This document shows positions 1-64,000 of a stretch of 64,000 bases of DNA, piece after piece. Location of the stretch: contig QWPV01000002.1 of NCBI GenBank assembly GCA_003671055.1, forward strand, positions 1-64,000. The letters are read 5' to 3'. The position numbers were made by a program, and so were the translations under genes. The notes beneath the pieces are model-generated. The model had not been told where the DNA came from. It did not search any database and worked only from the letters and a program-made list of their open reading frames with translations. Source of the DNA: Planctomycetota bacterium. Its GTDB lineage: Bacteria; Planctomycetota; Phycisphaerae; Phycisphaerales; SM1A02. The stretch's first letter is position 1, and each line of letters opens with the position of its first letter.

Positions 1-2
1 CT

Positions 3-578
3 GAGCGATGCGCGTGGTGCGGCAGTGATCCCATCTATGTCGCGTATCACGACACGGAGTGGGGCGTGCCTGAACTTGATGATCGCGCGCTCTTTGAGAA
101 ACTTGTGCTCGATGGATTTCAAGCGGGGCTTTCGTGGATCACCGTATTGAAGAAGCGCGATGCGTTTCGCAAAGCGTTCAAAGGATTTGAACCAGAAAAG
201 ATCGTGCGCTTCACGGAGAAAGATGTTGCGAAACTTCTCGAGAACGCGGGCATCATTCGCTCACGGCTCAAGATCGAAGGTGCGATCAAGAATGCGCGCG
301 CGTGGCTCACCGTGATGGAACAGGGCGAAGGTGCGTTCCGCGATTTCTTGTGGAGCGCGGTGGACCATCGCACGATCGACATGAAACTGGCGCGCACTGA
401 AGACATCTGCACGCTCAGTCAAGGCAGCATTGCGCTTGCTAAGTGTTTGAAGAAGCGTGGGTTTACGTTTTGTGGTCCAGTCATCGTCTACGCGTTTATG
501 CAGGCGACTGGGATGTACAACGAGCATCTGCTCAGCTGCCCGCGCCACAAAGCCTGCGCGAAACTCGCACGAAAATAG
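3..578 (+). CDS. tag: DNA-3-methyladenine glycosylase I, 5'-truncated by window edge
   Basis: This base-excision repair enzyme removes 3-methyladenine from alkylated DNA. The reading frame is open from base 3 and begins E-R-C-A-W-C-G, which corresponds to the first few residues of Tag. Only the start codon and a few codons are therefore missing; the first internal ATG-like start (66) would cut off a zinc ligand. The family zinc site can be traced: Cys at visible residue 3, His in the Y-H-D motif, and a C-terminal H-x3-C (EHLLSC). The core QAGLSWITVLKKR and the KKRGFTFCGP motif are also present. The 191 visible residues fit the usual length of about 190. It is followed by an unrelated exported protein on the same strand. 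Confidence 0.93.
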   Translation, partial: ERCAWCGSDPIYVAYHDTEWGVPELDDRALFEKLVLDGFQAGLSWITVLKKRDAFRKAFKGFEPEKIVRFTEKDVAKLLENAGIIRSRLKIEGAIKNARAWLTVMEQGEGAFRDFLWSAVDHRTIDMKLARTEDICTLSQGSIALAKCLKKRGFTFCGPVIVYAFMQATGMYNEHLLSCPRHKACAKLARK

Positions 579-684
579 CCCACTTTTTGTGGTTACCAGT
601 CGCGACTGCTTGCGTCTGCAATACCTTGGGGGCATAGTGAACCCGTCCCCCGATCTCGGCACATTCCTTTTTTGGAGAGTTGTG

Positions 685-3600
685 ATGCACGTCCACTTCC
701 GTATGCATTTCCGTACTTTGTCGGTAGTTATTGTTCTTGCCCTCGGCGTTGGCGTGACTTCGACAACTGTTCGCGCTGAAACTGAACATCCCACTGTTCG
801 CTCGCTCTCCACGAACTGCCAATCAATCTTCGTCGGAAAAGTTCTGTCCTCGGAATGCGAGAAGAACAAGCAAGGATCGCTCCTCACCCGCGTGACGTTT
901 GAAGTGCTCTACAGCGTGACAGAGCCGCAGTCGGTTGGAAGCCTCGTCGACATCACGCAACTCGGCGGCGAACTCAATGGAGAACAGTTTCGCGTGAGTG
1001 AAACCACGCGCTTCGATGTGAATGCGACGTATCTCGTCTTTGCAGAAGATCCGGAACGAACGTTGATTCCAGCGACGCTCGGTGGTGTGCATGGTTGTAT
1101 GCGCATCGTGCGCGGCAGTGATGGTGCGCTTTATCCAGTGATGCTTGGATACCGCCCAATCGTTGGCGTTCGTAGCGGGAAGTTTGAGTACACACGTCGT
1201 GCGATCTCGATTTCAAATGGTGTTGCAGTGCTCGACGCGACGGAAGAGATGCGAGCACCACCCGTGGAGATGACGGAGGGATGCGTGGCAATGTCGGCGG
1301 TAGAAAACACCACCGCGCACGCGATGAGGTTGGATGAAGTGCTTGCACTTGTGCACTCGATGCGCGGTGAAGCGCCGCAGCAGTTGCCGAAACTCGGTGG
1401 GCTCTCGGGAATTCCTTCTTACAGCCAAGGGCTAACGCTTTGCTATTGCGGCTTCCACAATCTCCATCTCGTCTACGAGCAAGTTCCAACTTCTTGGACT
1501 TCCTATGACCACAACGAATGGGCGATGGCGCGCTGGAACAACTACATCGATATGCATCGCTATGTCGCAGATGATGGCGGGTGGGGCCAGAACAACAACG
1601 AGAATGAGATTGCTGGTTGGACCTCGAGCGCAAGTTTAGTCAGCGAGTATGGCGCTGCCGCGACATGGGGTGCAAGCACGCTTGCGGTCAATGCGAGTTG
1701 GAGCCCAGCTGGTTGTGGAGTGATTCTCGAAAACGAAATCCACTTCAACCCTGCGGTTTCTTGGAGATACAGCCTCGCGGAGACGCTCGGGCTTGGCGGC
1801 CCCTTTCTCTACGACCCAATACTCATGCACGAGATGGGGCACTCCCTCGGACTTGAGGCGGGGGAGTGTGGCACTGAAACCTACAACTTCGATCGTCCAA
1901 GTGTGATGGTGGGTGGTAGCACAACCAACGTTGAAGACGGCCGCGGCATCCATCGCCGTGACGCGAAGGCGATTCGCGCAACGTACATCGATCAAGTTTC
2001 CAGACCGGCGATCACGGACATGGGCATCGAAACATGGTGGATGAATGGATCCATGCAGGTCTCGAAAGTCTCGCCGACGAGCCTTCATCATGGCGACACC
2101 ATCACACTCAATGATGTCTTCGTTGAAAACATGTCAACTTCGAGTGTGGCTGGCGTTCGAGTTCGCGTCTACCTTTCCACGAATACAACGATCACTGAGT
2201 CGGACAAGAAACTTGGCTCCTACACAGACTTCGGGATCTTCGCCTTCGATAATGATTGGCGCGGCAACATCACGCGAACCATCAATAGCACTGTCGAGCC
2301 TGGCACCTACTACGTGGGCGTGATCGTCACCACACAGGGCTCTAACTATGACTGGGACGAATACACGTCCAACAACGCGACGTTCTATCCAACACCAATC
2401 ACGGTGCTGGCAAATGGCGGCTCCACGCCCGGCGATTCTACGCCTCTTGGGTTTGAATTCGACCTCTCGCTGGGCATGCGAATTCTTGTCGACACCACGC
2501 TCGCAACCGACGATCCAGATTCGCCGATATGCCCAGGCAATGGTGGCCCCACGATGGGGCCTTCGATCTTCGTACTACTTACCGCGCCTGAAACCGGAGT
2601 GATGGAAGTCGCGCGCGCGACCGATGGATCTACACAATCCCTCGTCGAAGTACCAGATGTTGTTGCCGCGTATACAGCCACTGCAAATGGAACGCCGGGG
2701 CAACTCCTCGGCGTTGCATGCAACACCTCAACACTCGAAAACATGCTCACGGTGCAAGTGACCGCAGGTCAGCGCTACATCCTTCGCTTCGGTGGCACTG
2801 AAGCCGGCGCGATTGTTGCGTCATACTCCGTCGCCATTCAGCCGAACCGTCCCTTCGGAAGTGTGCCTGAGCTCGCGCTGCCGTGGCAAAACGCATCGCC
2901 GCTGAAGAACTTCAACATGTCGCCTGCGATGATGTCGTTGCCGTGCGCGCAAAGTTCATCGCACGGCATGTGGTTCGTGTGGACAGCGCCCGCGCCTGGA
3001 TCCATCCTCGCAACGACATGTGACGCAGAAACAAATTTCCCTACCGTTGTGTCGATTCACAGCACTGGACCAAACCCAACACTGCTCGCGTGCGGTGCGT
3101 CGGATGCGCAGTGCGGCAATCCGTTCAGTGCAGCAGCGTCAACGTCGGTTACCGCTGGTCAGAAAGTACTCGTGCGCGTCGCGAGCAAGACGCAATTGCG
3201 AGGCGACTTCAGCGTCGACATCAAATTCATGCCGACGATGCAAGCGCCACAGGGTTGCTCGAATGCTGTCGTCATCGGAGTCGGTGTCACGCCGTTCTGT
3301 ACGATTGGACGGCCGCCAGACAATGCGCCGTTGTGCGATAGCCTCTCGATCGGCGCGCCTTCGGTGTGGTTCAAATTTTATTCGCAAGCGTCAAGCGATG
3401 TGATGTTTGACATCGACATTCCAACCGGCGGCTCGGGCATTTCCTCGGGCGAGATTAGTCTCACGGTTTTCGGAGAAGGATCGCCCAGCCAACCCGCGTG
3501 CACAAATCCCGTTCCACTCGCGTGCAGTAACGTCGCGGGTCAGAGTGGCGGCGTTCAACTCGCTGTCCATCCAGGCAAGTGGTACTACCTCCGCGTCGCG

Positions 3601-3834
3601 AGTCGCTCTGCCTTCGGTGCACAAGGTGGTGCAGTGAAGGGAAGCTTTGCGATGACCGCCACGCCACGATGCGTAGGTGATCTCGATCACGATGGCGCAG
3701 TCACCGCAGCTGATCTCGCGATCCTCCTCAACGCGTGGGGCGGACCAGACATCGACGCTGATCTCAATGGCGATGGCGTGGTTGACGCCAGCGACATCGC
3801 GATCATCCTGAATATGTGGGGACCGTGCGTTTGA
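685..3834 (+). CDS. Exported metzincin-like protein with CARDB and dockerin-like domains
   Basis: A large secreted protein of 1049 residues. I chose the ATG at 685 because GGAGAG lies 6 bases upstream and a signal peptide follows directly (hydrophobic run, then cleavage near V-R-A). The frame is open further upstream but that part reads over tag. An N-terminal region of about 200 residues resembles the domain preceding some bacterial matrixins (inference). The zinc motif HEMGH is at residues 382-386, followed by G-L and by a Met-turn-like S-V-M about 25 residues on. The third metzincin ligand position holds Ala, not His. Residues about 455-575 look like a CARDB adhesion domain. The last 55 residues form two Ca-binding dockerin-like repeats ending in W-G-P-C-V. 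Substrate is unknown. Activity is uncertain because of the missing ligand. Confidence 0.8.
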   Translation: MHVHFRMHFRTLSVVIVLALGVGVTSTTVRAETEHPTVRSLSTNCQSIFVGKVLSSECEKNKQGSLLTRVTFEVLYSVTEPQSVGSLVDITQLGGELNGEQFRVSETTRFDVNATYLVFAEDPERTLIPATLGGVHGCMRIVRGSDGALYPVMLGYRPIVGVRSGKFEYTRRAISISNGVAVLDATEEMRAPPVEMTEGCVAMSAVENTTAHAMRLDEVLALVHSMRGEAPQQLPKLGGLSGIPSYSQGLTLCYCGFHNLHLVYEQVPTSWTSYDHNEWAMARWNNYIDMHRYVADDGGWGQNNNENEIAGWTSSASLVSEYGAAATWGASTLAVNASWSPAGCGVILENEIHFNPAVSWRYSLAETLGLGGPFLYDPILMHEMGHSLGLEAGECGTETYNFDRPSVMVGGSTTNVEDGRGIHRRDAKAIRATYIDQVSRPAITDMGIETWWMNGSMQVSKVSPTSLHHGDTITLNDVFVENMSTSSVAGVRVRVYLSTNTTITESDKKLGSYTDFGIFAFDNDWRGNITRTINSTVEPGTYYVGVIVTTQGSNYDWDEYTSNNATFYPTPITVLANGGSTPGDSTPLGFEFDLSLGMRILVDTTLATDDPDSPICPGNGGPTMGPSIFVLLTAPETGVMEVARATDGSTQSLVEVPDVVAAYTATANGTPGQLLGVACNTSTLENMLTVQVTAGQRYILRFGGTEAGAIVASYSVAIQPNRPFGSVPELALPWQNASPLKNFNMSPAMMSLPCAQSSSHGMWFVWTAPAPGSILATTCDAETNFPTVVSIHSTGPNPTLLACGASDAQCGNPFSAAASTSVTAGQKVLVRVASKTQLRGDFSVDIKFMPTMQAPQGCSNAVVIGVGVTPFCTIGRPPDNAPLCDSLSIGAPSVWFKFYSQASSDVMFDIDIPTGGSGISSGEISLTVFGEGSPSQPACTNPVPLACSNVAGQSGGVQLAVHPGKWYYLRVASRSAFGAQGGAVKGSFAMTATPRCVGDLDHDGAVTAADLAILLNAWGGPDIDADLNGDGVVDASDIAIILNMWGPCV

Positions 3835-3921
3835 CTCGAACCCGTTGATCAGAATTCATCAGGCGCACTCAACTACGACTCAGGCGAAGGCGATTCACTC
3901 GCCGAGCCGTACGAAACCGCG

Positions 3922-3954
3922 TGATGATTTTGCCGCTTGGGGCAGAAATCATCA
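3922..3954. terminator. Stem-loop between converging genes, possible terminator
   Basis: A nine-base arm TGATGATTT pairs with AAATCATCA, with four further G/C-rich pairs (TGCC/GGCA) after a one-base bulge and a six-base loop. It lies between the 3' ends of the metzincin-like gene (plus) and pdhB (minus), where a bidirectional terminator would be expected. Neither side carries a clear T-tract, so the terminator assignment is inference from position. Confidence 0.45.
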
Positions 3955-3979
3955 GAAGCGCTCAAACAAGCGCTCAAAA

Positions 3980-4948
3980 CTAGTACGCCAGGCAATCTTC
4001 GATAGCGCGCTGCACTCGATATGAATCGGGCAGGTAATCAAGTTCCATCTTGTAGTACGGCATCGTGGTGTCGTAGCCTGCGACGCGTTGCACTGGAGCT
4101 TCGAGTTCGAGGAAGCAGCGCTCCATGATGCGCGCGGCGATTTCGCTGCCGAAGCCGCAAGTCAATGGCGCTTCATGCACGACAACACAACGGCCGGTCT
4201 TCTTCACGCTTGTCGCAACTGCGTCCATGTCGAATGGATAGATCGTGCGGAGATCGATCAACTCAATCGATTGCTCGCTCTTCTCAATTGCTTGCATGCA
4301 CTGCACAACACTCGCGCCCCAACTGACAATCGTCAGATCGGAGCCTTCGCACACCGTGCGCGCAACGCCCAACGGCAGCGTGTATTCATCTTCAGGAACT
4401 TCTTCGCGAATCGCGCGGTAGATGCGCTTGGGTTCGAAGAAGAGCACCGGATCTGGCTCGCGTAAGCATGAGGTCAGCAAGCCCTTCGCGTCGTAGGGCG
4501 AACTCGGCATCACAACTTTCAACCCAGGTGTGTGCGCGTAAATCGCTTCGGGTGAATCGCTGTGCAGTTCAGGCGCGTGAATGCCGCCGCCGACTGGAAT
4601 GCGAATCGTCATCGGCACCGTGAATGCACCACGCGTTCGACTTCGCATGCGTGCCGCGTGCGAGCAAATCTGGTCGTAGGCTGGTCCGAGGAATCCTTCG
4701 AACTGAATCTCGGGAACTGGATGCAAGCCGCCCATCGCCATGCCGATGGACAGTCCGATGATGCCAGACTCCGCGAGCGGTGTATCGAACACGCGCGCGC
4801 CGCCGAAGCGCTTTTGTAATCCTTCGGTGACACGGAAAACGCCGCCGTTGACGCCGATGTCTTCACCGAGAAGCACGATCGAATCGTTCCTCTCCATTTC
4901 TTGGATCAGCGCGAGGTTGATGGCTTGAACGAGCGTGATGTTTGCCAT
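3980..4948 (-). CDS. pdhB: Pyruvate/2-oxoacid dehydrogenase E1 component, beta subunit
   Basis: Beta subunit of the thiamine-diphosphate E1 enzyme, which decarboxylates pyruvate (or a branched-chain 2-oxoacid) and passes the acyl group to lipoyl-E2. At 322 residues it has the standard length. Family features include GEDIGVNGGVFRVT near residue 30, DTPLAESGI around 55, EIQFEGFLGPAYDQ around 80, and the C-terminal transketolase domain with HEAPLTCGFGSEIAA. It starts 9 bases after the stop of the alpha-subunit gene, so the two are surely co-transcribed. The E2 partner is probably the plus-strand gene at 10847. Sequence alone does not separate pyruvate from branched-chain specificity, though similarity to Gram-positive-type PdhB favours pyruvate. 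Confidence 0.93.
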   Translation of the reverse strand: MANITLVQAINLALIQEMERNDSIVLLGEDIGVNGGVFRVTEGLQKRFGGARVFDTPLAESGIIGLSIGMAMGGLHPVPEIQFEGFLGPAYDQICSHAARMRSRTRGAFTVPMTIRIPVGGGIHAPELHSDSPEAIYAHTPGLKVVMPSSPYDAKGLLTSCLREPDPVLFFEPKRIYRAIREEVPEDEYTLPLGVARTVCEGSDLTIVSWGASVVQCMQAIEKSEQSIELIDLRTIYPFDMDAVATSVKKTGRCVVVHEAPLTCGFGSEIAARIMERCFLELEAPVQRVAGYDTTMPYYKMELDYLPDSYRVQRAIEDCLAY

Positions 4949-4957
4949 GGCGATGAT

Positions 4958-6118
4958 TTAGTGAGCAGCGTGCGCGGCGAAAGCAGCGGCATCCATTTGC
5001 GCTGCGCGTTCTTGCGCTTCGATGGGAAGTTGGGATGGATCTTGGCCGAGTGAATGCGTGTGTCGCGTGTCGCGTTGCAGCGCGAGGTCGGCGGGAGTTT
5101 CCGCGTACATGTTGTCAAACGCATCCGTGCGTTCGGGCGGGGTGATGTTCTCCGCGCGCGCGACTGCAGCAGCGATGTCGAGCGCGACTTTTTCCTTCAG
5201 CGCAACTTCCTTGTCGTCGTCCCAGATCCTGAGATTTTTCAAGTGCGCGTTGAGTCGAATGATTGGATCCTTGCGGCGCCATGATTCCACTTCCGCGTCC
5301 TCGCGGTAGCGTTTCGCATCATCCGCAGTGGTGTGATCGGCGAGGCGATAGGTCACCATCTCAATGAAGTACGGCTTGCCATGCTTGCGCGTGTATTCCA
5401 TGGCCTGCTTCATTGCGTAGACGGTGGCGAAAATGTCATTGCCATCCACTTGCACGCACGGCATGCCGTAGGAAATGCCGCGTTGGGCGAATGTTGGCGC
5501 GGCGCTGTTGATCTTCGAAGGAGTTGAGATCGCCCAGAAATTGTTCTGGCACACGAACACCACGGGGATCTCGAGGTTCGACGCGAAGTTACATGCTTCG
5601 TGAAAGTCCCCTTCGCTCGCTGCGCCGTCACCAAAGAACGTGCACGCGATGCGATCGATGCCGCGATACTTCGCAGCAAGCGTGAGCCCCGCGGCGTGCA
5701 GCATCTGCGTACCGAGCGGCACATAAATCGGCGTCACCCAGTGTGGCTTGGGCATCGCGTTGCCGCGCTCATCGCCCATCCAGTGCAGAAGAATCGCTTC
5801 CATCGGAACGCCGCGCCAGAAGAGGCCGCAGTTCTCGCGATAGCAGGTGACCATCCAGTCATCCTTGCGCAACACATACGCAGCACCAAGGCTCGTGGCC
5901 TCTTGCCCCATGTTCTGCGGATACGTCCCCATGCGACCCGAGCGCTGCAAACGGAACGCAACTTCATCAAGGTGTCGACACGCAACCATCGCCTCATAAA
6001 GCTTGAGGAGATCCTCATTCGGAATGAGACCATCCCCCAACTTCTCATCGAAGTTCGCGTGCTCATCAAGGATCGAGATCTTCTTGATCTCTGCGGTGAA
6101 GACAGTGGTAATCGGCAT
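4958..6118 (-). CDS. pdhA: Pyruvate/2-oxoacid dehydrogenase E1 component, alpha subunit
   Basis: Alpha subunit of the heterotetrameric E1 enzyme, which binds thiamine diphosphate with magnesium. The thiamine-diphosphate motif runs from GDG at residues 163-165 to NN at 192-193 (GDGAASEGDFHEA ... QNNFWAIS). The substrate-channel motif YRENCGLFWRG is near 93-103. The length of 386 residues fits the family. The ATG at 6118 gives a short N-terminal extension before the conserved helix. It is the first gene of a two-gene operon with pdhB, 73 bases downstream of metC on the same strand. Confidence 0.93.
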   Translation of the reverse strand: MPITTVFTAEIKKISILDEHANFDEKLGDGLIPNEDLLKLYEAMVACRHLDEVAFRLQRSGRMGTYPQNMGQEATSLGAAYVLRKDDWMVTCYRENCGLFWRGVPMEAILLHWMGDERGNAMPKPHWVTPIYVPLGTQMLHAAGLTLAAKYRGIDRIACTFFGDGAASEGDFHEACNFASNLEIPVVFVCQNNFWAISTPSKINSAAPTFAQRGISYGMPCVQVDGNDIFATVYAMKQAMEYTRKHGKPYFIEMVTYRLADHTTADDAKRYREDAEVESWRRKDPIIRLNAHLKNLRIWDDDKEVALKEKVALDIAAAVARAENITPPERTDAFDNMYAETPADLALQRDTRHTHSLGQDPSQLPIEAQERAAQMDAAAFAAHAAH

Positions 6119-6136
6119 GCGGCTGTTCTCTGCGAA

Positions 6137-6153
6137 ACCCCTAAATCAGGGGT
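6137..6153. other. Small stem-loop between metC and pdhA
   Basis: ACCCCT and AGGGGT are separated by the five-base loop AAATC. It lies 19 bases upstream of the pdhA start and downstream of the metC stop on the minus strand. It could be a weak terminator for metC or a leader element of pdhA. Only a short run of T follows on the minus strand, so neither role is shown. Confidence 0.3.
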
Positions 6154-6191
6154 CGGCAAGTGTAGCAGCGAAGACCGACGAAACCGGTTGA

Positions 6192-7358
6192 TCAGGCAAG
6201 GCGTGCAAAGCCGTTGGACAGATCTTCGATGAGATCGTCGGTGTGTTCTAGACCGATGTGGAGTCGCAGAAGTGGGCCATCTGCGCGCCAATCGGATGCG
6301 GTTCGGACTCGGTTTGGATCCGCGAGGATCATGAGGCTTTCATAACCACCCCAGCTGTAGCCCATCCGGAAGTAGCGCATGCCATCGAGCATCCGAGCGA
6401 CTCCTTCGCGCGATGTTGGTCGGAGTTCTACAGAGAACAATCCTGTCGCGCCTGTGAAGTCTCGCTTCCACAGAGCGTGGCTCGAATCTGTTTCGAGCGC
6501 GGGGTAGAAGACGCGAACGACTTCTGCACGCGATTGCAACCAGCGTGCGACTGTCATTGTGCTTGTCGCGTGATGTTGGAGTCGAACTGCAAGTGATCGC
6601 ATGCCGCGCAAGCACAGCACGCAATCTTCTGGATGCGCGAGGCTTCCGAGATCGTCGGCGTACAACTTCACTGTGCGCAGCAACTCTGGCGTGCGCGCGA
6701 TGACAGCACCGAGGAGTAAGTCGCTTGAACCACCTTCGTACTTCGTCAATGCGCGAACGACGTAATCCACGCCGAGCGCGAGTGGTTTGCAGTACAGCGC
6801 GGGCGCCCAAGTGGAATCGACAACGCTCAGCACGCCACGCGCCCGTGCGACTTCGCTGATCGCTCGAACGTCTTGCACTTCGAAGGTGAGCGAGCCTGGC
6901 GACTCCATGTAGATCAACTTTGTGTTGGGCTGGAAGTGCGCTGCGATATCGGCGCCGATAGAAGGGTTGTAGTAGGTCGTGCTGACGCCCATCCGCGTGA
7001 GTACAGCATCACAGATTCGCCGCGTTGGCCCGTAGGTCGTGTCGACCATCAGCACGTGATCGCCGTGCGAGAGATTCGCTGCGAGGGCGATGTGCACCGC
7101 GGCAAGTCCACTCTGCACGACAACCGCGCCTGCACCGCCATCGAGTTGGGCGAGCAGACCTTCGAGTTCGCGCGAGTTCGGCGTGCCGAGAAGTCCGTAG
7201 ATGAAATCACTCGAATGCGGGTGAGCGAGCATGGCTGCTTCAAGCGATGCGAGCGTCCGATGCACCACGGTTGAACCGCGATACGCAGGCGTATTCACGA
7301 AGCCGAATTGTTTCTCGGCGTCGCGACCAAAGTGAACGAGATCAGTTTCAATATGCAC
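6192..7358 (-). CDS. metC: Cystathionine beta-lyase (PLP trans-sulfuration enzyme)
   Basis: This PLP enzyme splits cystathionine to homocysteine, pyruvate and ammonia in methionine synthesis. The 388 residues match the enterobacterial MetC type along the whole length: the Tyr/Gly region FIYGLLGTP near 52-60, the VVQSGLAA cofactor loop, the PLP-binding Asp in VVDSTWAP (181), and the Schiff-base lysine in RALTKYEGG (Lys206). The C-terminal motif GYSWGGYESL is the MetC signature that distinguishes it from cystathionine gamma-synthase/gamma-lyase. It is minus strand, upstream of pdhA-pdhB, with a gap of 73 bases. The window also holds metF (27521), though the two are not linked. Confidence 0.9.
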   Translation of the reverse strand: MHIETDLVHFGRDAEKQFGFVNTPAYRGSTVVHRTLASLEAAMLAHPHSSDFIYGLLGTPNSRELEGLLAQLDGGAGAVVVQSGLAAVHIALAANLSHGDHVLMVDTTYGPTRRICDAVLTRMGVSTTYYNPSIGADIAAHFQPNTKLIYMESPGSLTFEVQDVRAISEVARARGVLSVVDSTWAPALYCKPLALGVDYVVRALTKYEGGSSDLLLGAVIARTPELLRTVKLYADDLGSLAHPEDCVLCLRGMRSLAVRLQHHATSTMTVARWLQSRAEVVRVFYPALETDSSHALWKRDFTGATGLFSVELRPTSREGVARMLDGMRYFRMGYSWGGYESLMILADPNRVRTASDWRADGPLLRLHIGLEHTDDLIEDLSNGFARLA

Positions 7359-7384
7359 GCGCGGAACTGTACTTCACACGCAAA

Positions 7385-7426
7385 ATGAAAAAACCCTGCA
7401 TGCTGGTTGGGAGCATGCAGGGGTTT
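7385..7426 (-). terminator. Rho-independent terminator of the small dockerin gene
   Basis: Two 15-base arms (7390-7404 and 7412-7426) pair with a single mismatch around a seven-base loop. On the minus strand the hairpin is followed at once by a T-tract (TTTTTTCATTTT). It lies about 55 bases after the stop of the dockerin-protein gene ending at 7483. This is the clearest intrinsic terminator in the window. It also isolates that gene from metC downstream. Confidence 0.9.
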
Positions 7427-7482
7427 ATGTGGATCTCAGGAGCGCGGAGATGCGTGATCTCTGCACTCAATCCGCTGATAAA

Positions 7483-8046
7483 TCAGACAGGTCCGAATCG
7501 TGCGAGAAGCGTGCCGAGATCGACCGCGTCCACGAAGTTGTCGCCATTGAGATCGCCGTAGAGCGGATTGGAGACGCCCCACCATCCGAGCAAGATCGAG
7601 ACGTCTTGGCTGTCAACCACACCGTTGAGATTGAAGTCGCCGGAGGTTGTCTCGCAGATGTCGAGACGACCATCGTTATCCCAATCAGATGAGCCACCCG
7701 CGATTTCGGTTGCATCATCAATACCGTTGTTGTTGCAATCGTTGATGATTGGGTTACCAACCATTGGTACCGGAGGAGGAACGACCACGGCGGCAACCAG
7801 TGTTGTCGTCGCGCTCGTCGACTTCGCCACACTCTCAACCCACGTGCCAGTTGTGTTCTTTTCGATCACCTTGGTCGCGACAACTGCGTTTGTTGTGTTG
7901 CTGACCACAGCGACGATCTTCCTCGTCGAACTTGCTGCTACCTGCACTGACGAAACCTGTGCTTGCGCAGAGCAAGCAATAAACGCTGCTGCAAGGCACA
8001 TTCCGCTCAAAACTCGACCACCAAAATATTTTGTTCCGATTGACAT
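7483..8046 (-). CDS. Small exported dockerin-like protein
   Basis: A 187-residue secreted protein. The ATG at 8046 has GAGG about 6 bases upstream and opens a signal peptide ending near C-S-A-Q-A. A slightly longer start at 8070 is less likely. The middle is rich in Thr, Val and Ala. From about residue 105 an Asp/Asn-rich stretch (D-C-N-N-N-G-I-D-D) resembles thrombospondin-3/EF-like calcium repeats common in planctomycete exported proteins. The last 55 residues form a paired dockerin-like tail (DFNLNGVVDSQD ... GDLNGDNFVDAVD) ending in F-G-P-V. No catalytic domain is visible. It is a monocistronic unit with its own terminator. The function is unknown; a calcium-dependent surface or envelope role is inferred. 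Confidence 0.82.
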   Translation of the reverse strand: MSIGTKYFGGRVLSGMCLAAAFIACSAQAQVSSVQVAASSTRKIVAVVSNTTNAVVATKVIEKNTTGTWVESVAKSTSATTTLVAAVVVPPPVPMVGNPIINDCNNNGIDDATEIAGGSSDWDNDGRLDICETTSGDFNLNGVVDSQDVSILLGWWGVSNPLYGDLNGDNFVDAVDLGTLLARFGPV

Positions 8047-8259
8047 AATTTCCTCATTTCTTAAAAGCATCTACCTGTTGATCGAGCCACCCGAGTTCGA
8101 TCGATACACGCGCATTCTATGCATTCATGCGTAAAGCAACAGCATTTGCACCGCGAAACACCTGTATCGCAGGAGAATTCTTTCGGCGTTCTGAAACCTG
8201 TGCAATTCCGCACAACCCCAACGCTCTCCAGTTGCGGGTTGCGCTCACACGCACTAAAC
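8047..8259. other. 213-bp intergenic region upstream of the small dockerin gene
   Basis: The stretch separates the 3' end of the DUF1080 gene from the dockerin gene start and should hold the dockerin gene promoter. The segment next to the start codon is A/T-rich (8048-8075). I see no convincing promoter hexamer pair, RNA structure or further open frame with coding character. Confidence 0.4.
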
Positions 8260-9009
8260 CTAGTCGACGATTGGAGTAAGGACAATGCTGCGGAACTCGA
8301 TGTGCGCGCCTTCGCTCTGCAGCGCAAGTCGGCCAGGGACAACTTCGCAATTCGTCGCGGTGTTCTGCAGTTCACCATTCACCCACAATTCAAGCGCTCC
8401 CTTGTTGAACACGATGCGATAGTGATTCCACTCGCCAAGCGGTTTCTCGTTGCAATCCTTCGCCTTTGTGGTGCGTCGACCGTCTGTGCGCTCCTTCGCA
8501 AGGGTCGCGGGGAAATCACCGATGTTCCAAATGTCGCCCGCGTTGCGCGAATGCAATTGCGCTTCCAACGAGCGCGGCCACACGGTGTTCTCGCCGGTCA
8601 CGCGTAAGAGCACGCCTGAATTTCCTTCGCCCTTGCTCGGATCAAATCGCCAGTCGAGTTCGATGACGAAGTTTGTATAGAGCGCTTCCGTTTCGATGTA
8701 ACCAATCGGGCGGCCACTGCACACGAGCACGCCTTCGCGAACGCTCCACACCGCCATCGGATCCTTCGACTCCTTGATGAGGTCTGGCACAAACGCCTTC
8801 CATCCCTTCATACTCTTGCCATCAAACAATTGCACGGTCGCGCCAACCATGAATGGTTTTCCATCCGACATGAAGTTGTTGCTCGACCCAATGACCTTGC
8901 CCGCAGTTGGTGGTGCAGCTGGTTTCGGTGTGTCTTGCGATCCTGGCATCGCACCCGCGAACACGCAGAGAGAGGCGAGTGTGCAACTAAGGAGAATGAG
9001 TGTCTTCAT
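8260..9009 (-). CDS. Exported DUF1080 (3-keto-disaccharide hydrolase-type) protein
   Basis: An exported protein of 249 residues with one DUF1080 domain, a concanavalin-like beta-sandwich. Family members act on 3-keto-glycosides or bind sugars, and the family is greatly expanded in planctomycetes. The ATG at 9009 has AAGGAA 7 bases upstream and opens a clear signal peptide; the frame reads on upstream without support. Family motifs visible are VQLFDGKSMKGWK, the FVIELDWRFDPSKGEGNSGVLLR core and GEWNHYRIVFNKGALELWVNG. Its 3' end faces the promoter region of the dockerin gene. Substrate is unknown. Confidence 0.85.
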   Translation of the reverse strand: MKTLILLSCTLASLCVFAGAMPGSQDTPKPAAPPTAGKVIGSSNNFMSDGKPFMVGATVQLFDGKSMKGWKAFVPDLIKESKDPMAVWSVREGVLVCSGRPIGYIETEALYTNFVIELDWRFDPSKGEGNSGVLLRVTGENTVWPRSLEAQLHSRNAGDIWNIGDFPATLAKERTDGRRTTKAKDCNEKPLGEWNHYRIVFNKGALELWVNGELQNTATNCEVVPGRLALQSEGAHIEFRSIVLTPIVD

Positions 9010-9049
9010 GAGAGGGTTCCTTAAATGAATCAATCTTGCGTCCATCACG

Positions 9050-10687
9050 CTACAGCACCACTGCTTGGCCGTCGCCACGCGAATCACTTCCTGCAACAAA
9101 TCCGTTGGGCAACCGCGCAATGCATTGCCCTCGACCAAACGAAACTGACTTCTCTGTCGCAATCTTTACCGCATGTCCGCGTCGTTGTAACTCGATCACG
9201 GTCGCTTCAGGAAAACCAGGCTCAAGCGCGAGTGCGAGCCCTTCACTCACCTGCCAGCGCGGCGCGTCGAGTGCTGCTTGCGGATTCTGTTGATGATCTT
9301 CCATTCGACTCGCGACCTGGAGTTGCCCTTGCGGCTGCATGTATCCACCCATCACGCCGAACGCAACGCGCGGATGTGCAACGCCATCAACGCCGCGCGT
9401 GATGAGCATGCCTGGAATGATCGTGTGATAAGGACGCTTGCTTGCTGCGTATTCGTTCACGTGTCCGCGTTCAAGTGTGAAGCATGCGCCGCGATTCTGC
9501 ATCGCGATACCCGTGTTTGGAATCACGATGCCCGAACCGAATCCTTCGTAGTTCGATTGAATGAGCGACACCATGTTGCCGTGTCGATCCGCGGTACAGA
9601 GCAGAATCGTTCCGCCAGATTTCGGCGGACCATGCTGGAAGTCCTGCGCTCGCGTGGGATCAATCTCCTTCGCGAGCGCGGTGAGAAACGCGGGCGCAAG
9701 GAGTGATGCACTTGTGACGCGCATCGCCGAAGGATCACCAACCTCTCTGTGCACCGTGCGAAACGCGAGTTTCATCGCTTCGGCAGCGAGGTGAATCGAG
9801 TCAGCGCAATCGGGCGAGAGATCGGAAAATCGTGGACTCGCAGAAGAGTGCTCAAGAATTCCTCGCGCGATAAGCGCAGCAATTCCTTGTCCGTTCGGCG
9901 GAATCTGCAACATACGCGCCGATGCAAACGGCACTTCGAGTGGCGTGACCCATTCTGATTCGTGCGATGCGAGATCACTCGCACGCAGCGCTGCGCCGTC
10001 GCTCTCCGCCGCTGCGACGATCTGCGCCGCAAGTGCTCCGCGATAAAACGCTTCGCCTTCAGTTGCAGCGATCAACTCAAGCGTCTTCGCGTGATCGGGA
10101 AGCGTGATGTATTCGCCCGCATGTGGCGCGCGACCAAGCGGTGCGAACACGCGCTTCCATTCGGCGTTCTTCGAGAACGCTGTGTACGAACGGCTCCACA
10201 AATCTGCGGTGCGCGGCGCAACTAAGAATCCATTGCGCGCATACTCAATCGCTGGCTCAAACAACTCCGCGAACTTCAACACGCCGTACTTTTTCCACAG
10301 TGCGACCCAACCACTCACCGAGCCAGGCACAGTGACGGGGAGCCATCCGCGGCGAGGCATTGCTGTGCGATCATCAAACGCGCTGCGCGGCTGATTCGCG
10401 GGCGAACGGCCAGATGCATTGAGCCCAAAGACTTCATTCCCAAAGATGCCAAGCGCAAACGCGTCGCTGCCGATTCCATTCGTTGTGGGCTCGAGCACCG
10501 TCATTGCCACAGCAGTCGCGACGGCTGCATCAGCAGCGGTTCCTCCGCGGCGAAGCATCTCAAGGCCAGCCTGTGCGGCGAGCGGTTGACTCGTCGCCAC
10601 CGCCATCGACCCGCACACCGCAGGATGCCGCGCGTCATATGGGAGTGACCAATCGAGTGAGGGAGTGTTCGAATCGTCGAATTCCAT
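9050..10687 (-). CDS. Gamma-glutamyltransferase-like Ntn hydrolase
   Basis: A protein of 545 residues from ATG 10687. GGT family members cleave gamma-glutamyl bonds, as in glutathione, and mature by autocleavage before a nucleophilic threonine. The N-terminal part carries MAVATSQPLAAQAGLEML and GGTAADAAVATA. The aligned nucleophile is Thr360 in S-G-G-T followed by A-D-R-H-G-N. Downstream are NRGACF and the GGYMQPQGQLQV motif that contains the paired-glycine region. I see no obvious signal peptide, so it may be cytoplasmic; many GGT-like proteins act on other amides or as cephalosporin acylases. The frame continues about 100 codons upstream, overlapping the region before the E2 gene, but similarity begins near residue 15 of this call. 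Confidence 0.85.
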   Translation of the reverse strand: MEFDDSNTPSLDWSLPYDARHPAVCGSMAVATSQPLAAQAGLEMLRRGGTAADAAVATAVAMTVLEPTTNGIGSDAFALGIFGNEVFGLNASGRSPANQPRSAFDDRTAMPRRGWLPVTVPGSVSGWVALWKKYGVLKFAELFEPAIEYARNGFLVAPRTADLWSRSYTAFSKNAEWKRVFAPLGRAPHAGEYITLPDHAKTLELIAATEGEAFYRGALAAQIVAAAESDGAALRASDLASHESEWVTPLEVPFASARMLQIPPNGQGIAALIARGILEHSSASPRFSDLSPDCADSIHLAAEAMKLAFRTVHREVGDPSAMRVTSASLLAPAFLTALAKEIDPTRAQDFQHGPPKSGGTILLCTADRHGNMVSLIQSNYEGFGSGIVIPNTGIAMQNRGACFTLERGHVNEYAASKRPYHTIIPGMLITRGVDGVAHPRVAFGVMGGYMQPQGQLQVASRMEDHQQNPQAALDAPRWQVSEGLALALEPGFPEATVIELQRRGHAVKIATEKSVSFGRGQCIARLPNGFVAGSDSRGDGQAVVL

Positions 10688-10846
10688 AGGGGATGCTCTC
10701 TGTCCAAAGTAGCAGCGACCTACCCTTTGCGCACAAGCACGCAGCGTCGAAGACGACGCGTGTGGTACAAAATCAACTTCCTCGAGTCTTCCTTTGGGCA
10801 ACTGCCCCGAACAGACCGATTCGCCCACACGACAAGGATCCATCAG

Positions 10847-12208
10847 ATGGCCGGAGTCAAGCAGCCTTCCGACAAGAGTCACTTCCTGCTTCCCGACCTC
10901 GGTGAGGGGCTGGCGGAGTCTGAACTCGTCAAGTGGATGGTCTCTGTTGGCGACACCGTCAAAGAGCAGCAGACGATTGCAGAAATGCAAACGGACAAAG
11001 CGCTCGTTGAAGTGCCATCGCCGTGGGGCGGCACGATTAGCGAGCTCTGCGCGGCTGAGGGTGAAGTTATCAAAGTTGGCGCGGTGCTCCTTCGCTATGG
11101 CGCAGCGAAAGTTGCTGCACCCGTGAAGGCTGCGAGCGCATCAAATGGTGCAGCGAGTTGTATGTCCGCCCAAGTTGGCGCAGGTGTTCAAGAAGCGGAT
11201 GCAGGAACTGTGGTGGGCAAGATGACCGCCACGCTCACGGTGAGCGATCGGTTCACGCGCAAAATTGATGTGGTTGCGCCGATTGCGCGCGATGGCAAAG
11301 CGCTCGCAACTCCTGCAGTGCGCGGACTCGCGAAGAAGTTTGGCGTCGACATTCAGAGCGTGCCCGCTTCTGGTCGTGGTGGACGCGTTACAGCGAGTGA
11401 TGTTGGATCCTTCGCGGAGACCGGATCGACTCCGCCTGTTGCGTCGTCCACGATTGAATCTGCGACCTTCGCGCCGCGCGCGCAGAGCATCACCGCAGGC
11501 AGCGTGTACATCGATCAAAGCGATGTTGCACAGCGCATCGCGTTCCGTGGCGTGCGTCGCAAGATTGCAGAAGCACTCACACGCAGCGTGCAAACCGCGG
11601 TGCATTTCACTGTTGTCGATGAAGCGGACGTCACTGCGCTCGATATGAAGCGACGCGAGTATTCACGCGTGGTGGGCGAGAAATTGTCGATGCTGCCCTT
11701 CTTGATGACCGCCGTCTGCCGCGCGCTCAAGAAGCATCCATCGCTCAACGCCATCGTGGATGATGCGAAGAACGAGATCATCCTCAAGAGCAGCGTGCAT
11801 CTCGGATGCGCGGTCGATACCGACGCTGGCTTGATGGTTCCTGTCATCCGCGCTGCGGACAAGATGGCGCCAGTACAACTTGGTGCAGCAGTGAAGATGC
11901 TCGCGAGCAAGTGCAAGGATCGCTCGATTTCTCGCGAAGAATCCCTCGGCGGAACGTTCACGATTTCGAATGTCGGAAGTTACGGCGGCATGTTCGCCAC
12001 GCCGATCATCAACTATCCAGAAGTCGCGATTCTCGCCGCTGGTCGCTCGAAAGAACGTGTGCTCACGAAGGACGGTAAGTTCTACGCGGGCGTGATTCTT
12101 CCGCTGTCGCTGTCCTGTGATCATCGTGTCGTCGACGGTGCAGAAGGCGCGCGCTTCTTGAACACGGTCGTGCGATTACTCGAAGATCCAGACACTTTGC
12201 TCGGCTGA
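10847..12208 (+). CDS. Dihydrolipoyl acyltransferase (E2) of a 2-oxoacid dehydrogenase complex
   Basis: E2 core enzyme of 453 residues that accepts the acyl group from E1 on its lipoyl arm and transfers it to CoA. The ATG at 10847 follows AAGGA at 8 bases and begins directly before the lipoyl domain (residues about 10-85) with the lipoylated lysine at 51 (QTDKALVE). A peripheral subunit-binding segment lies around residues 145-190 (ATPAVRGLAKKFGVD). The catalytic domain fills the C-terminal 230 residues and ends with the active-site motif DHRVVDG (His426). It probably serves the E1 genes pdhA-pdhB 5 kb away on the other strand. Whether it is acetyl- or branched-chain-specific cannot be told. 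Confidence 0.92.
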   Translation: MAGVKQPSDKSHFLLPDLGEGLAESELVKWMVSVGDTVKEQQTIAEMQTDKALVEVPSPWGGTISELCAAEGEVIKVGAVLLRYGAAKVAAPVKAASASNGAASCMSAQVGAGVQEADAGTVVGKMTATLTVSDRFTRKIDVVAPIARDGKALATPAVRGLAKKFGVDIQSVPASGRGGRVTASDVGSFAETGSTPPVASSTIESATFAPRAQSITAGSVYIDQSDVAQRIAFRGVRRKIAEALTRSVQTAVHFTVVDEADVTALDMKRREYSRVVGEKLSMLPFLMTAVCRALKKHPSLNAIVDDAKNEIILKSSVHLGCAVDTDAGLMVPVIRAADKMAPVQLGAAVKMLASKCKDRSISREESLGGTFTISNVGSYGGMFATPIINYPEVAILAAGRSKERVLTKDGKFYAGVILPLSLSCDHRVVDGAEGARFLNTVVRLLEDPDTLLG

Positions 12209-12215
12209 GCGCGCA

Positions 12216-13058
12216 ATGGCGATCTCACGCATCGTTCCACTCTTGACCGGCGGGTTTCGCCTCGATGGTGGCGGGATGTTCGGGCTCATTCCGAAAACCA
12301 TGTGGTCGCAATGGACGCAGCCCGATGAGCAGAACCGCATCGCGCTCGCCACACGCTCGCTCCTCGTGCATTCGACGCACGGGCTCGTCCTTATCGAAGC
12401 AGGCTACGGCGACAAGTGGACCGCGAAAGATCGCGCGATCTACGAACTCGCGCCGCGCACCGCGGTCGATGCGCTCGCAGAACACGGCGTCGCGCCCGAA
12501 GATATCGCGCATGTCTTCCTCACACACTTGCACTTCGATCACGCCGCTGGCCTGACGCGTCTTGAAGGCAACAACCTCGCCAGCGTGTTCACAAACGCGC
12601 GCATTCATGTGCAACGGCAAGAGTGGATCGACGCACTCGCCAACAAGAGCACGATGACGAAGACGTACTTCCGATCGCACCTCGATCCGATCGAGAGCCA
12701 ACTCGAACTCTACGACGGCGAGTGCGCACCACTCGCAGGGTTCAAACTTCTCCCGAGCCCCGGGCATACCTGGGGCCACCAATCCATCCTCGTGCAGAGC
12801 GCAAAGGAAACAGTCCTCTTCCTCGGCGACGCCTGCCCAACCATCCACCACGCCCACCCCGCTGCGAGCCTCGGCTACGACATGCTCGCGCACGAATCGA
12901 TGCGCAGCAAAGCAAAAATCCTGCACGAAGCCGCAAAAAATCACTGGCGCATCGCCCTCGACCACGACCCAACTCACGCCATGGCCACCGCCATCGAAAC
13001 CGATGGCAGAGTCACGTTGAAGCCCGTTACGCCCGTACCGCTCGATCGCGTGTTTTAG
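12216..13058 (+). CDS. MBL-fold metallohydrolase
   Basis: A 280-residue protein of the metallo-beta-lactamase fold. The metal motif HLHFDH is at residues 104-109. Further ligands are in SPGHTWGH (about 188-195) and GDACPT, and the protein ends with a DHDP motif near 249. This pattern fits the lactonase/esterase-like branch (AHL lactonase-type) rather than beta-lactamases. It starts 7 bases after the E2 stop on the same strand and is probably co-transcribed with it. Substrate is unknown. No signal peptide is seen, so it is likely cytoplasmic. An inverted repeat begins on the last base of its stop codon. Confidence 0.85.
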   Translation: MAISRIVPLLTGGFRLDGGGMFGLIPKTMWSQWTQPDEQNRIALATRSLLVHSTHGLVLIEAGYGDKWTAKDRAIYELAPRTAVDALAEHGVAPEDIAHVFLTHLHFDHAAGLTRLEGNNLASVFTNARIHVQRQEWIDALANKSTMTKTYFRSHLDPIESQLELYDGECAPLAGFKLLPSPGHTWGHQSILVQSAKETVLFLGDACPTIHHAHPAASLGYDMLAHESMRSKAKILHEAAKNHWRIALDHDPTHAMATAIETDGRVTLKPVTPVPLDRVF

Positions 13059-13088
13059 GCTATTTTAAAGTTGCATTTTGAAATAGCC
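13058..13088. repeat. Inverted repeat upstream of the DUF4143 ATPase gene
   Basis: Two 12-base arms (13058-13069 and 13077-13088) pair fully apart from one G-T wobble around a seven-base spacer. It starts at the stop codon of the MBL gene and ends 25 bases before the ATPase ATG. It is more A/T-rich than the surrounding genes. It may terminate the E2-MBL transcript, although no T-tract follows, or be an operator for the ATPase gene. Confidence 0.7.
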
Positions 13089-13113
13089 TAATTTGAGGGT
13101 AGACTTAAAACGA

Positions 13114-14406
13114 ATGCCTGCTGCCACGCTCGTTTCTCGCGACATGCGCCCACTACTCCTTGAGTGTTCGAAGGGCTTTCCTGCTGTGGCTGTAGTTGGT
13201 CCGCGCCAGAGCGGAAAATCCTCGCTTGTGCGACTGGCATTTCCGAAGCACCGCGTTGCCGTGCTTGAGTCACCGGATGTCGCCGCAGAAGCGCGTCGCG
13301 ATCCTCGGCGATTTCTGATGTCGTTCGCAAACGAGCGTGGTGCGATTCTCGATGAAGTGCAGCGTGTGCCGGAGCTGTTCTCATACTTGTTGGAATTCAT
13401 CGACCAGAACCCGGCGCCTGGTCAGTGGATCCTCACAGGATCAGAGAGCCTCTTGCTCTCCGAGAAACTCAGTCAGACACTTGCTGGGCGAGTTGTGACG
13501 CTTGAGCTCTTGCCGATGACACAGGATGAGCTCGGGCGATTTCCCAAACGGCGAGGCGCTCGAGCTACCACCCTCAACGATGCGATCTTCTCCGGCGGGT
13601 ATCCACCGATCTTCGCACGAAAGCTCGACCCGTCGCTTTGGATTGATTCCTACCTTTCAACGTATGTCGAGCGCGATGTGCGTAACGTGCTTCGGCTCGG
13701 TGATCTCAGCACATTTCAGCGCTTCCTCGGATTGTGCGCGGGCCGCACATCGCAACTCATCAATGCTGCGTCACTCGCCGCTGATACTGGCATTTCACAG
13801 CCCACTGCGAAAGCTTGGCTCTCAGTGCTCGAGGCGACCTTCATCATCAAATTACTCCCCGCATGGCACGGGAATATCCGCAAGCGATTAGTGAAGGCAC
13901 CGAAACTTCACTTCGTCGATACGGGATTGGCGTGCTACTTGCTTGGCTTGCGATCGGCGGACCAACTCAACACTCACGCATCACGCGGCGCTCTCTTCGA
14001 GTCCTGGGCGGTTTCAGAAGTGATGAAGGCGCAATCAAATGCCGGAGAACGATCGAGACTCTTTCACTGGCGCGACCAGAACGGCGCTGAAGTCGATCTT
14101 GTGGTCGACCGAGGCGGCGTATTGACCGCGATCGAAATGAAGAGTGGCGTGACCTTTCAGGAGGAGTGGTTGCGAGGAGTGAAGCGTTTCGCAGCGGCGC
14201 TTCCAAAGTCTGTGCAAGTACAGAGTGTGGTCTGCTCTGGCGCTGATCCGAACCACAAAACAAGTAAACGACTGTCGACAGTCACGCGAAGCCCAAGAGC
14301 CGGTATCGATGGAGAGAGGGTGTCGTGGAGCGACCTTAGCCCGTTCGCGGCAGCGTTGTTCGCCAAGCCGAAGAAGACGAAACCACCGCGTGCCCGCACA
14401 CGCTGA
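13114..14406 (+). CDS. AAA-type ATPase with DUF4143 domain
   Basis: A 430-residue protein of the widespread ATPase/DUF4143 family of unknown function. Walker A is VGPRQSGKSS near residues 29-38 and Walker B is AILDEVQRVPE near 86. The sensor motif LTGSES is near 110. The DUF4143 part follows (YVERDVRNVLRLGD, then FVDTGLACYLLGL). At the C-terminus a PD-(D/E)XK-like pattern, E-V-D-L-V-V then I-E-M-K-S-G, suggests a nuclease-like fold. I use ATG 13114; a TTG seven codons upstream is possible. Base composition resembles the neighbours, but such genes are often sporadically distributed, so acquisition by transfer is possible. An inverted repeat stands just upstream. Confidence 0.88.
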   Translation: MPAATLVSRDMRPLLLECSKGFPAVAVVGPRQSGKSSLVRLAFPKHRVAVLESPDVAAEARRDPRRFLMSFANERGAILDEVQRVPELFSYLLEFIDQNPAPGQWILTGSESLLLSEKLSQTLAGRVVTLELLPMTQDELGRFPKRRGARATTLNDAIFSGGYPPIFARKLDPSLWIDSYLSTYVERDVRNVLRLGDLSTFQRFLGLCAGRTSQLINAASLAADTGISQPTAKAWLSVLEATFIIKLLPAWHGNIRKRLVKAPKLHFVDTGLACYLLGLRSADQLNTHASRGALFESWAVSEVMKAQSNAGERSRLFHWRDQNGAEVDLVVDRGGVLTAIEMKSGVTFQEEWLRGVKRFAAALPKSVQVQSVVCSGADPNHKTSKRLSTVTRSPRAGIDGERVSWSDLSPFAAALFAKPKKTKPPRARTR

Positions 14407-14507
14407 CTGCGGGCGCGTCCCCGTCGCACACGCACAGACTTTGGGAGTTGCTTTCGCATCGTCGAAGCGTCTGCGCAGCATCTTCGCCGTCTTGTATCCT
14501 GCTGACT

Positions 14508-14714
14508 ATGAAGCGTTCCACTCTTTTGCTCGGTGCTACTGCGGTGCTTGCTCCGACGACTGTGCTCTTTGCACAAGAATTGTCGAAGCCGCCGGAGCCT
14601 GGGCATAGTCCGAAGACGAGCCCGGTGCTTGGGTATGGCATTGCGTTCTTGTTGTTTGCGATGATTGTGGTGTTGAGTTTGTGGCCGTCGAAGCGGTCGC
14701 ATACTGACCTTTGA
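14508..14714 (+). CDS. Small membrane protein, hypothetical
   Basis: A predicted 68-residue protein from ATG 14508. It has an N-terminal signal-like hydrophobic stretch with a likely cleavage near L-F-A-Q, a short Pro-rich segment, and a second hydrophobic helix near residues 42-60 followed by basic residues. It heads a plus-strand run of small proteins leading into deoC. I do not recognise a family. Real coding is supported by the exported-protein architecture and tight spacing to the next gene. Confidence 0.6.
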   Translation: MKRSTLLLGATAVLAPTTVLFAQELSKPPEPGHSPKTSPVLGYGIAFLLFAMIVVLSLWPSKRSHTDL

Positions 14715-14737
14715 GATCTGTGGTTCTGCGAGGATCT

Positions 14738-15046
14738 ATGCGAAAAATGTCACAACCAACTCGTGGGATGACAGCGCTCATTGCGATGAATGCTGCGGCC
14801 CTTGGTTTCCTCGCGTGGGTTGAACTTTCGCCGGACTCGTTTGCACAGACTCGTCCGCGCGGAACGTATGTCGCGACGGCTGTGCATCAGAAGGGGTCGG
14901 ACACGGATCTCGTGTGGATCGTGAATGAGACGACACAGGAACTTGTTGCGATCCGATGGAATGATGCGACGCGCGCTGTCGAAGGATTCGGCTATCGCAA
15001 TCTCGGCACGGATGCTGCGGATCTTTCTCGACCTCGCTCGAACTAA
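14738..15046 (+). CDS. Small exported protein, hypothetical
   Basis: A predicted 102-residue protein. I chose ATG 14738, preceded by AGGA at very short spacing; ATG 14747 is an alternative, and a TTG at 14711 would overlap the previous stop. An N-terminal hydrophobic helix (about residues 12-27) ends near S-F-A-Q, so the protein is exported or anchored. The mature part is a short beta-rich segment (TYVATAVHQKG ... LVWIVNETTQELVAI). Its layout resembles that of the next gene, which suggests related roles. The family is unknown. Confidence 0.6.
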   Translation: MRKMSQPTRGMTALIAMNAAALGFLAWVELSPDSFAQTRPRGTYVATAVHQKGSDTDLVWIVNETTQELVAIRWNDATRAVEGFGYRNLGTDAADLSRPRSN

Positions 15047-15052
15047 ACAACC

Positions 15053-15358
15053 ATGCGACGCGCATCCACCCTTCTCTGGTTTTCTTGCTTCGCGATTATT
15101 GCTGTTGCGCTTGTTGAAGCGGGTCGCGCGCGGCCGGCGTTTGCTGAGCCAGGCGCGAGCGGAGTCGGTGGATTCACGATTCTTGGCGCAGGCACGAGTG
15201 AAGGTGGCGAAGCGCGTCCGTATGAAATCGTCGTCGTCGTCGACAACTACGCTGAGATGTTGTTCATCTATTCGATCGAAACTGCAAACGATCGACGCGT
15301 GCAATTGCGCGGGGGCCAGAACCTTCCCGCACTCTTCCGCACTGCGCGTGGAGGTTGA
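15053..15358 (+). CDS. Small exported protein, hypothetical
   Basis: A predicted 101-residue protein from ATG 15053, 6 bases after the preceding stop. It has an N-terminal signal sequence with likely cleavage near P-A-F-A-E. The mature part is Gly-rich, followed by YEIVVVVDNYAEMLFIYSIE. The last codons overlap the region that carries the GGAGG of deoC, so the three small genes and deoC look like one transcript. No family is recognised. Confidence 0.6.
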   Translation: MRRASTLLWFSCFAIIAVALVEAGRARPAFAEPGASGVGGFTILGAGTSEGGEARPYEIVVVVDNYAEMLFIYSIETANDRRVQLRGGQNLPALFRTARGG

Positions 15359-15363
15359 TCGCT

Positions 15364-16329
15364 GTGACGCGCGTCGATTCCTCGCTTGCGGTTCCGCACT
15401 TCGATCTTCCCATCGAGCGAACTGTTGACAGCGTGATGGTGGAACGTCGCGCGGCGAGTTTTACGAAACGCTCGATCAAGGCCAGCACCAAGGAAGAACT
15501 CCTTCGGTTGGGCGTATCGATGATCGATCTCACCACGCTCGAAGGCAAGGATTCTCCGGAGAAGGTTCGTGCGCTGTGTCGCAAGGCGATCTCACCATTG
15601 CCTGGGTTTGAGCCGACGATTCCGTCAGTTGCGGCAATCTGTGTGTATCCCGCACTCGTGGCAACCGCATGTGAAGCGCTTCGAGGAAGTTCTGTAAAAG
15701 TCGCGTCGGTTGCGACTGCATTTCCAAGCGGACAGTTCCCACTCCAAGTTCGCATCGATGATGTGCGACGCGCAGTAGAAGCGGGCGCACATGAAATCGA
15801 CATGGTGATTTCGCGCGGCGCGTTTCTGAGTGGCGAGTTCCGCCGCGTCGCAGATGAAATCTATCTCGTGAAGCGCGCGTGTGGACATGCGCATTTAAAG
15901 GTCATTCTCGAAACGGGTGAACTTGAAACCCTTGATGCCGTGCGATTCGCAAGCGACCTCGCGATCGAAGCATGCCTGGCGGCGAGCAAGGATCGCGTGT
16001 TGGAGAAGGGTGAAATTTTCATCAAAACTTCAACCGGCAAAGTCGTACCCGCCGCGACAAATCCCGTCGTGCTGGTGATGCTCGAAGCAATCCGCGATGC
16101 TTTTCGGACGCACGGCGTGCGAATCGGCATGAAGCCCGCTGGTGGAATTCGCACATCAAAATCCGCGATTGCGCAGTTAGTGATGCTTTACGAGACGCTC
16201 GGTTCGGAGTGGATGACGCCAGAACTCTTTCGATTCGGCGCATCCACCCTACTCAATGATTTTCTGCGCCAACTTGTCAAACTGAAGACCGGAAAATACC
16301 CCGCGCGCGATGACTTTGCAGATGTATGA
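15364..16329 (+). CDS. deoC: Deoxyribose-phosphate aldolase
   Basis: DeoC cleaves 2-deoxyribose 5-phosphate to glyceraldehyde 3-phosphate and acetaldehyde in deoxynucleoside breakdown. The Schiff-base lysine lies in FIKTSTGK and the second active-site lysine in GMKPAGGIRT. The upstream motifs SVAAICVYP and EIDMVISRG also fit. I prefer GTG 15364 because GGAGG (15350-15354) is 9 bases upstream; a TTG at 15355 would abut it. The 321 residues exceed the usual bacterial form of about 220-250 by an N-terminal extension. This longer form is typical of deoC genes linked to aldehyde dehydrogenases, which would oxidise the acetaldehyde; two such genes follow at 18196 and 19657. Confidence 0.92.
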   Translation: MTRVDSSLAVPHFDLPIERTVDSVMVERRAASFTKRSIKASTKEELLRLGVSMIDLTTLEGKDSPEKVRALCRKAISPLPGFEPTIPSVAAICVYPALVATACEALRGSSVKVASVATAFPSGQFPLQVRIDDVRRAVEAGAHEIDMVISRGAFLSGEFRRVADEIYLVKRACGHAHLKVILETGELETLDAVRFASDLAIEACLAASKDRVLEKGEIFIKTSTGKVVPAATNPVVLVMLEAIRDAFRTHGVRIGMKPAGGIRTSKSAIAQLVMLYETLGSEWMTPELFRFGASTLLNDFLRQLVKLKTGKYPARDDFADV

Positions 16330-16538
16330 ACGCAACTGCAATCTTGCGTGCAAACACGCGTTATGATGGCTCGCCCCTCGGTTCGAAAGCCGAGGTCACT
16401 TCTCATGCTGCTCTCGATTCGTGGGGTGGCTTCAACAACTTGGACGCTTGGATCGCCCCTCATGTCGTTGGGCTGTTGCTTCAAATTTTCCCCTCATGAA
16501 CTGATGCTCTCGGTGGCACACGCCCTCGGAGCTATCTC
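16330..16538. other. 209-bp region between deoC and the kinase gene
   Basis: The stretch contains a frame of 57 codons (16326-16499) whose ATG overlaps the deoC stop and which is in the same frame as the kinase, with one stop between them. Its product has no recognisable features. A six-base stem (CCTCGG/CCGAGG) with an eight-base loop occurs near 16376-16395. I cannot tell whether this is a small gene or a leader for the kinase. Confidence 0.3.
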
Positions 16539-17438
16539 GTGAGCCTTTTACCTCTCCCAAAGGGCGAGTGTGCTGCACAGAAGCTCGACTTGCGAGGCAA
16601 GTTGCTTTGGGATTATCGCGTCGTGCGATTTGTTGGCGATGGGGCGTCGAGCCGCATCTGGGTTGTTCGCGATCAAAAGACGCGCACGATCTATGCGCTC
16701 AAGCACGTCATCTCCGAAGGTGAAAAGGAAGATCGGTTCCTCGAGCAAGTTCGCCAAGAATGGGAAATCGGTTCGAAACTCTCCCATCCCGCGATTCGCT
16801 CGATGGTCAAACTCTGTCGCGACACGCTTCTCAATCGCAACGCGAAAGAACTTGGCCTCGTGATGGAGTATGTCGACGCGGAGGATCTCGCAACGGTCCC
16901 CAAACCGCCGTTAACTGAGTGTCTCACCATTTTCCGCCAAGTCGCGAGCGCGCTCGTACACATGCACGAACGAGGCTTCGTCCATGCGGACATGAAGCCG
17001 CTCAATATCCTTTACGACGAAACCAAACATGTGAAATTGATCGACCTCGGTCAAGCATGCAAAGTTGGCACAGTGAAAGAGCGCGTGCAGGGTTCGCCTG
17101 GATTCCTCGCGCCAGAGCAGGCTGAACGCGGACCTGTGACCGAACAGACTGACGTGTTCAACTTCGGCGCGACGATGTTCTGGCTGCTCTTCCGAATGTA
17201 CGCACCGCAGGCTGCGAAGACTACGGAGTCGACAAAGAGTCGCGTGGATCCAAGTATGGTCGCAGGGTCGGGCGCGCCGATCAAACTCGATCCGACGATC
17301 CCACAAGCGCTGTCAGACTTGCTGCTTGATTGCCTTGAAGAAGAACCACACAAGCGCAAGCGCATGACCTACGTGCTGCGTCAACTCACCGCGATGACCG
17401 CTGAGATACCAGCGAGTGTCCTTCGCGCTCGCGACTGA
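16539..17438 (+). CDS. Serine/threonine protein kinase, soluble
   Basis: A compact 299-residue eukaryote-like kinase domain with no membrane segment. Visible elements are the Gly loop GDGASS (33-38), the ATP lysine in YALKHV (Lys55), the catalytic loop HADMKPLN (His149, Asp151), the metal-binding DLG in place of DFG (169-171), and the activation-segment end GSPGFLAPEQ. These suggest an active enzyme. The start is GTG 16539. It closely resembles the kinase at 24140-25027, sharing the HADMKP, IDLGQAC, GTVK and PGF-APEQ blocks, so the two are paralogues. It lies between deoC and a glucokinase-like gene. Substrate is unknown. Confidence 0.88.
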   Translation: MSLLPLPKGECAAQKLDLRGKLLWDYRVVRFVGDGASSRIWVVRDQKTRTIYALKHVISEGEKEDRFLEQVRQEWEIGSKLSHPAIRSMVKLCRDTLLNRNAKELGLVMEYVDAEDLATVPKPPLTECLTIFRQVASALVHMHERGFVHADMKPLNILYDETKHVKLIDLGQACKVGTVKERVQGSPGFLAPEQAERGPVTEQTDVFNFGATMFWLLFRMYAPQAAKTTESTKSRVDPSMVAGSGAPIKLDPTIPQALSDLLLDCLEEEPHKRKRMTYVLRQLTAMTAEIPASVLRARD

Positions 17439-17450
17439 CCGCTCGCGACT

Positions 17451-18134
17451 TTAAATCCCCGTCCACCGACTTTGCCACACTGCGAATCCCCCCGCGAACG
17501 CGTTTGCGTTGTCGCCCAGTAAGCACCCTGCAGGAAGCTCCTTGAGATCCTTCGCGTTGCCGCCACCAAGCACGATGCTGTCAGGCAGAATCGCGCACTG
17601 CAAGATCGAGATCACACTCGCAACTTCCTCGCGCCACTTCTTCTTGCCTAGTTTTTCCTTCGCGCGAACTCCAACGTATTCCTCGAAGGTCTTGCGCTTC
17701 TTGTACGGAAGATGCGCGAGTTCCAATGGAAGCACGTGCCGTTCTTCAATCAAGCATGAACCAAGTCCAGTACCAAGACCGAGGAAGAGCATGCGGCCAC
17801 CTACGTATCCGCCGACTGCTTGCATCGCAGCATCGTTGAGCACCTTCGTGGGCTTTCCGAATGCTGCTACGAAATCGAAGTCTTTCCATCCCGCGCCAAG
17901 ATTCGCTGGTTCACGGAGACCCTTTCCCGCCTTCATCGGAATCGGAAGCCCGATGGTCACTGCATCAAACGTCGCTCCTGCGAGCAACCGTTCCATGTCC
18001 GCCAACAACATCGTGGGCGTGTACGCGGGACCACTGTCGGCCTCACGCTTCTCCGTCCACCCTGTCATGAGGAACTTCGCGTGCGTACCGCCAACATCGA
18101 CGACAAGAATCTTCTCAGGAATCGTAGAAGCCAT
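17451..18134 (-). CDS. Polyphosphate glucokinase-like ROK-fold sugar kinase
   Basis: A 227-residue sugar kinase of the ROK/actin-like ATPase fold. The first phosphate motif is VVDVGGTHAKF at about residues 11-21, the second is LFLGLGTGLGS, and the adenosine motif is IVLGGGN near the C-terminus. The LELAHL segment and the lack of the ROK zinc-cysteine cluster point to the polyphosphate/ATP glucokinase branch. Phosphorylation of glucose is therefore likely but inferred. The start is uncertain: M-A-S-T-I-P at 18134 is chosen, with another Met three codons upstream. It is transcribed towards the kinase gene and diverges from the aldehyde dehydrogenase with 61 bases between starts. Confidence 0.8.
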   Translation of the reverse strand: MASTIPEKILVVDVGGTHAKFLMTGWTEKREADSGPAYTPTMLLADMERLLAGATFDAVTIGLPIPMKAGKGLREPANLGAGWKDFDFVAAFGKPTKVLNDAAMQAVGGYVGGRMLFLGLGTGLGSCLIEERHVLPLELAHLPYKKRKTFEEYVGVRAKEKLGKKKWREEVASVISILQCAILPDSIVLGGGNAKDLKELPAGCLLGDNANAFAGGFAVWQSRWTGI

Positions 18135-18195
18135 AGGACACATAAGGTAGCAGCAGTGGAAGCGAAGGCTGCCCCGAGTCCTTAGAATCACGCTC

Positions 18196-19635
18196 GTGAC
18201 CGACATTGAATACGCACCAGCGCCAGAAACTGTGCCTGTGGAAATCGCCGCGCGCTACGGGCTTTTTATCGACGGACACTTTGTCGCGCCGAGGTCCGGA
18301 AAGTATCGCGTCACCACAAATCCAGCGACAGAGCAGCCGCTTACCGAGGTTGCCGAAGCGAACGCGAAGGATGTCGACCTTGCTGTGGCGAGCGCGCGAA
18401 AGGCGCTGAAGCCTTGGATGAAGTTGAGCGCGAGTGCTCGTGCGCAGTTTCTCTTTCGCATCGCGCGACGAATTCAAGAGCGATCACGCGAACTCGCGGT
18501 GCTCGAAACACTCGATAGTGGCAAGCCCATCAAGGAGAGTCGCGATGACGATCTCCCGCTCGTCGCACAACACTTCTTCCATCACGCGGGTTGGTGCGAC
18601 AAACTTGCGTACGCGTTTCCGGGCGCGAAACTTGAGCCTGTTGGCGTCTGTGGTCAAGTGATCCCGTGGAACTTTCCGTTGCTCATGCTCGCGTGGAAGA
18701 TCGCGCCAGCACTTGCGTGCGGCAACACCGTTGTACTGAAACCTGCGGAAACCACTCCGCTCACCGCGCTGCGCCTCGCTGAAATCTTCGATGAATGCGG
18801 GCTACCGCCTGGTGTTGTAAACATCATCACGGGTGGACCTGAAGCAGGCAAAGCACTCATTGCGCACGATGGTCTCGACAAGGTTGCGTTCACAGGCTCA
18901 ACCGAAGTCGGTAAAGCGATCGCTGCAACGCTCGCGGGCACTGGACGCAAACTCACGCTTGAACTCGGCGGCAAGAGCCCGCACATCATCTTCGCGGATG
19001 CTGCGATCGATCAAGCGATTGAAGGCGTGGTGTCCGGCATCTGGTTCAACCAAGGTGAAGTCTGTTGCGCGGGCAGTCGCCTGTTTGTCGAAGAGCGCAT
19101 CCTTCACACATTCATCGAGCGTCTCAAAGCGCGCATGCAAACGTTGCGTGTTGGTGATCCGATGGACAAGAATACGGATGTCGGCGCGATCAACTCGAAA
19201 GAGCAACTCGAACGCATTCAACACTTCATCAAACTCGGTGCAGCTGAGGGCGCGACACAGTTTGAGTGTGGAGGCGCGCTTCCCACCAAGGGATACTTCT
19301 GCCGGCCGTGCCTTTTCACGAATGTCCAACCCTCACACACCATCGCGCGCGAAGAAATCTTCGGCCCCGTGTTGAGCGTGATGAGTTTCCGCACGCCTGA
19401 AGAAGCGATTCAGCGCGCGAACAACACGAACTATGGATTGAGCGCAGGCGTGTGGACCGAAAAGGGCGCGAAAGCACTGGAAATGGCGGCGCGATTGAAA
19501 GCTGGCGTGATTTGGCTCAACACATTCAACCGCTTCGATCCGAGCGCGCCGTTTGGTGGGTACCGCGAAAGTGGATTCGGTCGCGAGGGTGGTCGTCAAG
19601 GACTTCGCGCATATCTCAAGGTCGATGGTCGCTAA
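18196..19635 (+). CDS. Aldehyde dehydrogenase, catalytic half of an ALDH16-like pair
   Basis: An NAD(P)-dependent aldehyde dehydrogenase of 479 residues from GTG 18196. The oxyanion asparagine lies in VIPWNFP (159). The cofactor lysine is in VLKPAE (182), the general base is Glu256 in LELGGKS, and the nucleophile is Cys290 in NQGEVCCAGSR. All key residues are present, so it should be active. With deoC at 15364 it probably oxidises acetaldehyde released from deoxyribose phosphate (inference). The next gene is a shorter ALDH homologue in the same reading frame, seven codons after the TAA. Confidence 0.93.
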   Translation: MTDIEYAPAPETVPVEIAARYGLFIDGHFVAPRSGKYRVTTNPATEQPLTEVAEANAKDVDLAVASARKALKPWMKLSASARAQFLFRIARRIQERSRELAVLETLDSGKPIKESRDDDLPLVAQHFFHHAGWCDKLAYAFPGAKLEPVGVCGQVIPWNFPLLMLAWKIAPALACGNTVVLKPAETTPLTALRLAEIFDECGLPPGVVNIITGGPEAGKALIAHDGLDKVAFTGSTEVGKAIAATLAGTGRKLTLELGGKSPHIIFADAAIDQAIEGVVSGIWFNQGEVCCAGSRLFVEERILHTFIERLKARMQTLRVGDPMDKNTDVGAINSKEQLERIQHFIKLGAAEGATQFECGGALPTKGYFCRPCLFTNVQPSHTIAREEIFGPVLSVMSFRTPEEAIQRANNTNYGLSAGVWTEKGAKALEMAARLKAGVIWLNTFNRFDPSAPFGGYRESGFGREGGRQGLRAYLKVDGR

Positions 19636-19656
19636 ACAGGAATCGCGAGAGCACTC

Positions 19657-20544
19657 ATGACGAGCAACAATACTTCTACAGTGCAAGGCGTCGTGAAGAC
19701 CTACAAGCTCTTCATCAATGGTGCGTTTCCACGCAGCGAGTCTGGCCGATCGCTAGCCGTGAAGAATGCAAAGGGTCGTGTGCTCGCACATGTCTCACAC
19801 GCGAGTCGCAAAGATTTGCGTGATGCAGTCGAAGCAGCGCATGGCGCGCAAACCAAGTGGGCGAACGCAACCGCGTACAACCGAGGGCAAGTCCTCTACC
19901 GCATCGCCGAGATGATTCAAGCGCGCGAAGAAGAGTGCGTTGCGCTTCTGTGCGCAACAGGAAAAGTTACTCCGAGCGCGGCGCGCAAAGAGGTTGCACT
20001 CTCCATCGAGCGATGCATCGCGTGGGCTGGATGGACAGACAAGATTGGCGCGATTCTCGGCGGCAAGCAACCAGTTGCTGGTCCGTACCTCGTGTACTCA
20101 TCACCCGAACCTGTCGGCGTTGTTGTTGCCATCGCGCCCGCAGAGCAACCGCTTCTCGGATTGCTCTCGGTCCTGCTTCCTGCACTTGCGGTTGGAAACG
20201 CTGTGGTCTTGTGTTGCGGTGGACCAAATCCACTCATCGCCGCGACGTTCGGTGAAGCGCTTGCAACAAGCGACGTTCCTGCGGGTGTTGCGAATGTGCT
20301 CACTGGAAAAATCGCCGAACTGATTCCGTGGATCGCTTCGCACCGTGATGTGCAAGGCTGCATCGCTGCGGGGCTTTCGAAAGCAGACGCGCGGGCACTC
20401 GAACTCGGCATTGCGGAGAACATGAAGCGTGTGACGATTCTTGATCGCAACACGAATCTCGCTGATCCTGCGGTGCTGCATTCGCCGTGGATTGTCGAGA
20501 AACTCGTGGAAATCAAGACCGTTTGGCACCCCTCGGCGCTGTAA
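19657..20544 (+). CDS. Truncated, non-catalytic aldehyde dehydrogenase-like protein
   Basis: A 295-residue ALDH homologue that lacks the catalytic domain. The N-terminal cofactor-domain fold is recognisable (KLFINGAF, then NRGQVLYRIAEMI, then PEPVGVVVAIAP). However, the Asn-Phe-Pro motif reads A-E-Q-P, the cofactor lysine region reads C-C-G-G-P, and the chain ends before the cysteine loop. It should be inactive alone. This matches the second, pseudo-enzyme domain of ALDH16 proteins; 479 plus 295 residues is close to the length of bacterial ALDH16. It is in the same frame as the upstream ALDH, with one TAA and no other stop between them. A structural partner role is likely. Confidence 0.85.
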   Translation: MTSNNTSTVQGVVKTYKLFINGAFPRSESGRSLAVKNAKGRVLAHVSHASRKDLRDAVEAAHGAQTKWANATAYNRGQVLYRIAEMIQAREEECVALLCATGKVTPSAARKEVALSIERCIAWAGWTDKIGAILGGKQPVAGPYLVYSSPEPVGVVVAIAPAEQPLLGLLSVLLPALAVGNAVVLCCGGPNPLIAATFGEALATSDVPAGVANVLTGKIAELIPWIASHRDVQGCIAAGLSKADARALELGIAENMKRVTILDRNTNLADPAVLHSPWIVEKLVEIKTVWHPSAL

Positions 20545-20595
20545 ACAGGTTTTTTTGCTTCTCAAAGAACTCCGCACGACGCCAACCAAATGATT

Positions 20596-20610
20596 GTTCT
20601 ACGGTAGAAC
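20596..20610. promoter_or_regulatory. Perfect palindrome, candidate operator of the efflux operon
   Basis: GTTCTAC and GTAGAAC flank a single central G, giving a perfect 15-base palindrome 18 bases before the start codon of the TolC-like gene. The one-base centre makes a hairpin unlikely and favours a site for a dimeric repressor. No regulator gene is adjacent, so the binding protein is unknown. Confidence 0.55.
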
Positions 20611-20628
20611 CCCTTCTCCTCCGACGCT

Positions 20629-22404
20629 ATGGCGCCCTCTTCTTCCATCCCCTCTGCCACCAGATTCGCCGCAAGCGGACTCGCGCTCACATTGTTCACG
20701 CTTGTTGGTTGCGAAATGGGCCTTCGACAGATCGATGAATCCACGAACGAGAAACTGCGCTCAAGTGCCGAGGCACTCGGAGGAAATGCGGTTGCGCCAG
20801 TTGTAGATGGCTCTCGCTACACGCCAGGTTCGTACTTTCCGGATTGGCCAGAAAACGCTGACCAACCACCGACCATCAATCCGCGCGCAGATGAACTTGT
20901 GTTCAAGGCTGTCGACAAAGCCGCCAACGACGCGCAGAGCATCGCTGAACGGTTCGAGCAACTCATGGCGGGTTCGCCTGATGCGCGATTGTTGACCTTC
21001 GACGAATCCATCAGTTACGCGATCGAGCACTCTGAAGAATATCTGCTCGCGCAAGAGTCATATCTCATCACCGCGATTCGACTGCTCATCGAAGAGCATC
21101 GCTGGACTCCACTCCCGACCAACGTGAGTAGCGCGCAGGTTATTGCTGACGGCAACGATGGGCGATTCGCGAGCACACTCAATCTTCTCAACGAAACCTC
21201 CATCACGCAGCAGTTGCCCTTCGGTGGCGATGTCTCGGCTGCGTTCGTGGTCGATGCCACGCAGCAACTCGACAATGCGATCGGTGATGATCAACAGTCC
21301 GCAGACATCGTGCTTGCAGCGACATTTCCGCTGCAGCGTGGTTTCGGTGATGTTGCGCTTGAGCCGCTTATCCAATCGCGCCGAAACCTCGTGTACGCCG
21401 CACGAAACTTCGAGACTTTCCGCCGCGAGTTCTACTTCCAACTCGCAACGAACTATCTCGGGCTTGTGCTCCAACTTCAGCAAATCGCGAACGCTGAACG
21501 CCAAGTGGAACGAAGCCAGGATGTTGAAGATCGCACCAAGGCACTTGTGTCCGCGGGTCGCACGGAACCGTTTCAAGCCGACCTCGCAATTCAGAACACG
21601 CTGTTCGCGCTCGATCGATTGAGTAGTTTGCAAGAGAGCTATCGCTTGCAACTCGATCGATTCAAGGTACGCATCGGTTTACCTGAAGAAGCGATTGTTC
21701 GCATCGACCCCGTGCTCTTTGTGTTTCCCGTTCCAGTGACTGATCTCCGCAACTCGATCACGTTGGCGTTCCGCTATCGGCTCGACTTACAGAACCTCGC
21801 GGATGCTGCAGATGACTTTGCGCGCCGCGTCGATGTTGCGCGAAATGCATTGCTCGGCGACCTCACGCTCTCCGTGGTAAACACGCTTCCGACAGATCCG
21901 AATCGAAATCAAGCCGGCGTGCAGTTTTCTCCTGGCGATGATTTCCTCGCCGCAGCACTTACCTACTCCGCACCACTCGATCGCGTGCGTGAAGATCTTC
22001 AATTGCGACAAGCACAGATCCTGCTCGAACAATCCAAGCGACAGTTACAACAATCACGCGACGAAGCTGCGGTGGAAGTTCGCGCAGCCGTGCGACGACT
22101 CGATCGCGCGCAGTTCTCGCTCGCTGTGCAAGAACGCAACGTCGCTGCTGCGAACAATCGGCAGACCGCAATCGACGCAGCGCCAGATCGCGCAACTGCG
22201 CGTGACCGCACTGAGGCTGTCGATGCACTCCGGCGCGCGCAAGATCAACTCGCAAGCGCAAAGCGTGAGATTCAAGAGGCAATTCTCGGCGCGCAGCTGG
22301 CGACAGGGCAACTTCGCGTTGCGCCTGATGGCCGAATGATTCCACCACCAGGCATGAACGTTGTGGAAGAACAGGGAAGTAACCTCATTGACCGATCAAA
22401 GTAA
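20629..22404 (+). CDS. TolC-family outer-membrane efflux lipoprotein
   Basis: A 591-residue outer-membrane channel of the TolC type, which forms the exit duct of tripartite exporters. The start is ATG 20629. The signal sequence ends in a lipobox with Cys28 (T-L-V-G-C), so the protein is lipid-anchored. Two long helical halves are visible. In each, a stretch similar to the OEP repeat occurs (LATNYLGLVLQLQQIANAERQ near 270, and the Gln/Arg-rich coiled coil near 455-550). It is followed after 7 bases by a membrane-fusion adaptor gene. No inner-membrane pump gene is next to the pair. Confidence 0.87.
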   Translation: MAPSSSIPSATRFAASGLALTLFTLVGCEMGLRQIDESTNEKLRSSAEALGGNAVAPVVDGSRYTPGSYFPDWPENADQPPTINPRADELVFKAVDKAANDAQSIAERFEQLMAGSPDARLLTFDESISYAIEHSEEYLLAQESYLITAIRLLIEEHRWTPLPTNVSSAQVIADGNDGRFASTLNLLNETSITQQLPFGGDVSAAFVVDATQQLDNAIGDDQQSADIVLAATFPLQRGFGDVALEPLIQSRRNLVYAARNFETFRREFYFQLATNYLGLVLQLQQIANAERQVERSQDVEDRTKALVSAGRTEPFQADLAIQNTLFALDRLSSLQESYRLQLDRFKVRIGLPEEAIVRIDPVLFVFPVPVTDLRNSITLAFRYRLDLQNLADAADDFARRVDVARNALLGDLTLSVVNTLPTDPNRNQAGVQFSPGDDFLAAALTYSAPLDRVREDLQLRQAQILLEQSKRQLQQSRDEAAVEVRAAVRRLDRAQFSLAVQERNVAAANNRQTAIDAAPDRATARDRTEAVDALRRAQDQLASAKREIQEAILGAQLATGQLRVAPDGRMIPPPGMNVVEEQGSNLIDRSK

Positions 22405-22411
22405 GGCCCGA

Positions 22412-24121
22412 ATGACCTCACGAATGAACATGCGCCCCTTCCAACTCCTCCGCGTTCCCACACTCGCATGCGTAGTGCTTGCGTGTACGAGCAGTGTTCT
22501 CTTGACCGCTTGCGATGGCAATGACGACGGCGTCATTGCAGTGCTTGATGTGCATGAAGTCGCGCTGACAGATTTCGACATCCTCTTGCCTGTGTCTGGT
22601 GAACTCGCAGCGCAGAAGCAAGTTGAGGTGCGTAACCGCATTGAGCAACGCGCCGTCATCAAGGAGATCGTCCCCGAAGGCACGCGCGTCAAAGCGGGCG
22701 ATGTGCTCGTTCGACTCGCGCGTGAAGAACTCTCCGACAAGATGAAGGACGCGCAAGACAAGTGCAACACCGCAGAGAGCGCGCGAATTGCTGCGGAGCA
22801 AGCGTTGATGATCAAGCGCGGTGAGCGCGCGAGCGAACTTGAGAAAGCTGCAGTGACGATGCGCATCGCGGGACTTGCGCTCGAAGGATGGCGTCACGGC
22901 GAAGTGGTGTCGAAGCGAAAATCGCTCGAAATCACTGGTGAAACAGCGACAATCAATCACAAGCGACTCGTCGATCGATTCAACGAGAGCGCGAAACTTG
23001 TCGAGAGTGGCTACATCCCGCGCGATGAGTACGAGAAGGATCGCATCGCGATGATTGAGGCTGCGGCGAAAGTCGAACAGTCAAAGCTCGATCTCGAGGT
23101 TTACGACAAGTACACCTTCGGCCAAGAAGAGGCGAAGAAGAACTCCGATCTCGATCAAGCAACCGCTGAGCGTGGTCGCGTGGAACAGAAGTTCGACGCC
23201 GAGCTCGTGAAAGCGCAAGCCGATCTCGATAGTGCTGCATTCCGTGTTGCGAGCGAGCGTGAGCGACTCAAGAATCTCGAAGTGCAACTGGAGAGCACGA
23301 CACTTCTCGCACCAATCGATGGGCTGGTTGTCTACGCGACAAGTCTCGACTCCTCCAATGGTGGTCGCGGCGGCGGCGATGCGCAACCTCCGCAGGTTGG
23401 GACCGAGCTCAAGCCCAACGAATTGGTCATCCTTCTCCCTGATACGTCGCGCATGCTTGCGAATCTCAAGGTGAGCGAAGCACTCTCGGGCCGCATCAAG
23501 ATCGGATTGACCGCGACAGTGTTCAGTGACGCAATGCCCAACCGCGCATTCAAAGGAGAAGTCCAAAGCGTGAGCGTCCTCGCAGCCAACGGTGGATGGC
23601 GCGATCCGAACCGACGCGAATACACGGTCAAAGTTGCACTCACCGCCGATGAAGCTTCTGGACTGAAGCCTGCGATGCGATGCAAGGGCGAGATCCTCTT
23701 GGGAAGCGTGACTGCAGTGCTCACGGTTCCAGTGCAAGCAGTCTTCCGACAAGGTCCTGTGAGTTTCGTCTACACACGCGACGGTTCAGGCATCGCGCAA
23801 TGTGAAGTCAAGCTCGGCCGCTCGAGTGAACTCCAAGTCGAAGTGCTCGCAGGCCTTGCTGCTGGTGACGAAGTCCTCCTCCGCGAACCACTCGCAGGCG
23901 AAGTCGTCGCACAGCTCGATCCAAAGCTGTTCGAAGTTGCGCCTGTTGCAGAAACACAAGGCGCGCCCAAGCGCTCATCTGATGCCGCCGCAGCAGCAAC
24001 GACTTCACCAGCAGAGGGCGAACAAAATTCCTCGCGCGGAGGATCAGGTCGGGGCGGTCGCGGCACTCGCCCACCTTCTGGCGAAGCGCCTGTCACAAAC
24101 TCTCCGACAACGAGCGGGTAA
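22412..24121 (+). CDS. HlyD/MacA-like periplasmic adaptor lipoprotein
   Basis: A membrane-fusion protein of 569 residues that would link an inner-membrane transporter to the TolC-like protein upstream. The ATG at 22412 follows AAGG at 6 bases. A lipobox L-L-T-A-C puts the lipidated residue at Cys34. A biotinyl-lipoyl half (VRNRIEQRAVIKEIVPEGTRVKAGDVLVRL, residues about 70-100), long alpha hairpins (about 110-290) and the second lipoyl half (STTLLAPIDGLVV, about 300) follow in order. The C-terminus is low-complexity, rich in Gly, Arg, Ser and Pro. The missing pump gene must lie elsewhere. Confidence 0.87.
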   Translation: MTSRMNMRPFQLLRVPTLACVVLACTSSVLLTACDGNDDGVIAVLDVHEVALTDFDILLPVSGELAAQKQVEVRNRIEQRAVIKEIVPEGTRVKAGDVLVRLAREELSDKMKDAQDKCNTAESARIAAEQALMIKRGERASELEKAAVTMRIAGLALEGWRHGEVVSKRKSLEITGETATINHKRLVDRFNESAKLVESGYIPRDEYEKDRIAMIEAAAKVEQSKLDLEVYDKYTFGQEEAKKNSDLDQATAERGRVEQKFDAELVKAQADLDSAAFRVASERERLKNLEVQLESTTLLAPIDGLVVYATSLDSSNGGRGGGDAQPPQVGTELKPNELVILLPDTSRMLANLKVSEALSGRIKIGLTATVFSDAMPNRAFKGEVQSVSVLAANGGWRDPNRREYTVKVALTADEASGLKPAMRCKGEILLGSVTAVLTVPVQAVFRQGPVSFVYTRDGSGIAQCEVKLGRSSELQVEVLAGLAAGDEVLLREPLAGEVVAQLDPKLFEVAPVAETQGAPKRSSDAAAAATTSPAEGEQNSSRGGSGRGGRGTRPPSGEAPVTNSPTTSG

Positions 24122-24139
24122 CGCCGCGCGTTCATCCAT

Positions 24140-25027
24140 TCACGCGCTCGTCATTGAGTCTGAATCTGCAGATGGACCTGCAGATGGATTCTCGATGAGG
24201 TCGCCGATCAATGTGAGTCGCGTCGCGAGATGCGCCATCAACTGCACGCGCTTCGCTGGATCGGGATGCACGCATTCCATGATGGTCTTGCTGAGCATCG
24301 GTGGAATGTCTGCGCGTCGCTCATGTGGTGGCGTCGGAAGTCGGATGGACTTCGCATCGAGCGCGCCACGATACAACTTCGATTGCGCGTCGTCCTTCGG
24401 GGGCATCGCGGTGGGAATGAGTTCGCCCATCAGTGCCCAGTACATCGTTGCGCCAAAGTTGTACACGTCTGTCTGCGACGTGATCTCTTCGCGCATCGCC
24501 TGCTCGGGTGCGATAAAACCTGGAGTGCCTTGAATGCGCTTCTTCACTGTGCCGAACATGCATGCTTGACCGAGGTCGATGATTTTTACAGCGCCCGTCT
24601 TTGCTGTGAGCATCACATTGTTTGGCTTCATATCCGCGTGAATGACACCCTTTGCGTGCATACTCGCGAGACCGGTTGCGACCTGCGCGAAGATGCGAGT
24701 GGCAACGAGGACCGACGAAGGCAGATGCTCTTCGAGTGTTCGCCCGTCGACAAATTCCAAGAGCAGTCCGAGCTCAACCGTGCGGAAGAATTTGCGTTTG
24801 CGCTCGAGGCGAACTGTGCCGCGAACGTTTGCGTGCTGCACTTTGCTTCCGAGCGCGTACTCCGCTTCCACTTGCTCGAGGAATCGATCGTCACGCTCGG
24901 ACTTGCGAATCACATGCTTCAGCGTGTAGAGGTTGTTGGACGCAGGATCGCGAACCACGTAGACGGTGCTCGCAGCACCCTCTCCAATTTGCTTCACGAT
25001 GGGATAACCAAACAACTCCTGCGGCAT
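24140..25027 (-). CDS. Serine/threonine protein kinase, paralogue of the one at 16539
   Basis: A 295-residue soluble kinase. The Gly loop is GEGAAS (15-20), the ATP lysine is in YTLKHV (Lys37), the catalytic loop is HADMKPNN (130-137), DLG stands at 151-153, and GTPGFIAPEQ closes the activation segment. Similarity to the kinase at 16539 runs through the whole domain, including I-D-L-G-Q-A-C and the following G-T-V-K. The C-terminal tail is Ser/Asp-rich. It is the last gene of a minus-strand run that begins with rex and is convergent with the efflux operon, with 18 bases between the stops. Confidence 0.88.
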   Translation of the reverse strand: MPQELFGYPIVKQIGEGAASTVYVVRDPASNNLYTLKHVIRKSERDDRFLEQVEAEYALGSKVQHANVRGTVRLERKRKFFRTVELGLLLEFVDGRTLEEHLPSSVLVATRIFAQVATGLASMHAKGVIHADMKPNNVMLTAKTGAVKIIDLGQACMFGTVKKRIQGTPGFIAPEQAMREEITSQTDVYNFGATMYWALMGELIPTAMPPKDDAQSKLYRGALDAKSIRLPTPPHERRADIPPMLSKTIMECVHPDPAKRVQLMAHLATRLTLIGDLIENPSAGPSADSDSMTSA

Positions 25028-25075
25028 GAGTCGCGCATTCTGACGGAAAGTTGAGGTTCTGTCGCGGCGGCGATG

Positions 25076-25792
25076 TCAGCGGGAAAGCGCCGAGAAAAAC
25101 TGCTCTCTAGGAAATTGAGCGCCGGGATCCGAAATCGGACTGAGGTCGGAGTGGAGAAACACCGCCGCATCAGGAATGTTGTAAAGCCGCTGCAGCTCAT
25201 TCACCGCATTCAACAACCCATCAAGTTGTGGCTGCGTGAAGGCCCGACGATCGCCGCTCCCCACAAGACAAATCGAAATCGCGTGTTGATTGAACCACTC
25301 CGCATCAGGTGAACTACCTGCGGGACGATCTGCAGTTCGGACTCCTGCGCGTTGTTGGCTCCAGCGCGGCGTGTGCATCACTGCGCCGTCGGTGGCATCA
25401 AGTCCGTTTCCAATGACAAAGTGAAATGGACTCGAATCGAATCCTTCCGCCTGCGCAGCTCGTTCAAGACTTTGCAGGCTGCCAGCGGGGGTTCCTGATG
25501 AGTGAATCACGATTGATGACCAGGGCGCGGTTGGCGCGTCGTTGATTTTCGCTACTCCCACCGCGGGGCCAGATCGCATTTGCTCGAAGCCACCACTGGC
25601 GAACATCAATCCGCCGACGATCGTCATTGCGCCAAGGAACACGCCCCATACGACACCTCCACGACTCGGTGTCTTGCGGGACGACGAGCGCGCGCGCGCG
25701 GGAGTCGCGCTGCTGTTCGAGGCGGAGTTTGTCAAACGAGAACCCGCGTTGCGGGACGATTTCGGCTTTGAAATTTTCGGCACTGCTCGCAT
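25076..25792 (-). CDS. Membrane-anchored amidase_2/PGRP-like protein
   Basis: A 238-residue protein with a basic, Ser-rich cytoplasmic N-terminus, one transmembrane helix at about 47-66 and an extracytoplasmic amidase_2 domain. Zinc ligands of N-acetylmuramoyl-L-alanine amidases can be traced: His97 in IVIHSSGTP, His214 in FLHSDL and Asp222 in SDPG. Between them are FHFVIGNG and ISICLVG, typical of the fold. It probably cuts the peptide from peptidoglycan glycan strands or binds muropeptides. It lies 48 bases upstream of the kinase gene. Confidence 0.85.
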   Translation of the reverse strand: MRAVPKISKPKSSRNAGSRLTNSASNSSATPARARSSSRKTPSRGGVVWGVFLGAMTIVGGLMFASGGFEQMRSGPAVGVAKINDAPTAPWSSIVIHSSGTPAGSLQSLERAAQAEGFDSSPFHFVIGNGLDATDGAVMHTPRWSQQRAGVRTADRPAGSSPDAEWFNQHAISICLVGSGDRRAFTQPQLDGLLNAVNELQRLYNIPDAAVFLHSDLSPISDPGAQFPREQFFSALSR

Positions 25793-25879
25793 CCTTGCGT
25801 GAACACCGGAAAGGGAAAGCCGAAAGATCGGCAGTCGAGCGAAAGATACTGCAGAAAGCGCCGAAGAGAACGCGCGATC

Positions 25880-26086
25880 TCAATCCGCTGCGGGCGACAA
25901 CCGTGCGCGCAGCGCAGGCTGTGGAGTGCCGAAGACATCGGTGACTTCAAGCGGCTGGAACTTCTGGCGCATTTGGTCGTAGGTTTCGTACTGCGTGCGA
26001 GGGCTGTCTTGAGGGAAGAGCACCTTCTGGCAGCCGGTCAGTATGACTACGCAACATCCTGCGATGCACAAGATGCAGCGCTTCAT
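25880..26086 (-). CDS. Small lipoprotein, hypothetical
   Basis: A predicted 68-residue protein. A signal sequence with lipobox V-I-L-T-G-C is followed by a short mature part containing QYETYDQMRQKFQPLEV. Either ATG 26086 or ATG 26119 could be the start; I chose the former because it gives a standard signal length. It stands between a larger lipoprotein gene and the amidase gene, all on the minus strand. The family is not recognised. Confidence 0.6.
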   Translation of the reverse strand: MKRCILCIAGCCVVILTGCQKVLFPQDSPRTQYETYDQMRQKFQPLEVTDVFGTPQPALRARLSPAAD

Positions 26087-26129
26087 TCGCAAGGAAGATG
26101 TTGATCGAGCACGAAGCATGAGAAGGAGT

Positions 26130-26807
26130 CTAACTGCCCTTCGATTCTGTGGCAGATGTGGGCGCGTCGGTGGTTGCTTGATTGACGGGTGACTTTTTCA
26201 CGACCATCAGCACTGCGTCGGTGTGGAACTCTTTGTTGGTCCAGCCATCGGTGAATCTCGCGGTGATCAGTGCGGTTCGCATGTCATCCGTGGTGGCGGT
26301 GAGTGGAAGTTCCACCGTGTAGTGCGCTCCCATGAAGCCCGCGCGGTAGCAATCGCGGAGCGCTTTGGCGCCGATGGATGTGGTTGCGAGCGTGACGGCG
26401 TCGGCGCCCGCTGTTGCGGCGGTCACGGTGATGGCGAGCGTTCCCACGCACTGCATTTCTCGACCCAATCCATCTTGCGCAGCGAAGAGGAGGATCGCGG
26501 TGTCTTTGCCTTCTTCGCGTCGAATCATCGAGCCGGAGACGAGGCTGATGCGCGCCACGACTGGTGTTGCATCGCGAACTTCTTCGGAGGGCTCACGCTT
26601 GGAGTCACTCGCTTTGAGGGCGAGAAGTTGTTGCTCAAATGCAGCGGCAGCAAGTTCAGACGCGTCGAGTTTTTGTTTGAGTGTTTGGTTCTCTGCGCGA
26701 ATGGTGTCGCCAGCACTTGGTTTGAGCACGGTCGCTTTGCAACCACCGACGAGCACGCATGCGGCGAGCATGCAACATTGAATGTGATGATGGCTGACCA
26801 GATGCAT
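26130..26807 (-). CDS. Lipoprotein with coiled coil, hypothetical
   Basis: A 225-residue protein from ATG 26807. The signal sequence ends in lipobox L-V-G-G-C. A helical, Gln/Leu-rich segment (AENQTLKQKLDASELAAAAFEQQLLALK) suggests a short coiled coil near residues 35-65. The rest is a beta-rich domain (VARISLVSGSMIRREEGKDTAILLFA). The gene starts 17 bases after the rex stop and is probably co-transcribed with it. Function is unknown. Confidence 0.7.
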   Translation of the reverse strand: MHLVSHHHIQCCMLAACVLVGGCKATVLKPSAGDTIRAENQTLKQKLDASELAAAAFEQQLLALKASDSKREPSEEVRDATPVVARISLVSGSMIRREEGKDTAILLFAAQDGLGREMQCVGTLAITVTAATAGADAVTLATTSIGAKALRDCYRAGFMGAHYTVELPLTATTDDMRTALITARFTDGWTNKEFHTDAVLMVVKKSPVNQATTDAPTSATESKGS

Positions 26808-26824
26808 AGGGCTCACAAGGGTAC

Positions 26825-27478
26825 TCACTTCTTCGCGTTCTCCTCGGTTCCCGCGAGCCACACTTGAAACGCGAGTTGCTCGAGGGACACTGTGAAGTCA
26901 ACGCTCACGATACTCACCGTGTGTGGCGCGGTCACTCGCTTTGGCGCGAAGTTCAGAATTCCCGACACGCCCGCGGCGATCAACGCATCGGCAACATCTT
27001 GCGCTGCTTCTTTCGGCACGGCCATCACACCTAGACGCACGTTGTGCGCAGCGATCGTGGCGCGGAGTTCGGACATTGGTCGCACAACTTTGCCCGCCGA
27101 CTTCGTGCCCACAACCTTCGGATCGACATCGAAGACACCGACGATTTCGAACCCCTCGCCTTTGAAGGACCCATACGAGGTGATCGCGCGTCCGATGTTG
27201 CCGATGCCCACAACCACGATGGGCCACGACTGATCGCGACCCATCATCTGTCGGAGCCGCTTCAAAAGATCGATGACTTGATACCCACGACCTGGTTGGC
27301 CGAGTGATCCGAACAGGGCGAGGTCCTTGCGAATCTGCGCGTCGGTGAGACCAAGGCTTGCACCAAGGTCCTTTGAACTCACGCGCTCTTGTCCGTCATC
27401 GAGTCGCGTCTGCAACTCGCGCAGATAGAGGCTCAGGCGCCGCGTTGCAGGACGAGGAATGTGCTGTCGATGCGGCAC
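26825..27478 (-). CDS. rex: Redox-sensing transcriptional repressor Rex
   Basis: Rex senses the NADH/NAD ratio and represses fermentation and respiration genes when NADH is low. The call of 217 residues starts at GTG 27478; the frame runs further upstream across metF without similarity. The winged-helix domain fills about residues 5-80 (IPRPATRRLSLYLRELQ, then SSKDLGASLGLTDAQIRKDLALFG). The Rossmann motif VVVGIGNIGRAI follows at about 90, with VGVFDVDPKVVG. The length matches the family. The start of metF is only 42 bases away on the other strand, so the promoters must overlap. I found no match to the classical Rex operator nearby. Confidence 0.92.
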   Translation of the reverse strand: MPHRQHIPRPATRRLSLYLRELQTRLDDGQERVSSKDLGASLGLTDAQIRKDLALFGSLGQPGRGYQVIDLLKRLRQMMGRDQSWPIVVVGIGNIGRAITSYGSFKGEGFEIVGVFDVDPKVVGTKSAGKVVRPMSELRATIAAHNVRLGVMAVPKEAAQDVADALIAAGVSGILNFAPKRVTAPHTVSIVSVDFTVSLEQLAFQVWLAGTEENAKK

Positions 27479-27520
27479 AAGCGCATGGTACGCGCAGCGT
27501 CTTTGGCATACCTTTACGCA

Positions 27521-28447
27521 ATGCACCTCGGTGACGCTCTTTCTGAAACCTCTCGACTCGCGCGGCAAGGCCCTGCAGTGAGCTTCGAGTTTTTCCCGCC
27601 GAAAACTGAGGCGGGTTGGGCACCGTTGTTTAGGACCATCGCGGACTTCGCGGAACTCTCGCCGGAGTTTGTGAGTGTCACCTATGGCGCAGGCGGAACC
27701 ACGCGCGATAAAACGCACGCACTCGTGCTTCGCATTCGACGCGAGACTTCAATCGAACCAGTCCCGCATCTCACATGCATCGGACACACGAAGGACGATG
27801 TGCGACGCATCCTTGAGTTGTACGCGCAGAATGGCGTCGAAACGATTCTCGCGTTGCGTGGTGATCCGCCTGTCGGTGCGCGATTCCATTCGCTCGGTGA
27901 CTTTCAACAGGCTTCGGATCTTGTGCGCTTCATTCGCGTTGAAGGCGCGCGACTTGGCGTGCATGGCGGACGCGGATTCGCAATCGGCGTCGCTGGATTT
28001 CCGGAAGGTCATCCCGAAACACCGAACACGCTGCATCAACTTGATCATCTCAAAGCGAAGGTTGACGAGGGCGCGGACTACATCGTCACACAACTCTTCT
28101 TCGACAATCACGCGTTCCACGATTGGCGCGAGCGCTGCACACTCGCTGGCATTCGCGTGCCGATCACTGCGGGAATCATGCCGATTCCTTCGATCACTGG
28201 AATGCAGCGCATGGCGGATCTCGCTGCGGGAACACGATTCCCCGCTGCACTTCTCTCGCAACTCTCTCGCGCTGCCAATGATGCGCGTGCTGTTGAAGAT
28301 GCTGGAATTGCGTGGGCCGAGCAACAGTGTCGAGACCTCGTTGCGCACAACATCGAGGGCATTCACTTTTACACGCTCAATAAGAGTGACGCGACGCGAC
28401 GCATCTGCAAGGCACTCAATCTGCCGTGCACAAAGTCACGCGCGTAA
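27521..28447 (+). CDS. metF: 5,10-methylenetetrahydrofolate reductase
   Basis: This FAD enzyme reduces methylene-tetrahydrofolate to methyl-tetrahydrofolate for methionine synthesis. The call has 308 residues from ATG 27521, close to the usual 290-310. Typical motifs are SFEFFPPKTEAGW near residue 20, the VTYGAGGTTRDKT loop near 50, ILALRGDPP around 105, and TQLFFDN and AGIMPI in the second half. It diverges from rex. Its 3' end overlaps the small minus-strand gene 28436-28744 by 12 bases. Confidence 0.92.
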   Translation: MHLGDALSETSRLARQGPAVSFEFFPPKTEAGWAPLFRTIADFAELSPEFVSVTYGAGGTTRDKTHALVLRIRRETSIEPVPHLTCIGHTKDDVRRILELYAQNGVETILALRGDPPVGARFHSLGDFQQASDLVRFIRVEGARLGVHGGRGFAIGVAGFPEGHPETPNTLHQLDHLKAKVDEGADYIVTQLFFDNHAFHDWRERCTLAGIRVPITAGIMPIPSITGMQRMADLAAGTRFPAALLSQLSRAANDARAVEDAGIAWAEQQCRDLVAHNIEGIHFYTLNKSDATRRICKALNLPCTKSRA

Positions 28448-28744
28448 GTCAAGGTGTGACGGAGGCGCATCTGGATCTGCGTCGGTAGCCCTTGATCCAT
28501 GACGCTGCGGCATCTGTTGTTGATTGCGTCGATGCTTTTCTTCTTGCACAGCATCGGGCTTCGACACGACTGCTTCCGTAAGTTCCACGCTGTCGGCTGC
28601 GCGAATCTCGCCTTTCTCCACCACTCGTCGCAACGCCTCGCGTGATTCCTTCGATGCAACTTTCGGCTTGCCATGCGACATCTGCTGCGCGGCGAAGCTC
28701 GCTGCGAGAGAGTGCACTGAAGGTGGAGTACCGAAACTGCTCAT
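28436..28744 (-). CDS. Small hydrophilic protein, hypothetical
   Basis: A predicted 102-residue soluble protein, rich in charged residues and Gln. A helical segment (GKPKVASKESREALRRVVEKGEIRAADSVE) precedes a disordered tail that ends H-L-D-L-R-A. I believe similar short proteins ending in H-(L/V)-D-(L/V)-x-A occur in other planctomycetes, but this is from memory and unverified. It overlaps the end of metF tail to tail. Function is unknown. Confidence 0.55.
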   Translation of the reverse strand: MSSFGTPPSVHSLAASFAAQQMSHGKPKVASKESREALRRVVEKGEIRAADSVELTEAVVSKPDAVQEEKHRRNQQQMPQRHGSRATDADPDAPPSHLDLRA

Positions 28745-28802
28745 CGAAGATTGATCTGTCTTAGAGAAAAGATCGGATGCATTGAGGTGGTTTCACAAAT
28801 GA

Positions 28803-28835
28803 AACCGAGCGCAGTGTAAAAAACTGCGCTCGGTT
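28803..28835 (-). terminator. Strong hairpin, terminator of the VIT/vWA operon
   Basis: Thirteen-base perfect arms (28803-28815 and 28823-28835) flank a seven-base A-rich loop. On the minus strand a T-rich run follows. It lies 36 bases after the stop of the VIT/vWA gene. A second short hairpin (28789-28806, seven-base arms) overlaps its outer arm, so only one of the two can form at a time. Confidence 0.8.
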
Positions 28836-28870
28836 CTATGGACCTTTTTGCGACGAGCCTGATTTGGGGG

Positions 28871-31800
28871 CTATTTTAGAGCTTTCGGCAGGAAATCCAC
28901 CTTTCGGACTCCTTCCACGCGCGCCACTTTCGCCAATTGAGCGGGCGTGAGGTGCAGGATCACAAGCTTGCGCTCGACCGTCACGACGATCGCACCTGTA
29001 TCCGAAAGTCTCTTGATCGCGCCCTTAGATGCGTCATCGATAAGCACCACAACCTGCATTCGCCCATCCGCATCAAGCGTGATGCCGAGTCCCTTCAGAA
29101 TTGCGGCGAATGTGGTTGGATCAACTTCCGCAGCGACCGCGACAAGCGCGAGCTCCTTTCCAAGACGACGAGCGAGAAGATCCAAGTCTGCGCGTGTGAG
29201 CTGCACTGCGACTCGTTGATTGTCCTTCGGCGCATCGACACTCAACACAGATGGTGCTGTTGTTGCCGCGTGCGTTTCCAAAGATCCTGGCACTCGCTCT
29301 TTGCTCGGAGTTGCTTCGTTGGCTGATACAGGAGCGAGTGCAGGCGCGGCCGTGGGTCCATCCCCGATCCCGTTGCTGCCTCGAAGTGCACCAGAAGGTG
29401 AACCTGGTTTAGCTGCTGGCATCGGTGCATTCACTGGTGCTGATGACTTGCCCTTCACTTCACCTCGCGGCGCTGATGGACCTACTCCGTATCCCACCAG
29501 GCTTGGTGCTGCTGAATTTGGTGGTGGCGGCGAAGCCAACGCCCGACTGCGTTCGACTTCGGAACGACGATAGCTGACGCTCGCGTCACCACTACCACCG
29601 CCTCCTCCACCACCCATGCCACCAGAGACGCGTTGTTGTACAGGTTGTGCGGACTGTGCGAACTCGCCGCTCCGCATCCTTGGTGCTGCACTTGACGCTG
29701 GCTCGCGATGATCTTCCCGATCAGATCTTAGTTCGCCCACCAAACCAGACGAATCTTGGCTGGCCACGCGCTCGAGTGACTCACGAAGAGCGAATGATTC
29801 ACTTAACGCAGCACTGAGTCCGTCTTCATCCGCAGCAATACCAAAGAATTGCTTCCCAAGATCCACTCCCGTTAGCGCGATGGATTGCACGCCTTCACCG
29901 AAGAATCCAGCCCAATTCGTGCCTTCTGGAAGTTCGATCGGCACTGCAACAAGCATCGAAGCGCCGCCGACTGTGACGCGACTCTTCTCGATCGCAATGA
30001 AACTTGTGTAGCGGGTTGCGATGCTGAAGTCTTCACCGAGTCGCACGACCTCGCGTTGGATCGCAAGATCAAGTGACTCGCTCTCCACCGCAGCCATGTG
30101 CGGCAACAACAAATCATCAACCTTCGCTCGCGCCCACAGTGTCTCGACAACATCATGCGCGGCTTGCGCTGCTGGAAACTCCACCGCCACGCGCTTCTCC
30201 CATGCACCCGCGGCAGTTCGACCGCGCACAATTGCTTCACCCTTCGCGCCGCCACGCTTCGCATCAAAGCGACCGAGGACAACAAGTGGAGACTGGTCGA
30301 AGAGATCAGGCAACACGCCGCCGCCTGGCAAGAGCGCTGTTGCGCCAAGCGTATTGTCGAACGAAATCTCGATATCCGTGAGCACTGGATTCTCAATGCG
30401 CCGCACGAATCGTTCGACAACTGCGTCCGCATCTTCTGCGAGCGTCACGATGTCACTCGCGCCACGACCAGCGCGCGCCATCTCTTCGATGAGATATCGA
30501 TTCACGCTTGAACCGATACCAAAACTGAACACGCGGCTCGCACGCACGTTGTCACGAATCGCAGCAATCACGTCTTGATCGTTGCCGATGTAGGCGTCTG
30601 TGAGGAACATCACGATGCGAGTGCGCGCATCTTCTTGTTGAAACTCCGCGCGATCAATCGCAAAGACGCGTACGGTGTCTTTCGTCAACCAGCGACCATT
30701 GAGCAGAAATGTCTTGTCGGGAGCGGTGGGCATTGCAACCGCGAGTTCAACTGGAATCGTCTGACCGTTCGCTAGCGAAATCGCCTTCGTACTCAGTGCA
30801 TTGCTGCTCACCGCGATCGTCACCACGCGTCCGTCTGCTGGAAGTTCGAGCAACTTCGCGGGATCAAGTGCACTGCGACCAGGCTGGATGAGTGCGGCGT
30901 TGATGGCGGTCATCATTTCGGTGCCGCCACCGCCCTCTTGTCGTTCAACCATCGCTTGCGCTGCTGCGATGTTTTCTGGTGTTGCCGCTTTCGGTTCGGT
31001 CCACAACACACGCGTGTCGCCTGCGAAAGTGATCATGTTGAAGGTGTCAGTCGGACGCATCTTCGCGATCGACTTCGACATGACTTCTTTCGCCTTCTCG
31101 ATCGGGAATCCGTTCATCGAACCAGAGGTATCGAGCACGAAGATCAATTCGCGCGGACGAGCCTCAGCCGACGCGACGCGCGCTGGCGGCTCAAGCATGA
31201 GCATGAAGTAGCCGCCCTTCGTGTCCTGTAGCCGCGGTCCCTTTCCTTCCTGATCGACATGCGCGAAGAACGCGGGCTCAATCGATGTATTCTCGACTTG
31301 CCACGAGAGCACGAAGTCCTTGTTCGGAATGGTGCTCTCGCTCGCAAGTTTCACATCGCGCCGCGTCGCAGAGGTTTCCGCAACATCGACTTTATGCTGC
31401 GTGCTCTTCACGCTCGTGAACTTCGCTCCACCAGAATCGAGTGAGACTTTGATCGACAAATCATGCCCAGATCGCTCCGTTGGATGCACGGGCATCGGCG
31501 TGATACGCGCGGCATCCGGCACTTGATCGGTGTTGGCAGAGAAGCCCGCACCAGGATCACTATCAAGTTTCGCGAAGAACCAGCGACCATTCAATTCGCC
31601 AACTCCACTCTGCCACAGCGATCCGTGCTCCATACTTCCGTTGCCGTACTTCGCATCAAAGCGCCACGGTTCGCCCGCCTGCATCACAACATCGAATCTC
31701 GCCGCATCTGGAGTGCGTACGGGAATTGCCGCCGTGAGAAGATCAAGTAGACGCGGTGCGGGAATGAAGCATCCATCTTTCGTCTCGATCGCAGCGGGTG

Positions 31801-32683
31801 CTCGAAGCACAACGCCTTCACGCACGATGAATCCATCGGGAAGCGAAGGCATCGACACGGGGCGACCGGGGATGTATCGCGGTCCAACAACAGTGGGGAA
31901 ACTCCATGAGTACACGCCATCACGGCGTTGCACGAGTTCAATTGTTGCGATGCGAATGCGCACTGTCGCGCCTGGTTCGATGTTGGCAACGGACTGCGTG
32001 AAGATGTTCGGTCGCTCTTGCTCGAGCAAACTCGCGACATATCCAGACTCGCGCGCAGCTTCATACATCATGCGTGCGGCGTGTCGTTCTTTCACTTCGC
32101 CCTCGATAACAATTTCACCCGACGGTCCGCGCACGATCATCGTCATGCGATCCACCGCAGCACTGTTCGAGAGTGGGAAGGTGTAGAGCGCTTCGATCTT
32201 CCGTGGGTATGGATTCGCGTATACCTGCTCGATGACGGTTCGCATGAACGGACCACTCGCCTCAGCAACAACATCGGTGCGTTGCAATGGGCACGGCCCG
32301 AGCACATTGCCGCTCTCGTCAAGCGCGCTCAGTTCGCCGCCTTCTGGAACTTGCACAAGCCCGCCGTCGGCAAACGCTGATTTTTGGCTTGTTTCGCTGA
32401 AGAAAACGCCAAGTGTCACCATTGCTGCGAGCAGTGCTGCGGCGGCGAGTGTTCGCGCCATCCAACCGCGTGACGCAGGATGCGAGTGCAATCGAAGTGG
32501 CGCATCAAGTGCGCCTGATGCACGAGCTTTCGCGAGTGTCTCATCACGCAATGCCTCGGCGCGATCGCGGTTCTCGTCGTGCCATACGCGCAGTGATGCA
32601 TCGAGTGGATGCGGAGTGAGTTCCTCGTGATCGGTTGCGCCCGAGTGGTCGTTGTTGGTTGGGTTGAATTGCAAAGACTTCAT
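28871..32683 (-). CDS. Membrane-anchored VIT and von Willebrand A domain protein
   Basis: A 1270-residue protein. A cytoplasmic N-terminus of about 74 residues precedes one transmembrane helix (about 75-95). A VIT domain follows at about 110-240 (FMRTVIEQVYANPYPRKIEALYTFPL). The vWA domain has a complete MIDAS motif D-T-S-G-S-M starting at Asp518 and runs to about 730. A low-complexity region rich in Gly, Ser, Ala and Pro (about 960-1150) separates it from a C-terminal alpha/beta domain of about 110 residues. The start codon overlaps the stop of the ECF sigma gene upstream by 4 bases, so translation is coupled. The short cytoplasmic N-terminus could act as an anti-sigma segment (inference). 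Ligand is unknown. Confidence 0.9.
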   Translation of the reverse strand: MKSLQFNPTNNDHSGATDHEELTPHPLDASLRVWHDENRDRAEALRDETLAKARASGALDAPLRLHSHPASRGWMARTLAAAALLAAMVTLGVFFSETSQKSAFADGGLVQVPEGGELSALDESGNVLGPCPLQRTDVVAEASGPFMRTVIEQVYANPYPRKIEALYTFPLSNSAAVDRMTMIVRGPSGEIVIEGEVKERHAARMMYEAARESGYVASLLEQERPNIFTQSVANIEPGATVRIRIATIELVQRRDGVYSWSFPTVVGPRYIPGRPVSMPSLPDGFIVREGVVLRAPAAIETKDGCFIPAPRLLDLLTAAIPVRTPDAARFDVVMQAGEPWRFDAKYGNGSMEHGSLWQSGVGELNGRWFFAKLDSDPGAGFSANTDQVPDAARITPMPVHPTERSGHDLSIKVSLDSGGAKFTSVKSTQHKVDVAETSATRRDVKLASESTIPNKDFVLSWQVENTSIEPAFFAHVDQEGKGPRLQDTKGGYFMLMLEPPARVASAEARPRELIFVLDTSGSMNGFPIEKAKEVMSKSIAKMRPTDTFNMITFAGDTRVLWTEPKAATPENIAAAQAMVERQEGGGGTEMMTAINAALIQPGRSALDPAKLLELPADGRVVTIAVSSNALSTKAISLANGQTIPVELAVAMPTAPDKTFLLNGRWLTKDTVRVFAIDRAEFQQEDARTRIVMFLTDAYIGNDQDVIAAIRDNVRASRVFSFGIGSSVNRYLIEEMARAGRGASDIVTLAEDADAVVERFVRRIENPVLTDIEISFDNTLGATALLPGGGVLPDLFDQSPLVVLGRFDAKRGGAKGEAIVRGRTAAGAWEKRVAVEFPAAQAAHDVVETLWARAKVDDLLLPHMAAVESESLDLAIQREVVRLGEDFSIATRYTSFIAIEKSRVTVGGASMLVAVPIELPEGTNWAGFFGEGVQSIALTGVDLGKQFFGIAADEDGLSAALSESFALRESLERVASQDSSGLVGELRSDREDHREPASSAAPRMRSGEFAQSAQPVQQRVSGGMGGGGGGGSGDASVSYRRSEVERSRALASPPPPNSAAPSLVGYGVGPSAPRGEVKGKSSAPVNAPMPAAKPGSPSGALRGSNGIGDGPTAAPALAPVSANEATPSKERVPGSLETHAATTAPSVLSVDAPKDNQRVAVQLTRADLDLLARRLGKELALVAVAAEVDPTTFAAILKGLGITLDADGRMQVVVLIDDASKGAIKRLSDTGAIVVTVERKLVILHLTPAQLAKVARVEGVRKVDFLPKALK

Positions 32684-33249
32684 CGTTGAGTTCCTTCTGT
32701 TGCGAGGCGAACTGCGAGAAAGTCGCGCGCCTTGGCAACTAATCGATAGAACGTAGGACGCGAAATGCCGAGCGCGCGCTTGGCGGCTTCAACTGGATCG
32801 CGTTCAATATAGAAAAGATGCAACGCCAACCGCTCGTCGTGAGGAAGTGCCTCAATCGCTGCGGTAAGGAGTGCTGAGGATTCGCGCCGTTCAAGAACAG
32901 TGCTTGGAAGTTCGGGTGCGCGTCTGATTTCGTTCTGCATGCCTGTCTCCGGATCTCGTTTCCGACGAAGCCAGGCTGCACGACGTTCGCTACACACGAA
33001 TCGTGCAATCCCGCAAATCCAGGCTCGAAACCCTCGACAGTCAGTCACATCAGCACGCTCGCGAAAAGCACGCAAGAATGTTTCCTGCGCTGCCTCTTCA
33101 GCGTCATCAATCGATCGACTTGGAATCGCACTTCGGCAGATGGAAAAGATCAGCGTTGCGTGGCGGTCATAAATCCGCCGTCCCGCATCGCGGTCGCCTT
33201 CGTTGAGTGCAGCAAGGTCCTGGCAATCGTCAGTCACGTGCGCTTCCAT
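32680..33249 (-). CDS. ECF-type RNA polymerase sigma factor
   Basis: A 189-residue sigma-70 family factor of the extracytoplasmic-function class. Region 2 is visible in GRRIYDRHATLIFSIC and DAEEAAQETFLRAFRERADV, followed by FRAWICGIARFVCSERRAAWLRR. Region 4 is IEALPHDERLALHLFYIERDPVEAAKRALGISRPTFYRLVAKAR. It is translationally coupled to the VIT/vWA membrane protein downstream and diverges from a second ECF sigma gene. This arrangement implies that the membrane protein regulates the factor, or is its target. Confidence 0.92.
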   Translation of the reverse strand: MEAHVTDDCQDLAALNEGDRDAGRRIYDRHATLIFSICRSAIPSRSIDDAEEAAQETFLRAFRERADVTDCRGFRAWICGIARFVCSERRAAWLRRKRDPETGMQNEIRRAPELPSTVLERRESSALLTAAIEALPHDERLALHLFYIERDPVEAAKRALGISRPTFYRLVAKARDFLAVRLATEGTQR

Positions 33250-33342
33250 GAAGTTCGATTGTCCCCTGTCTCAGCGATCCATACAGAAAACTTAAAAAAC
33301 TCTGCTTGGCTATCCTGCTCGATGTCGAGGTCTTCGACAGGC
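33250..33342. promoter_or_regulatory. Shared promoter region of two divergent ECF sigma genes
   Basis: Ninety-three bases separate the two start codons (72 if the plus gene starts at ATG 33322). The middle carries an A-rich tract (33285-33303). ECF sigma genes are often autoregulated, so both factors may act here. I can point to no clear repeated promoter element. Confidence 0.45.
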
Positions 33343-33888
33343 ATGCGCTTCGAAAACGATCAAACCCTCATTCACGCGTGCCTCAAGGGGGATCAGTTCG
33401 CATGGACTGACCTCGTTGAGCGATACCGACGACTTGTGTGGAGTGTGATTCGCCAAACGAAACTTCGGCCGGAAGATGCTGAAGATGTGTTTCAGCAAGT
33501 TTTTCTTTCGCTCTTGCGATCGCTTCAGGATCTTCGAGAGACAGACCGACTCGCCGCGTGGCTTCTCACAACCACGCGACGCGCGTGTTGGCGCGCATCC
33601 TCAAAGTCGAGTGGCGCGCCGGTGTCACTTGAGTCCACCGCTCTTCTTGCAGACGGAACGCAATCCGACGCGACCGAGGTTGAACTCGACAAACAACTGG
33701 TGCGGGATGCCCTTGAACAACTTGGCGGTAAGTGCCGAGAATTGCTCGAAGCACTTTTTTCTGCGGCTGGTGAACCAAGTTATCCAGAGATTGGCGAGCG
33801 ACTTGGCATGCGTGTTGGCTCAATAGGCCCAACCCGACAGCGTTGCCTCGAAAAATTGACGCCTATTCTGCACGGATTGGGCTTCTAG
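33343..33888 (+). CDS. ECF-type RNA polymerase sigma factor
   Basis: A sigma-70 family factor of 181 residues from ATG 33343; ATG 33322 seven codons upstream is equally possible. Region 2 reads DQTLIHACLKGDQFAWTDLVERYRRLVW and DAEDVFQQVFLSLLRSLQDL, with LAAWLLTTTRRACWR after it. Region 4 is ALEQLGGKCRELLEALF followed by PSYPEIGERLGMRVGSIGPTRQRCLEKL. It is distinct from the divergent factor at 32680. It heads a compact plus-strand run ending in a CHAT protease and a subtilisin. Confidence 0.9.
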   Translation: MRFENDQTLIHACLKGDQFAWTDLVERYRRLVWSVIRQTKLRPEDAEDVFQQVFLSLLRSLQDLRETDRLAAWLLTTTRRACWRASSKSSGAPVSLESTALLADGTQSDATEVELDKQLVRDALEQLGGKCRELLEALFSAAGEPSYPEIGERLGMRVGSIGPTRQRCLEKLTPILHGLGF

Positions 33889-33963
33889 CCGCGTTTGAGG
33901 GTAGCGCGCGCCTTCCTCTTGAAGCGGTGTATCTAGATCCCCTCTTGGAGACTCACTTAGTAC

Positions 33964-34521
33964 ATGAGAGACGACCCAACACCACCTCGACAACGAATTG
34001 TCACAACTGAGGATGCAACTGCGCTGTTGTCGATTCTGCGCGCCGATGCGCTGAATGAACCGCCAGTGAGCGCGCTTGAACATGCGCTACGGCTCGGGCG
34101 AACGCTCACACAGACGCCGCTGCAATCTGGTTCCGGATCTCAAGCGCTCACCGATCTTGCTGCCGCACTTGGTGCAATAATCGCACGGCTCGTTCAACCA
34201 AATCCTGATCTCGCACTCGCAGGGCTACGCGACGATTCAGTGGCGAGCGAACTTCTCTTCGCCACGGATGGGCTCCAAATTTCCATGGAAATCGCACCCG
34301 CGCGCAACGGAAACGCGCGCCTCATCGGCGAAGTGCTCAACCTCACGGGAGGCGTGGTCGCGGACGCGCGCATTCGAGTGTTTAGCGACTTCTCCCAAAC
34401 CGCGCATGCGACAACTACGGATGAGACAGGAACTTTCTCACTTACGCTTCCAACGGGTCACTGGCAACTTGTGATCTGTGGCGGTGACGCGATCGCGCTT
34501 CTCCCGCTCACGATTGAGTAG
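33964..34521 (+). CDS. Carboxypeptidase-regulatory-like domain protein, hypothetical
   Basis: A soluble 185-residue protein from ATG 33964, 75 bases after the sigma gene. The N-terminal 100 residues are helical and Ala/Leu-rich. The last 70 (ARLIGEVLNLTGGVVADARIRVF ... TTTDETGTFSLTLPTGHWQLVICGG) look like an Ig-like carboxypeptidase-regulatory domain. No signal peptide is seen. It stands 6 bases before the CHAT gene. Its position between a sigma factor and a protease suggests an adaptor or anti-sigma-like regulator (inference). Confidence 0.7.
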   Translation: MRDDPTPPRQRIVTTEDATALLSILRADALNEPPVSALEHALRLGRTLTQTPLQSGSGSQALTDLAAALGAIIARLVQPNPDLALAGLRDDSVASELLFATDGLQISMEIAPARNGNARLIGEVLNLTGGVVADARIRVFSDFSQTAHATTTDETGTFSLTLPTGHWQLVICGGDAIALLPLTIE

Positions 34522-34527
34522 ACCAAT

Positions 34528-37401
34528 TTGTCCACCTCACCGATCATCACTCTCGATGCTTGGATCACGGCGCAGCCAGAAGCGCGCCGCGAAATGCTCG
34601 CACAGTGCGCTGATCCCGAGCGTGTCATGCTTTCGCTCGGTGATGAAGTTGAAGCGCTCGCGGCGCGAGATCCAGCATCTGCTGTTTCGGTAGGAAACGC
34701 TCTCATCGAAGTCGCGCAATCGCTTAGCGTGCCACGCGCAGAAATTCGTGCGTCCCGTGCAACCGCGATGGCGCTCGCAGCAGCGGGATGCGCCGAAGAA
34801 TCAATCGCGCTCGCTGATTCTGCTGCGCTGCTCGCGGACCAACACGGACTCGCGCTCGATGCGGCGCGCGCGCGCGTGGCTTCACTTGCACCACGCACGA
34901 TGCTTGGTCGCACAGACGAAGCGCTTCGCATCGGGACTACCGCACGCGACGCGCTCTCCGCACTCGGAGAATTGATCCCAGCTGCGCGCGCTGACTTCAA
35001 TCTCGCCAACATCCACAAAGCGCGCGGCGAAAATGTTGAGGCTGTTGCTCGACTGCAACTCGCTGAACCTGCACTCCGGAATGATCTCATTCCAGCCGGC
35101 TTCATCCAAAATGCACTCGGTGAAAACCTGGTGTACCTCGACCGATTCGATGAAGCAGAAGCGTGCTTCCGCAAGGCTGATGCGATTTTGAGCACCACGC
35201 CAGCGACGATGGCGCTTGCGGTTGTCCGTGGCAACACCGGAGACCTCTTCGCGCGTGAAGGGCGCATGCAAGATGCGCTCAGTGCATACTCCGCTGCACG
35301 CGCGCTACTTCCTCCTTCAGCGGTCGCGCATCGAGTCCGACTGCAGATTGAAGAGGCTGAACTTCTGGCGCTGCTCGGTGCAACACAAGACGCAACGCAG
35401 ACACTTCGCGAGACGCTCGAAGAAGCGAACACCCTTGGGCTTTCTGCAGAGCGCATTCGCGCGTCCGTCGCGCAGGCTCGATTATTTCTCTCGATGACAC
35501 GGATGGAGGACGCGGAGCGGCTACTTCGCTTTGCGATTCTCGAAGTGGAACGCAGCGGCGATTCCCGATCTTTACGCGAAGCAATGATCGTGCTCGCGGC
35601 ACTGCTGCTCTCGCGCGGCGAGTGCGCGAAGGCGCTTGAACTCGCCACGAAGATTGTGTGTGATGAGCACGCTGCGCCAAGTGAACGCGCGCGCGCGATG
35701 ATCATCGAGGCTGATGCGCTTCGCCGACTGCAACGAACGCCAGAAGCATTGCGCGCCGCGCAAAACGCACAAGCAATCGCGAGAGGCAGTTCGAATGCCG
35801 TCCTTGAAGCTGACGCACTTCTCGCAGAGGCAAACATCGTGCGAGAGAGTTCTGGCGCATCAGAGTCCATCCCTTTGCTCGAGCGAGCGGTGGTTGCTGT
35901 TGAGCGAATTCGAGGCACGCTTGCGAGTGACCGATTCCGAGCGGATTGGCTTGGAAGTCGACTTCGTCCCTATGAGGACCTTGCGCTCGACCTTCTAAGT
36001 GCAGGAACTCCCGCTGCGATTGCGCGCGCTTTTGATGTCGTCGAGCAAGCAAAGTCGCGCGCGCTTCTCGATGCGATGATGAAGGCGGTCGATCGCACTC
36101 AAACAACAACTTCGACCGCAGACGAAACAGCGCTGGCCACCGTGCGTGCGCAACTGAACGCGTTGTATGCATCTGACTTCCAGAGCAAAGAACCTGGTGC
36201 ACGCCGCGGGAGCGCTGCGCTTCCTGATCTCATTCGAGTCGCCGAACAACGCTACGCGGAACTCGCGGATGACACGGGCCGAGGACTGCAAGTGATGCTC
36301 GCGAAGCCGTCAACGGGAGCCGCCATTCAAGCGCACATTCCCGAACACGTCGTGCTCATCGAATACTTCTCCATTGGTGAAGAGTTGCTTGTTTTCGTCA
36401 TCACGAAGAACACCGTCCACGTCACGCGAGCAATCGACTCGATGAGCGCGCTCGATGAACTCGTGTCGCGCGCGAACTTCCATCTTCGTCGCGGCGCTCG
36501 ACAAGGCGACGCGCAGGCGACCACTCGCCATACGTCAGCGGCGCTCTCGTTGATGAAATCACTAGGTGAGAGTTTGATCGCGCCGCTCCTTCCACACATT
36601 TGTGGTGCGAACCGACTTGTGATCGTTCCGCATGGCGCACTGCACGCCCTGCCATTCGCGGCGTTGCTTGTAGAGGGCAAGCACCTCATCGAGCAGTTTG
36701 AGATCATGACTGCGCCGAGTGCTTCGGTCGCATTCTCTGTTACAGCGCCATCACACAGCAACGCTGCCACACTCGCACCACTCGTGATTCATGTTGCTGA
36801 TGCGCGTGCGCCTGAAATTACCCGCGAAGGCGAGCGTGTCGCAGAATCCATTCGCTCGCTTGCTGGAAGATGTGACGTGTTGCGCGGGGACGACGCGACA
36901 GCTGATGCCTTCACCGCAAATTGCGCTTATCGGCCGCTTCTTCATATCGCTTGCCATGGACGTTTCGTCGAAGCCTTACCTGCTGCAAGTGGGCTTCGAC
37001 TCGCTGATCGGTGGTTCCCGATTCGAGACATCCTTGCGTTAGAACTCTGCGCAGACCTCGTGGTGCTTTCTGCGTGCGAAACAGGCAGACACGCCGTGCA
37101 GGCTGGTGATGAACTCAATGGTCTCGCACGCGCGTTCATCGCAGCGGGCGCCAAGCGCCTTCTTGTCTGTCTTTGGGCGGTTTCAGACACGGAGACCGCC
37201 GAACTCCAAACCGAGTTCCATCGTCTGAGAACTAATGCAATTCATTTGCATGGATCACTTCTTGATGCAGATTGTTCTGCGCTTCGAACTTCTCTCTTGA
37301 ACGCGCGCGACCGCGGTGTTCAACTTCCATTGTGGGCGCCCTTCAGTTTGCTGGGACAAGCAACCGAAGCACGCGTTCGCTCGAATAGAGCCCTGCATTG
37401 A
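34528..37401 (+). CDS. TPR-CHAT caspase-like protease
   Basis: A soluble protein of 957 residues. About 500 residues of tetratricopeptide-like helical repeats (for example ARADFNLANIHKARGENVEAVARL and VRGNTGDLFAREGRMQDALSAYSAARAL) precede a C-terminal CHAT domain. The catalytic dyad is His810 in LHIACHG and Cys850 in VLSACETG, with the usual 40-residue spacing, so it is probably an active cysteine protease. The start is TTG 34528. CHAT proteases with TPR sensors act in bacterial regulated proteolysis and cell death, for example the Craspase of type III-E CRISPR. No CRISPR element is here. The gene overlaps or abuts the subtilisin gene downstream. Confidence 0.9.
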   Translation: MSTSPIITLDAWITAQPEARREMLAQCADPERVMLSLGDEVEALAARDPASAVSVGNALIEVAQSLSVPRAEIRASRATAMALAAAGCAEESIALADSAALLADQHGLALDAARARVASLAPRTMLGRTDEALRIGTTARDALSALGELIPAARADFNLANIHKARGENVEAVARLQLAEPALRNDLIPAGFIQNALGENLVYLDRFDEAEACFRKADAILSTTPATMALAVVRGNTGDLFAREGRMQDALSAYSAARALLPPSAVAHRVRLQIEEAELLALLGATQDATQTLRETLEEANTLGLSAERIRASVAQARLFLSMTRMEDAERLLRFAILEVERSGDSRSLREAMIVLAALLLSRGECAKALELATKIVCDEHAAPSERARAMIIEADALRRLQRTPEALRAAQNAQAIARGSSNAVLEADALLAEANIVRESSGASESIPLLERAVVAVERIRGTLASDRFRADWLGSRLRPYEDLALDLLSAGTPAAIARAFDVVEQAKSRALLDAMMKAVDRTQTTTSTADETALATVRAQLNALYASDFQSKEPGARRGSAALPDLIRVAEQRYAELADDTGRGLQVMLAKPSTGAAIQAHIPEHVVLIEYFSIGEELLVFVITKNTVHVTRAIDSMSALDELVSRANFHLRRGARQGDAQATTRHTSAALSLMKSLGESLIAPLLPHICGANRLVIVPHGALHALPFAALLVEGKHLIEQFEIMTAPSASVAFSVTAPSHSNAATLAPLVIHVADARAPEITREGERVAESIRSLAGRCDVLRGDDATADAFTANCAYRPLLHIACHGRFVEALPAASGLRLADRWFPIRDILALELCADLVVLSACETGRHAVQAGDELNGLARAFIAAGAKRLLVCLWAVSDTETAELQTEFHRLRTNAIHLHGSLLDADCSALRTSLLNARDRGVQLPLWAPFSLLGQATEARVRSNRALH

Positions 37402-37409
37402 ATACCTTG

Positions 37410-38900
37410 ATGTTGAACACCACGCACCGCTCTCTTCGCTCGCTCCTTGCTGCAGGATTCGTTTTTGGCGCATGCGTCATGACAACTTTCGCGGAGCAAG
37501 GGGATCCTCTCGTTCCGAATCGCATGGTCATCGAGACTCAGAACGCAAAGCAGCGCAGCAGGTTTATCGCGAGTTTCTCGGAACAGTTTGGCGCAATCAC
37601 AAGTGTCGACAGTATTCCAGCCACAGGCTTTGAACTCTTCGCGTACACGCTTCCTGTGGGATCGAATGCTGAAATGGTCCACGCTGCACTCGACGCGATG
37701 ATGCTCGAGGGCACGATTGTGGTTGGCGAGTTGGATTACGAAGGCTCGAGCGGAGAAGGGCGAACAGGTTCGTTGTGGCTCTCGAGTTTGCCCGTCAACG
37801 ATCTCGCACTCGAAGAACAGTATTCGCGATCACTCCTCGGACTAGACGCAGCGTGGACGCGTTCGATGGGCGCGGGTGTTGTGGTCGCGGTCATTGATGG
37901 TGGCATTACGCCAGATCATCCATGGCTCGGCGGTCGTGTCGCGCAATGGGGCGTGAGCTTTGTTCCAGGCGAGTCTCTCGCAGATGTTGGAAATGGCATC
38001 GACGATGATGGTGATGGGCTCACCGATGAACAAGTTGGACACGGAACTTTCGTCGCTGGTCTCATTCACTGGGTCGCACCCGAAGCCCTCATCCTTCCGA
38101 TTCGTGTGTTGAATAGCGATGGCATCACGACAAACTTCCGCACCGCAAAGGCGATTCACTTCGCGTCGACGCATCATGCGGACATCATTAATCTGAGTCT
38201 CGGCAGTGATTACGACTCAACGGTCGTTAAGCGCATGGTTCGGTTCGCGGTGCAGAACGGTGCCGTTGTGCTTGCTGCTGCGGGAAACCGCGCCGCAGAA
38301 GACCCACGAGAGTACCCTGCATCCGATCAATTCTGCATCGGTGTGACCGCGCTCGATTGGTTCGATGTAAAGGCACCATTCGCAAGCTTCGGAAAGAAAA
38401 TCGATCTTGCTGCTCCTGGTCGAACGCTCTTGAAGGGTGGATCGCCTGTTACCTCACGCGCAATCATCGGACCCGTTCCCAACGGAATTGCTGTGTGGGA
38501 AGGAACGAGTTTCGCGAGTGCGTTTGCGGCAGGAACCGCTGCGCTTGTTCGCGCGCAACATCCAAGTTGGCCCAACGAAGTCGTCACAGCGGATCTCATT
38601 GCTGCTGAAATCCAAGCAGTGCTCGGCAACACTGGACCGAATCCGAACACGACGAATCCTGAATATCCAGACATGCTCGGCACCGCGCGTATCGACGCTT
38701 CGCTCGCCACTTTGCTCGCACCAAACGCGCCGCGACTTGCTGATCTCAATGCGGATGGTGTCGTCGGTGCAATCGATCTCACAATCATGCTCGACTCGTG
38801 GGCGCTCGGAGGATTTGGATTGCGATGCGATCTCAATGGCGACGCTTTCGTCGGCGCGCAAGATCTTTCGATACTGCTCAGTGCGTGGAACGAGGGATGA
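37410..38900 (+). CDS. Exported subtilisin-like S8 peptidase with dockerin tail
   Basis: A secreted serine protease of 496 residues. The signal sequence ends near T-T-F-A-E. I use ATG 37410; a TTG at 37398 would overlap the CHAT stop. An N-terminal prodomain-like segment spans about 30-125. The catalytic triad is Asp163 (VAVIDGG), His211 (GHGTFVAG) and Ser367 (GTSFASA), all present. The C-terminal 55 residues are a dockerin-like pair (DLNADGVVGAID ... CDLNGDAFVGAQD) ending within four residues of S-A-W. It is last in the ECF sigma-CHAT run. Its 3' end overlaps the convergent deaminase gene by 23 bases. Confidence 0.9.
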   Translation: MLNTTHRSLRSLLAAGFVFGACVMTTFAEQGDPLVPNRMVIETQNAKQRSRFIASFSEQFGAITSVDSIPATGFELFAYTLPVGSNAEMVHAALDAMMLEGTIVVGELDYEGSSGEGRTGSLWLSSLPVNDLALEEQYSRSLLGLDAAWTRSMGAGVVVAVIDGGITPDHPWLGGRVAQWGVSFVPGESLADVGNGIDDDGDGLTDEQVGHGTFVAGLIHWVAPEALILPIRVLNSDGITTNFRTAKAIHFASTHHADIINLSLGSDYDSTVVKRMVRFAVQNGAVVLAAAGNRAAEDPREYPASDQFCIGVTALDWFDVKAPFASFGKKIDLAAPGRTLLKGGSPVTSRAIIGPVPNGIAVWEGTSFASAFAAGTAALVRAQHPSWPNEVVTADLIAAEIQAVLGNTGPNPNTTNPEYPDMLGTARIDASLATLLAPNAPRLADLNADGVVGAIDLTIMLDSWALGGFGLRCDLNGDAFVGAQDLSILLSAWNEG

Positions 38901-39354
38901 TCTCGAACGCTACGCCTGCTTCACGGAAGATTGCTTCGCTCTTGCTAGTCGACTCAAGCCAGTGAGCGTCTGCATCGGTCAGTGCGTAGGTCACCACGCG
39001 CGTCAGCCCAGATTGCACAATCGCGAGCGCGCAATGCACGCACGGAAAAAATGTCGAGTAGATCGTTCCATCCACGGGTGAAACGCCGTTGCGCGCACAT
39101 TGCACGACAGCATTCATCTCGGCGTGCACGATAAGGTCGTACTTCACTGGCCGCACGAGACGCTCGGGAAGATCTTCGACGCCGCGTGGTAGTCCGTTGA
39201 ATCCTGTAGCGATGATTTGGCGTGATCCACTCACGATCACACTTCCCACGCCGCGCGAGGGATCTTTGCTCCATTGCGCAATCACTTGCGCAACTTGCAA
39301 GAAGCGTTCGTCCCACTTTCGCTGTCTTTCGATAGAGGTTTCGTCAATGGTCAT
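38878..39354 (-). CDS. dCMP deaminase-like zinc deaminase
   Basis: A 158-residue cytidine/deoxycytidylate deaminase family protein. The zinc site is H-A-E (His77, catalytic Glu79) and P-C-V-H-C (Cys105, Cys108), spaced as in dCMP deaminases. The GVGSVIV and TGFNGLPRGVED blocks match the dCMP branch, which makes dUMP for thymidylate synthesis. Its start overlaps the stop of the PVC cytochrome gene by 4 bases (ATGA), which suggests coupled translation despite no obvious functional link. Confidence 0.88.
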   Translation of the reverse strand: MTIDETSIERQRKWDERFLQVAQVIAQWSKDPSRGVGSVIVSGSRQIIATGFNGLPRGVEDLPERLVRPVKYDLIVHAEMNAVVQCARNGVSPVDGTIYSTFFPCVHCALAIVQSGLTRVVTYALTDADAHWLESTSKSEAIFREAGVAFEIIPRSTH

Positions 39355-41990
39355 GGCTTTACCTCTGTTGCTCCGACTGTGGTGGAAGGAAGCACGAGCG
39401 CTGGCTCGTTCGACAAGTCGTCAATCGTCCACGATCGTGTGCGTCCCTTCGTTTGATCACGCACCGTGCGCACCATCTCTGGGCTGATTGCGTCAGCATT
39501 GTTTCCCCACGCGCTTCGAACGTATGTCAGTACTGCTGCGATGTCTTCATCAGAACCGAGCGGCGGGACTTGCATTGCTTGGTTGTAGCGCACGCCGTCC
39601 ACTTCGATCTCGCCTTCAAGTCCGTGCAGCACGATGCGGATGAGACGACCTGGCTCGCCGAGTGCGGATGGACTTCCGCGCAGTGGTGGATACACCGGAG
39701 GTTGTCCTCGCCCATTCGCTTGATGGCACGACATGCAATTCGAGAAGAGGCGCTTGCCGCGATCCGCGCTTGATCCTTGAGATGCGAGCACGTACTCGGG
39801 TGCAACGCGAGCGATGTCTCCGCGACCAGGCCAATACAAGTGCTTATCACACTTCTGTGCCAGCACCGCACACGTCTCTCCACATGCGAGGAGCGCGCTC
39901 CAATCACGCGGTTCCGCTGCGAGGAGTAACTGCACTGGATGTTTGTTGTTCAACTTCTGCGCAACTGCAGTGCGCTCAAGCGCGATCTCTGCACACCACT
40001 GCTGCGAGACGGATCCTCTCACTGCGAGTGTGAGCACCGCCTGGGTTCCTTGAGGAGTTCCGCCATCAAGAACGAGATCACAGAGCTCTGCAAGAAATGC
40101 GCGTGAGCCCTTCGTGCTTGTGGGAAGTGCCTCGCCGTTCGCGATGATGTCCAACATGCGCACCTCGCGCCCCGCCAGACTTGAGAGCACTGCGCTTCGC
40201 ATGAGGCGCCACTCAAGATCTGTGTTGAGTGCTTGCGTGAGAATGTTGAGTGTGTCTTGATCGCGAGGAAGCGCAGTTGCTGAAAGTGCAGCTTGTGCGC
40301 GCACGAATCGATCCTTGTCTTGCACTGCGCGAGCGAGCAGTGGTGCAAACCATGCGGCTTCACTGTCGCTTTGAGAAAAATTCTGCTCTGCGACACGCAC
40401 GGCCGCCGCGCGCAGTGCTGCTGGTCCGTTGATTGCGTCTTCAAAGTCTGCTGGGCTACAGAGATTAGTCGCGCCGAGTGTTTCGAGCGCGGCGATGCGC
40501 ACTTCGATTGCCGTCGCGCGATTGTGCAAGAGTGTCTGAAGTGGTTGAACTGACGCGGCGTCTCTACGCGCAACAAGTTCTCGACGCACTTGATCGCGCT
40601 GACCCTTCTCGGGAGTTGCAAGAAGTTGTGTGAGTGAGATTGTGTCGAGCGTGGAGAGTTTGGGTAGCGCTGCGCATTGCGCGCCATCGCGCACCACGCG
40701 CCAGATCCGTCCGTTGGACACAGGAAGCGTGAGCCTTCGCTCTTCCACTTGCGCGCGCAAGAATGACGTCATGAAATTTCGATGCTGCACGATGCCGCGA
40801 TAGAAATCCGCGATGTAGAGCGCGCCATCCACGCCCGCGCCACACCACACTGGACGAAATCGTTCGTCAGTAGATGTCAGAAACGATTGTGGCGCATCGG
40901 CGTTCACTGCGCTCGGGATGCCATCTTTCTCCACAAGATCAAATCGTTGCACAAGGTTGCCCGTCACTTCACACACGAATGCTTGCGGCGTTCCGTTCGT
41001 GAGTGCTGGCCCTTCGTGAATGTGTGTGCCACACGCGCCAGTGAAACTGGCGAGACGACCATCCTTCAACAAACCTTTTTGATATGCACGATTCACGCCA
41101 GGCGTGAGGTGACTCGGCGCGACACGCATATCGTCTGCTGCGCGGTGTGGAACACCTTCGAAGCCCTTCAGATCTGGTTGCCGCGCTGCGTACACGCGAG
41201 ACACAAGGTCAACAAGCAATGGATCCGAGTTGGGCGAGCAATACACGCGACCGAAAGAATCTTGCGAGATTCCCCATTGACCGTGCGCTGCTTGTGGAAT
41301 GAGGTCGAATGCGCCTTCCGCATTTGGGCGAACACTGAAGGGTTGCTGCGAGATCAAGAATGATCCATCAAGCCCGAAGAACAAGCCATTTCCAGCGTGT
41401 TCGGGGTTGTCGAGCGCGGCCTCGAATCCGCCCGCGATGACTTCGGTTTGATCGGCGCGTCCATCGCCATCCGTGTCAACTGCGTAGAGCAGATGAGGTG
41501 GCTCGATGATGAGTGCGCCGCGCGCACCTGTTGTGTTGTTGGTTCCGCCGAAAGTCCATGGCGCAACGGCGCGTGGTGCGACGAGGCCATCAAGAAACAC
41601 GTCGGCTTTGTCAAACACGCCATCGCCATCGGTGTCGGTGAGCACCTTGATTCGCCCAGTCGGACTAAGTTCGTCGCTGCCTTGAACATCGGTCATGTAG
41701 CTCGGCATCTCGACGACCCACAATTTTCCATCGCCGTCGAAGGAGAATGCGATTGGCGCTTCAATGAGTGGCTCGGAGGCCGCGAGTTCGGCGTGATACC
41801 CCGTGGGCAATGCGAACGTCGCAAGTTCTTCGCGCGGCGTGAGTGGAAGCGGCGGTGTTGCGACGCGCCATTCGGGCGGAAGCATTGGCTGCGCTTCGCC
41901 TTTTCGATCACCGTTTTGTGCGTGCGTCATCGATGCGGCAGTAAGCGTAAGCAGCCCGACGGTTAATCGAATCACGCAAGAATCTCGCAT
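39351..41990 (-). CDS. Exported PVC-type propeller/HEAT/cytochrome c protein
   Basis: An exported protein of 879 residues with the architecture typical of the PVC superphylum. A signal peptide (cleavage near T-H-A-Q) is followed by a beta-propeller related to sugar dehydrogenases (IAFSFDGDGKLWVVEMPSY, with calcium-like DTDGDG repeats). HEAT-like helices follow at about 470-700, then a cytochrome c domain with the heme motif C-M-S-C-H at 752-756. ATG 41990 is preferred over the longer frame because it begins the signal peptide. Such proteins are thought to oxidise sugars or other carbon compounds in the periplasm. Substrate is unknown. Confidence 0.88.
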   Translation of the reverse strand: MRDSCVIRLTVGLLTLTAASMTHAQNGDRKGEAQPMLPPEWRVATPPLPLTPREELATFALPTGYHAELAASEPLIEAPIAFSFDGDGKLWVVEMPSYMTDVQGSDELSPTGRIKVLTDTDGDGVFDKADVFLDGLVAPRAVAPWTFGGTNNTTGARGALIIEPPHLLYAVDTDGDGRADQTEVIAGGFEAALDNPEHAGNGLFFGLDGSFLISQQPFSVRPNAEGAFDLIPQAAHGQWGISQDSFGRVYCSPNSDPLLVDLVSRVYAARQPDLKGFEGVPHRAADDMRVAPSHLTPGVNRAYQKGLLKDGRLASFTGACGTHIHEGPALTNGTPQAFVCEVTGNLVQRFDLVEKDGIPSAVNADAPQSFLTSTDERFRPVWCGAGVDGALYIADFYRGIVQHRNFMTSFLRAQVEERRLTLPVSNGRIWRVVRDGAQCAALPKLSTLDTISLTQLLATPEKGQRDQVRRELVARRDAASVQPLQTLLHNRATAIEVRIAALETLGATNLCSPADFEDAINGPAALRAAAVRVAEQNFSQSDSEAAWFAPLLARAVQDKDRFVRAQAALSATALPRDQDTLNILTQALNTDLEWRLMRSAVLSSLAGREVRMLDIIANGEALPTSTKGSRAFLAELCDLVLDGGTPQGTQAVLTLAVRGSVSQQWCAEIALERTAVAQKLNNKHPVQLLLAAEPRDWSALLACGETCAVLAQKCDKHLYWPGRGDIARVAPEYVLASQGSSADRGKRLFSNCMSCHQANGRGQPPVYPPLRGSPSALGEPGRLIRIVLHGLEGEIEVDGVRYNQAMQVPPLGSDEDIAAVLTYVRSAWGNNADAISPEMVRTVRDQTKGRTRSWTIDDLSNEPALVLPSTTVGATEVKP

Positions 41991-42041
41991 AGATATGGCA
42001 AGTGTAGAGGCATTGGTTGAACGGGGGGCGCCGTGAAACGA

Positions 42042-42075
42042 CACACGCGGAACCCTTTAGAGGATTCCGCGTGTG
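42042..42075 (-). terminator. Hairpin downstream of the cyclophilin gene
   Basis: Perfect 11-base arms (42042-42052 and 42065-42075) flank a 12-base loop. It lies between the stop of the cyclophilin gene (42112) and the start of the PVC gene (41990) on the minus strand. T-richness after it is weak, so it may be an attenuating rather than a full terminator. Confidence 0.6.
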
Positions 42076-42111
42076 CGAGATTCAATGTTTGATCGTGCGT
42101 TGACTTCACGC

Positions 42112-42843
42112 TCACTTCGCTGGAACAACAGCGGGCGTTGTTGGTGCTGTGGACTTCGGTGCCGCCTGCATGCGCTTCACCGCGTCAGCCTTCGAGAGGA
42201 TGGTGACCTTTTCAATCACGACAGCTTCCACTGGAACATCCGTCATGGGCATCGTGCCTTGTGGTGTCGTCGCTTTTGATGTTCCTGTTGGCACGGCCTT
42301 GATGCTGTCCACCGTGCTCATGCCTTCCACGACCCGACCGAACACCGCGTAGGCAGCACCGCCGCGCGCAACATCAAGCATCTCGTTTTCGACTGTGTTG
42401 ATAAAGAACTGACTTGTGGCGCTATCTGGTGCATTCGTTCGCGCCATGGCGATGGTGCCGCGCGCGTTCTTCAATCCGTTCTTCCACTCGTTCTTGATTG
42501 GCGCTGATGTTTCCTTCTGTGTAAGTGTCGCATCGAAGCCACCACCTTGAATCATGAAGGTTGCGATGACGCGGTGAAAGATGGTGCCGTCGTAATAACC
42601 CTTCTTCGCGTACTCCACGAAGTTTGCGACCGAGATGGGTGCTTTTGCCGCATCGAGTTCAAGCAATATCTCGCCCTTCGACGTCTTCATGAGTGCGTAT
42701 TCAAAATTTGCCTCGGCGGGCTTCGCAACTTCTGGAGTAGCAGGTGGAGTCACTGCTGCTGGTGGGGCTTGCGCACTCACCGCGCTCACGCAAAGAGAGG
42801 CGAGGAGTACAGAAGGAACGAGTCGTAGTGAAGTGTGGAACAT
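42112..42843 (-). CDS. Exported cyclophilin-type peptidyl-prolyl isomerase
   Basis: A 243-residue cyclophilin from ATG 42843 with a signal peptide ending near V-S-A-Q-A and an Ala/Pro linker. The isomerase domain shows the standard blocks [35 protein letters not shown] and [17 protein letters not shown]. It catalyses proline isomerisation during folding of exported proteins. The C-terminus is an Ala/Pro/Thr tail. It begins 7 bases after the glycosyltransferase stop, so the two are co-transcribed. The frame also reads on into the upstream gene, without meaning. Confidence 0.9.
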
Positions 42844-42850
42844 AGAGAAC

Positions 42851-43843
42851 TTAGGTGTTTGGAGTAGAAGGTGATTGCAATGTACTGTCGTGCGCAAACG
42901 ATTCACGCACGATGTAAGGCTTGATTCCGCCAATGGCGTTGTTGGCATCAGAGAGTAATTCAAGCACAAATCCCATGGCGAAGAAGAAGAGTGCCGCGAG
43001 GAAGAACATGATCGCAACAAGAAACGGTGGACGCGTGCCCATGTCGATGTCGTGCACGAACTTTTCATACAGCAGCCACGGCATCACGATGCAGTCGACA
43101 ATAAGCAACAAGACACCGATGCGACCGAAAAGGTAGAGCGGTCTGGCTTTGAAACTCGATTGGAAGCCGAGCATGAGGATGTCGAAGAGCACATCCATCG
43201 TTCGAGAAAGGCCGTAGTGGCTCGTTCCCGCGTAACGCTCCGCGTGCTCAACCAGAATTTCGGTTGTCGCGCCGCCGCGCAGGTGCACAAGCGCAGGAAG
43301 CAAACGGTGCTGGCCTGGTCGCAATCGCAGAGACCGCGCGAGATCACCGTCGATCAGTTTGCAACCGCCCATATCGCGAATCTCGCATCCAGTGACGCGT
43401 CGAAGCACGAAGTTCGCGATCCAACTCGGGATGCGCTTGAAGAGCATCGACTGCTTCCGCCTGATGCGCGATCCACTGACAAGCGCGTAACCGCCATCCA
43501 TCGTGCGAAGAAGTGCGCTGAGTTGTTCGGGTGGATATTGAAGATCGCCGTCGATCACCATGATCCTGCGTCCCTTCGACGCTTGAATGCCCGCGTACAT
43601 CGCGCTGCACTGCCCAACATTGCGCGACAAACAAAGCACGCGAAGTCGTGGATAGCGAAGCGCAAGGTCGCGAAGGATCAACTCGGTGCCGTCTGTTGAA
43701 CCATCTGAAACGATGATCATTTCCGCGCTGCATCCGACTGCATCAAGTGCAGCGTCCATCCGACGAACGAACTCTGCAACACACAACTCTTCGTTGTGCA
43801 TCGGAGTTACGGTGGAAACTTCAACGCATGGTGAAAGACCCAT
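42851..43843 (-). CDS. Family 2 glycosyltransferase, membrane-anchored
   Basis: A 330-residue GT2 enzyme of the dolichyl/undecaprenyl-phosphate glycosyltransferase type. The nucleotide-binding motif VSDGSTDGT is near residue 45 and the DxD-like [10 protein letters not shown] near 97. The C-terminal third has two transmembrane helices ([20 protein letters not shown] and [24 protein letters not shown]). It probably transfers a sugar from a nucleotide to a polyprenyl phosphate for glycan assembly. Acceptor is unknown. Its neighbours are PilZ upstream and a cyclophilin downstream. Confidence 0.88.
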
Positions 43844-43847
43844 AGAA

Positions 43848-43869
43848 GGCGTTCATCCTACCGAACGCC
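43848..43869. repeat. Inverted repeat just upstream of the glycosyltransferase start
   Basis: GGCGTTC and GAACGCC are separated by eight bases, 5 bases before the glycosyltransferase ATG on the minus strand. It could form a leader hairpin that limits ribosome access, or be an operator. A role is not shown. Confidence 0.4.
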
Positions 43870-43916
43870 ACATGGATGCTGTTTTTGTTTCAGCGCAACG
43901 CTCGCGCAATCAACGG

Positions 43917-44270
43917 TTAGTCGAAGAACCGAAACCCGGCCTCAAATGCTGGTCGACCATCGTGCGGAACGCGACGGCTCCACGCGACCATTCCTGAACG
44001 ACCCAATCGCGTGCCTTCCGGAAGGATGCGCACGAATGTCGCGCTTGAGCCTTCCACAAAGGGAAGGTTGGAGCGAAGTCGCAATCCACCTTCACTGAGG
44101 TCGACAAGTTGGTATCGGATGCTCGCCCACGGTTGGTGGTGCCAGAGCACGACCACTTCAGCTGGAAACTCATCGCGTGCAGCGCCGCGTCGCTCCGCGT
44201 TGGCCGCGTCGATGGCTCTGCTCTCTGGGTCTTGAAATGCTGAGTCGTGGAACACCGTGTGGTTTCTCAT
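43917..44270 (-). CDS. PilZ domain protein
   Basis: A 117-residue single-domain PilZ protein, a likely receptor for cyclic di-GMP. The two binding motifs are present: R-R-x3-R in ERRGAARDEF near residue 27, and D-L-S-E-G-G-L in the strand near 60. It lies upstream of the glycosyltransferase gene on the same strand, a pairing seen where c-di-GMP controls polysaccharide synthesis (inference). Two proteins with GGDEF domains are encoded in the window, at 46479 (degenerate) and 50425 (intact). Confidence 0.82.
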   Translation of the reverse strand: MRNHTVFHDSAFQDPESRAIDAANAERRGAARDEFPAEVVVLWHHQPWASIRYQLVDLSEGGLRLRSNLPFVEGSSATFVRILPEGTRLGRSGMVAWSRRVPHDGRPAFEAGFRFFD

Positions 44271-44430
44271 CGGTGCTTATGAAGCCTTGATTCAGGCAAC
44301 TTTGAAGATCCTTCGAAAGTCGCTTGAATTGTGTGCGCGAGAAGGAGCGGGAGCTTTCCCCACGGCGATACGTAAGTTGTGACCACCAATAGATTGAGAA
44401 TGGCACGCCACTTGCCGATAGGTACTGCGT

Positions 44431-45594
44431 ATGGCGGATTCAACCGCACATCACCCGTCTGATGCGACGAGCGCGGTTCCTTCAATGGCTCCCGTCGGCG
44501 CTATCGCATCTGTGGAAGCAATCCTTGCGGATGTCACGCGCACCGCACCGCAAGTGCTCTCAGAAATGATGGCGGACTCTGTTTCGATGCAGCCAGAAAT
44601 CGAATCGCTCCTCCGTGACATTGGAGCGCTTGGCGATCAGGTTCGTGCCGCCGCCGCGCCAACAGCGCCAACACCATCTTCGTTCGACATTGACGCGCTA
44701 CAGGCAGACATCGAACGCGCAATTGCCGAAGCGCAGGCGAGCCCGAAGATGGCAGCGCCGATTGCGGTCCCGATCGCCGCGAAGCAACCCGCTCCCCCAC
44801 CGCGCATTGATCCGTTGCTCCAAGAGATTGACGCCGCGCTCGCGGATGATGCTGACAGCCTGGTTGCTCGCGCTGGTGGCGATGTTCGTGCCGCGCTTGC
44901 AAGCGTGTTCGATGAAGGCGCGCTGGCTGGGCTTGATGAAGAGATCAATCGTGCGCTCATTGAAGCGTTCGGCACGAGCAAACTTGACAACCCGACATTC
45001 CGCGCCGAGACGATTCCGCGCATCACAAATCCTGTTGCGAAATTTGATGGCATCGCCAAACAAATTCCACCTAGCACTGATCTTGACTTTGTTGCAGCAG
45101 CGCCAACAGGAGGGGTGCGACAGGAGGCACTCTTGCCAGCACCAGCGCTGTACACAGAGCCTGTTGTTTTCTCGACGATCACAACAGAAACTGAACCAGT
45201 GGCATCGGTACGCACGCCAGTCGCGGCGACGAATCACGCGCCGCAGCCGACAGTCGCTGTTGAACATCCTGATGAAGTTCTGCAAGTTGGTGTAGTTGCA
45301 GAAGTCGCAACCGGCGTAACCACTCCTTCAAAGTGGCTTGCGATGCTCGTTCGAGTCACACAATTTCCCGTGCGGTTCTTGATGCATGAGACGGTGCACC
45401 AAGTACTCGCCGCACTCGCAGTTGCAACGCTTCTCGCTGTTCCAATCGCGTGGTACTCCGCGTGGCAGCAATCACAAGCGCCCGCAGTTGGTCGTGTGGC
45501 CGAAGAAGTGCTCCCCGCTGCAGCCACTGAAGGCGCAGCGAAACACGAGGCTGAAGCAAAGCCCGCCGACGCGCCTGCAGCCGCGCCTCACTAA
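44431..45594 (+). CDS. Large acidic Ala-rich protein with one transmembrane segment
   Basis: A 387-residue protein of unknown family. The first 290 residues are rich in Ala, Asp, Glu and Pro, and carry several similar short helices of the type I-D-A-L-x-A-D-I-E-R-A-I and I-D-x-L-L-Q-E-I-D-A-A-L. One transmembrane helix lies near 330-350 (VHQVLAALAVATLLAVPIAWY), followed by an Ala/Glu-rich tail. It stands 31 bases before recO and may be co-transcribed with it. The repeat character suggests a structural or scaffolding protein. Confidence 0.72.
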   Translation: MADSTAHHPSDATSAVPSMAPVGAIASVEAILADVTRTAPQVLSEMMADSVSMQPEIESLLRDIGALGDQVRAAAAPTAPTPSSFDIDALQADIERAIAEAQASPKMAAPIAVPIAAKQPAPPPRIDPLLQEIDAALADDADSLVARAGGDVRAALASVFDEGALAGLDEEINRALIEAFGTSKLDNPTFRAETIPRITNPVAKFDGIAKQIPPSTDLDFVAAAPTGGVRQEALLPAPALYTEPVVFSTITTETEPVASVRTPVAATNHAPQPTVAVEHPDEVLQVGVVAEVATGVTTPSKWLAMLVRVTQFPVRFLMHETVHQVLAALAVATLLAVPIAWYSAWQQSQAPAVGRVAEEVLPAAATEGAAKHEAEAKPADAPAAAPH

Positions 45595-45625
45595 ACCACT
45601 TCTGCAATCGATACCATCACGCGAA

Positions 45626-46333
45626 GTGCCAAACCTCGCTGATGATTGCATTGTGCTTCGCGCATGGGACTGGTCTGAAACAAGTCAGACCACGAGTCTA
45701 TTTTGTCGCAATCACGGCATGCTTCGAGGGATCGCGAAAGGTGCGCGGCGCGAACGCGGTCGCTTCTCGGGTGGATTTGATCTCTTGACGCGTGGACAAA
45801 TTGTCGCGGTCGTCAAACCTGATCGCGATTTGCAAACCCTGACGGAGTGGACGCTACAACGCGTGTTCCGACGCCTTCACTCTGAGCTCTATCCAAATCT
45901 CGCCGCGCTCTATATGGCGGATGTCTTGCACCGCATGCTTCCGCCGACCGAACCGCATCCTGTGCTCTTTGACGCGCTGCACTCTGCGCTTGCGGCGATG
46001 GATGGCGGTGAGTGGCACGAAGCCGAGTTGCTCCGCTTTCAATGCGTGTTTTTGCGCACAACTGGGCACGAACCGTTGCTCGAATCAGATGATGTTGATC
46101 CACACCGACTCGCGTTTGCTGCGCATGATGGTTGCCTTGTGGACTATGCGGCCTCTCGCACTGCGTGGCGCGTTCGTCCCACCACCATTCACGCACTGCA
46201 GCTCGCGTTTGCTGGTGAGCCTATCGATGCGCTTGAGCCTGATTCTGTGATTCGCGGAAATCGCTTGCTCTGTGCATACGTGCGGGAACTTCTTGGCGAG
46301 GATTTGTGCACGCGTCGACTTTTGATCGCGTGA
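45626..46333 (+). CDS. recO: DNA repair protein RecO
   Basis: RecO works with RecR to load RecA at gaps coated with single-strand binding protein. The call of 235 residues starts at GTG 45626, because similarity begins right after it (ADDCIVLRAWDWSETSQTTSLFCRNHG); the open frame upstream reads across the previous gene. The N-terminal OB-fold segment GMLRGIAKGARRERGRFSGGFDLLTRGQIV and the helical part with RRLHSELYPNLAALYMADVLHRML fit the family. Length is typical of RecO. A hairpin starts immediately after the stop. Confidence 0.85.
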   Translation: MPNLADDCIVLRAWDWSETSQTTSLFCRNHGMLRGIAKGARRERGRFSGGFDLLTRGQIVAVVKPDRDLQTLTEWTLQRVFRRLHSELYPNLAALYMADVLHRMLPPTEPHPVLFDALHSALAAMDGGEWHEAELLRFQCVFLRTTGHEPLLESDDVDPHRLAFAAHDGCLVDYAASRTAWRVRPTTIHALQLAFAGEPIDALEPDSVIRGNRLLCAYVRELLGEDLCTRRLLIA

Positions 46334-46334
46334 G

Positions 46335-46363
46335 CGAGAACGCGCAAAAATCGCGCGCTCTCG
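46335..46363 (+). terminator. Hairpin directly after recO
   Basis: Ten-base arms (46335-46344 and 46354-46363) pair with one mismatch around a loop containing AAAAA. No T-tract follows, but a second hairpin with one stands 50 bases downstream. The pair may work together to end the recO transcript. Confidence 0.5.
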
Positions 46364-46413
46364 AACTCGCCAACTGACTCTCAACCCTTCCCTCTGAAAG
46401 GTCGATTCTCTTT

Positions 46414-46442
46414 CTACGCGCATCGTGCGTAGTGGTTTTTTG
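46414..46442 (+). terminator. Rho-independent terminator candidate after recO
   Basis: CTACGC and GCGTAG pair (46414-46419 and 46427-46432) and are followed by a run of six T. It lies 81 bases after the recO stop and 37 before the next start. The stem is short, so efficiency may be moderate. Confidence 0.6.
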
Positions 46443-46478
46443 TTGCAGTGCTTTCCCTTGTGAGATTTAGAGAGTCCC

Positions 46479-48014
46479 ATGGATCAAGCGCAAATCGAAC
46501 GCATTCTTTCGATGCCGGACATTCCGACGCTTCCCGCGGTCGCGATTCAAATCATCGAACTCACTCAACAGCCGAACGTGCAGTTGAGTGCGATTGCGAA
46601 TCTCATTGAACACGACCCCGCGATATCGACGAAAGTGTTGCGGCTTGTGAACTCGAGTTACTACGGACTCAACACTCGCTGTGGTTCAATTCAACAAGCG
46701 CTTGCGTTTCTAGGATTGCAAACCGTAAAAAGTTTGGTGCTTGGCTTCAGTCTTGCACGATCTATGGGCAATCCCGACGATCGAGAAATCAGTTTCAATT
46801 TCCTCGATTACTGGCGCCGTTCGTTGTACTCGGCAGCTGCTGCACGAGAAATTGCGCTTCGTTCCAAACGTTGTGATCCAGATGAAGTGTTTGTCGCTGC
46901 GCTGATTCAGGACATTGGCATGGTTGTGCTGTGGCGCGCGTTCGGCGATCGATACTTGCAGATTGTGGACAGCACGCGTGGTGAACACCTGCGGCTTCGT
47001 GATGCTGAATGGAAAGCACTGCAAGTTGACCATGCTGAAATTGGCGCCTTGCTTCTTGAGCGATGGCGCTTCCCCGAGCACATCACCGCTGCGGTTCGCG
47101 CGCACCATGCGAGTGTGGGTGCGCCGCTCGCGAGTACGTCGATCGCTCAAACAGTCGCACTCGCGAATGAAGCAGCAGCTGTACTGCAACGCGATGGTAC
47201 TGGTGTTGCGGGCGCGCTCGCGCGAGAGACCGCAATCATTCGTTACCGCCGACACGCAGATGAGTGGTTTAGTTTTCGCCCTGGCCCCACGCTTCTTCTC
47301 TTGCAGACCATCGCCAACCGCGCGGATGACCTCTCGAAAGCGTTTTCGCTTGAAACAGGCGGTAAACCTGATGTTGATGCGTTGCTCAAGCAGGCCAAGA
47401 AGGTCAAGGTCGAGCAACGACTTCCTGAGCCCGAACAACCCGCACTTGCTGCGATGGATCCTGTGGGTGAACTTGATGCGATTACGGGTCTGCCAGACAA
47501 ACATGCGTTCCATCGTGAACTTGAGTCACGATTCAGCACGACTGAACAGGATGGTTCCACTGGCTTGCTGTTGATTGGGCTTGATGGAATGCGCGCGATG
47601 AACGAGACACTCGGTGATGGTGTTGGCGACTCGGCGCTCTCAGCCATCGCTGCAACGAGCCGTGATGCGGTGGGGCGCAGTGGCACGCTGTACCGATTCA
47701 TCGGCGCGGAAATTGTCGCCATCGTCCCCAACACCAATATGGCTGATCTCTGTCGCCTTGCTGAGCATATGCGACGACGAGTGGCAGAATCACCACTGCA
47801 GGTTGAACACTCGCGTGGAGCTCGCGCGACTCCCATGACTGTCACCATCGGCGCGAGTTTGTACGAGCGCGAAAGTGTGTTGCGCGTGAACACTGGTGTG
47901 GACTCCGCGCCTCAACTCATGCGCGCAGCAATGTTCGCGCTTGCAAGTGGACGCTCGCAAGGTCGTAACCGAGTTGTATTCTTCCGTCGCGAGATGCAGC
48001 CCAACACGCCTTAA
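46479..48014 (+). CDS. HDOD protein with degenerate GGDEF domain
   Basis: A soluble 511-residue signalling protein. The N-terminal HDOD domain (about 10-210) begins MPDIPTLPAVAIQIIELTQ and contains the hallmark SSYYGLN and LGLQTVKSLVLG blocks. The C-terminal domain (about 330-505) has a diguanylate-cyclase fold, recognisable from LDAITGLPDKHAFHREL. Its signature reads F-I-G-A-E-I where G-G-D-E-F is expected, so cyclase activity should be lost. The domain may instead bind GTP or a partner. AGAG-type purines precede ATG 46479. It is convergent with the M16 peptidase gene; the two stop codons overlap. Confidence 0.88.
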   Translation: MDQAQIERILSMPDIPTLPAVAIQIIELTQQPNVQLSAIANLIEHDPAISTKVLRLVNSSYYGLNTRCGSIQQALAFLGLQTVKSLVLGFSLARSMGNPDDREISFNFLDYWRRSLYSAAAAREIALRSKRCDPDEVFVAALIQDIGMVVLWRAFGDRYLQIVDSTRGEHLRLRDAEWKALQVDHAEIGALLLERWRFPEHITAAVRAHHASVGAPLASTSIAQTVALANEAAAVLQRDGTGVAGALARETAIIRYRRHADEWFSFRPGPTLLLLQTIANRADDLSKAFSLETGGKPDVDALLKQAKKVKVEQRLPEPEQPALAAMDPVGELDAITGLPDKHAFHRELESRFSTTEQDGSTGLLLIGLDGMRAMNETLGDGVGDSALSAIAATSRDAVGRSGTLYRFIGAEIVAIVPNTNMADLCRLAEHMRRRVAESPLQVEHSRGARATPMTVTIGASLYERESVLRVNTGVDSAPQLMRAAMFALASGRSQGRNRVVFFRREMQPNTP

Positions 48015-49255
48015 GTGGTGGTGGCTGCAACTTCGGGTTGAGGGTGCACGCGAATGCGAACGAGTGGCTTCAGTGGAAATGCTTCCACACATGCTCGAAT
48101 GTCTGCATGGTTGACCGCTGCCAGCCGTTCCACTTCTGCATCGAGTGTGAGAAATGGTTGTTGGTAGCAGAAGAATGCACCGAGCCGATGCATGCGGCCG
48201 CTCGGACGCTCGCCCGCAGACGCTGCGCTTGTCGCGATTCGAGCGCGCGCGCGCTCAAGGTCATCCTCAGTAATCGATGCGCACACTGCTGCCATTTCAC
48301 GCACAAGAATTTCTTCTACCTCGACAGCGCGATCCGCATCACACACAGCACAGATGGCGTAATCGCCCGCGCGATCGTGTCCGTCGTAGCCAGCTGATGC
48401 TTCTTCGGCGATGCCCGTCTCGACGAGCGCCCAATGTAAACGCGAGCCATCGCCACCACCAAGGATGTGCATTAACAGGCCTGCGGCATATCGATGTGGG
48501 TCTGAAACGCCTGGTGCTGGCATCGCAAGGATTGTGTAATGACGCGACGCGTTGGGAAGCGGAAGACTCAATGCATCCGCGGTTGGTTGACAGAGCGGAT
48601 ACTCGCGTGCTGGTTGTCCGCGCTTCCATCCACCACAGAGTCGTTCTGCGTGTTGCACGAGTTCATCGAAGTCAAGTTTGCCTGCTGCGCAGAGTGCGGT
48701 GTTGTCTGATGAATACCGCGCATCGAAGTACTCCTGCATCGCATCGCGCTGCATGTTGGTCACTGTCTCAACAGTCCCGAGCACTCGGTGCGCAAGTGGA
48801 TGACCCTTGTACAGCCGCTCAAGCATCGCTTCATACGCGATAGAGAATGGTTGATCCGCGTACATCGCGATCTCTTCAAGAATGACGCCCCGCTCTTCAT
48901 CAAAGTCTGCTTGTCGCAGCGATGGTCGCAGAATGTCAGACAAGACTTCGAGGGATGGGAAGAGTCGGTCAGGAACGGCGTGCACGTAATACGCAGTGAG
49001 CTCGTTACTGGTGTACGCGTTGTGGTTCGCGCCGAGATCGTCGAAGTCTCGATTCACCTGCTCAGCCGTGCGAGTCGGTGTTCCTTTGAACATCATGTGC
49101 TCAAGAAAGTGTGAGACCCCCATCAGTGGTGCCGGTTCATCGCGGGCTCCTGTGCGCACAAAAAACCCAACAGCTGCGGTGTGTGCCATCGGGTCGATCT
49201 CTGCGTGAATTTCCAAACCGTTAGCAAGGGTTGCCCTGCGATACTCAATCGTCAT
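48011..49255 (-). CDS. M16-family zinc peptidase (processing-peptidase-like)
   Basis: A 414-residue member of the pitrilysin/mitochondrial-processing-peptidase family. The inverted zinc motif H-F-L-E-H is at residues 49-53 (HFLEHMMFKG), with the distal glutamate in EERGVILEEIAMY near 127. The second half is the inactive homologous domain (HYTILAMPAPGVSDPHRYAAGLLMHILGGGDGSRL). No signal peptide is seen, so the protein is cytoplasmic or non-classically exported. ATG 49255 is chosen because similarity starts there. It diverges from lipA with 96 bases between starts. Confidence 0.9.
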   Translation of the reverse strand: MTIEYRRATLANGLEIHAEIDPMAHTAAVGFFVRTGARDEPAPLMGVSHFLEHMMFKGTPTRTAEQVNRDFDDLGANHNAYTSNELTAYYVHAVPDRLFPSLEVLSDILRPSLRQADFDEERGVILEEIAMYADQPFSIAYEAMLERLYKGHPLAHRVLGTVETVTNMQRDAMQEYFDARYSSDNTALCAAGKLDFDELVQHAERLCGGWKRGQPAREYPLCQPTADALSLPLPNASRHYTILAMPAPGVSDPHRYAAGLLMHILGGGDGSRLHWALVETGIAEEASAGYDGHDRAGDYAICAVCDADRAVEVEEILVREMAAVCASITEDDLERARARIATSAASAGERPSGRMHRLGAFFCYQQPFLTLDAEVERLAAVNHADIRACVEAFPLKPLVRIRVHPQPEVAATTT

Positions 49256-49351
49256 GGTGAGAGAGTAGCCGTGATTAGGCTTGCATTGCGGATGGTTTTG
49301 CCACGCAAACCCCTCGCTCGACAAACGCCGCTTGACTACACTCGACGACTC

Positions 49352-50410
49352 ATGCACGAGGATGTTGCTTCTCCTACTTCTACGCCACCCAGCGGACTTC
49401 CGTCTGCGGAAGCGTTGGCGCGAACGCTCGCGCGGCACCCAAAGGCGCTCGGTGGAGACACCGCACGCACCACCGGCAAATCACTTGTTGATCTCGCTGG
49501 CTTGGTGCTGAACAATCAAGAGGCTCCTGCGCAGATGCGCATTGGCCGCAAGCCAGATTGGCTGCGTGCGCGAGTCCCTGGTGGCGAGGGTTTTGAGCGC
49601 ATCAAGAAGATTGTTGACGACAACAAACTGCATACGGTTTGCCAAGAAGCCTCGTGCCCAAACATGGGTGAGTGCTGGGGTCGTGGCACCGCGACGATCA
49701 TGATCCTTGGTGACACGTGCACTCGCTCGTGTGGCTTCTGCAACATCAAGACAGGTCGCCCAGCCTCCGTTGATCACGATGAACCGCGGCGTGTCGCGGA
49801 GAGCCTGCGACTCATGGCGTTGCGCCATGTGGTGATCACGAGTGTGAATCGCGATGAACTTCCGGATGGTGGTGCTGCGATCTGGGCTGAGACAATCCGT
49901 CGCACGCACGAAGCGTGTCCCAACATGTCTGTGGAAGTGTTGGTTGGTGATTTCTGTGGCGATGAAGCTGCGCTGCAAGTTGTGATTGATGCGAAGCCAG
50001 AGATTCTCTCGCACAACATGGAGACGGTGCGTCGCATGCATCCTGCGGTTCGTCCGCAAGCGAAGTATGAGCGTTCACTTCGTGTGCTTCAGCAGATTCA
50101 CGAGGCAGGTCTCATCACAAAGACTGGCATCATGGTGGGTATCGGCGAGAAGGATGAGGAAGTGCTTGAACTCCTCTCTGATGTGCGCACAACAAGTCAC
50201 GCTGAAGTCATCACGATCGGCCAGTATCTGCAGCCCACGCGAAATCATCTTCCGATCGAACGTTGGGTCACGCCAGCGCAATTCAATGTCTTCCGCGATG
50301 AAGCACTTGCGCGTGGGTTCCGTGTGTGTGAAAGCGGGCCACTTGTGCGCAGTTCGTATCACGCCGAAGAACAAGTTGATCGATACGCCAAGTCGATGCA
50401 CGCACACTAA
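49352..50410 (+). CDS. lipA: Lipoyl synthase
   Basis: This radical SAM enzyme inserts two sulfurs into octanoyl groups to make lipoyl cofactors. From ATG 49352 it has 352 residues, slightly longer than usual because of an N-terminal extension; ATG 49292 is a less likely start. The auxiliary cluster ligands are Cys97, Cys102 and Cys108 (CQEASCPNMGECW). The SAM-cluster ligands are Cys123, Cys127 and Cys130 (CTRSCGFC). The C-terminal R-S-S-Y-H motif supplies the serine ligand. The lipoylated E2 encoded at 10847 is a probable substrate in this cell. Confidence 0.93.
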   Translation: MHEDVASPTSTPPSGLPSAEALARTLARHPKALGGDTARTTGKSLVDLAGLVLNNQEAPAQMRIGRKPDWLRARVPGGEGFERIKKIVDDNKLHTVCQEASCPNMGECWGRGTATIMILGDTCTRSCGFCNIKTGRPASVDHDEPRRVAESLRLMALRHVVITSVNRDELPDGGAAIWAETIRRTHEACPNMSVEVLVGDFCGDEAALQVVIDAKPEILSHNMETVRRMHPAVRPQAKYERSLRVLQQIHEAGLITKTGIMVGIGEKDEEVLELLSDVRTTSHAEVITIGQYLQPTRNHLPIERWVTPAQFNVFRDEALARGFRVCESGPLVRSSYHAEEQVDRYAKSMHAH

Positions 50411-50424
50411 GCGCGGAAACAGAC

Positions 50425-51354
50425 TCAACTTGCTTGGCGAAAAGAAAGCCCTGGCGCGCTGACGACTTGATTTCGTCCACGACCTTTCGCAGCGTAGAGC
50501 GCGGCATCTGCACACTCCACGAGTTCACCCCACACCCCAGACTGCGCGAGGCTGTCACTACTCGCGACACCAAAGCTTGAAGTCGCGACAAGGTCATGTT
50601 GCTTCGTCCAGCAAAGCGCTGCGAGTCCGAGCCGAATCCGCTCTGCAACTTCGTGTGCTTCGTCGATTGAGGTTCCAGGCAGAATGACCGCGAACTCTTC
50701 TCCGCCGTAGCGGCACGCAACATCGCTTGCGCGCCCGCCTGAGAGAAGTGCTGCGAACTGAATCAAGACTGTGTCACCGAACGGATGGCCGTAACGATCA
50801 TTGATGGACTTGAACTTATCCACGTCCGCCATGATCAACGAGATTGTTCGGTGGTGCCGACGAGCTTCTGCGTACTCGGCAGCAAGTCGCGTGTTGAAGT
50901 ACGCGCGGTTCCAAAGGCCAGTGAGCCCATCAAGTTGCGCACGCTGCGAAAGCATCTGCACGAGATGCTGTAAACGAAACGCGCCAGTAAGCCGAGCGCG
51001 CAATTCATTGAACTCAAATGGTCGAAGCACAAAGTCGTGCGCGCCGAGATCGAATCCGCGAACGCGTTCGTATGGTTCGTCGCTCGTACTCGAGTAGATG
51101 ACCAGAATCTCAGAGGTCTCGCTGTCCTTCTTGAGTTCAGTAAGACACTCCATGCCTTCCATGTCAGTGAGTTCGCTGTCGATCAAGATCACTTCTGGCT
51201 GTTGCAGGCGCGCCATCGAAACACCTTCAGCTCCTGAGAATGCGGACAGCACTTCAATGTGATCTTCGGCCAGCCGCTCGCGAACGAGTCGCTGCATGAA
51301 CTCGCTCGAATCGATGTAGAGAAGTCTGCGAGTTTTTGGTGTCACGTCATTCAT
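50425..51354 (-). CDS. Response regulator with GGDEF diguanylate cyclase
   Basis: A 309-residue protein from ATG 51354, with GGAG 6 bases upstream. The receiver domain spans about 10-125, with the phosphoacceptor Asp in VILIDSELTD. The conserved lysine of receivers is replaced by Arg (F-V-L-R-P-F). The GGDEF domain (about 140-300) is complete, with active site G-G-E-E-F and an inhibitory site R-A-S-D five residues before it. It should make cyclic di-GMP with product feedback. It is convergent with lipA, with 14 bases between stops. No partner histidine kinase is nearby. Confidence 0.9.
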   Translation of the reverse strand: MNDVTPKTRRLLYIDSSEFMQRLVRERLAEDHIEVLSAFSGAEGVSMARLQQPEVILIDSELTDMEGMECLTELKKDSETSEILVIYSSTSDEPYERVRGFDLGAHDFVLRPFEFNELRARLTGAFRLQHLVQMLSQRAQLDGLTGLWNRAYFNTRLAAEYAEARRHHRTISLIMADVDKFKSINDRYGHPFGDTVLIQFAALLSGGRASDVACRYGGEEFAVILPGTSIDEAHEVAERIRLGLAALCWTKQHDLVATSSFGVASSDSLAQSGVWGELVECADAALYAAKGRGRNQVVSAPGLSFRQAS

Positions 51355-51716
51355 CTGTCGCTCCAACGCACACGCATTTCTGGCTAGTGCTCAGACGGAA
51401 CCATCGCGCAACGGCCATCAGTGTGGATGGCGTGGCGCTCCTCTGAAACGAGCACTGCAAAGAGACTCTCATCTAGCGGCAAAATCGACCAATTCTGATG
51501 GCGAGTTCGCGTGCAATTGCTTGTTCAGCAGTTGGAGTATTTCGTACAGGCTTCCCAGATAGACCAAGCCTCGGCACCGAAATTTTTCTCGCTTGTGTTG
51601 GCTGATAAGTGCAAGCAATCCCCTCACTTGAATTGGTTGGTTGAGATCCGCTACTCTCAGTACTCACCCACCTGCCTCTGACCACGCGAAGGCGTGATCT
51701 ATAGGAGTCCTGCACA
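51355..51716. other. 362-bp intergenic region with possible promoters
   Basis: The stretch separates the diverging cyclase gene and MBL gene. I see no convincing gene in it. A weak promoter-like pair (TTGAAT and TACTCT, 18 bases apart, near 51630-51660) could serve the MBL gene. AGGAG at 51703-51707 is that gene's ribosome-binding site. No strong secondary structure was recognised. Confidence 0.4.
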
Positions 51717-52781
51717 GTGCTTCCCAGCCCACCCCCCCGCGAGGGTCAACTTGGTTTTCTGTATTGCCCTCCTTATCGCGTGCAGGGCATAAGTGTCGCG
51801 GGAGAACAAACTGTTGTTCAAGTGCCTGAACTCGACGTGTGTTTTGACATGGGTCAATGCACACGCGCTTCACTCTCTGCGTCGGTCATCGCGCTTTCGC
51901 ATGCGCACATGGATCACATCGGTGGCTTGCCGTACTGGTTTAGTCAGCGCTACTTCCAAAAGATTGGTGCGGAAACTCATCTCCCTGACACCGGACAACC
52001 TCCAGCGCGTGGAAGTGTTGGCAAGGTTGTGTGCCATCCAGAATTAGAAGCCCCACTTCGCGCAATGCTTCGTGCGTGGGAGCCGCTCGAGCGACAACGC
52101 ACGCCGTCGGAAATTATTCCGCTCGCGCCCGAAGAGGAATATCAACTCAAAAACAACGTCACGCTTCGTGCGATCGAAACGCGACACACTGTGCCGAGCC
52201 TTGGATTTGCGGTCATTGAACGACGAAGCAAGTTGAAGGAAGAGTTCAAAGACTTTCCACAAGAGCGACTTCGCGCGTTGCGCCAAGCAGGCACCGAGAT
52301 CACGCATCCGGTCGAGATTCCGCTTGTTGCCTACACCGGTGATACAGAGCCTGGCGAGTTTCTTGTGCGCAATGAGTTTGCGAAAGCGAAGATCGTGATT
52401 GTGGAGTGCACATTCTTTGAGCCGGAGCATCGTGGTCGCGCGAACACAGGAAAGCACATTCACGTTGAGGATCTTGTTCGACTCCTCCATGTGTGGGAAG
52501 CGGAATCTGTAGTTATCGTGCACGCGTCGCGGCGCACAACCATTCCCTATGCGAGAGAACGGTTGCAAGCGTTGTGTGGTGAACACCTTCCGCGCGTTCA
52601 CATGCTGATGGATCACCGAATGAATCGACAACGCTACGACGCGCAAGTCGCGGCTTCGCAAGCGTTGGTGGCGGCTCGAGAAGCGGCGACCGCGAGCCGC
52701 CTGGCGGAATCCGCTGCTGCGAACGATGCCACACTCGTGGATGAGTCGGATGTGCGTGATGCTGACGAATCGTCGGGATGA
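51717..52781 (+). CDS. RNase Z-like MBL-fold hydrolase
   Basis: A 354-residue MBL-fold protein from GTG 51717, with AGGAG 9 bases upstream. The metal motif is S-H-A-H-M-D-H-I-G-G near residues 61-70. Further ligands are in ETRHTVPSLGF (about 155) and YTGDTEPGEF (about 205), and a late KHIHVED near 250. This order fits the RNase Z/ElaC-like branch, though the histidine-rich exosite cannot be judged. The tail (about 310-354) is Ala/Asp-rich and probably disordered. tRNA 3' processing is possible but not shown. Confidence 0.8.
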   Translation: MLPSPPPREGQLGFLYCPPYRVQGISVAGEQTVVQVPELDVCFDMGQCTRASLSASVIALSHAHMDHIGGLPYWFSQRYFQKIGAETHLPDTGQPPARGSVGKVVCHPELEAPLRAMLRAWEPLERQRTPSEIIPLAPEEEYQLKNNVTLRAIETRHTVPSLGFAVIERRSKLKEEFKDFPQERLRALRQAGTEITHPVEIPLVAYTGDTEPGEFLVRNEFAKAKIVIVECTFFEPEHRGRANTGKHIHVEDLVRLLHVWEAESVVIVHASRRTTIPYARERLQALCGEHLPRVHMLMDHRMNRQRYDAQVAASQALVAAREAATASRLAESAAANDATLVDESDVRDADESSG

Positions 52782-52851
52782 ACGGTTGACGCACTTGCAC
52801 GCAAGGCGTATCTTCGAAACCCTTCACGCGCGCCGACGGATTCGGTGTTGT

Positions 52852-52868
52852 GTGAAAGAAGCTTTCAC
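52852..52868. promoter_or_regulatory. Stem-loop in the dnaA upstream region
   Basis: GTGAAAG and CTTTCAC flank a three-base centre, 113 bases before the dnaA start. A T-rich run is found about 50 bases further on. The 200-bp region 52782-52981 must contain the dnaA promoter; the palindrome may be an operator. Confidence 0.35.
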
Positions 52869-52981
52869 TTTGCTTGTTCTCCGCAGGATGCGGTCTCACG
52901 CGCGTCTCTGGTCTGTTTTTTCACCTCAATTTCACTTCGAGCGCGCAATATCTGTGACTCGAAATGACAAAGGCTCTTGGA

Positions 52982-54376
52982 ATGGCACGCAACGAAACTT
53001 CCCTGAGCAAACAGCACATGCTTCGCTCTGAACTCAAGGCATCGCTCCTTGTGTATCTGCGCAGCCATCATGCGGATATCTGTCGACACTGGTTCGACTT
53101 GATTGAACCAAGCGTGATCGTTGATGGCGTGCTTCGGCTGGTGGTGCAGGAACCAGTACAACTGAAGTACCTCCAACGCTGTTGCCTTCCGCAATTCGCA
53201 GAGGCTGCGCAGGCTGTGACTGGTTGTCTTGTTGTTGTGCGCTTCGTGAGCCCAACTGAAGACCAGCAACTTGTTGCGAGTGGACGATCACTCTCAGCAC
53301 CAGGAACAGCACCAGATGGTGGTGAACTTCCATCGTGGCTCGATGAGCAGATGGTGATCTCGCCGGACTACACCTTTGATTCTTTCGTCGTTGGACCAGG
53401 CAATCAACTTGCACACGCTGCTGCGGGGGCTGTTGTGCAACAACCTGGTCGTGCGTACAGCCCGTTCTTCATTCATGGTGGTGTGGGCCTCGGCAAGACA
53501 CACTTGCTGCAATCCATTTGCCAAGCGCTCTTGTTGGAAAATCCTGAAATGAGGCTCTGCTACATCTCCTGCAACACATTCATGGATCTCTTCCACGAAT
53601 CTGTGAAGGCTGGGCGAATGGCTGATTTCCGCAATCGGTTCCGCACATGTGATTGTTTGGTGATTGACGACATTCACTTCCTCTCCAAGAACGAACAGAC
53701 GCAAGAGGAGTTCTTCCACACCTTCAACGCGCTCCATCAACTTGGTCGACAGATCGTGTTGAGTTCGGATGCGAGACCGATTGACATTCCAGATCTTGAG
53801 GAGCGATTGGTGAGCCGCTTCGCAGCTGGGTTGGTCGCGCGTGTTGACAAGCCTTGCTACGAAACTCGTGTTGCAATCGTGAAGGCGAAGGCGCGCTTGC
53901 ATCAACTCGATCTTCCAGATGACGTTCCTGCGTATGTCGCGTCGAAGATTGACTCCAACATTCGTGAGCTCGAAGGTGCACTCACGCGCATTCGTGGAGT
54001 CGCGATGGCAAACCGCGCGCCGATCACGCTTGAACTTGCGAAGCTCGCGCTTCAAGATGAACCCACACGTGGTTCGAGTTCGACAATCACGCTGCACGCG
54101 ATCAACGAGGTTGTCGCGCGCTACTACGACGTCCGACTGCTCGAGATTCTGTCGAAGCGTCGCACAACCTCTATTGCGCGACCGCGGCAAGTCGGCATGT
54201 TCTTGGCGCGCAAGCACACGCGGTTCTCCCTTGAGGAAATCGGCGGGTATTTTGGCGGCCGCGATCACACCACCGTTATGCATGCTGTTCAGAAAATCAC
54301 TGGACTTATCGCCACCAGTGAGCAACTTGCCACGGATGTGACCCGCATCGAGCAAGAGCTTGAACGCCGTGGTTGA
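52982..54376 (+). CDS. dnaA: Chromosomal replication initiator DnaA
   Basis: DnaA binds oriC boxes and opens the origin in its ATP form. The call has 464 residues from ATG 52982, chosen for AAAGG at 8 bases; ATG 52964 is also possible. Domain I covers about 10-85. The AAA domain has Walker A GGVGLGKTHL (near 165), Walker B CLVIDDIHFL (near 225) and the sensor region DLEERLVSRFAAGL. The C-terminal DNA-binding domain carries the DnaA signature with FGGRDHTTVMHAVQKI. It is followed by a non-coding region with box-like sites; no dnaN is adjacent. Confidence 0.93.
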   Translation: MARNETSLSKQHMLRSELKASLLVYLRSHHADICRHWFDLIEPSVIVDGVLRLVVQEPVQLKYLQRCCLPQFAEAAQAVTGCLVVVRFVSPTEDQQLVASGRSLSAPGTAPDGGELPSWLDEQMVISPDYTFDSFVVGPGNQLAHAAAGAVVQQPGRAYSPFFIHGGVGLGKTHLLQSICQALLLENPEMRLCYISCNTFMDLFHESVKAGRMADFRNRFRTCDCLVIDDIHFLSKNEQTQEEFFHTFNALHQLGRQIVLSSDARPIDIPDLEERLVSRFAAGLVARVDKPCYETRVAIVKAKARLHQLDLPDDVPAYVASKIDSNIRELEGALTRIRGVAMANRAPITLELAKLALQDEPTRGSSSTITLHAINEVVARYYDVRLLEILSKRRTTSIARPRQVGMFLARKHTRFSLEEIGGYFGGRDHTTVMHAVQKITGLIATSEQLATDVTRIEQELERRG

Positions 54377-54777
54377 AGTTCAGAAACTTGTGGACAACCT
54401 GTCTTGGAGCAATGGTCACTTTCGGCCCTTTGGGTTGTGGACAAGTCCAAGTTGTCTGGTTCTGGAGCCATCACCGCCGCTGTCCGAAAGTTCGAGAACC
54501 GTGCCGACAAGTCGAAGAATGGTTCTACACATTAGGTTGTGGTTGTAAGTGGCTTTTTGGTATGGGTTTATGACTCAATTAGTGGAGCAAGCCACATTCC
54601 GACGCCACTCAAAACTAGAGAAGATGAGATCTTTTATTGGATGACTTGCAGAACCAGCTAACCGCTGATCTGTGCATCCACAGCCGAAACCACGTCGTTT
54701 CAAATCACATTGTTGCGTGTGCGTTCCTTGTGGACAGTGACACGACCACAATCAGCACTAAACAATTTCTTTACTCG
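54377..54777. other. oriC: Candidate replication origin (oriC) downstream of dnaA
   Basis: Four hundred bases without a gene. TGTGGACAA occurs at 54389-54397 and again at 54436-54444, each one mismatch from the TGTGGATAA DnaA box. TGTGGACAG is at 54729-54737, and a weaker opposite-strand site GCATCCACA is at 54674-54682. A/T-rich segments lie at 54628-54645 and 54751-54777 and could be unwinding elements. This arrangement next to dnaA is typical of bacterial origins. The function is inferred. Confidence 0.55.
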
Positions 54778-55632
54778 TTATATGGCCTGGCATTGTGGGC
54801 ACCAGACCGTGGTTCTTTGGGCAACCGCTTCAGACTCCAGGGTCGTTTCGCAGCGCCGGCAAGCTTCGCCAGCTCGCCCGTAGACCTGGTGGCGTGTCGC
54901 GTAGGAGCCTCGCTCACCTTTGCCATCGAGATAGTCGCGGATGCTGCTACCGCCGGCTGAGACCGCGTGGGCGAGGATTGTGCGAATCGCTTGGTGAAGG
55001 TGGAGCACATCCTCAGGCTCAAGCGATGCCGGAGTTCGAGTCGGATGCAACCGCGCAGCAAACAGCGCTTCGTCCACATAGATGTTTCCCAACCCCGCAA
55101 TCACAGATTGATCAAGCAACGTTGCTTTAAGCGTTCTCACTTTGCTTATGAGGCAAGCGGCGAGGAATTCGTGGGTGAGTGAAAGCGCATCAGGTCCGAG
55201 TTTGGACCACCGTAGACGCATGAGCGTTTCCATGTTGGGTGCGGATGTGATGCCACCAAATCGTCGAGGGTCACGAAAAACGAGGTAATGCGCCGGCGTT
55301 TTCTGCGATGGGGCTCCGAACTGCCACACAGCGTGGGCGTGTGTCAACGCGCGATCTTTGTATTCGCCCGCCGAAAGCACCAAAAACTGGCCAGACATTC
55401 CCAAATGCACTGCCAAGACACGACCGTCACACATTTCGAGCGCGAGGTTTTTTCCACAGCGGTGTAGCGCGCGCACAACACCATCCTTCAATAGCGCGAG
55501 CTGCAGATTTCGCTTCACACCGAGGCGCGTAAGAATGTCTTCTCGATTGAGCGACACATGGAAAAACTGTTTCCCAAGGAGCAGTGGAACGAGTGATCTT
55601 CGAAGATGTTCAACCTCGGGTAACTCTGGCAT
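54778..55632 (-). CDS. mutM: Formamidopyrimidine-DNA glycosylase
   Basis: MutM (Fpg) removes oxidised purines such as 8-oxoguanine and nicks the site. The 284-residue protein starts with the catalytic P-E-L-P-E directly after Met. Lys60 lies in HRCGKNLAL. The helix-two-turn-helix is in LLDQSVIAGLGNIYVDEALF, and the C-terminal zinc finger has C-R-R-C and C-P-Q-C with a basic hairpin between. All catalytic features are intact. It is transcribed towards the candidate oriC. Confidence 0.93.
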   Translation of the reverse strand: MPELPEVEHLRRSLVPLLLGKQFFHVSLNREDILTRLGVKRNLQLALLKDGVVRALHRCGKNLALEMCDGRVLAVHLGMSGQFLVLSAGEYKDRALTHAHAVWQFGAPSQKTPAHYLVFRDPRRFGGITSAPNMETLMRLRWSKLGPDALSLTHEFLAACLISKVRTLKATLLDQSVIAGLGNIYVDEALFAARLHPTRTPASLEPEDVLHLHQAIRTILAHAVSAGGSSIRDYLDGKGERGSYATRHQVYGRAGEACRRCETTLESEAVAQRTTVWCPQCQAI

Positions 55633-55743
55633 GTTGGCAACCTGTTCAACGAGGCTTCATGACGCAGTCTCAAGAGCTGCAAAGGTATAGTGGTTGGTTC
55701 CTCTGTTCGACTTCGAATCGAGTGAATTCGATGGAGTAACTCG
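55633..55743 (+). promoter_or_regulatory. Promoter region of the MoxR operon
   Basis: A 111-base divergent region between mutM and moxR. TATAGT at 55686-55691 is a good minus-10 match for the plus strand, though the minus-35 position (near 55663) reads only CGCAGT. GGAG precedes the moxR ATG by about 8 bases. The mutM promoter must lie here too. Confidence 0.45.
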
Positions 55744-56814
55744 ATGCAAGACCCCTCAGCCGAATCTACGCCAGCCTCAGGTAACGCAATTGAAGCTGTC
55801 GCGCGCGTTCGACGGACCTACGAACAACTTCGAACCGAGATCCACCGCACGGTTGTCGGGCAAGACGACGTGCTCGAGCAAGTCTTGATCGCCATGTTCT
55901 GTGGCGGGCATGTGCTGCTCGAAGGCGTGCCAGGACTTGCGAAGACGCTGCTGGTGTCCACGATTGCGCGGGCGATGTCATTGCAGTTTGCGCGCATTCA
56001 GTTCACGCCCGACCTCATGCCCTCCGACATGACGGGCACCGAGGTGATCGAAGAGAACAAGTCGACAGGCACGCGTCAACTTCGATTCGTGCGCGGCCCA
56101 CTCTTTGCGAACATCGTGCTCGCGGATGAGATCAATCGCACACCACCAAAGACGCAAGCAGCACTGCTCGAAGCAATGCAAGAACGGCAAGTGACTTCTG
56201 GCGGCGTCGCGATGGCACTGCCGTCGCCGTTCTTCGTGCTCGCGACACAGAACCCGATTGAACAAGAAGGCACATACCCACTTCCAGAAGCGCAACTCGA
56301 TCGCTTCATGTTCAACGTGCGCATTGGGTATCCGACTGAAGCAGATGAACTTGAGATTGTGCGTAGGACAACTTCTGGCACAGCCGCGGAATCCGAGGTT
56401 GTGCTCAGCGCGATTGAGTGCTTGGAGATTCAATCACTCGTTCGATCTATTCCGATTGCTGATCATGTTGCGCGCTACGCAATCCGCATTGTCCGCGCGA
56501 CCCGAGTGCGAGAAGGCGATGACGCGCTTGAGATTTGTCGCAACTATCTCGCATGGGGCGCAGGGCCGCGCGCGAGTCAGTTTCTTGTGCTCGCAGCAAA
56601 GGCGAAAGCGATTCTCGCGGGCGCAACGCATGTGACTCCAGAACACATCGAAGCAATCGTGCTTCCTGTCATGCGCCACCGCATTGTTGTGAATTTCAAT
56701 GCGGAAGCGGACGGCGTGAAGGCGGACGATGTACTCCGCGCGATTTTGACGCACGTTCGACCAGACGGCGCGGATCCGCGCACGAGTCGTGGGCTTGATT
56801 TGTCGGTGCGCTGA
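55744..56814 (+). CDS. MoxR-family AAA ATPase
   Basis: A 356-residue MoxR-type AAA+ ATPase, a chaperone-like partner of von Willebrand A proteins. Walker A is EGVPGLAKT near 60-68, Walker B is LADEINRT near 120-127, and ATQNPIEQEGTYPLPEAQLDRFMF is the MoxR signature. The start is ATG 55744. It heads an operon with a DUF58 protein and large membrane vWA proteins, the standard MoxR context. Confidence 0.92.
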   Translation: MQDPSAESTPASGNAIEAVARVRRTYEQLRTEIHRTVVGQDDVLEQVLIAMFCGGHVLLEGVPGLAKTLLVSTIARAMSLQFARIQFTPDLMPSDMTGTEVIEENKSTGTRQLRFVRGPLFANIVLADEINRTPPKTQAALLEAMQERQVTSGGVAMALPSPFFVLATQNPIEQEGTYPLPEAQLDRFMFNVRIGYPTEADELEIVRRTTSGTAAESEVVLSAIECLEIQSLVRSIPIADHVARYAIRIVRATRVREGDDALEICRNYLAWGAGPRASQFLVLAAKAKAILAGATHVTPEHIEAIVLPVMRHRIVVNFNAEADGVKADDVLRAILTHVRPDGADPRTSRGLDLSVR

Positions 56815-56858
56815 TCGTTTGAGATTCCTCACACGCAAGTGGTATTTGGGCAACTCGC

Positions 56859-57839
56859 ATGAAGAACCACAACGTGCCAGGAAGAATGCGCGCCGAGGAG
56901 TATCTCGCACCAGAGACACTCATGCAGCTTGCGCCGTTCGAACTTCGCGCACGGGTGATTGTGGAAGGACTGCGTTCTGGAATGCACCGCTCGCCGTATC
57001 AGGGCTTGGCGGTGGAATTCGCGGAGCATCGGCAGTACACCTCAGGTGATTCCCTTCGAACACTTGACTGGAAGGTGTTTGCGCGCACCGACAAGCTTTA
57101 TGTCAAGCGCTACGAACAGGAGACGAATCTCGATGTCGTGGTGCTGATCGATCGATCACGGTCGATGCGCTATGGCTCACTTGGAATGAAGGCAGGTTGG
57201 GGCGGAACGGATCCCTCGCGCGCGACATCACGCTGGACCAAGTGGGATCACGCAACCGCAATCACCGCGGCACTGGCGTATCTCTGTTTGCAACAAGGTG
57301 ATCGCGTGGGCGTTGCAACGTTCACTGAAGCGCTGCACACAAGTCTGCGACGAAGCGGCGCGCGAGATCAATGGCGCACGATCGTGCAAGCACTTTCGAT
57401 CGAACCCATCACAGGCACAGCGAATTTCACGAAGGCCGCTGAGCAAGCGCTCGCGAAAGTGCAGAACCGTGCATTGTTCTTCATCGTGAGCGACTTCTTA
57501 GGACCACTCGAAGATGTGCGTTCCATGCTCGCACGATTTCGACACCGCAACGACGACGTCGTGCTCATTCAAACACTCGATCGACAAGAACTTCGATTTG
57601 AGCTTGAGACCTCGGCGCCCTTTGAAGGACTTGAGGGCGAACCTCTTGTTGAGACCGACCCAAATGCGATTCGTGCTGCGTATCTCGAAGTCGTTCGCGA
57701 ACACATCGATCAACTCTCAAGCACCGCACGCGCGTTTGGCGCCGACCTGTTCACACTCGACACACACGATTCTGTTGGACCAGCACTCGCGGCACTTCTT
57801 GACCGTCGCGCATCCTTTCGAGGGAGGCGGTTGTCGTGA
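56859..57839 (+). CDS. DUF58 family protein
   Basis: A 326-residue soluble DUF58 protein. The diagnostic block YTSGDSLRTLDWKVFARTDKLYVKRYEQE is at about 65-95, followed by a vWA-like fold with a D-R-S-R-S-M MIDAS motif near 105. It is found with MoxR ATPases, which are thought to remodel or assemble vWA complexes. It starts 44 bases after moxR, and its stop overlaps the next start by 4 bases. Confidence 0.9.
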   Translation: MKNHNVPGRMRAEEYLAPETLMQLAPFELRARVIVEGLRSGMHRSPYQGLAVEFAEHRQYTSGDSLRTLDWKVFARTDKLYVKRYEQETNLDVVVLIDRSRSMRYGSLGMKAGWGGTDPSRATSRWTKWDHATAITAALAYLCLQQGDRVGVATFTEALHTSLRRSGARDQWRTIVQALSIEPITGTANFTKAAEQALAKVQNRALFFIVSDFLGPLEDVRSMLARFRHRNDDVVLIQTLDRQELRFELETSAPFEGLEGEPLVETDPNAIRAAYLEVVREHIDQLSSTARAFGADLFTLDTHDSVGPALAALLDRRASFRGRRLS

Positions 57840-60061
57840 ACTTCCTTCACGGAGGATTTTTGCTCGTTGGCCTTGCGAGCACAGCGCTTCCTCTCCTCAT
57901 TCATCTCCTGCTTCGTCGGCGACGCGCACCCATCGAGTGGGCCGCGATGGCGTTGCTTCAAGAAGCGATTCGACGCACCAACAAACGACTTCGTGTCGAG
58001 CAACTTCTTCTGCTCTCCCTTCGAATTCTCGTCATGGCGCTTGTCGGTGCAGCGCTTGCGGTGCCGTTCTTCGGAAACTCGTCAACGGCGTCATCAACAC
58101 GACGGCTCGTGGTGTTGGTACTTGACGAGAGTGTGACGACAGGTTTGCGTGTCGGAAATAAAACAGAACTTCAGGCACTTGTGAGCGAAGGAACGAGGAC
58201 AGTGCGCGAGCTCGGTCAAGGCGATCGAGTGGCATTGCTCTACGCATCACAACCCGCGCGCATCGAAGTTTTTCCCACACAAGATCACGCGGGCGTGATC
58301 GCTGCACTTGAGCGATGTGCGCCTTCAGAATCTGCAGCAGACTTTGACGCAGCGTTCGCGCGGGTGAGTGAAATCGCAGCAGAATCCGACACACCAATCA
58401 GTGTGATTGTGTTGAGTAAGTTTCGTCGCGGATCACTTCCGGAGGGGAGCGCGCTCGCAGCACTTCCCACACGTGACGAGGTTCCAATCACGATTCAACT
58501 TGGCGAGGCTGCGACGACAACTCCATCAAACACGCGCATCACAACAGTTGAGCCGCGACTCGATGTCGAAGGAAAGAATCTGCTCGTGCTTGTGCAGGTT
58601 CAGCGCGAAGGAGAAGAGCTCGGCAATGGACTCACGCGCATCTGGTTCGATGGAGACGGCGTGCACCCGAGCAAAGCGCGAGTGTTGAATTGGGATGCAG
58701 GGCAAACCGAAGCATCGATTGAATTGTCGGCGGCACTTAAGGATTCCACCACGCTCCGCAAGACATCCGTCGTCACAGTGCACACCTCGGCAGATGCGCT
58801 GCCGATCGATGACGCACTGTTCGCGGTCTTTGAAACACAACACACTGTTCGAGTTGGTGTTGTTGGTCGTCGGGGCTCTGTGGCGATGTCGGATGTGGAG
58901 TTACTCCCTGCATCTGTGTGGGTCGCGCGTGCGCTTGCACCCACAGAGTCGACGCGAGACATTCAAGTTGTAGAACTCGATCCAGGGACGATTGATTCGC
59001 GCGCACTCCTTGGCCTTGACGCACTTATCATCGCGCGCCCCACACTCATCACTGACGCAGGCTGGCAATCACTTCGCACCTACACTGAGCGTGGCGGAGT
59101 TTTGCTTCTGTTTCCAGATGGTGAAACAGATGCACAAGCATGGACGACGATCATGGCAACAACACTTCGGTTGCCGTGGAAATTCGCGAGCGACGCACCT
59201 CTACTCTCTGTCCCGCTCCGCGCCGCGGCTGAACAACCAACCCAACAGGCATCGAACTCCATTTTTCGAGCGATTGATGCGGAACTCCCAGCACTTCTCG
59301 CGCCACTTGAGTTCTCGCGTTATCTCCAAACGGTTTCCGCGCCAGAGTCAGACATCGCACTTCGACTTGAGCAACAGTCTCCCCTCCTCCTTGTCGCAAG
59401 GCCAGGAGAGTCATCACGTGGCTTCGTCGCATTCTTTTTGGTGAGCCCCGAGCTCTCGTGGACCAACCTTCCAGTGAAACCCGCGATTGTTCCACTCTTC
59501 CAAGAGATTCTTCGAAGCGGCCTGCAGAATGCAGGAGAGTTACAAGAAGGAATCGTGGGCGAGCGCTTCCAACTTACAGGAGAGAGTGCCGGAACACTCG
59601 AGCATTCGAGCGGTGCTTCGCTTGGACTCAACGCCGATGGATTGACACGAGACCCAATTCCACTTGCTGGTGTATGGCAGAGTGTTGCGAAGCAAAATAT
59701 GTTGCTCGTGGCAAACATCAACAACCGAGCAACAAGGCTCGCACCAGTTCCTCCAGCGGAAACACGCAAATATTTTTCGCCCACAGGCGCACTCTCGACA
59801 ACACTCTTATCGCAGCCAGACGCACGAACCACACAAATATTCTTGCAGTCAGACAGCCTCGCATTACTGTTGCTCATCGCACTCGCGATCACATTGTTGA
59901 CGGAGGGAATTCTCTCCCGTGTGTTCTCACATGCGAGTGAGCGTCGCGCCGCCAAAGTCGATACTGGTCTTCGTGGGCTTGGCGCGCGCAAACTGTCTCT
60001 CGCGCCTCGCTCGACATCTACCTCAACTCAATCCGCACAACCACAGCGGGCGAACACATGA
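57836..60061 (+). CDS. BatA-like membrane protein
   Basis: A 741-residue inner-membrane protein from GTG 57836. The N-terminus (LHGGFLLVGLASTALPLLIHLLLRRR) is the aerotolerance-regulator/BatA N-terminal motif, followed by a second helix (LRILVMALVGAALAVPFF). A degenerate vWA domain follows, with V-L-D-E-S-V-T in the MIDAS position. A Rossmann-like segment is near 340-450. The C-terminus has a hydrophobic helix near 690 and a basic tail. It overlaps both neighbours by 4 bases. Confidence 0.82.
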   Translation: MNFLHGGFLLVGLASTALPLLIHLLLRRRRAPIEWAAMALLQEAIRRTNKRLRVEQLLLLSLRILVMALVGAALAVPFFGNSSTASSTRRLVVLVLDESVTTGLRVGNKTELQALVSEGTRTVRELGQGDRVALLYASQPARIEVFPTQDHAGVIAALERCAPSESAADFDAAFARVSEIAAESDTPISVIVLSKFRRGSLPEGSALAALPTRDEVPITIQLGEAATTTPSNTRITTVEPRLDVEGKNLLVLVQVQREGEELGNGLTRIWFDGDGVHPSKARVLNWDAGQTEASIELSAALKDSTTLRKTSVVTVHTSADALPIDDALFAVFETQHTVRVGVVGRRGSVAMSDVELLPASVWVARALAPTESTRDIQVVELDPGTIDSRALLGLDALIIARPTLITDAGWQSLRTYTERGGVLLLFPDGETDAQAWTTIMATTLRLPWKFASDAPLLSVPLRAAAEQPTQQASNSIFRAIDAELPALLAPLEFSRYLQTVSAPESDIALRLEQQSPLLLVARPGESSRGFVAFFLVSPELSWTNLPVKPAIVPLFQEILRSGLQNAGELQEGIVGERFQLTGESAGTLEHSSGASLGLNADGLTRDPIPLAGVWQSVAKQNMLLVANINNRATRLAPVPPAETRKYFSPTGALSTTLLSQPDARTTQIFLQSDSLALLLLIALAITLLTEGILSRVFSHASERRAAKVDTGLRGLGARKLSLAPRSTSTSTQSAQPQRANT

Positions 60062-62415
60062 GCGGAGTGGGACCGCAACTTCCGACAGTTCTCGAGAGCA
60101 CGCTTGCGCGGTGGCTATTAGGGCTTGATGGCGCGACCAACGGACTTCCCGCAGGCACAACAGGTGTGTCGTTGGTGTTTGAACACCCAATGGCTGGATG
60201 GGCGTGGTTTCTCGCGTTGCTTTGTATTGTCGCGTTCGTGGCGTGGACATACTTCGGACTTCAAGGATCGAAAATTGTTCGTGTTGTGCTTGGGAGTTTT
60301 CGCTTCGTATTGCTCGCACTGATTCTGATTGCAGCGACTGGACCATCGTTGCGATTCGCGCGCGAAGAAGTTGAGCGCGATCACGTCATCCTGTTGATCG
60401 ATCGAAGTCGATCCATCGACATTGCGGATGGAACAGCCGGAGAGACACGCGATGTTGTGCTTACGCGCGCACTCGAGGACGCGAAGCCGATGTTTGAACT
60501 GATCTCGCAGTCCAAAGAGATCGATTGGTTAGGATTTGGTGGTACAACCTTTCCGCTCGGTGATGGAAAGACTGACACGGGCGCGTTCGCGCAACCAATC
60601 CTTTCGCCCGCCAGCGCAGATGAGACGAGACTTGACCTTGCGCTCACACAAGCCATCACGCGTTCGGGTGGACGACCACTGAGCGCGGTCGTGATCCTTT
60701 CAGATGGAAGAAGTGCGGCGCCCGTTTCACGCGAGACACTCACGGCACTGCGCGATCGAGGCATCAAGATCTTTGTGATGCCACTCGGTTCAAAGGATCC
60801 GATCGGTGATGCGTCCATCCTCTCCGCTGTCGCGCCACCGACGACATTTGTGCGCGATCGCGTACCAGTGCGAGTAGAGATTGATCGTGGCGCGTACAAA
60901 GGCGCACTTCGCGCAGTACTCGTTGATGCGAAGTCTGGCGTTACGCTTGATACACAAGAGGTTCGCGACGGCGTGACCGAAATCATGCTTGATGCTGTAA
61001 GTGATGTGCCAGCCGATGTGCAATGGCGCGTGGAGTTGCGCGGCGATCCACCGGATCTTGTTGCCGAAAACAATGAGCGCACTTTGCGGTTGTCCTTTGT
61101 TGATCAACCTATTCGCGTGTTGTTCCTCGATGGCTCTGCGCGCTGGGAATTCCGATACTTCAAGAATCTTCTCCTTCGTGAGGAGTCGATAGAAGCAAGC
61201 ACAATGCTGCTCTCTGCGGACCACGACTTCGCACAAGAGGGAAATATTGCGCTCGCGCGTCTTCCGCAAACCAAAGAGGAATTCGCGGCCTACGACCTCT
61301 TCGTGTTAGGCGATGTTCCAAGCGGCTTCTTTGCACCAGAGCAACTCGAAATGATTCGCGCACAAGTTGCTGAGCGCGGCTCAGGGCTCTTGTGGATCGG
61401 CGGCGAGCGCGACACACCGAAATCTTGGGAAGGAACTGCACTCGCAGATCTTCTTCCGTTCCGCGCGCCGTTTAATCTCACCTCCACTCGGGATCTTCGC
61501 GTTGAACCCACCCTCGCAGCACGCGCACTTGGACTATTGCAGCTTGCTCCTGATGAAGACGGAGAGGGTCGCGATGGCGATGGGTGGCCGAATGCGTTCG
61601 GTCCACCAGCGAGTCCGTGGTCTGTGCTTCGTTGGGCGCAAATCATTCCCGCCACACAGTTGAAACCAACAACCGAGATTCTCGCCGTGGGGATTCCAGC
61701 GTTCGGCGCGACGCCGTCAACTCTGTCGACACCAATTGTGCTTCGCATGCGTTTTGGTGCAGGTGAGACGATCTATGTTGCGACCGATGAGATTTGGCGA
61801 TGGCGATACGGTCAAGGCGAACGCCTTCACGAACGATTCTGGATTCCTATCGTTCGCATGCTCGCACGCGAAGCGTTGATGAGCGGGTCATCGAACGTGT
61901 TGTTGCGCGTTGATCCACGCCGAGCAACACTGGGGGATCGTGTTTCCGTACGGCTCGAGCTCCGAGATCAAGCGCTCACCGACGCGCTTGCTGGATCCAT
62001 CCCCATCGAGATTCGAGACGCACAAGGCGAAGTCGTTGCAGTGATCGACGCACTGCGCGACGGATCACACGCACACGCGCACTGGTACGCGGACGCCGTC
62101 GGTGAGTACACCGCCGTCGCTGCAGACCCAGCACTCGACAAGGCGACGGCTGCGTTTGAAGTCATCCGTCGCAACGACGAACTTCGTGACTCCACACCAG
62201 ATCATCAAGCACTTGTCACTCTCGCAGAAGCAACCAACGGCGCGGTGTTGACTCCGACAACGCTGCGTGACCTTGCACCATTGCTACCACTTCGGGCTGT
62301 CACAACCGACGCGCCAGTGTTTGAACGACTCTGGGATACGCCGCTCTTCTTGATTCTTCTCCTTCTTCTTCCCACACTTGAGTGGACAGGACGGAGGATT
62401 CTTCGACTTGCGTAG
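60058..62415 (+). CDS. Membrane vWA protein with amidotransferase-like segment
   Basis: A 785-residue inner-membrane protein. Two transmembrane helices lie near 50-70 and 83-101 and one at the C-terminus (FLILLLLLPTLEWTGRRIL). A vWA domain with MIDAS-like D-R-S-R-S starts near residue 116. A class-I amidotransferase-like fold follows (VLFLDGSARWEFRYFKNLL near 356, FVLGDVPSGFF near 415), with no catalytic cysteine seen. Such proteins accompany MoxR-DUF58 in planctomycetes. Function is unknown; cell-envelope assembly or stress resistance is inferred. Confidence 0.82.
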   Translation: MSGVGPQLPTVLESTLARWLLGLDGATNGLPAGTTGVSLVFEHPMAGWAWFLALLCIVAFVAWTYFGLQGSKIVRVVLGSFRFVLLALILIAATGPSLRFAREEVERDHVILLIDRSRSIDIADGTAGETRDVVLTRALEDAKPMFELISQSKEIDWLGFGGTTFPLGDGKTDTGAFAQPILSPASADETRLDLALTQAITRSGGRPLSAVVILSDGRSAAPVSRETLTALRDRGIKIFVMPLGSKDPIGDASILSAVAPPTTFVRDRVPVRVEIDRGAYKGALRAVLVDAKSGVTLDTQEVRDGVTEIMLDAVSDVPADVQWRVELRGDPPDLVAENNERTLRLSFVDQPIRVLFLDGSARWEFRYFKNLLLREESIEASTMLLSADHDFAQEGNIALARLPQTKEEFAAYDLFVLGDVPSGFFAPEQLEMIRAQVAERGSGLLWIGGERDTPKSWEGTALADLLPFRAPFNLTSTRDLRVEPTLAARALGLLQLAPDEDGEGRDGDGWPNAFGPPASPWSVLRWAQIIPATQLKPTTEILAVGIPAFGATPSTLSTPIVLRMRFGAGETIYVATDEIWRWRYGQGERLHERFWIPIVRMLAREALMSGSSNVLLRVDPRRATLGDRVSVRLELRDQALTDALAGSIPIEIRDAQGEVVAVIDALRDGSHAHAHWYADAVGEYTAVAADPALDKATAAFEVIRRNDELRDSTPDHQALVTLAEATNGAVLTPTTLRDLAPLLPLRAVTTDAPVFERLWDTPLFLILLLLLPTLEWTGRRILRLA

Positions 62416-62427
62416 CGAAGCGCACCT

Positions 62428-64000
62428 ATGAAGCACGCACTCGGGCAACTCGAACAGATCGCGCATCGCGCTCGGCAGTTACTTCTGCTCGGCGAAGGCA
62501 TGTTTGTCGTGGGCGTCATGCTGTGCGCGGGAATCGTGTGCGCCACACTTGATTGGTGGTTGCGTTTTCCAAGCCTTGTTCGCACAGGTTTCCTTGTAGC
62601 AATCCTTCTGGCTGCAACACACCTCGTACGACGACGAGTGCTTCCCGCGATTCGGTTTCGACCAACAGTGCTTGATGTCGCGTTCAGAATTGAGCGGCGC
62701 AACCCACATCTTCAAGGACGGCTTGCGAGCGCAGTTGATTTCTCGCAGCAATCACCATCTCTCGCAACCTCGGTCGAGTCAAGCACCCGAGATCAACTGA
62801 CGCAACAAGTCATCGACGATGTTGACCTTTCCACCGAGGCCACCGAACTTCACAAGGCACTTCGCTTTGGACCGACATGTAAGCATGCAACATGGTTGGT
62901 GATCGGCATCACACTGTTGAGTCTTGTTGGCGCGCTCTCGGGCAACCTTCTGCGCGTCGGCGCAACGCGCGTACTTATGCCGTGGAGCGACACGCGATGG
63001 CCAGCGCGTACGGAAGTGCGCGCACTCCTCGCTGATGAGAGTGTGCACGCGAAGGGCGTACCACTTGCGCTGCGGGCAGAACTTTCGCGAGGCGATAACG
63101 AAGACGAACGTGTTTGGGCGTCGTATCGCGTGAAAGATACGGCGGCAACCACGTGGTCGTCATGGACCGAGGTGCTTCTCGCGCGCCAACCAGATGGTGT
63201 GTACGAGCGATTGCTCGAAGTCAGCACAGACGCGGTTGAGTTGCGTTTTCTCTCACACGACAACGAGAGCGAGTTGGTGCATCTCGCATTTGTTCCCGCG
63301 CCATCCATTGTGTCGGCTGCGTTCGAGGCGCTGCCGCCCAACTATCTTGAAACACACGGGGTGGTTGTCGAGACATTCACACAATCGCTCGGCGATGGAA
63401 CAAACGACAGCGCGTTCGTCGAACAGCCTGTACTCGAAGGAAGCCTCATTCGTGTGCGCGCACAACTGAACGTTCCAGCCGAAGTGTCGATCGCTGGAAC
63501 AGAAGGCTTCGATGGAACAGTCTTCATTGATGACGCCGATCCAACTATGGTTCTCATCGAGGGCGTCGCGCGAGGCGCGGCGAAAATCCAAGTTCGACTT
63601 CACACTCACTTTGGGCTGACGAATCGAAACGACATTGGATTTGCATTTGAGACGCTGCCCGATCGCCCACCGACCGCAGCAATCATCGAGCCGCCTAACG
63701 ATGAGTCCTTTGTTGTGGACGCAGTGTTTCCGCTGAAGGGTGAACTCCAAGATGACCTCGGGCTCGCGCAGACAGGCTTCGAGTTCACGGCGCGCGCAAG
63801 CAATGTTGCGGACGAGCGAGTGCTGCGTACAGAACTCAAGCCCGCGACTGGTGTGCTTGTTGATGAGTCGCAACAACTGTCGCTTGCGTCACTCGGCGTG
63901 AGTGCGGGCGAGACCGTGCTTGTGCGCGCGGTCGCAGAAGACATTTATGTGCAGGATGGCGTGCGACACCCACGCGTGTTGAGTGCGCCACGCACACTTC
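62428..64000 (+). CDS. Large membrane protein (DUF4175-like), 3'-truncated by window edge
   Basis: The frame is open from ATG 62428 to the end of the window (524 codons), 12 bases after the preceding stop. Two N-terminal hydrophobic helices (LLLGEGMFVVGVMLCAGIVCATL and TGFLVAILLAATHLV) and another near 155-175 (WLVIGITLLSLVGALSGNLL) anchor it. The rest is extracytoplasmic beta-sandwich repeats. Layout and position after MoxR, DUF58, BatA-like and vWA genes suggest a DUF4175-type protein. The 3' end is missing, so the assignment is tentative. Confidence 0.75.
   Translation, partial: MKHALGQLEQIAHRARQLLLLGEGMFVVGVMLCAGIVCATLDWWLRFPSLVRTGFLVAILLAATHLVRRRVLPAIRFRPTVLDVAFRIERRNPHLQGRLASAVDFSQQSPSLATSVESSTRDQLTQQVIDDVDLSTEATELHKALRFGPTCKHATWLVIGITLLSLVGALSGNLLRVGATRVLMPWSDTRWPARTEVRALLADESVHAKGVPLALRAELSRGDNEDERVWASYRVKDTAATTWSSWTEVLLARQPDGVYERLLEVSTDAVELRFLSHDNESELVHLAFVPAPSIVSAAFEALPPNYLETHGVVVETFTQSLGDGTNDSAFVEQPVLEGSLIRVRAQLNVPAEVSIAGTEGFDGTVFIDDADPTMVLIEGVARGAAKIQVRLHTHFGLTNRNDIGFAFETLPDRPPTAAIIEPPNDESFVVDAVFPLKGELQDDLGLAQTGFEFTARASNVADERVLRTELKPATGVLVDESQQLSLASLGVSAGETVLVRAVAEDIYVQDGVRHPRVLSAPRTL

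Follow-up and report, generated by a model that had tools for sequence, protein, structure and literature searches.

A conserved planctomycete sigma-R-CHAT-S8 operon and the candidate anti-sigma family of its R gene

Described systems closest to the locus

The gene context of the ECF54 group of sigma factors is on record (Huang 2015 and Casas-Pastor 2021, as reviewed in PMC8999054) and proteolytic control without an anti-sigma factor is proposed for the group. In type III-E CRISPR systems (Craspase), cleavage of Csx30 by the protease Csx29 leads to relief of CASP-sigma (PMC10028731), and a type III CRISPR set, CalpL/CalpT/CalpS, is composed of a Lon-SAVED protease, an anti-sigma factor and an ECF sigma (PMC11417357). 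Class I anti-sigma factors bind sigma4 by helices 1-3 and sigma2 by helix 4 (PMC7406223).

The window analysed here is a stretch of 64,000 nucleotides from a planctomycete genome of 2.85 Mb (96% complete) that encodes a single CHAT protein. Six genes of the window, with the domains claimed for them in the original prediction, were found in the ORF list and by Pfam/NCBIfam; four of them, all on the plus strand, encode in this order an ECF sigma (SIGp), a soluble protein of 185 residues (R185, of the R family), a TPR-CHAT caspase-like protease and an S8 subtilase. As in ECF54, an ECF sigma is thus found beside carboxypeptidase-type, subtilase and CHAT-domain proteins, SIGp being likened to that group by gene context and by its sigma2/sigma4 make-up. 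Whereas ECF54 is described without an anti-sigma factor, the carboxypeptidase-like family of this operon bears an anti-sigma domain in many of its members. The closest sigma that we found beyond the phylum is that of locus L178 of the actinobacterium Nonomuraea: an S8 gene lies before this sigma, an R relative immediately follows it, and the TPR-CHAT gene is divergent; this layout fits ECF54, so that the gene context has to be considered as already known.

With Craspase the operon shares a co-encoded TPR-CHAT protease, an ECF sigma and a soluble, here probable, sigma inhibitor. The CHAT domains are also detectably related, the CHAT family profile having found the CHAT protease Csx29 among solved structures with an E value of 2e-9. 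Craspase, on the other hand, includes Cas7-11, while the operon instead adds an S8 gene. A CRISPR link was considered and rejected, since no RAMP protein (PF03787), Cas7-11 included, was matched in the 96% complete window genome and the Csx29 model reached 43 bits on the window CHAT protein against a cut-off of 300; the operon is therefore not a CRISPR system. The logic of protease, anti-sigma and sigma in three parts is likewise shared with CalpL/CalpT/CalpS, in which, however, the protease is a Lon protease gated by cyclic tetra-adenylate and both CHAT and S8 are absent. Finally, the R family has in common with RseA, MucA, RslA, ChrR and the zf-HC2 proteins, all class I anti-sigma factors, the N-terminal helical domain and the co-encoded ECF sigma, but differs from them by the loss of the zinc ligands, the absence of a TM helix and the fusion to a carboxypeptidase-regulatory-like beta-sandwich, the window copy being moreover truncated.

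What is new is the anti-sigma domain found in many members of the R family; neither this domain nor a Craspase-like reading of the operon was found in the literature searched. CHAT caspase-like proteases are common in bacteria, but to our knowledge a substrate has been established for few of them other than in CRISPR systems. An anti-sigma domain in a family encoded between sigma and CHAT provides a concrete candidate CHAT substrate and could fill the place of the anti-sigma factor that ECF54 was believed not to have; how the output cassette of Craspase arose could then be tested by ordinary biochemistry.

The sigma-R-CHAT-S8 operon

SIGp (33343..33888, plus strand; 181 aa; TIGR02937 78 bits) consists of the sigma2 and sigma4 domains only, without a C-terminal extension, and has AlgU and RpoE as its closest solved relatives. 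Alignment with 27 relatives indicated the ATG at 33343, instead of position 33160 given in the ORF list, as the most likely start, thus leaving 93 bases (33250..33342, no strand) between SIGp and the divergent sigma gene, in good agreement with the approximately 90 bases of shared DNA that had been predicted. The gaps of 75 bases before R185 (33964..34521, plus strand) and of 6 bases before the TPR-CHAT gene (34528..37401, plus strand; 957 aa; CHAT 148 bits, TPR_12) were also as claimed. The CHAT and S8 genes, said to abut, overlap instead by 4 bases (TTGA), the S8 gene extending over 37398..38900 on the plus strand (500 aa; Peptidase_S8 127 bits).

The catalytic dyad assigned to the CHAT protein, His810/Cys850, proved exact in its numbering, is intact and is invariant in 19/19 aligned proteins. 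The S8 triad, predicted to be intact, is indeed present in the window copy (D167/H215/S371) and in 66/68 members of the family. A hydrophobic, signal-like N-terminus was observed in 59 of the 67 S8 family members, which makes it improbable that this putatively exported protease regulates a sigma in the cytoplasm; no signal was seen in the CHAT protein. As a separate observation, absent from the original prediction, the C-terminus of the S8 protein is dockerin-like at sub-threshold scores, both with Dockerin_1 (19.9 bits, cut-off 22.9) and with the GC-type dockerin model (20.1, cut-off 29).

TPR-CHAT homologues were found in 48/181 genomes of the family, belonging to 25 of its 45 genera. By using one profile per gene on the 42 homologous loci of the same order with enough flanking sequence to judge, the order sigma-R-CHAT-S8 and the strand were found to be kept in 40, and in all 42 both sigma and R are present and precede CHAT, an R homologue always lying between sigma and CHAT. 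In two sister species of the window's genus the operon is missing as one 5.6-kb block, while the flanking genes are retained on either side: in G001 about 64 bases separate the counterparts of window positions 33273 and 38887, and in G002 about 243 bases separate those of 33274 and 38829. Since in the genus of locus L042 the operon is flanked by the same neighbours as in the window, loss as a unit appears the simpler reading for G001 and G002. Co-occurrence in relatives, on which the grouping of these genes in the original prediction depended, is thus borne out by four genes that are ordered in 40/42 loci and missing together, and the plus-strand genes almost certainly constitute one functional unit.

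Outside the order the arrangement is looser. Of 14 intact loci from other classes of the phylum, just 2 keep all four genes in order, S8 precedes sigma in some, and several show CHAT-S8 followed by an R-like match with no recognised sigma nearby. Among plasmid matches of the sigma, those of Streptomyces NBC_01296 and Hymenobacter were both without the gene set and that of Miltoncostaea showed sigma followed by S8 only; the search of assembled genome contigs for CHAT retrieved two partial TPR matches only, and scans of viral contigs gave no matches. As for regulatory DNA, no bipartite ECF promoter motif was enriched upstream of 47 sigma genes, the TACACT seen at about -17 being largely common to members of a single genus; no consensus promoter was recognised in the 93-base divergent region, and promoter and terminator scans remained at chance level.

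The R family and its anti-sigma-type domain

Members of the R family are encoded by the second gene, after sigma, and have no TM helix. Searched against all PDB sequences, the family profile matched MucA (E 0.011), RseA (0.036) and RslA (0.26), in each case with its N-terminal part; at the sequence level, no Csx30 was among these PDB matches. NCBIfam anti-sigma models matched up to 12/25 R members (best E 2e-7), all below the curated cut-offs, and zf-HC2 matches were obtained in 8/25. HHalign of the R family against zf-HC2 anti-sigmas of related genomes gave 95.3% over 83 columns, compared with 1.1% or less for six unrelated helical alignments used as controls. Taken together, these matches identify the N-terminus of the R family as a class I anti-sigma domain without zinc ligands; homology to the four-helix domain is found in many R members, not all, and full-length members have at their N-terminus an additional segment such as LIAYAAGELPAEEAAQVQAYLAANPSAAEPV. 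That the family acts as anti-sigma is likely.

The window copy is reduced. Even with R185 left out of the family profile, it matched that profile with E 4e-23 and is clearly a homologue, but its alignment begins only at position 39 of the profile, so that the sigma4-binding helices alpha1-alpha2 are missing and alpha3-alpha4 are left; the R protein of a congener likewise has no alpha1-alpha2, and in-frame stops exclude an upstream start for R185. Accordingly, R185 falls outside the class I anti-sigma factors when all four helices are required, and on its own it matched no anti-sigma model of Pfam or NCBIfam. The anti-sigma assignment is therefore well founded at the level of the family and less so for the window copy, which has no helices 1-2 and for which an anti-sigma role is favoured by a narrow measure.

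The C-terminal half of R185 matched CarboxypepD_reg in Pfam (34.5 bits, cut-off 32.3). A single-sequence model (pLDDT 69) showed helices followed by 7 strands, the latter forming a beta-sandwich modelled at pLDDT of about 70-84. As fold searches matched many unrelated beta-sandwiches (Ig-like, macroglobulin-like and of glycosidases), we limit the claim to a common fold. This protein, originally described as 'regulatory-like', is in our view more aptly regarded as a candidate for a soluble anti-sigma factor. The read-through of SIGp and R185 modelled as a pseudo-complex by single-sequence AlphaFold was uninformative (pLDDT 42). In 52 pairs, covariation between sigma and R was not seen at the alpha4-sigma2 interface, where it was expected, and the few values above row permutation are confounded by relatedness.

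Proposed routes of control and the neighbouring SIGm-VIT module

From gene order and domain content we infer, tentatively and as the best of the readings considered, a protease-gated ECF sigma switch, a CRISPR-free analogue of Csx29/Csx30/CASP-sigma. At rest, the ECF sigma would be held by soluble R through its anti-sigma helices and beta-sandwich. The TPR repeats would sense a signal and thereby activate the CHAT cysteine protease (His810/Cys850), which would then cut R or remove it otherwise, and the freed sigma might transcribe its own regulon, likely including the operon, with the exported S8 protease as an extracellular arm. A conserved AG-x-R segment, which links the helices of R to its beta-sandwich, may be taken as a first guess at where CHAT would cut. 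The action of CHAT on R, taken by itself, is a step we consider conceivable, at slightly short of an even chance. The broader view, that CRISPR-free chromosomal switches of TPR-CHAT and a soluble class I anti-sigma are widespread in the phylum, occur also in Actinomycetota and represent the ancestral kind behind the Csx29/Csx30/CASP-sigma cassette recruited by type III-E systems, seems to us unlikely.

Control might instead follow the scheme that was proposed for ECF54 on the basis of this gene context (PMC8999054), with no anti-sigma, the CHAT protein and/or the subtilase proteolysing the sigma itself and R being an accessory scaffold or substrate. The reduced R185 of the window would suit such a scheme, as would the actinobacterial R relative, which is short, matched no Pfam family and has no recognisable anti-sigma domain. 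However, the anti-sigma domain is present in many R members, and S8 proteins with a signal-like N-terminus, as most are, should not meet a cytoplasmic sigma; we judge this scheme rather unlikely.

In view of the CHAT-S8-R sets found in other classes with no recognised sigma nearby, R may serve CHAT or S8, not sigma. Clan CD proteases have roles in cell death elsewhere, and CHAT could accordingly be the effector or activator of a protease cascade, acting on R, on the S8 proenzyme or on cell components, with R as its cofactor or substrate and a sigma that only switches the operon on. Such a cascade would place its two proteases in different compartments, CHAT having no signal seen and S8 being predicted as exported, and speaking against it as well is that sigma and R stand ahead of CHAT at all 42 intact loci from the order. 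PADLOC, run on the window genes, had no model for CHAT, R or sigma and returned a generic subtilase as its only match, and the neighbours of the operon are ordinary, housekeeping-type genes. The role in defence or cell death that had been suggested thus finds no direct support, and a cascade of this kind is unlikely.

On the minus strand, and divergent from the operon, SIGm (32680..33249; Sigma70_r2 35 bits, TIGR02937 63.7 bits) is, like SIGp, a Sigma70_r2 protein by Pfam and overlaps by 4 bases, as had been noted, the gene of a VIT/vWA protein (28871..32683, minus strand; 1270 aa; Pfam VIT 97.6 bits, plus VWA). SIGm adjoins VIT in 28/29 other VIT loci, the sole exception ending at a contig edge, and the pair is complete in G001 and G002, both without the CHAT operon. 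It stands alone in most genomes, most CHAT operon loci have no SIGm-VIT beside them, and the back-to-back layout was found in the window's genus and genus g45 only. The six genes are therefore two separable modules, not one. A single circuit, in which the 93 bases would serve as a promoter region for both sigma modules and VIT would sense for both, could draw on the conservation of the divergent layout in those two genera, but with each module so often found without the other it is very improbable.

The VIT protein has a single TM helix after a cytoplasmic N-terminus bearing a conserved helix. This N-terminus, for which an anti-sigma function had been suggested, was compared with class I anti-sigma domains and the assignment rejected (HHalign 5.8% over 6 columns); the proposed partnership itself agrees with the conserved adjacency to SIGm and with the one TM helix, and the membrane VIT protein is a plausible partner of SIGm.

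Absence of the block in congeners

In two congeneric genomes (loci L128 and L129), the entire block formed by SIGp (ECF sigma), R185, the TPR-CHAT protease and the exported S8 subtilase was cleanly missing when compared with the window (33274–38886), with a residual spacer of ≈64 and ≈243 bases, respectively, between the shared flanking genes. The window and these loci represent a natural presence/absence pair, usable for comparison.

Variation in gene content

Two TPR-CHAT genes of the window protein's family were detected in each of the genomes G023, G025, G028, G047, G060 and G531, useful for tests of sigma/R specificity (R, the family of R185). In L077 and L085, the TPR-CHAT gene is immediately followed by 2–3 tandem S8 genes. 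Loci from other classes of the phylum (L076, L080, L081, L084 and L087) showed CHAT and S8 followed by an R-like beta-sandwich, in some as two ORFs, with no recognised sigma.

VIT/vWA proteins adjoining ECF sigma genes

In much of the family, a cytoplasmic motif of the LDxxLRxWHxxN type, with one TM helix after it, is common to the sigma-adjoining VIT/vWA proteins (window 28871–32683, minus strand; L098–L127), possibly an undescribed type of membrane sigma partner.
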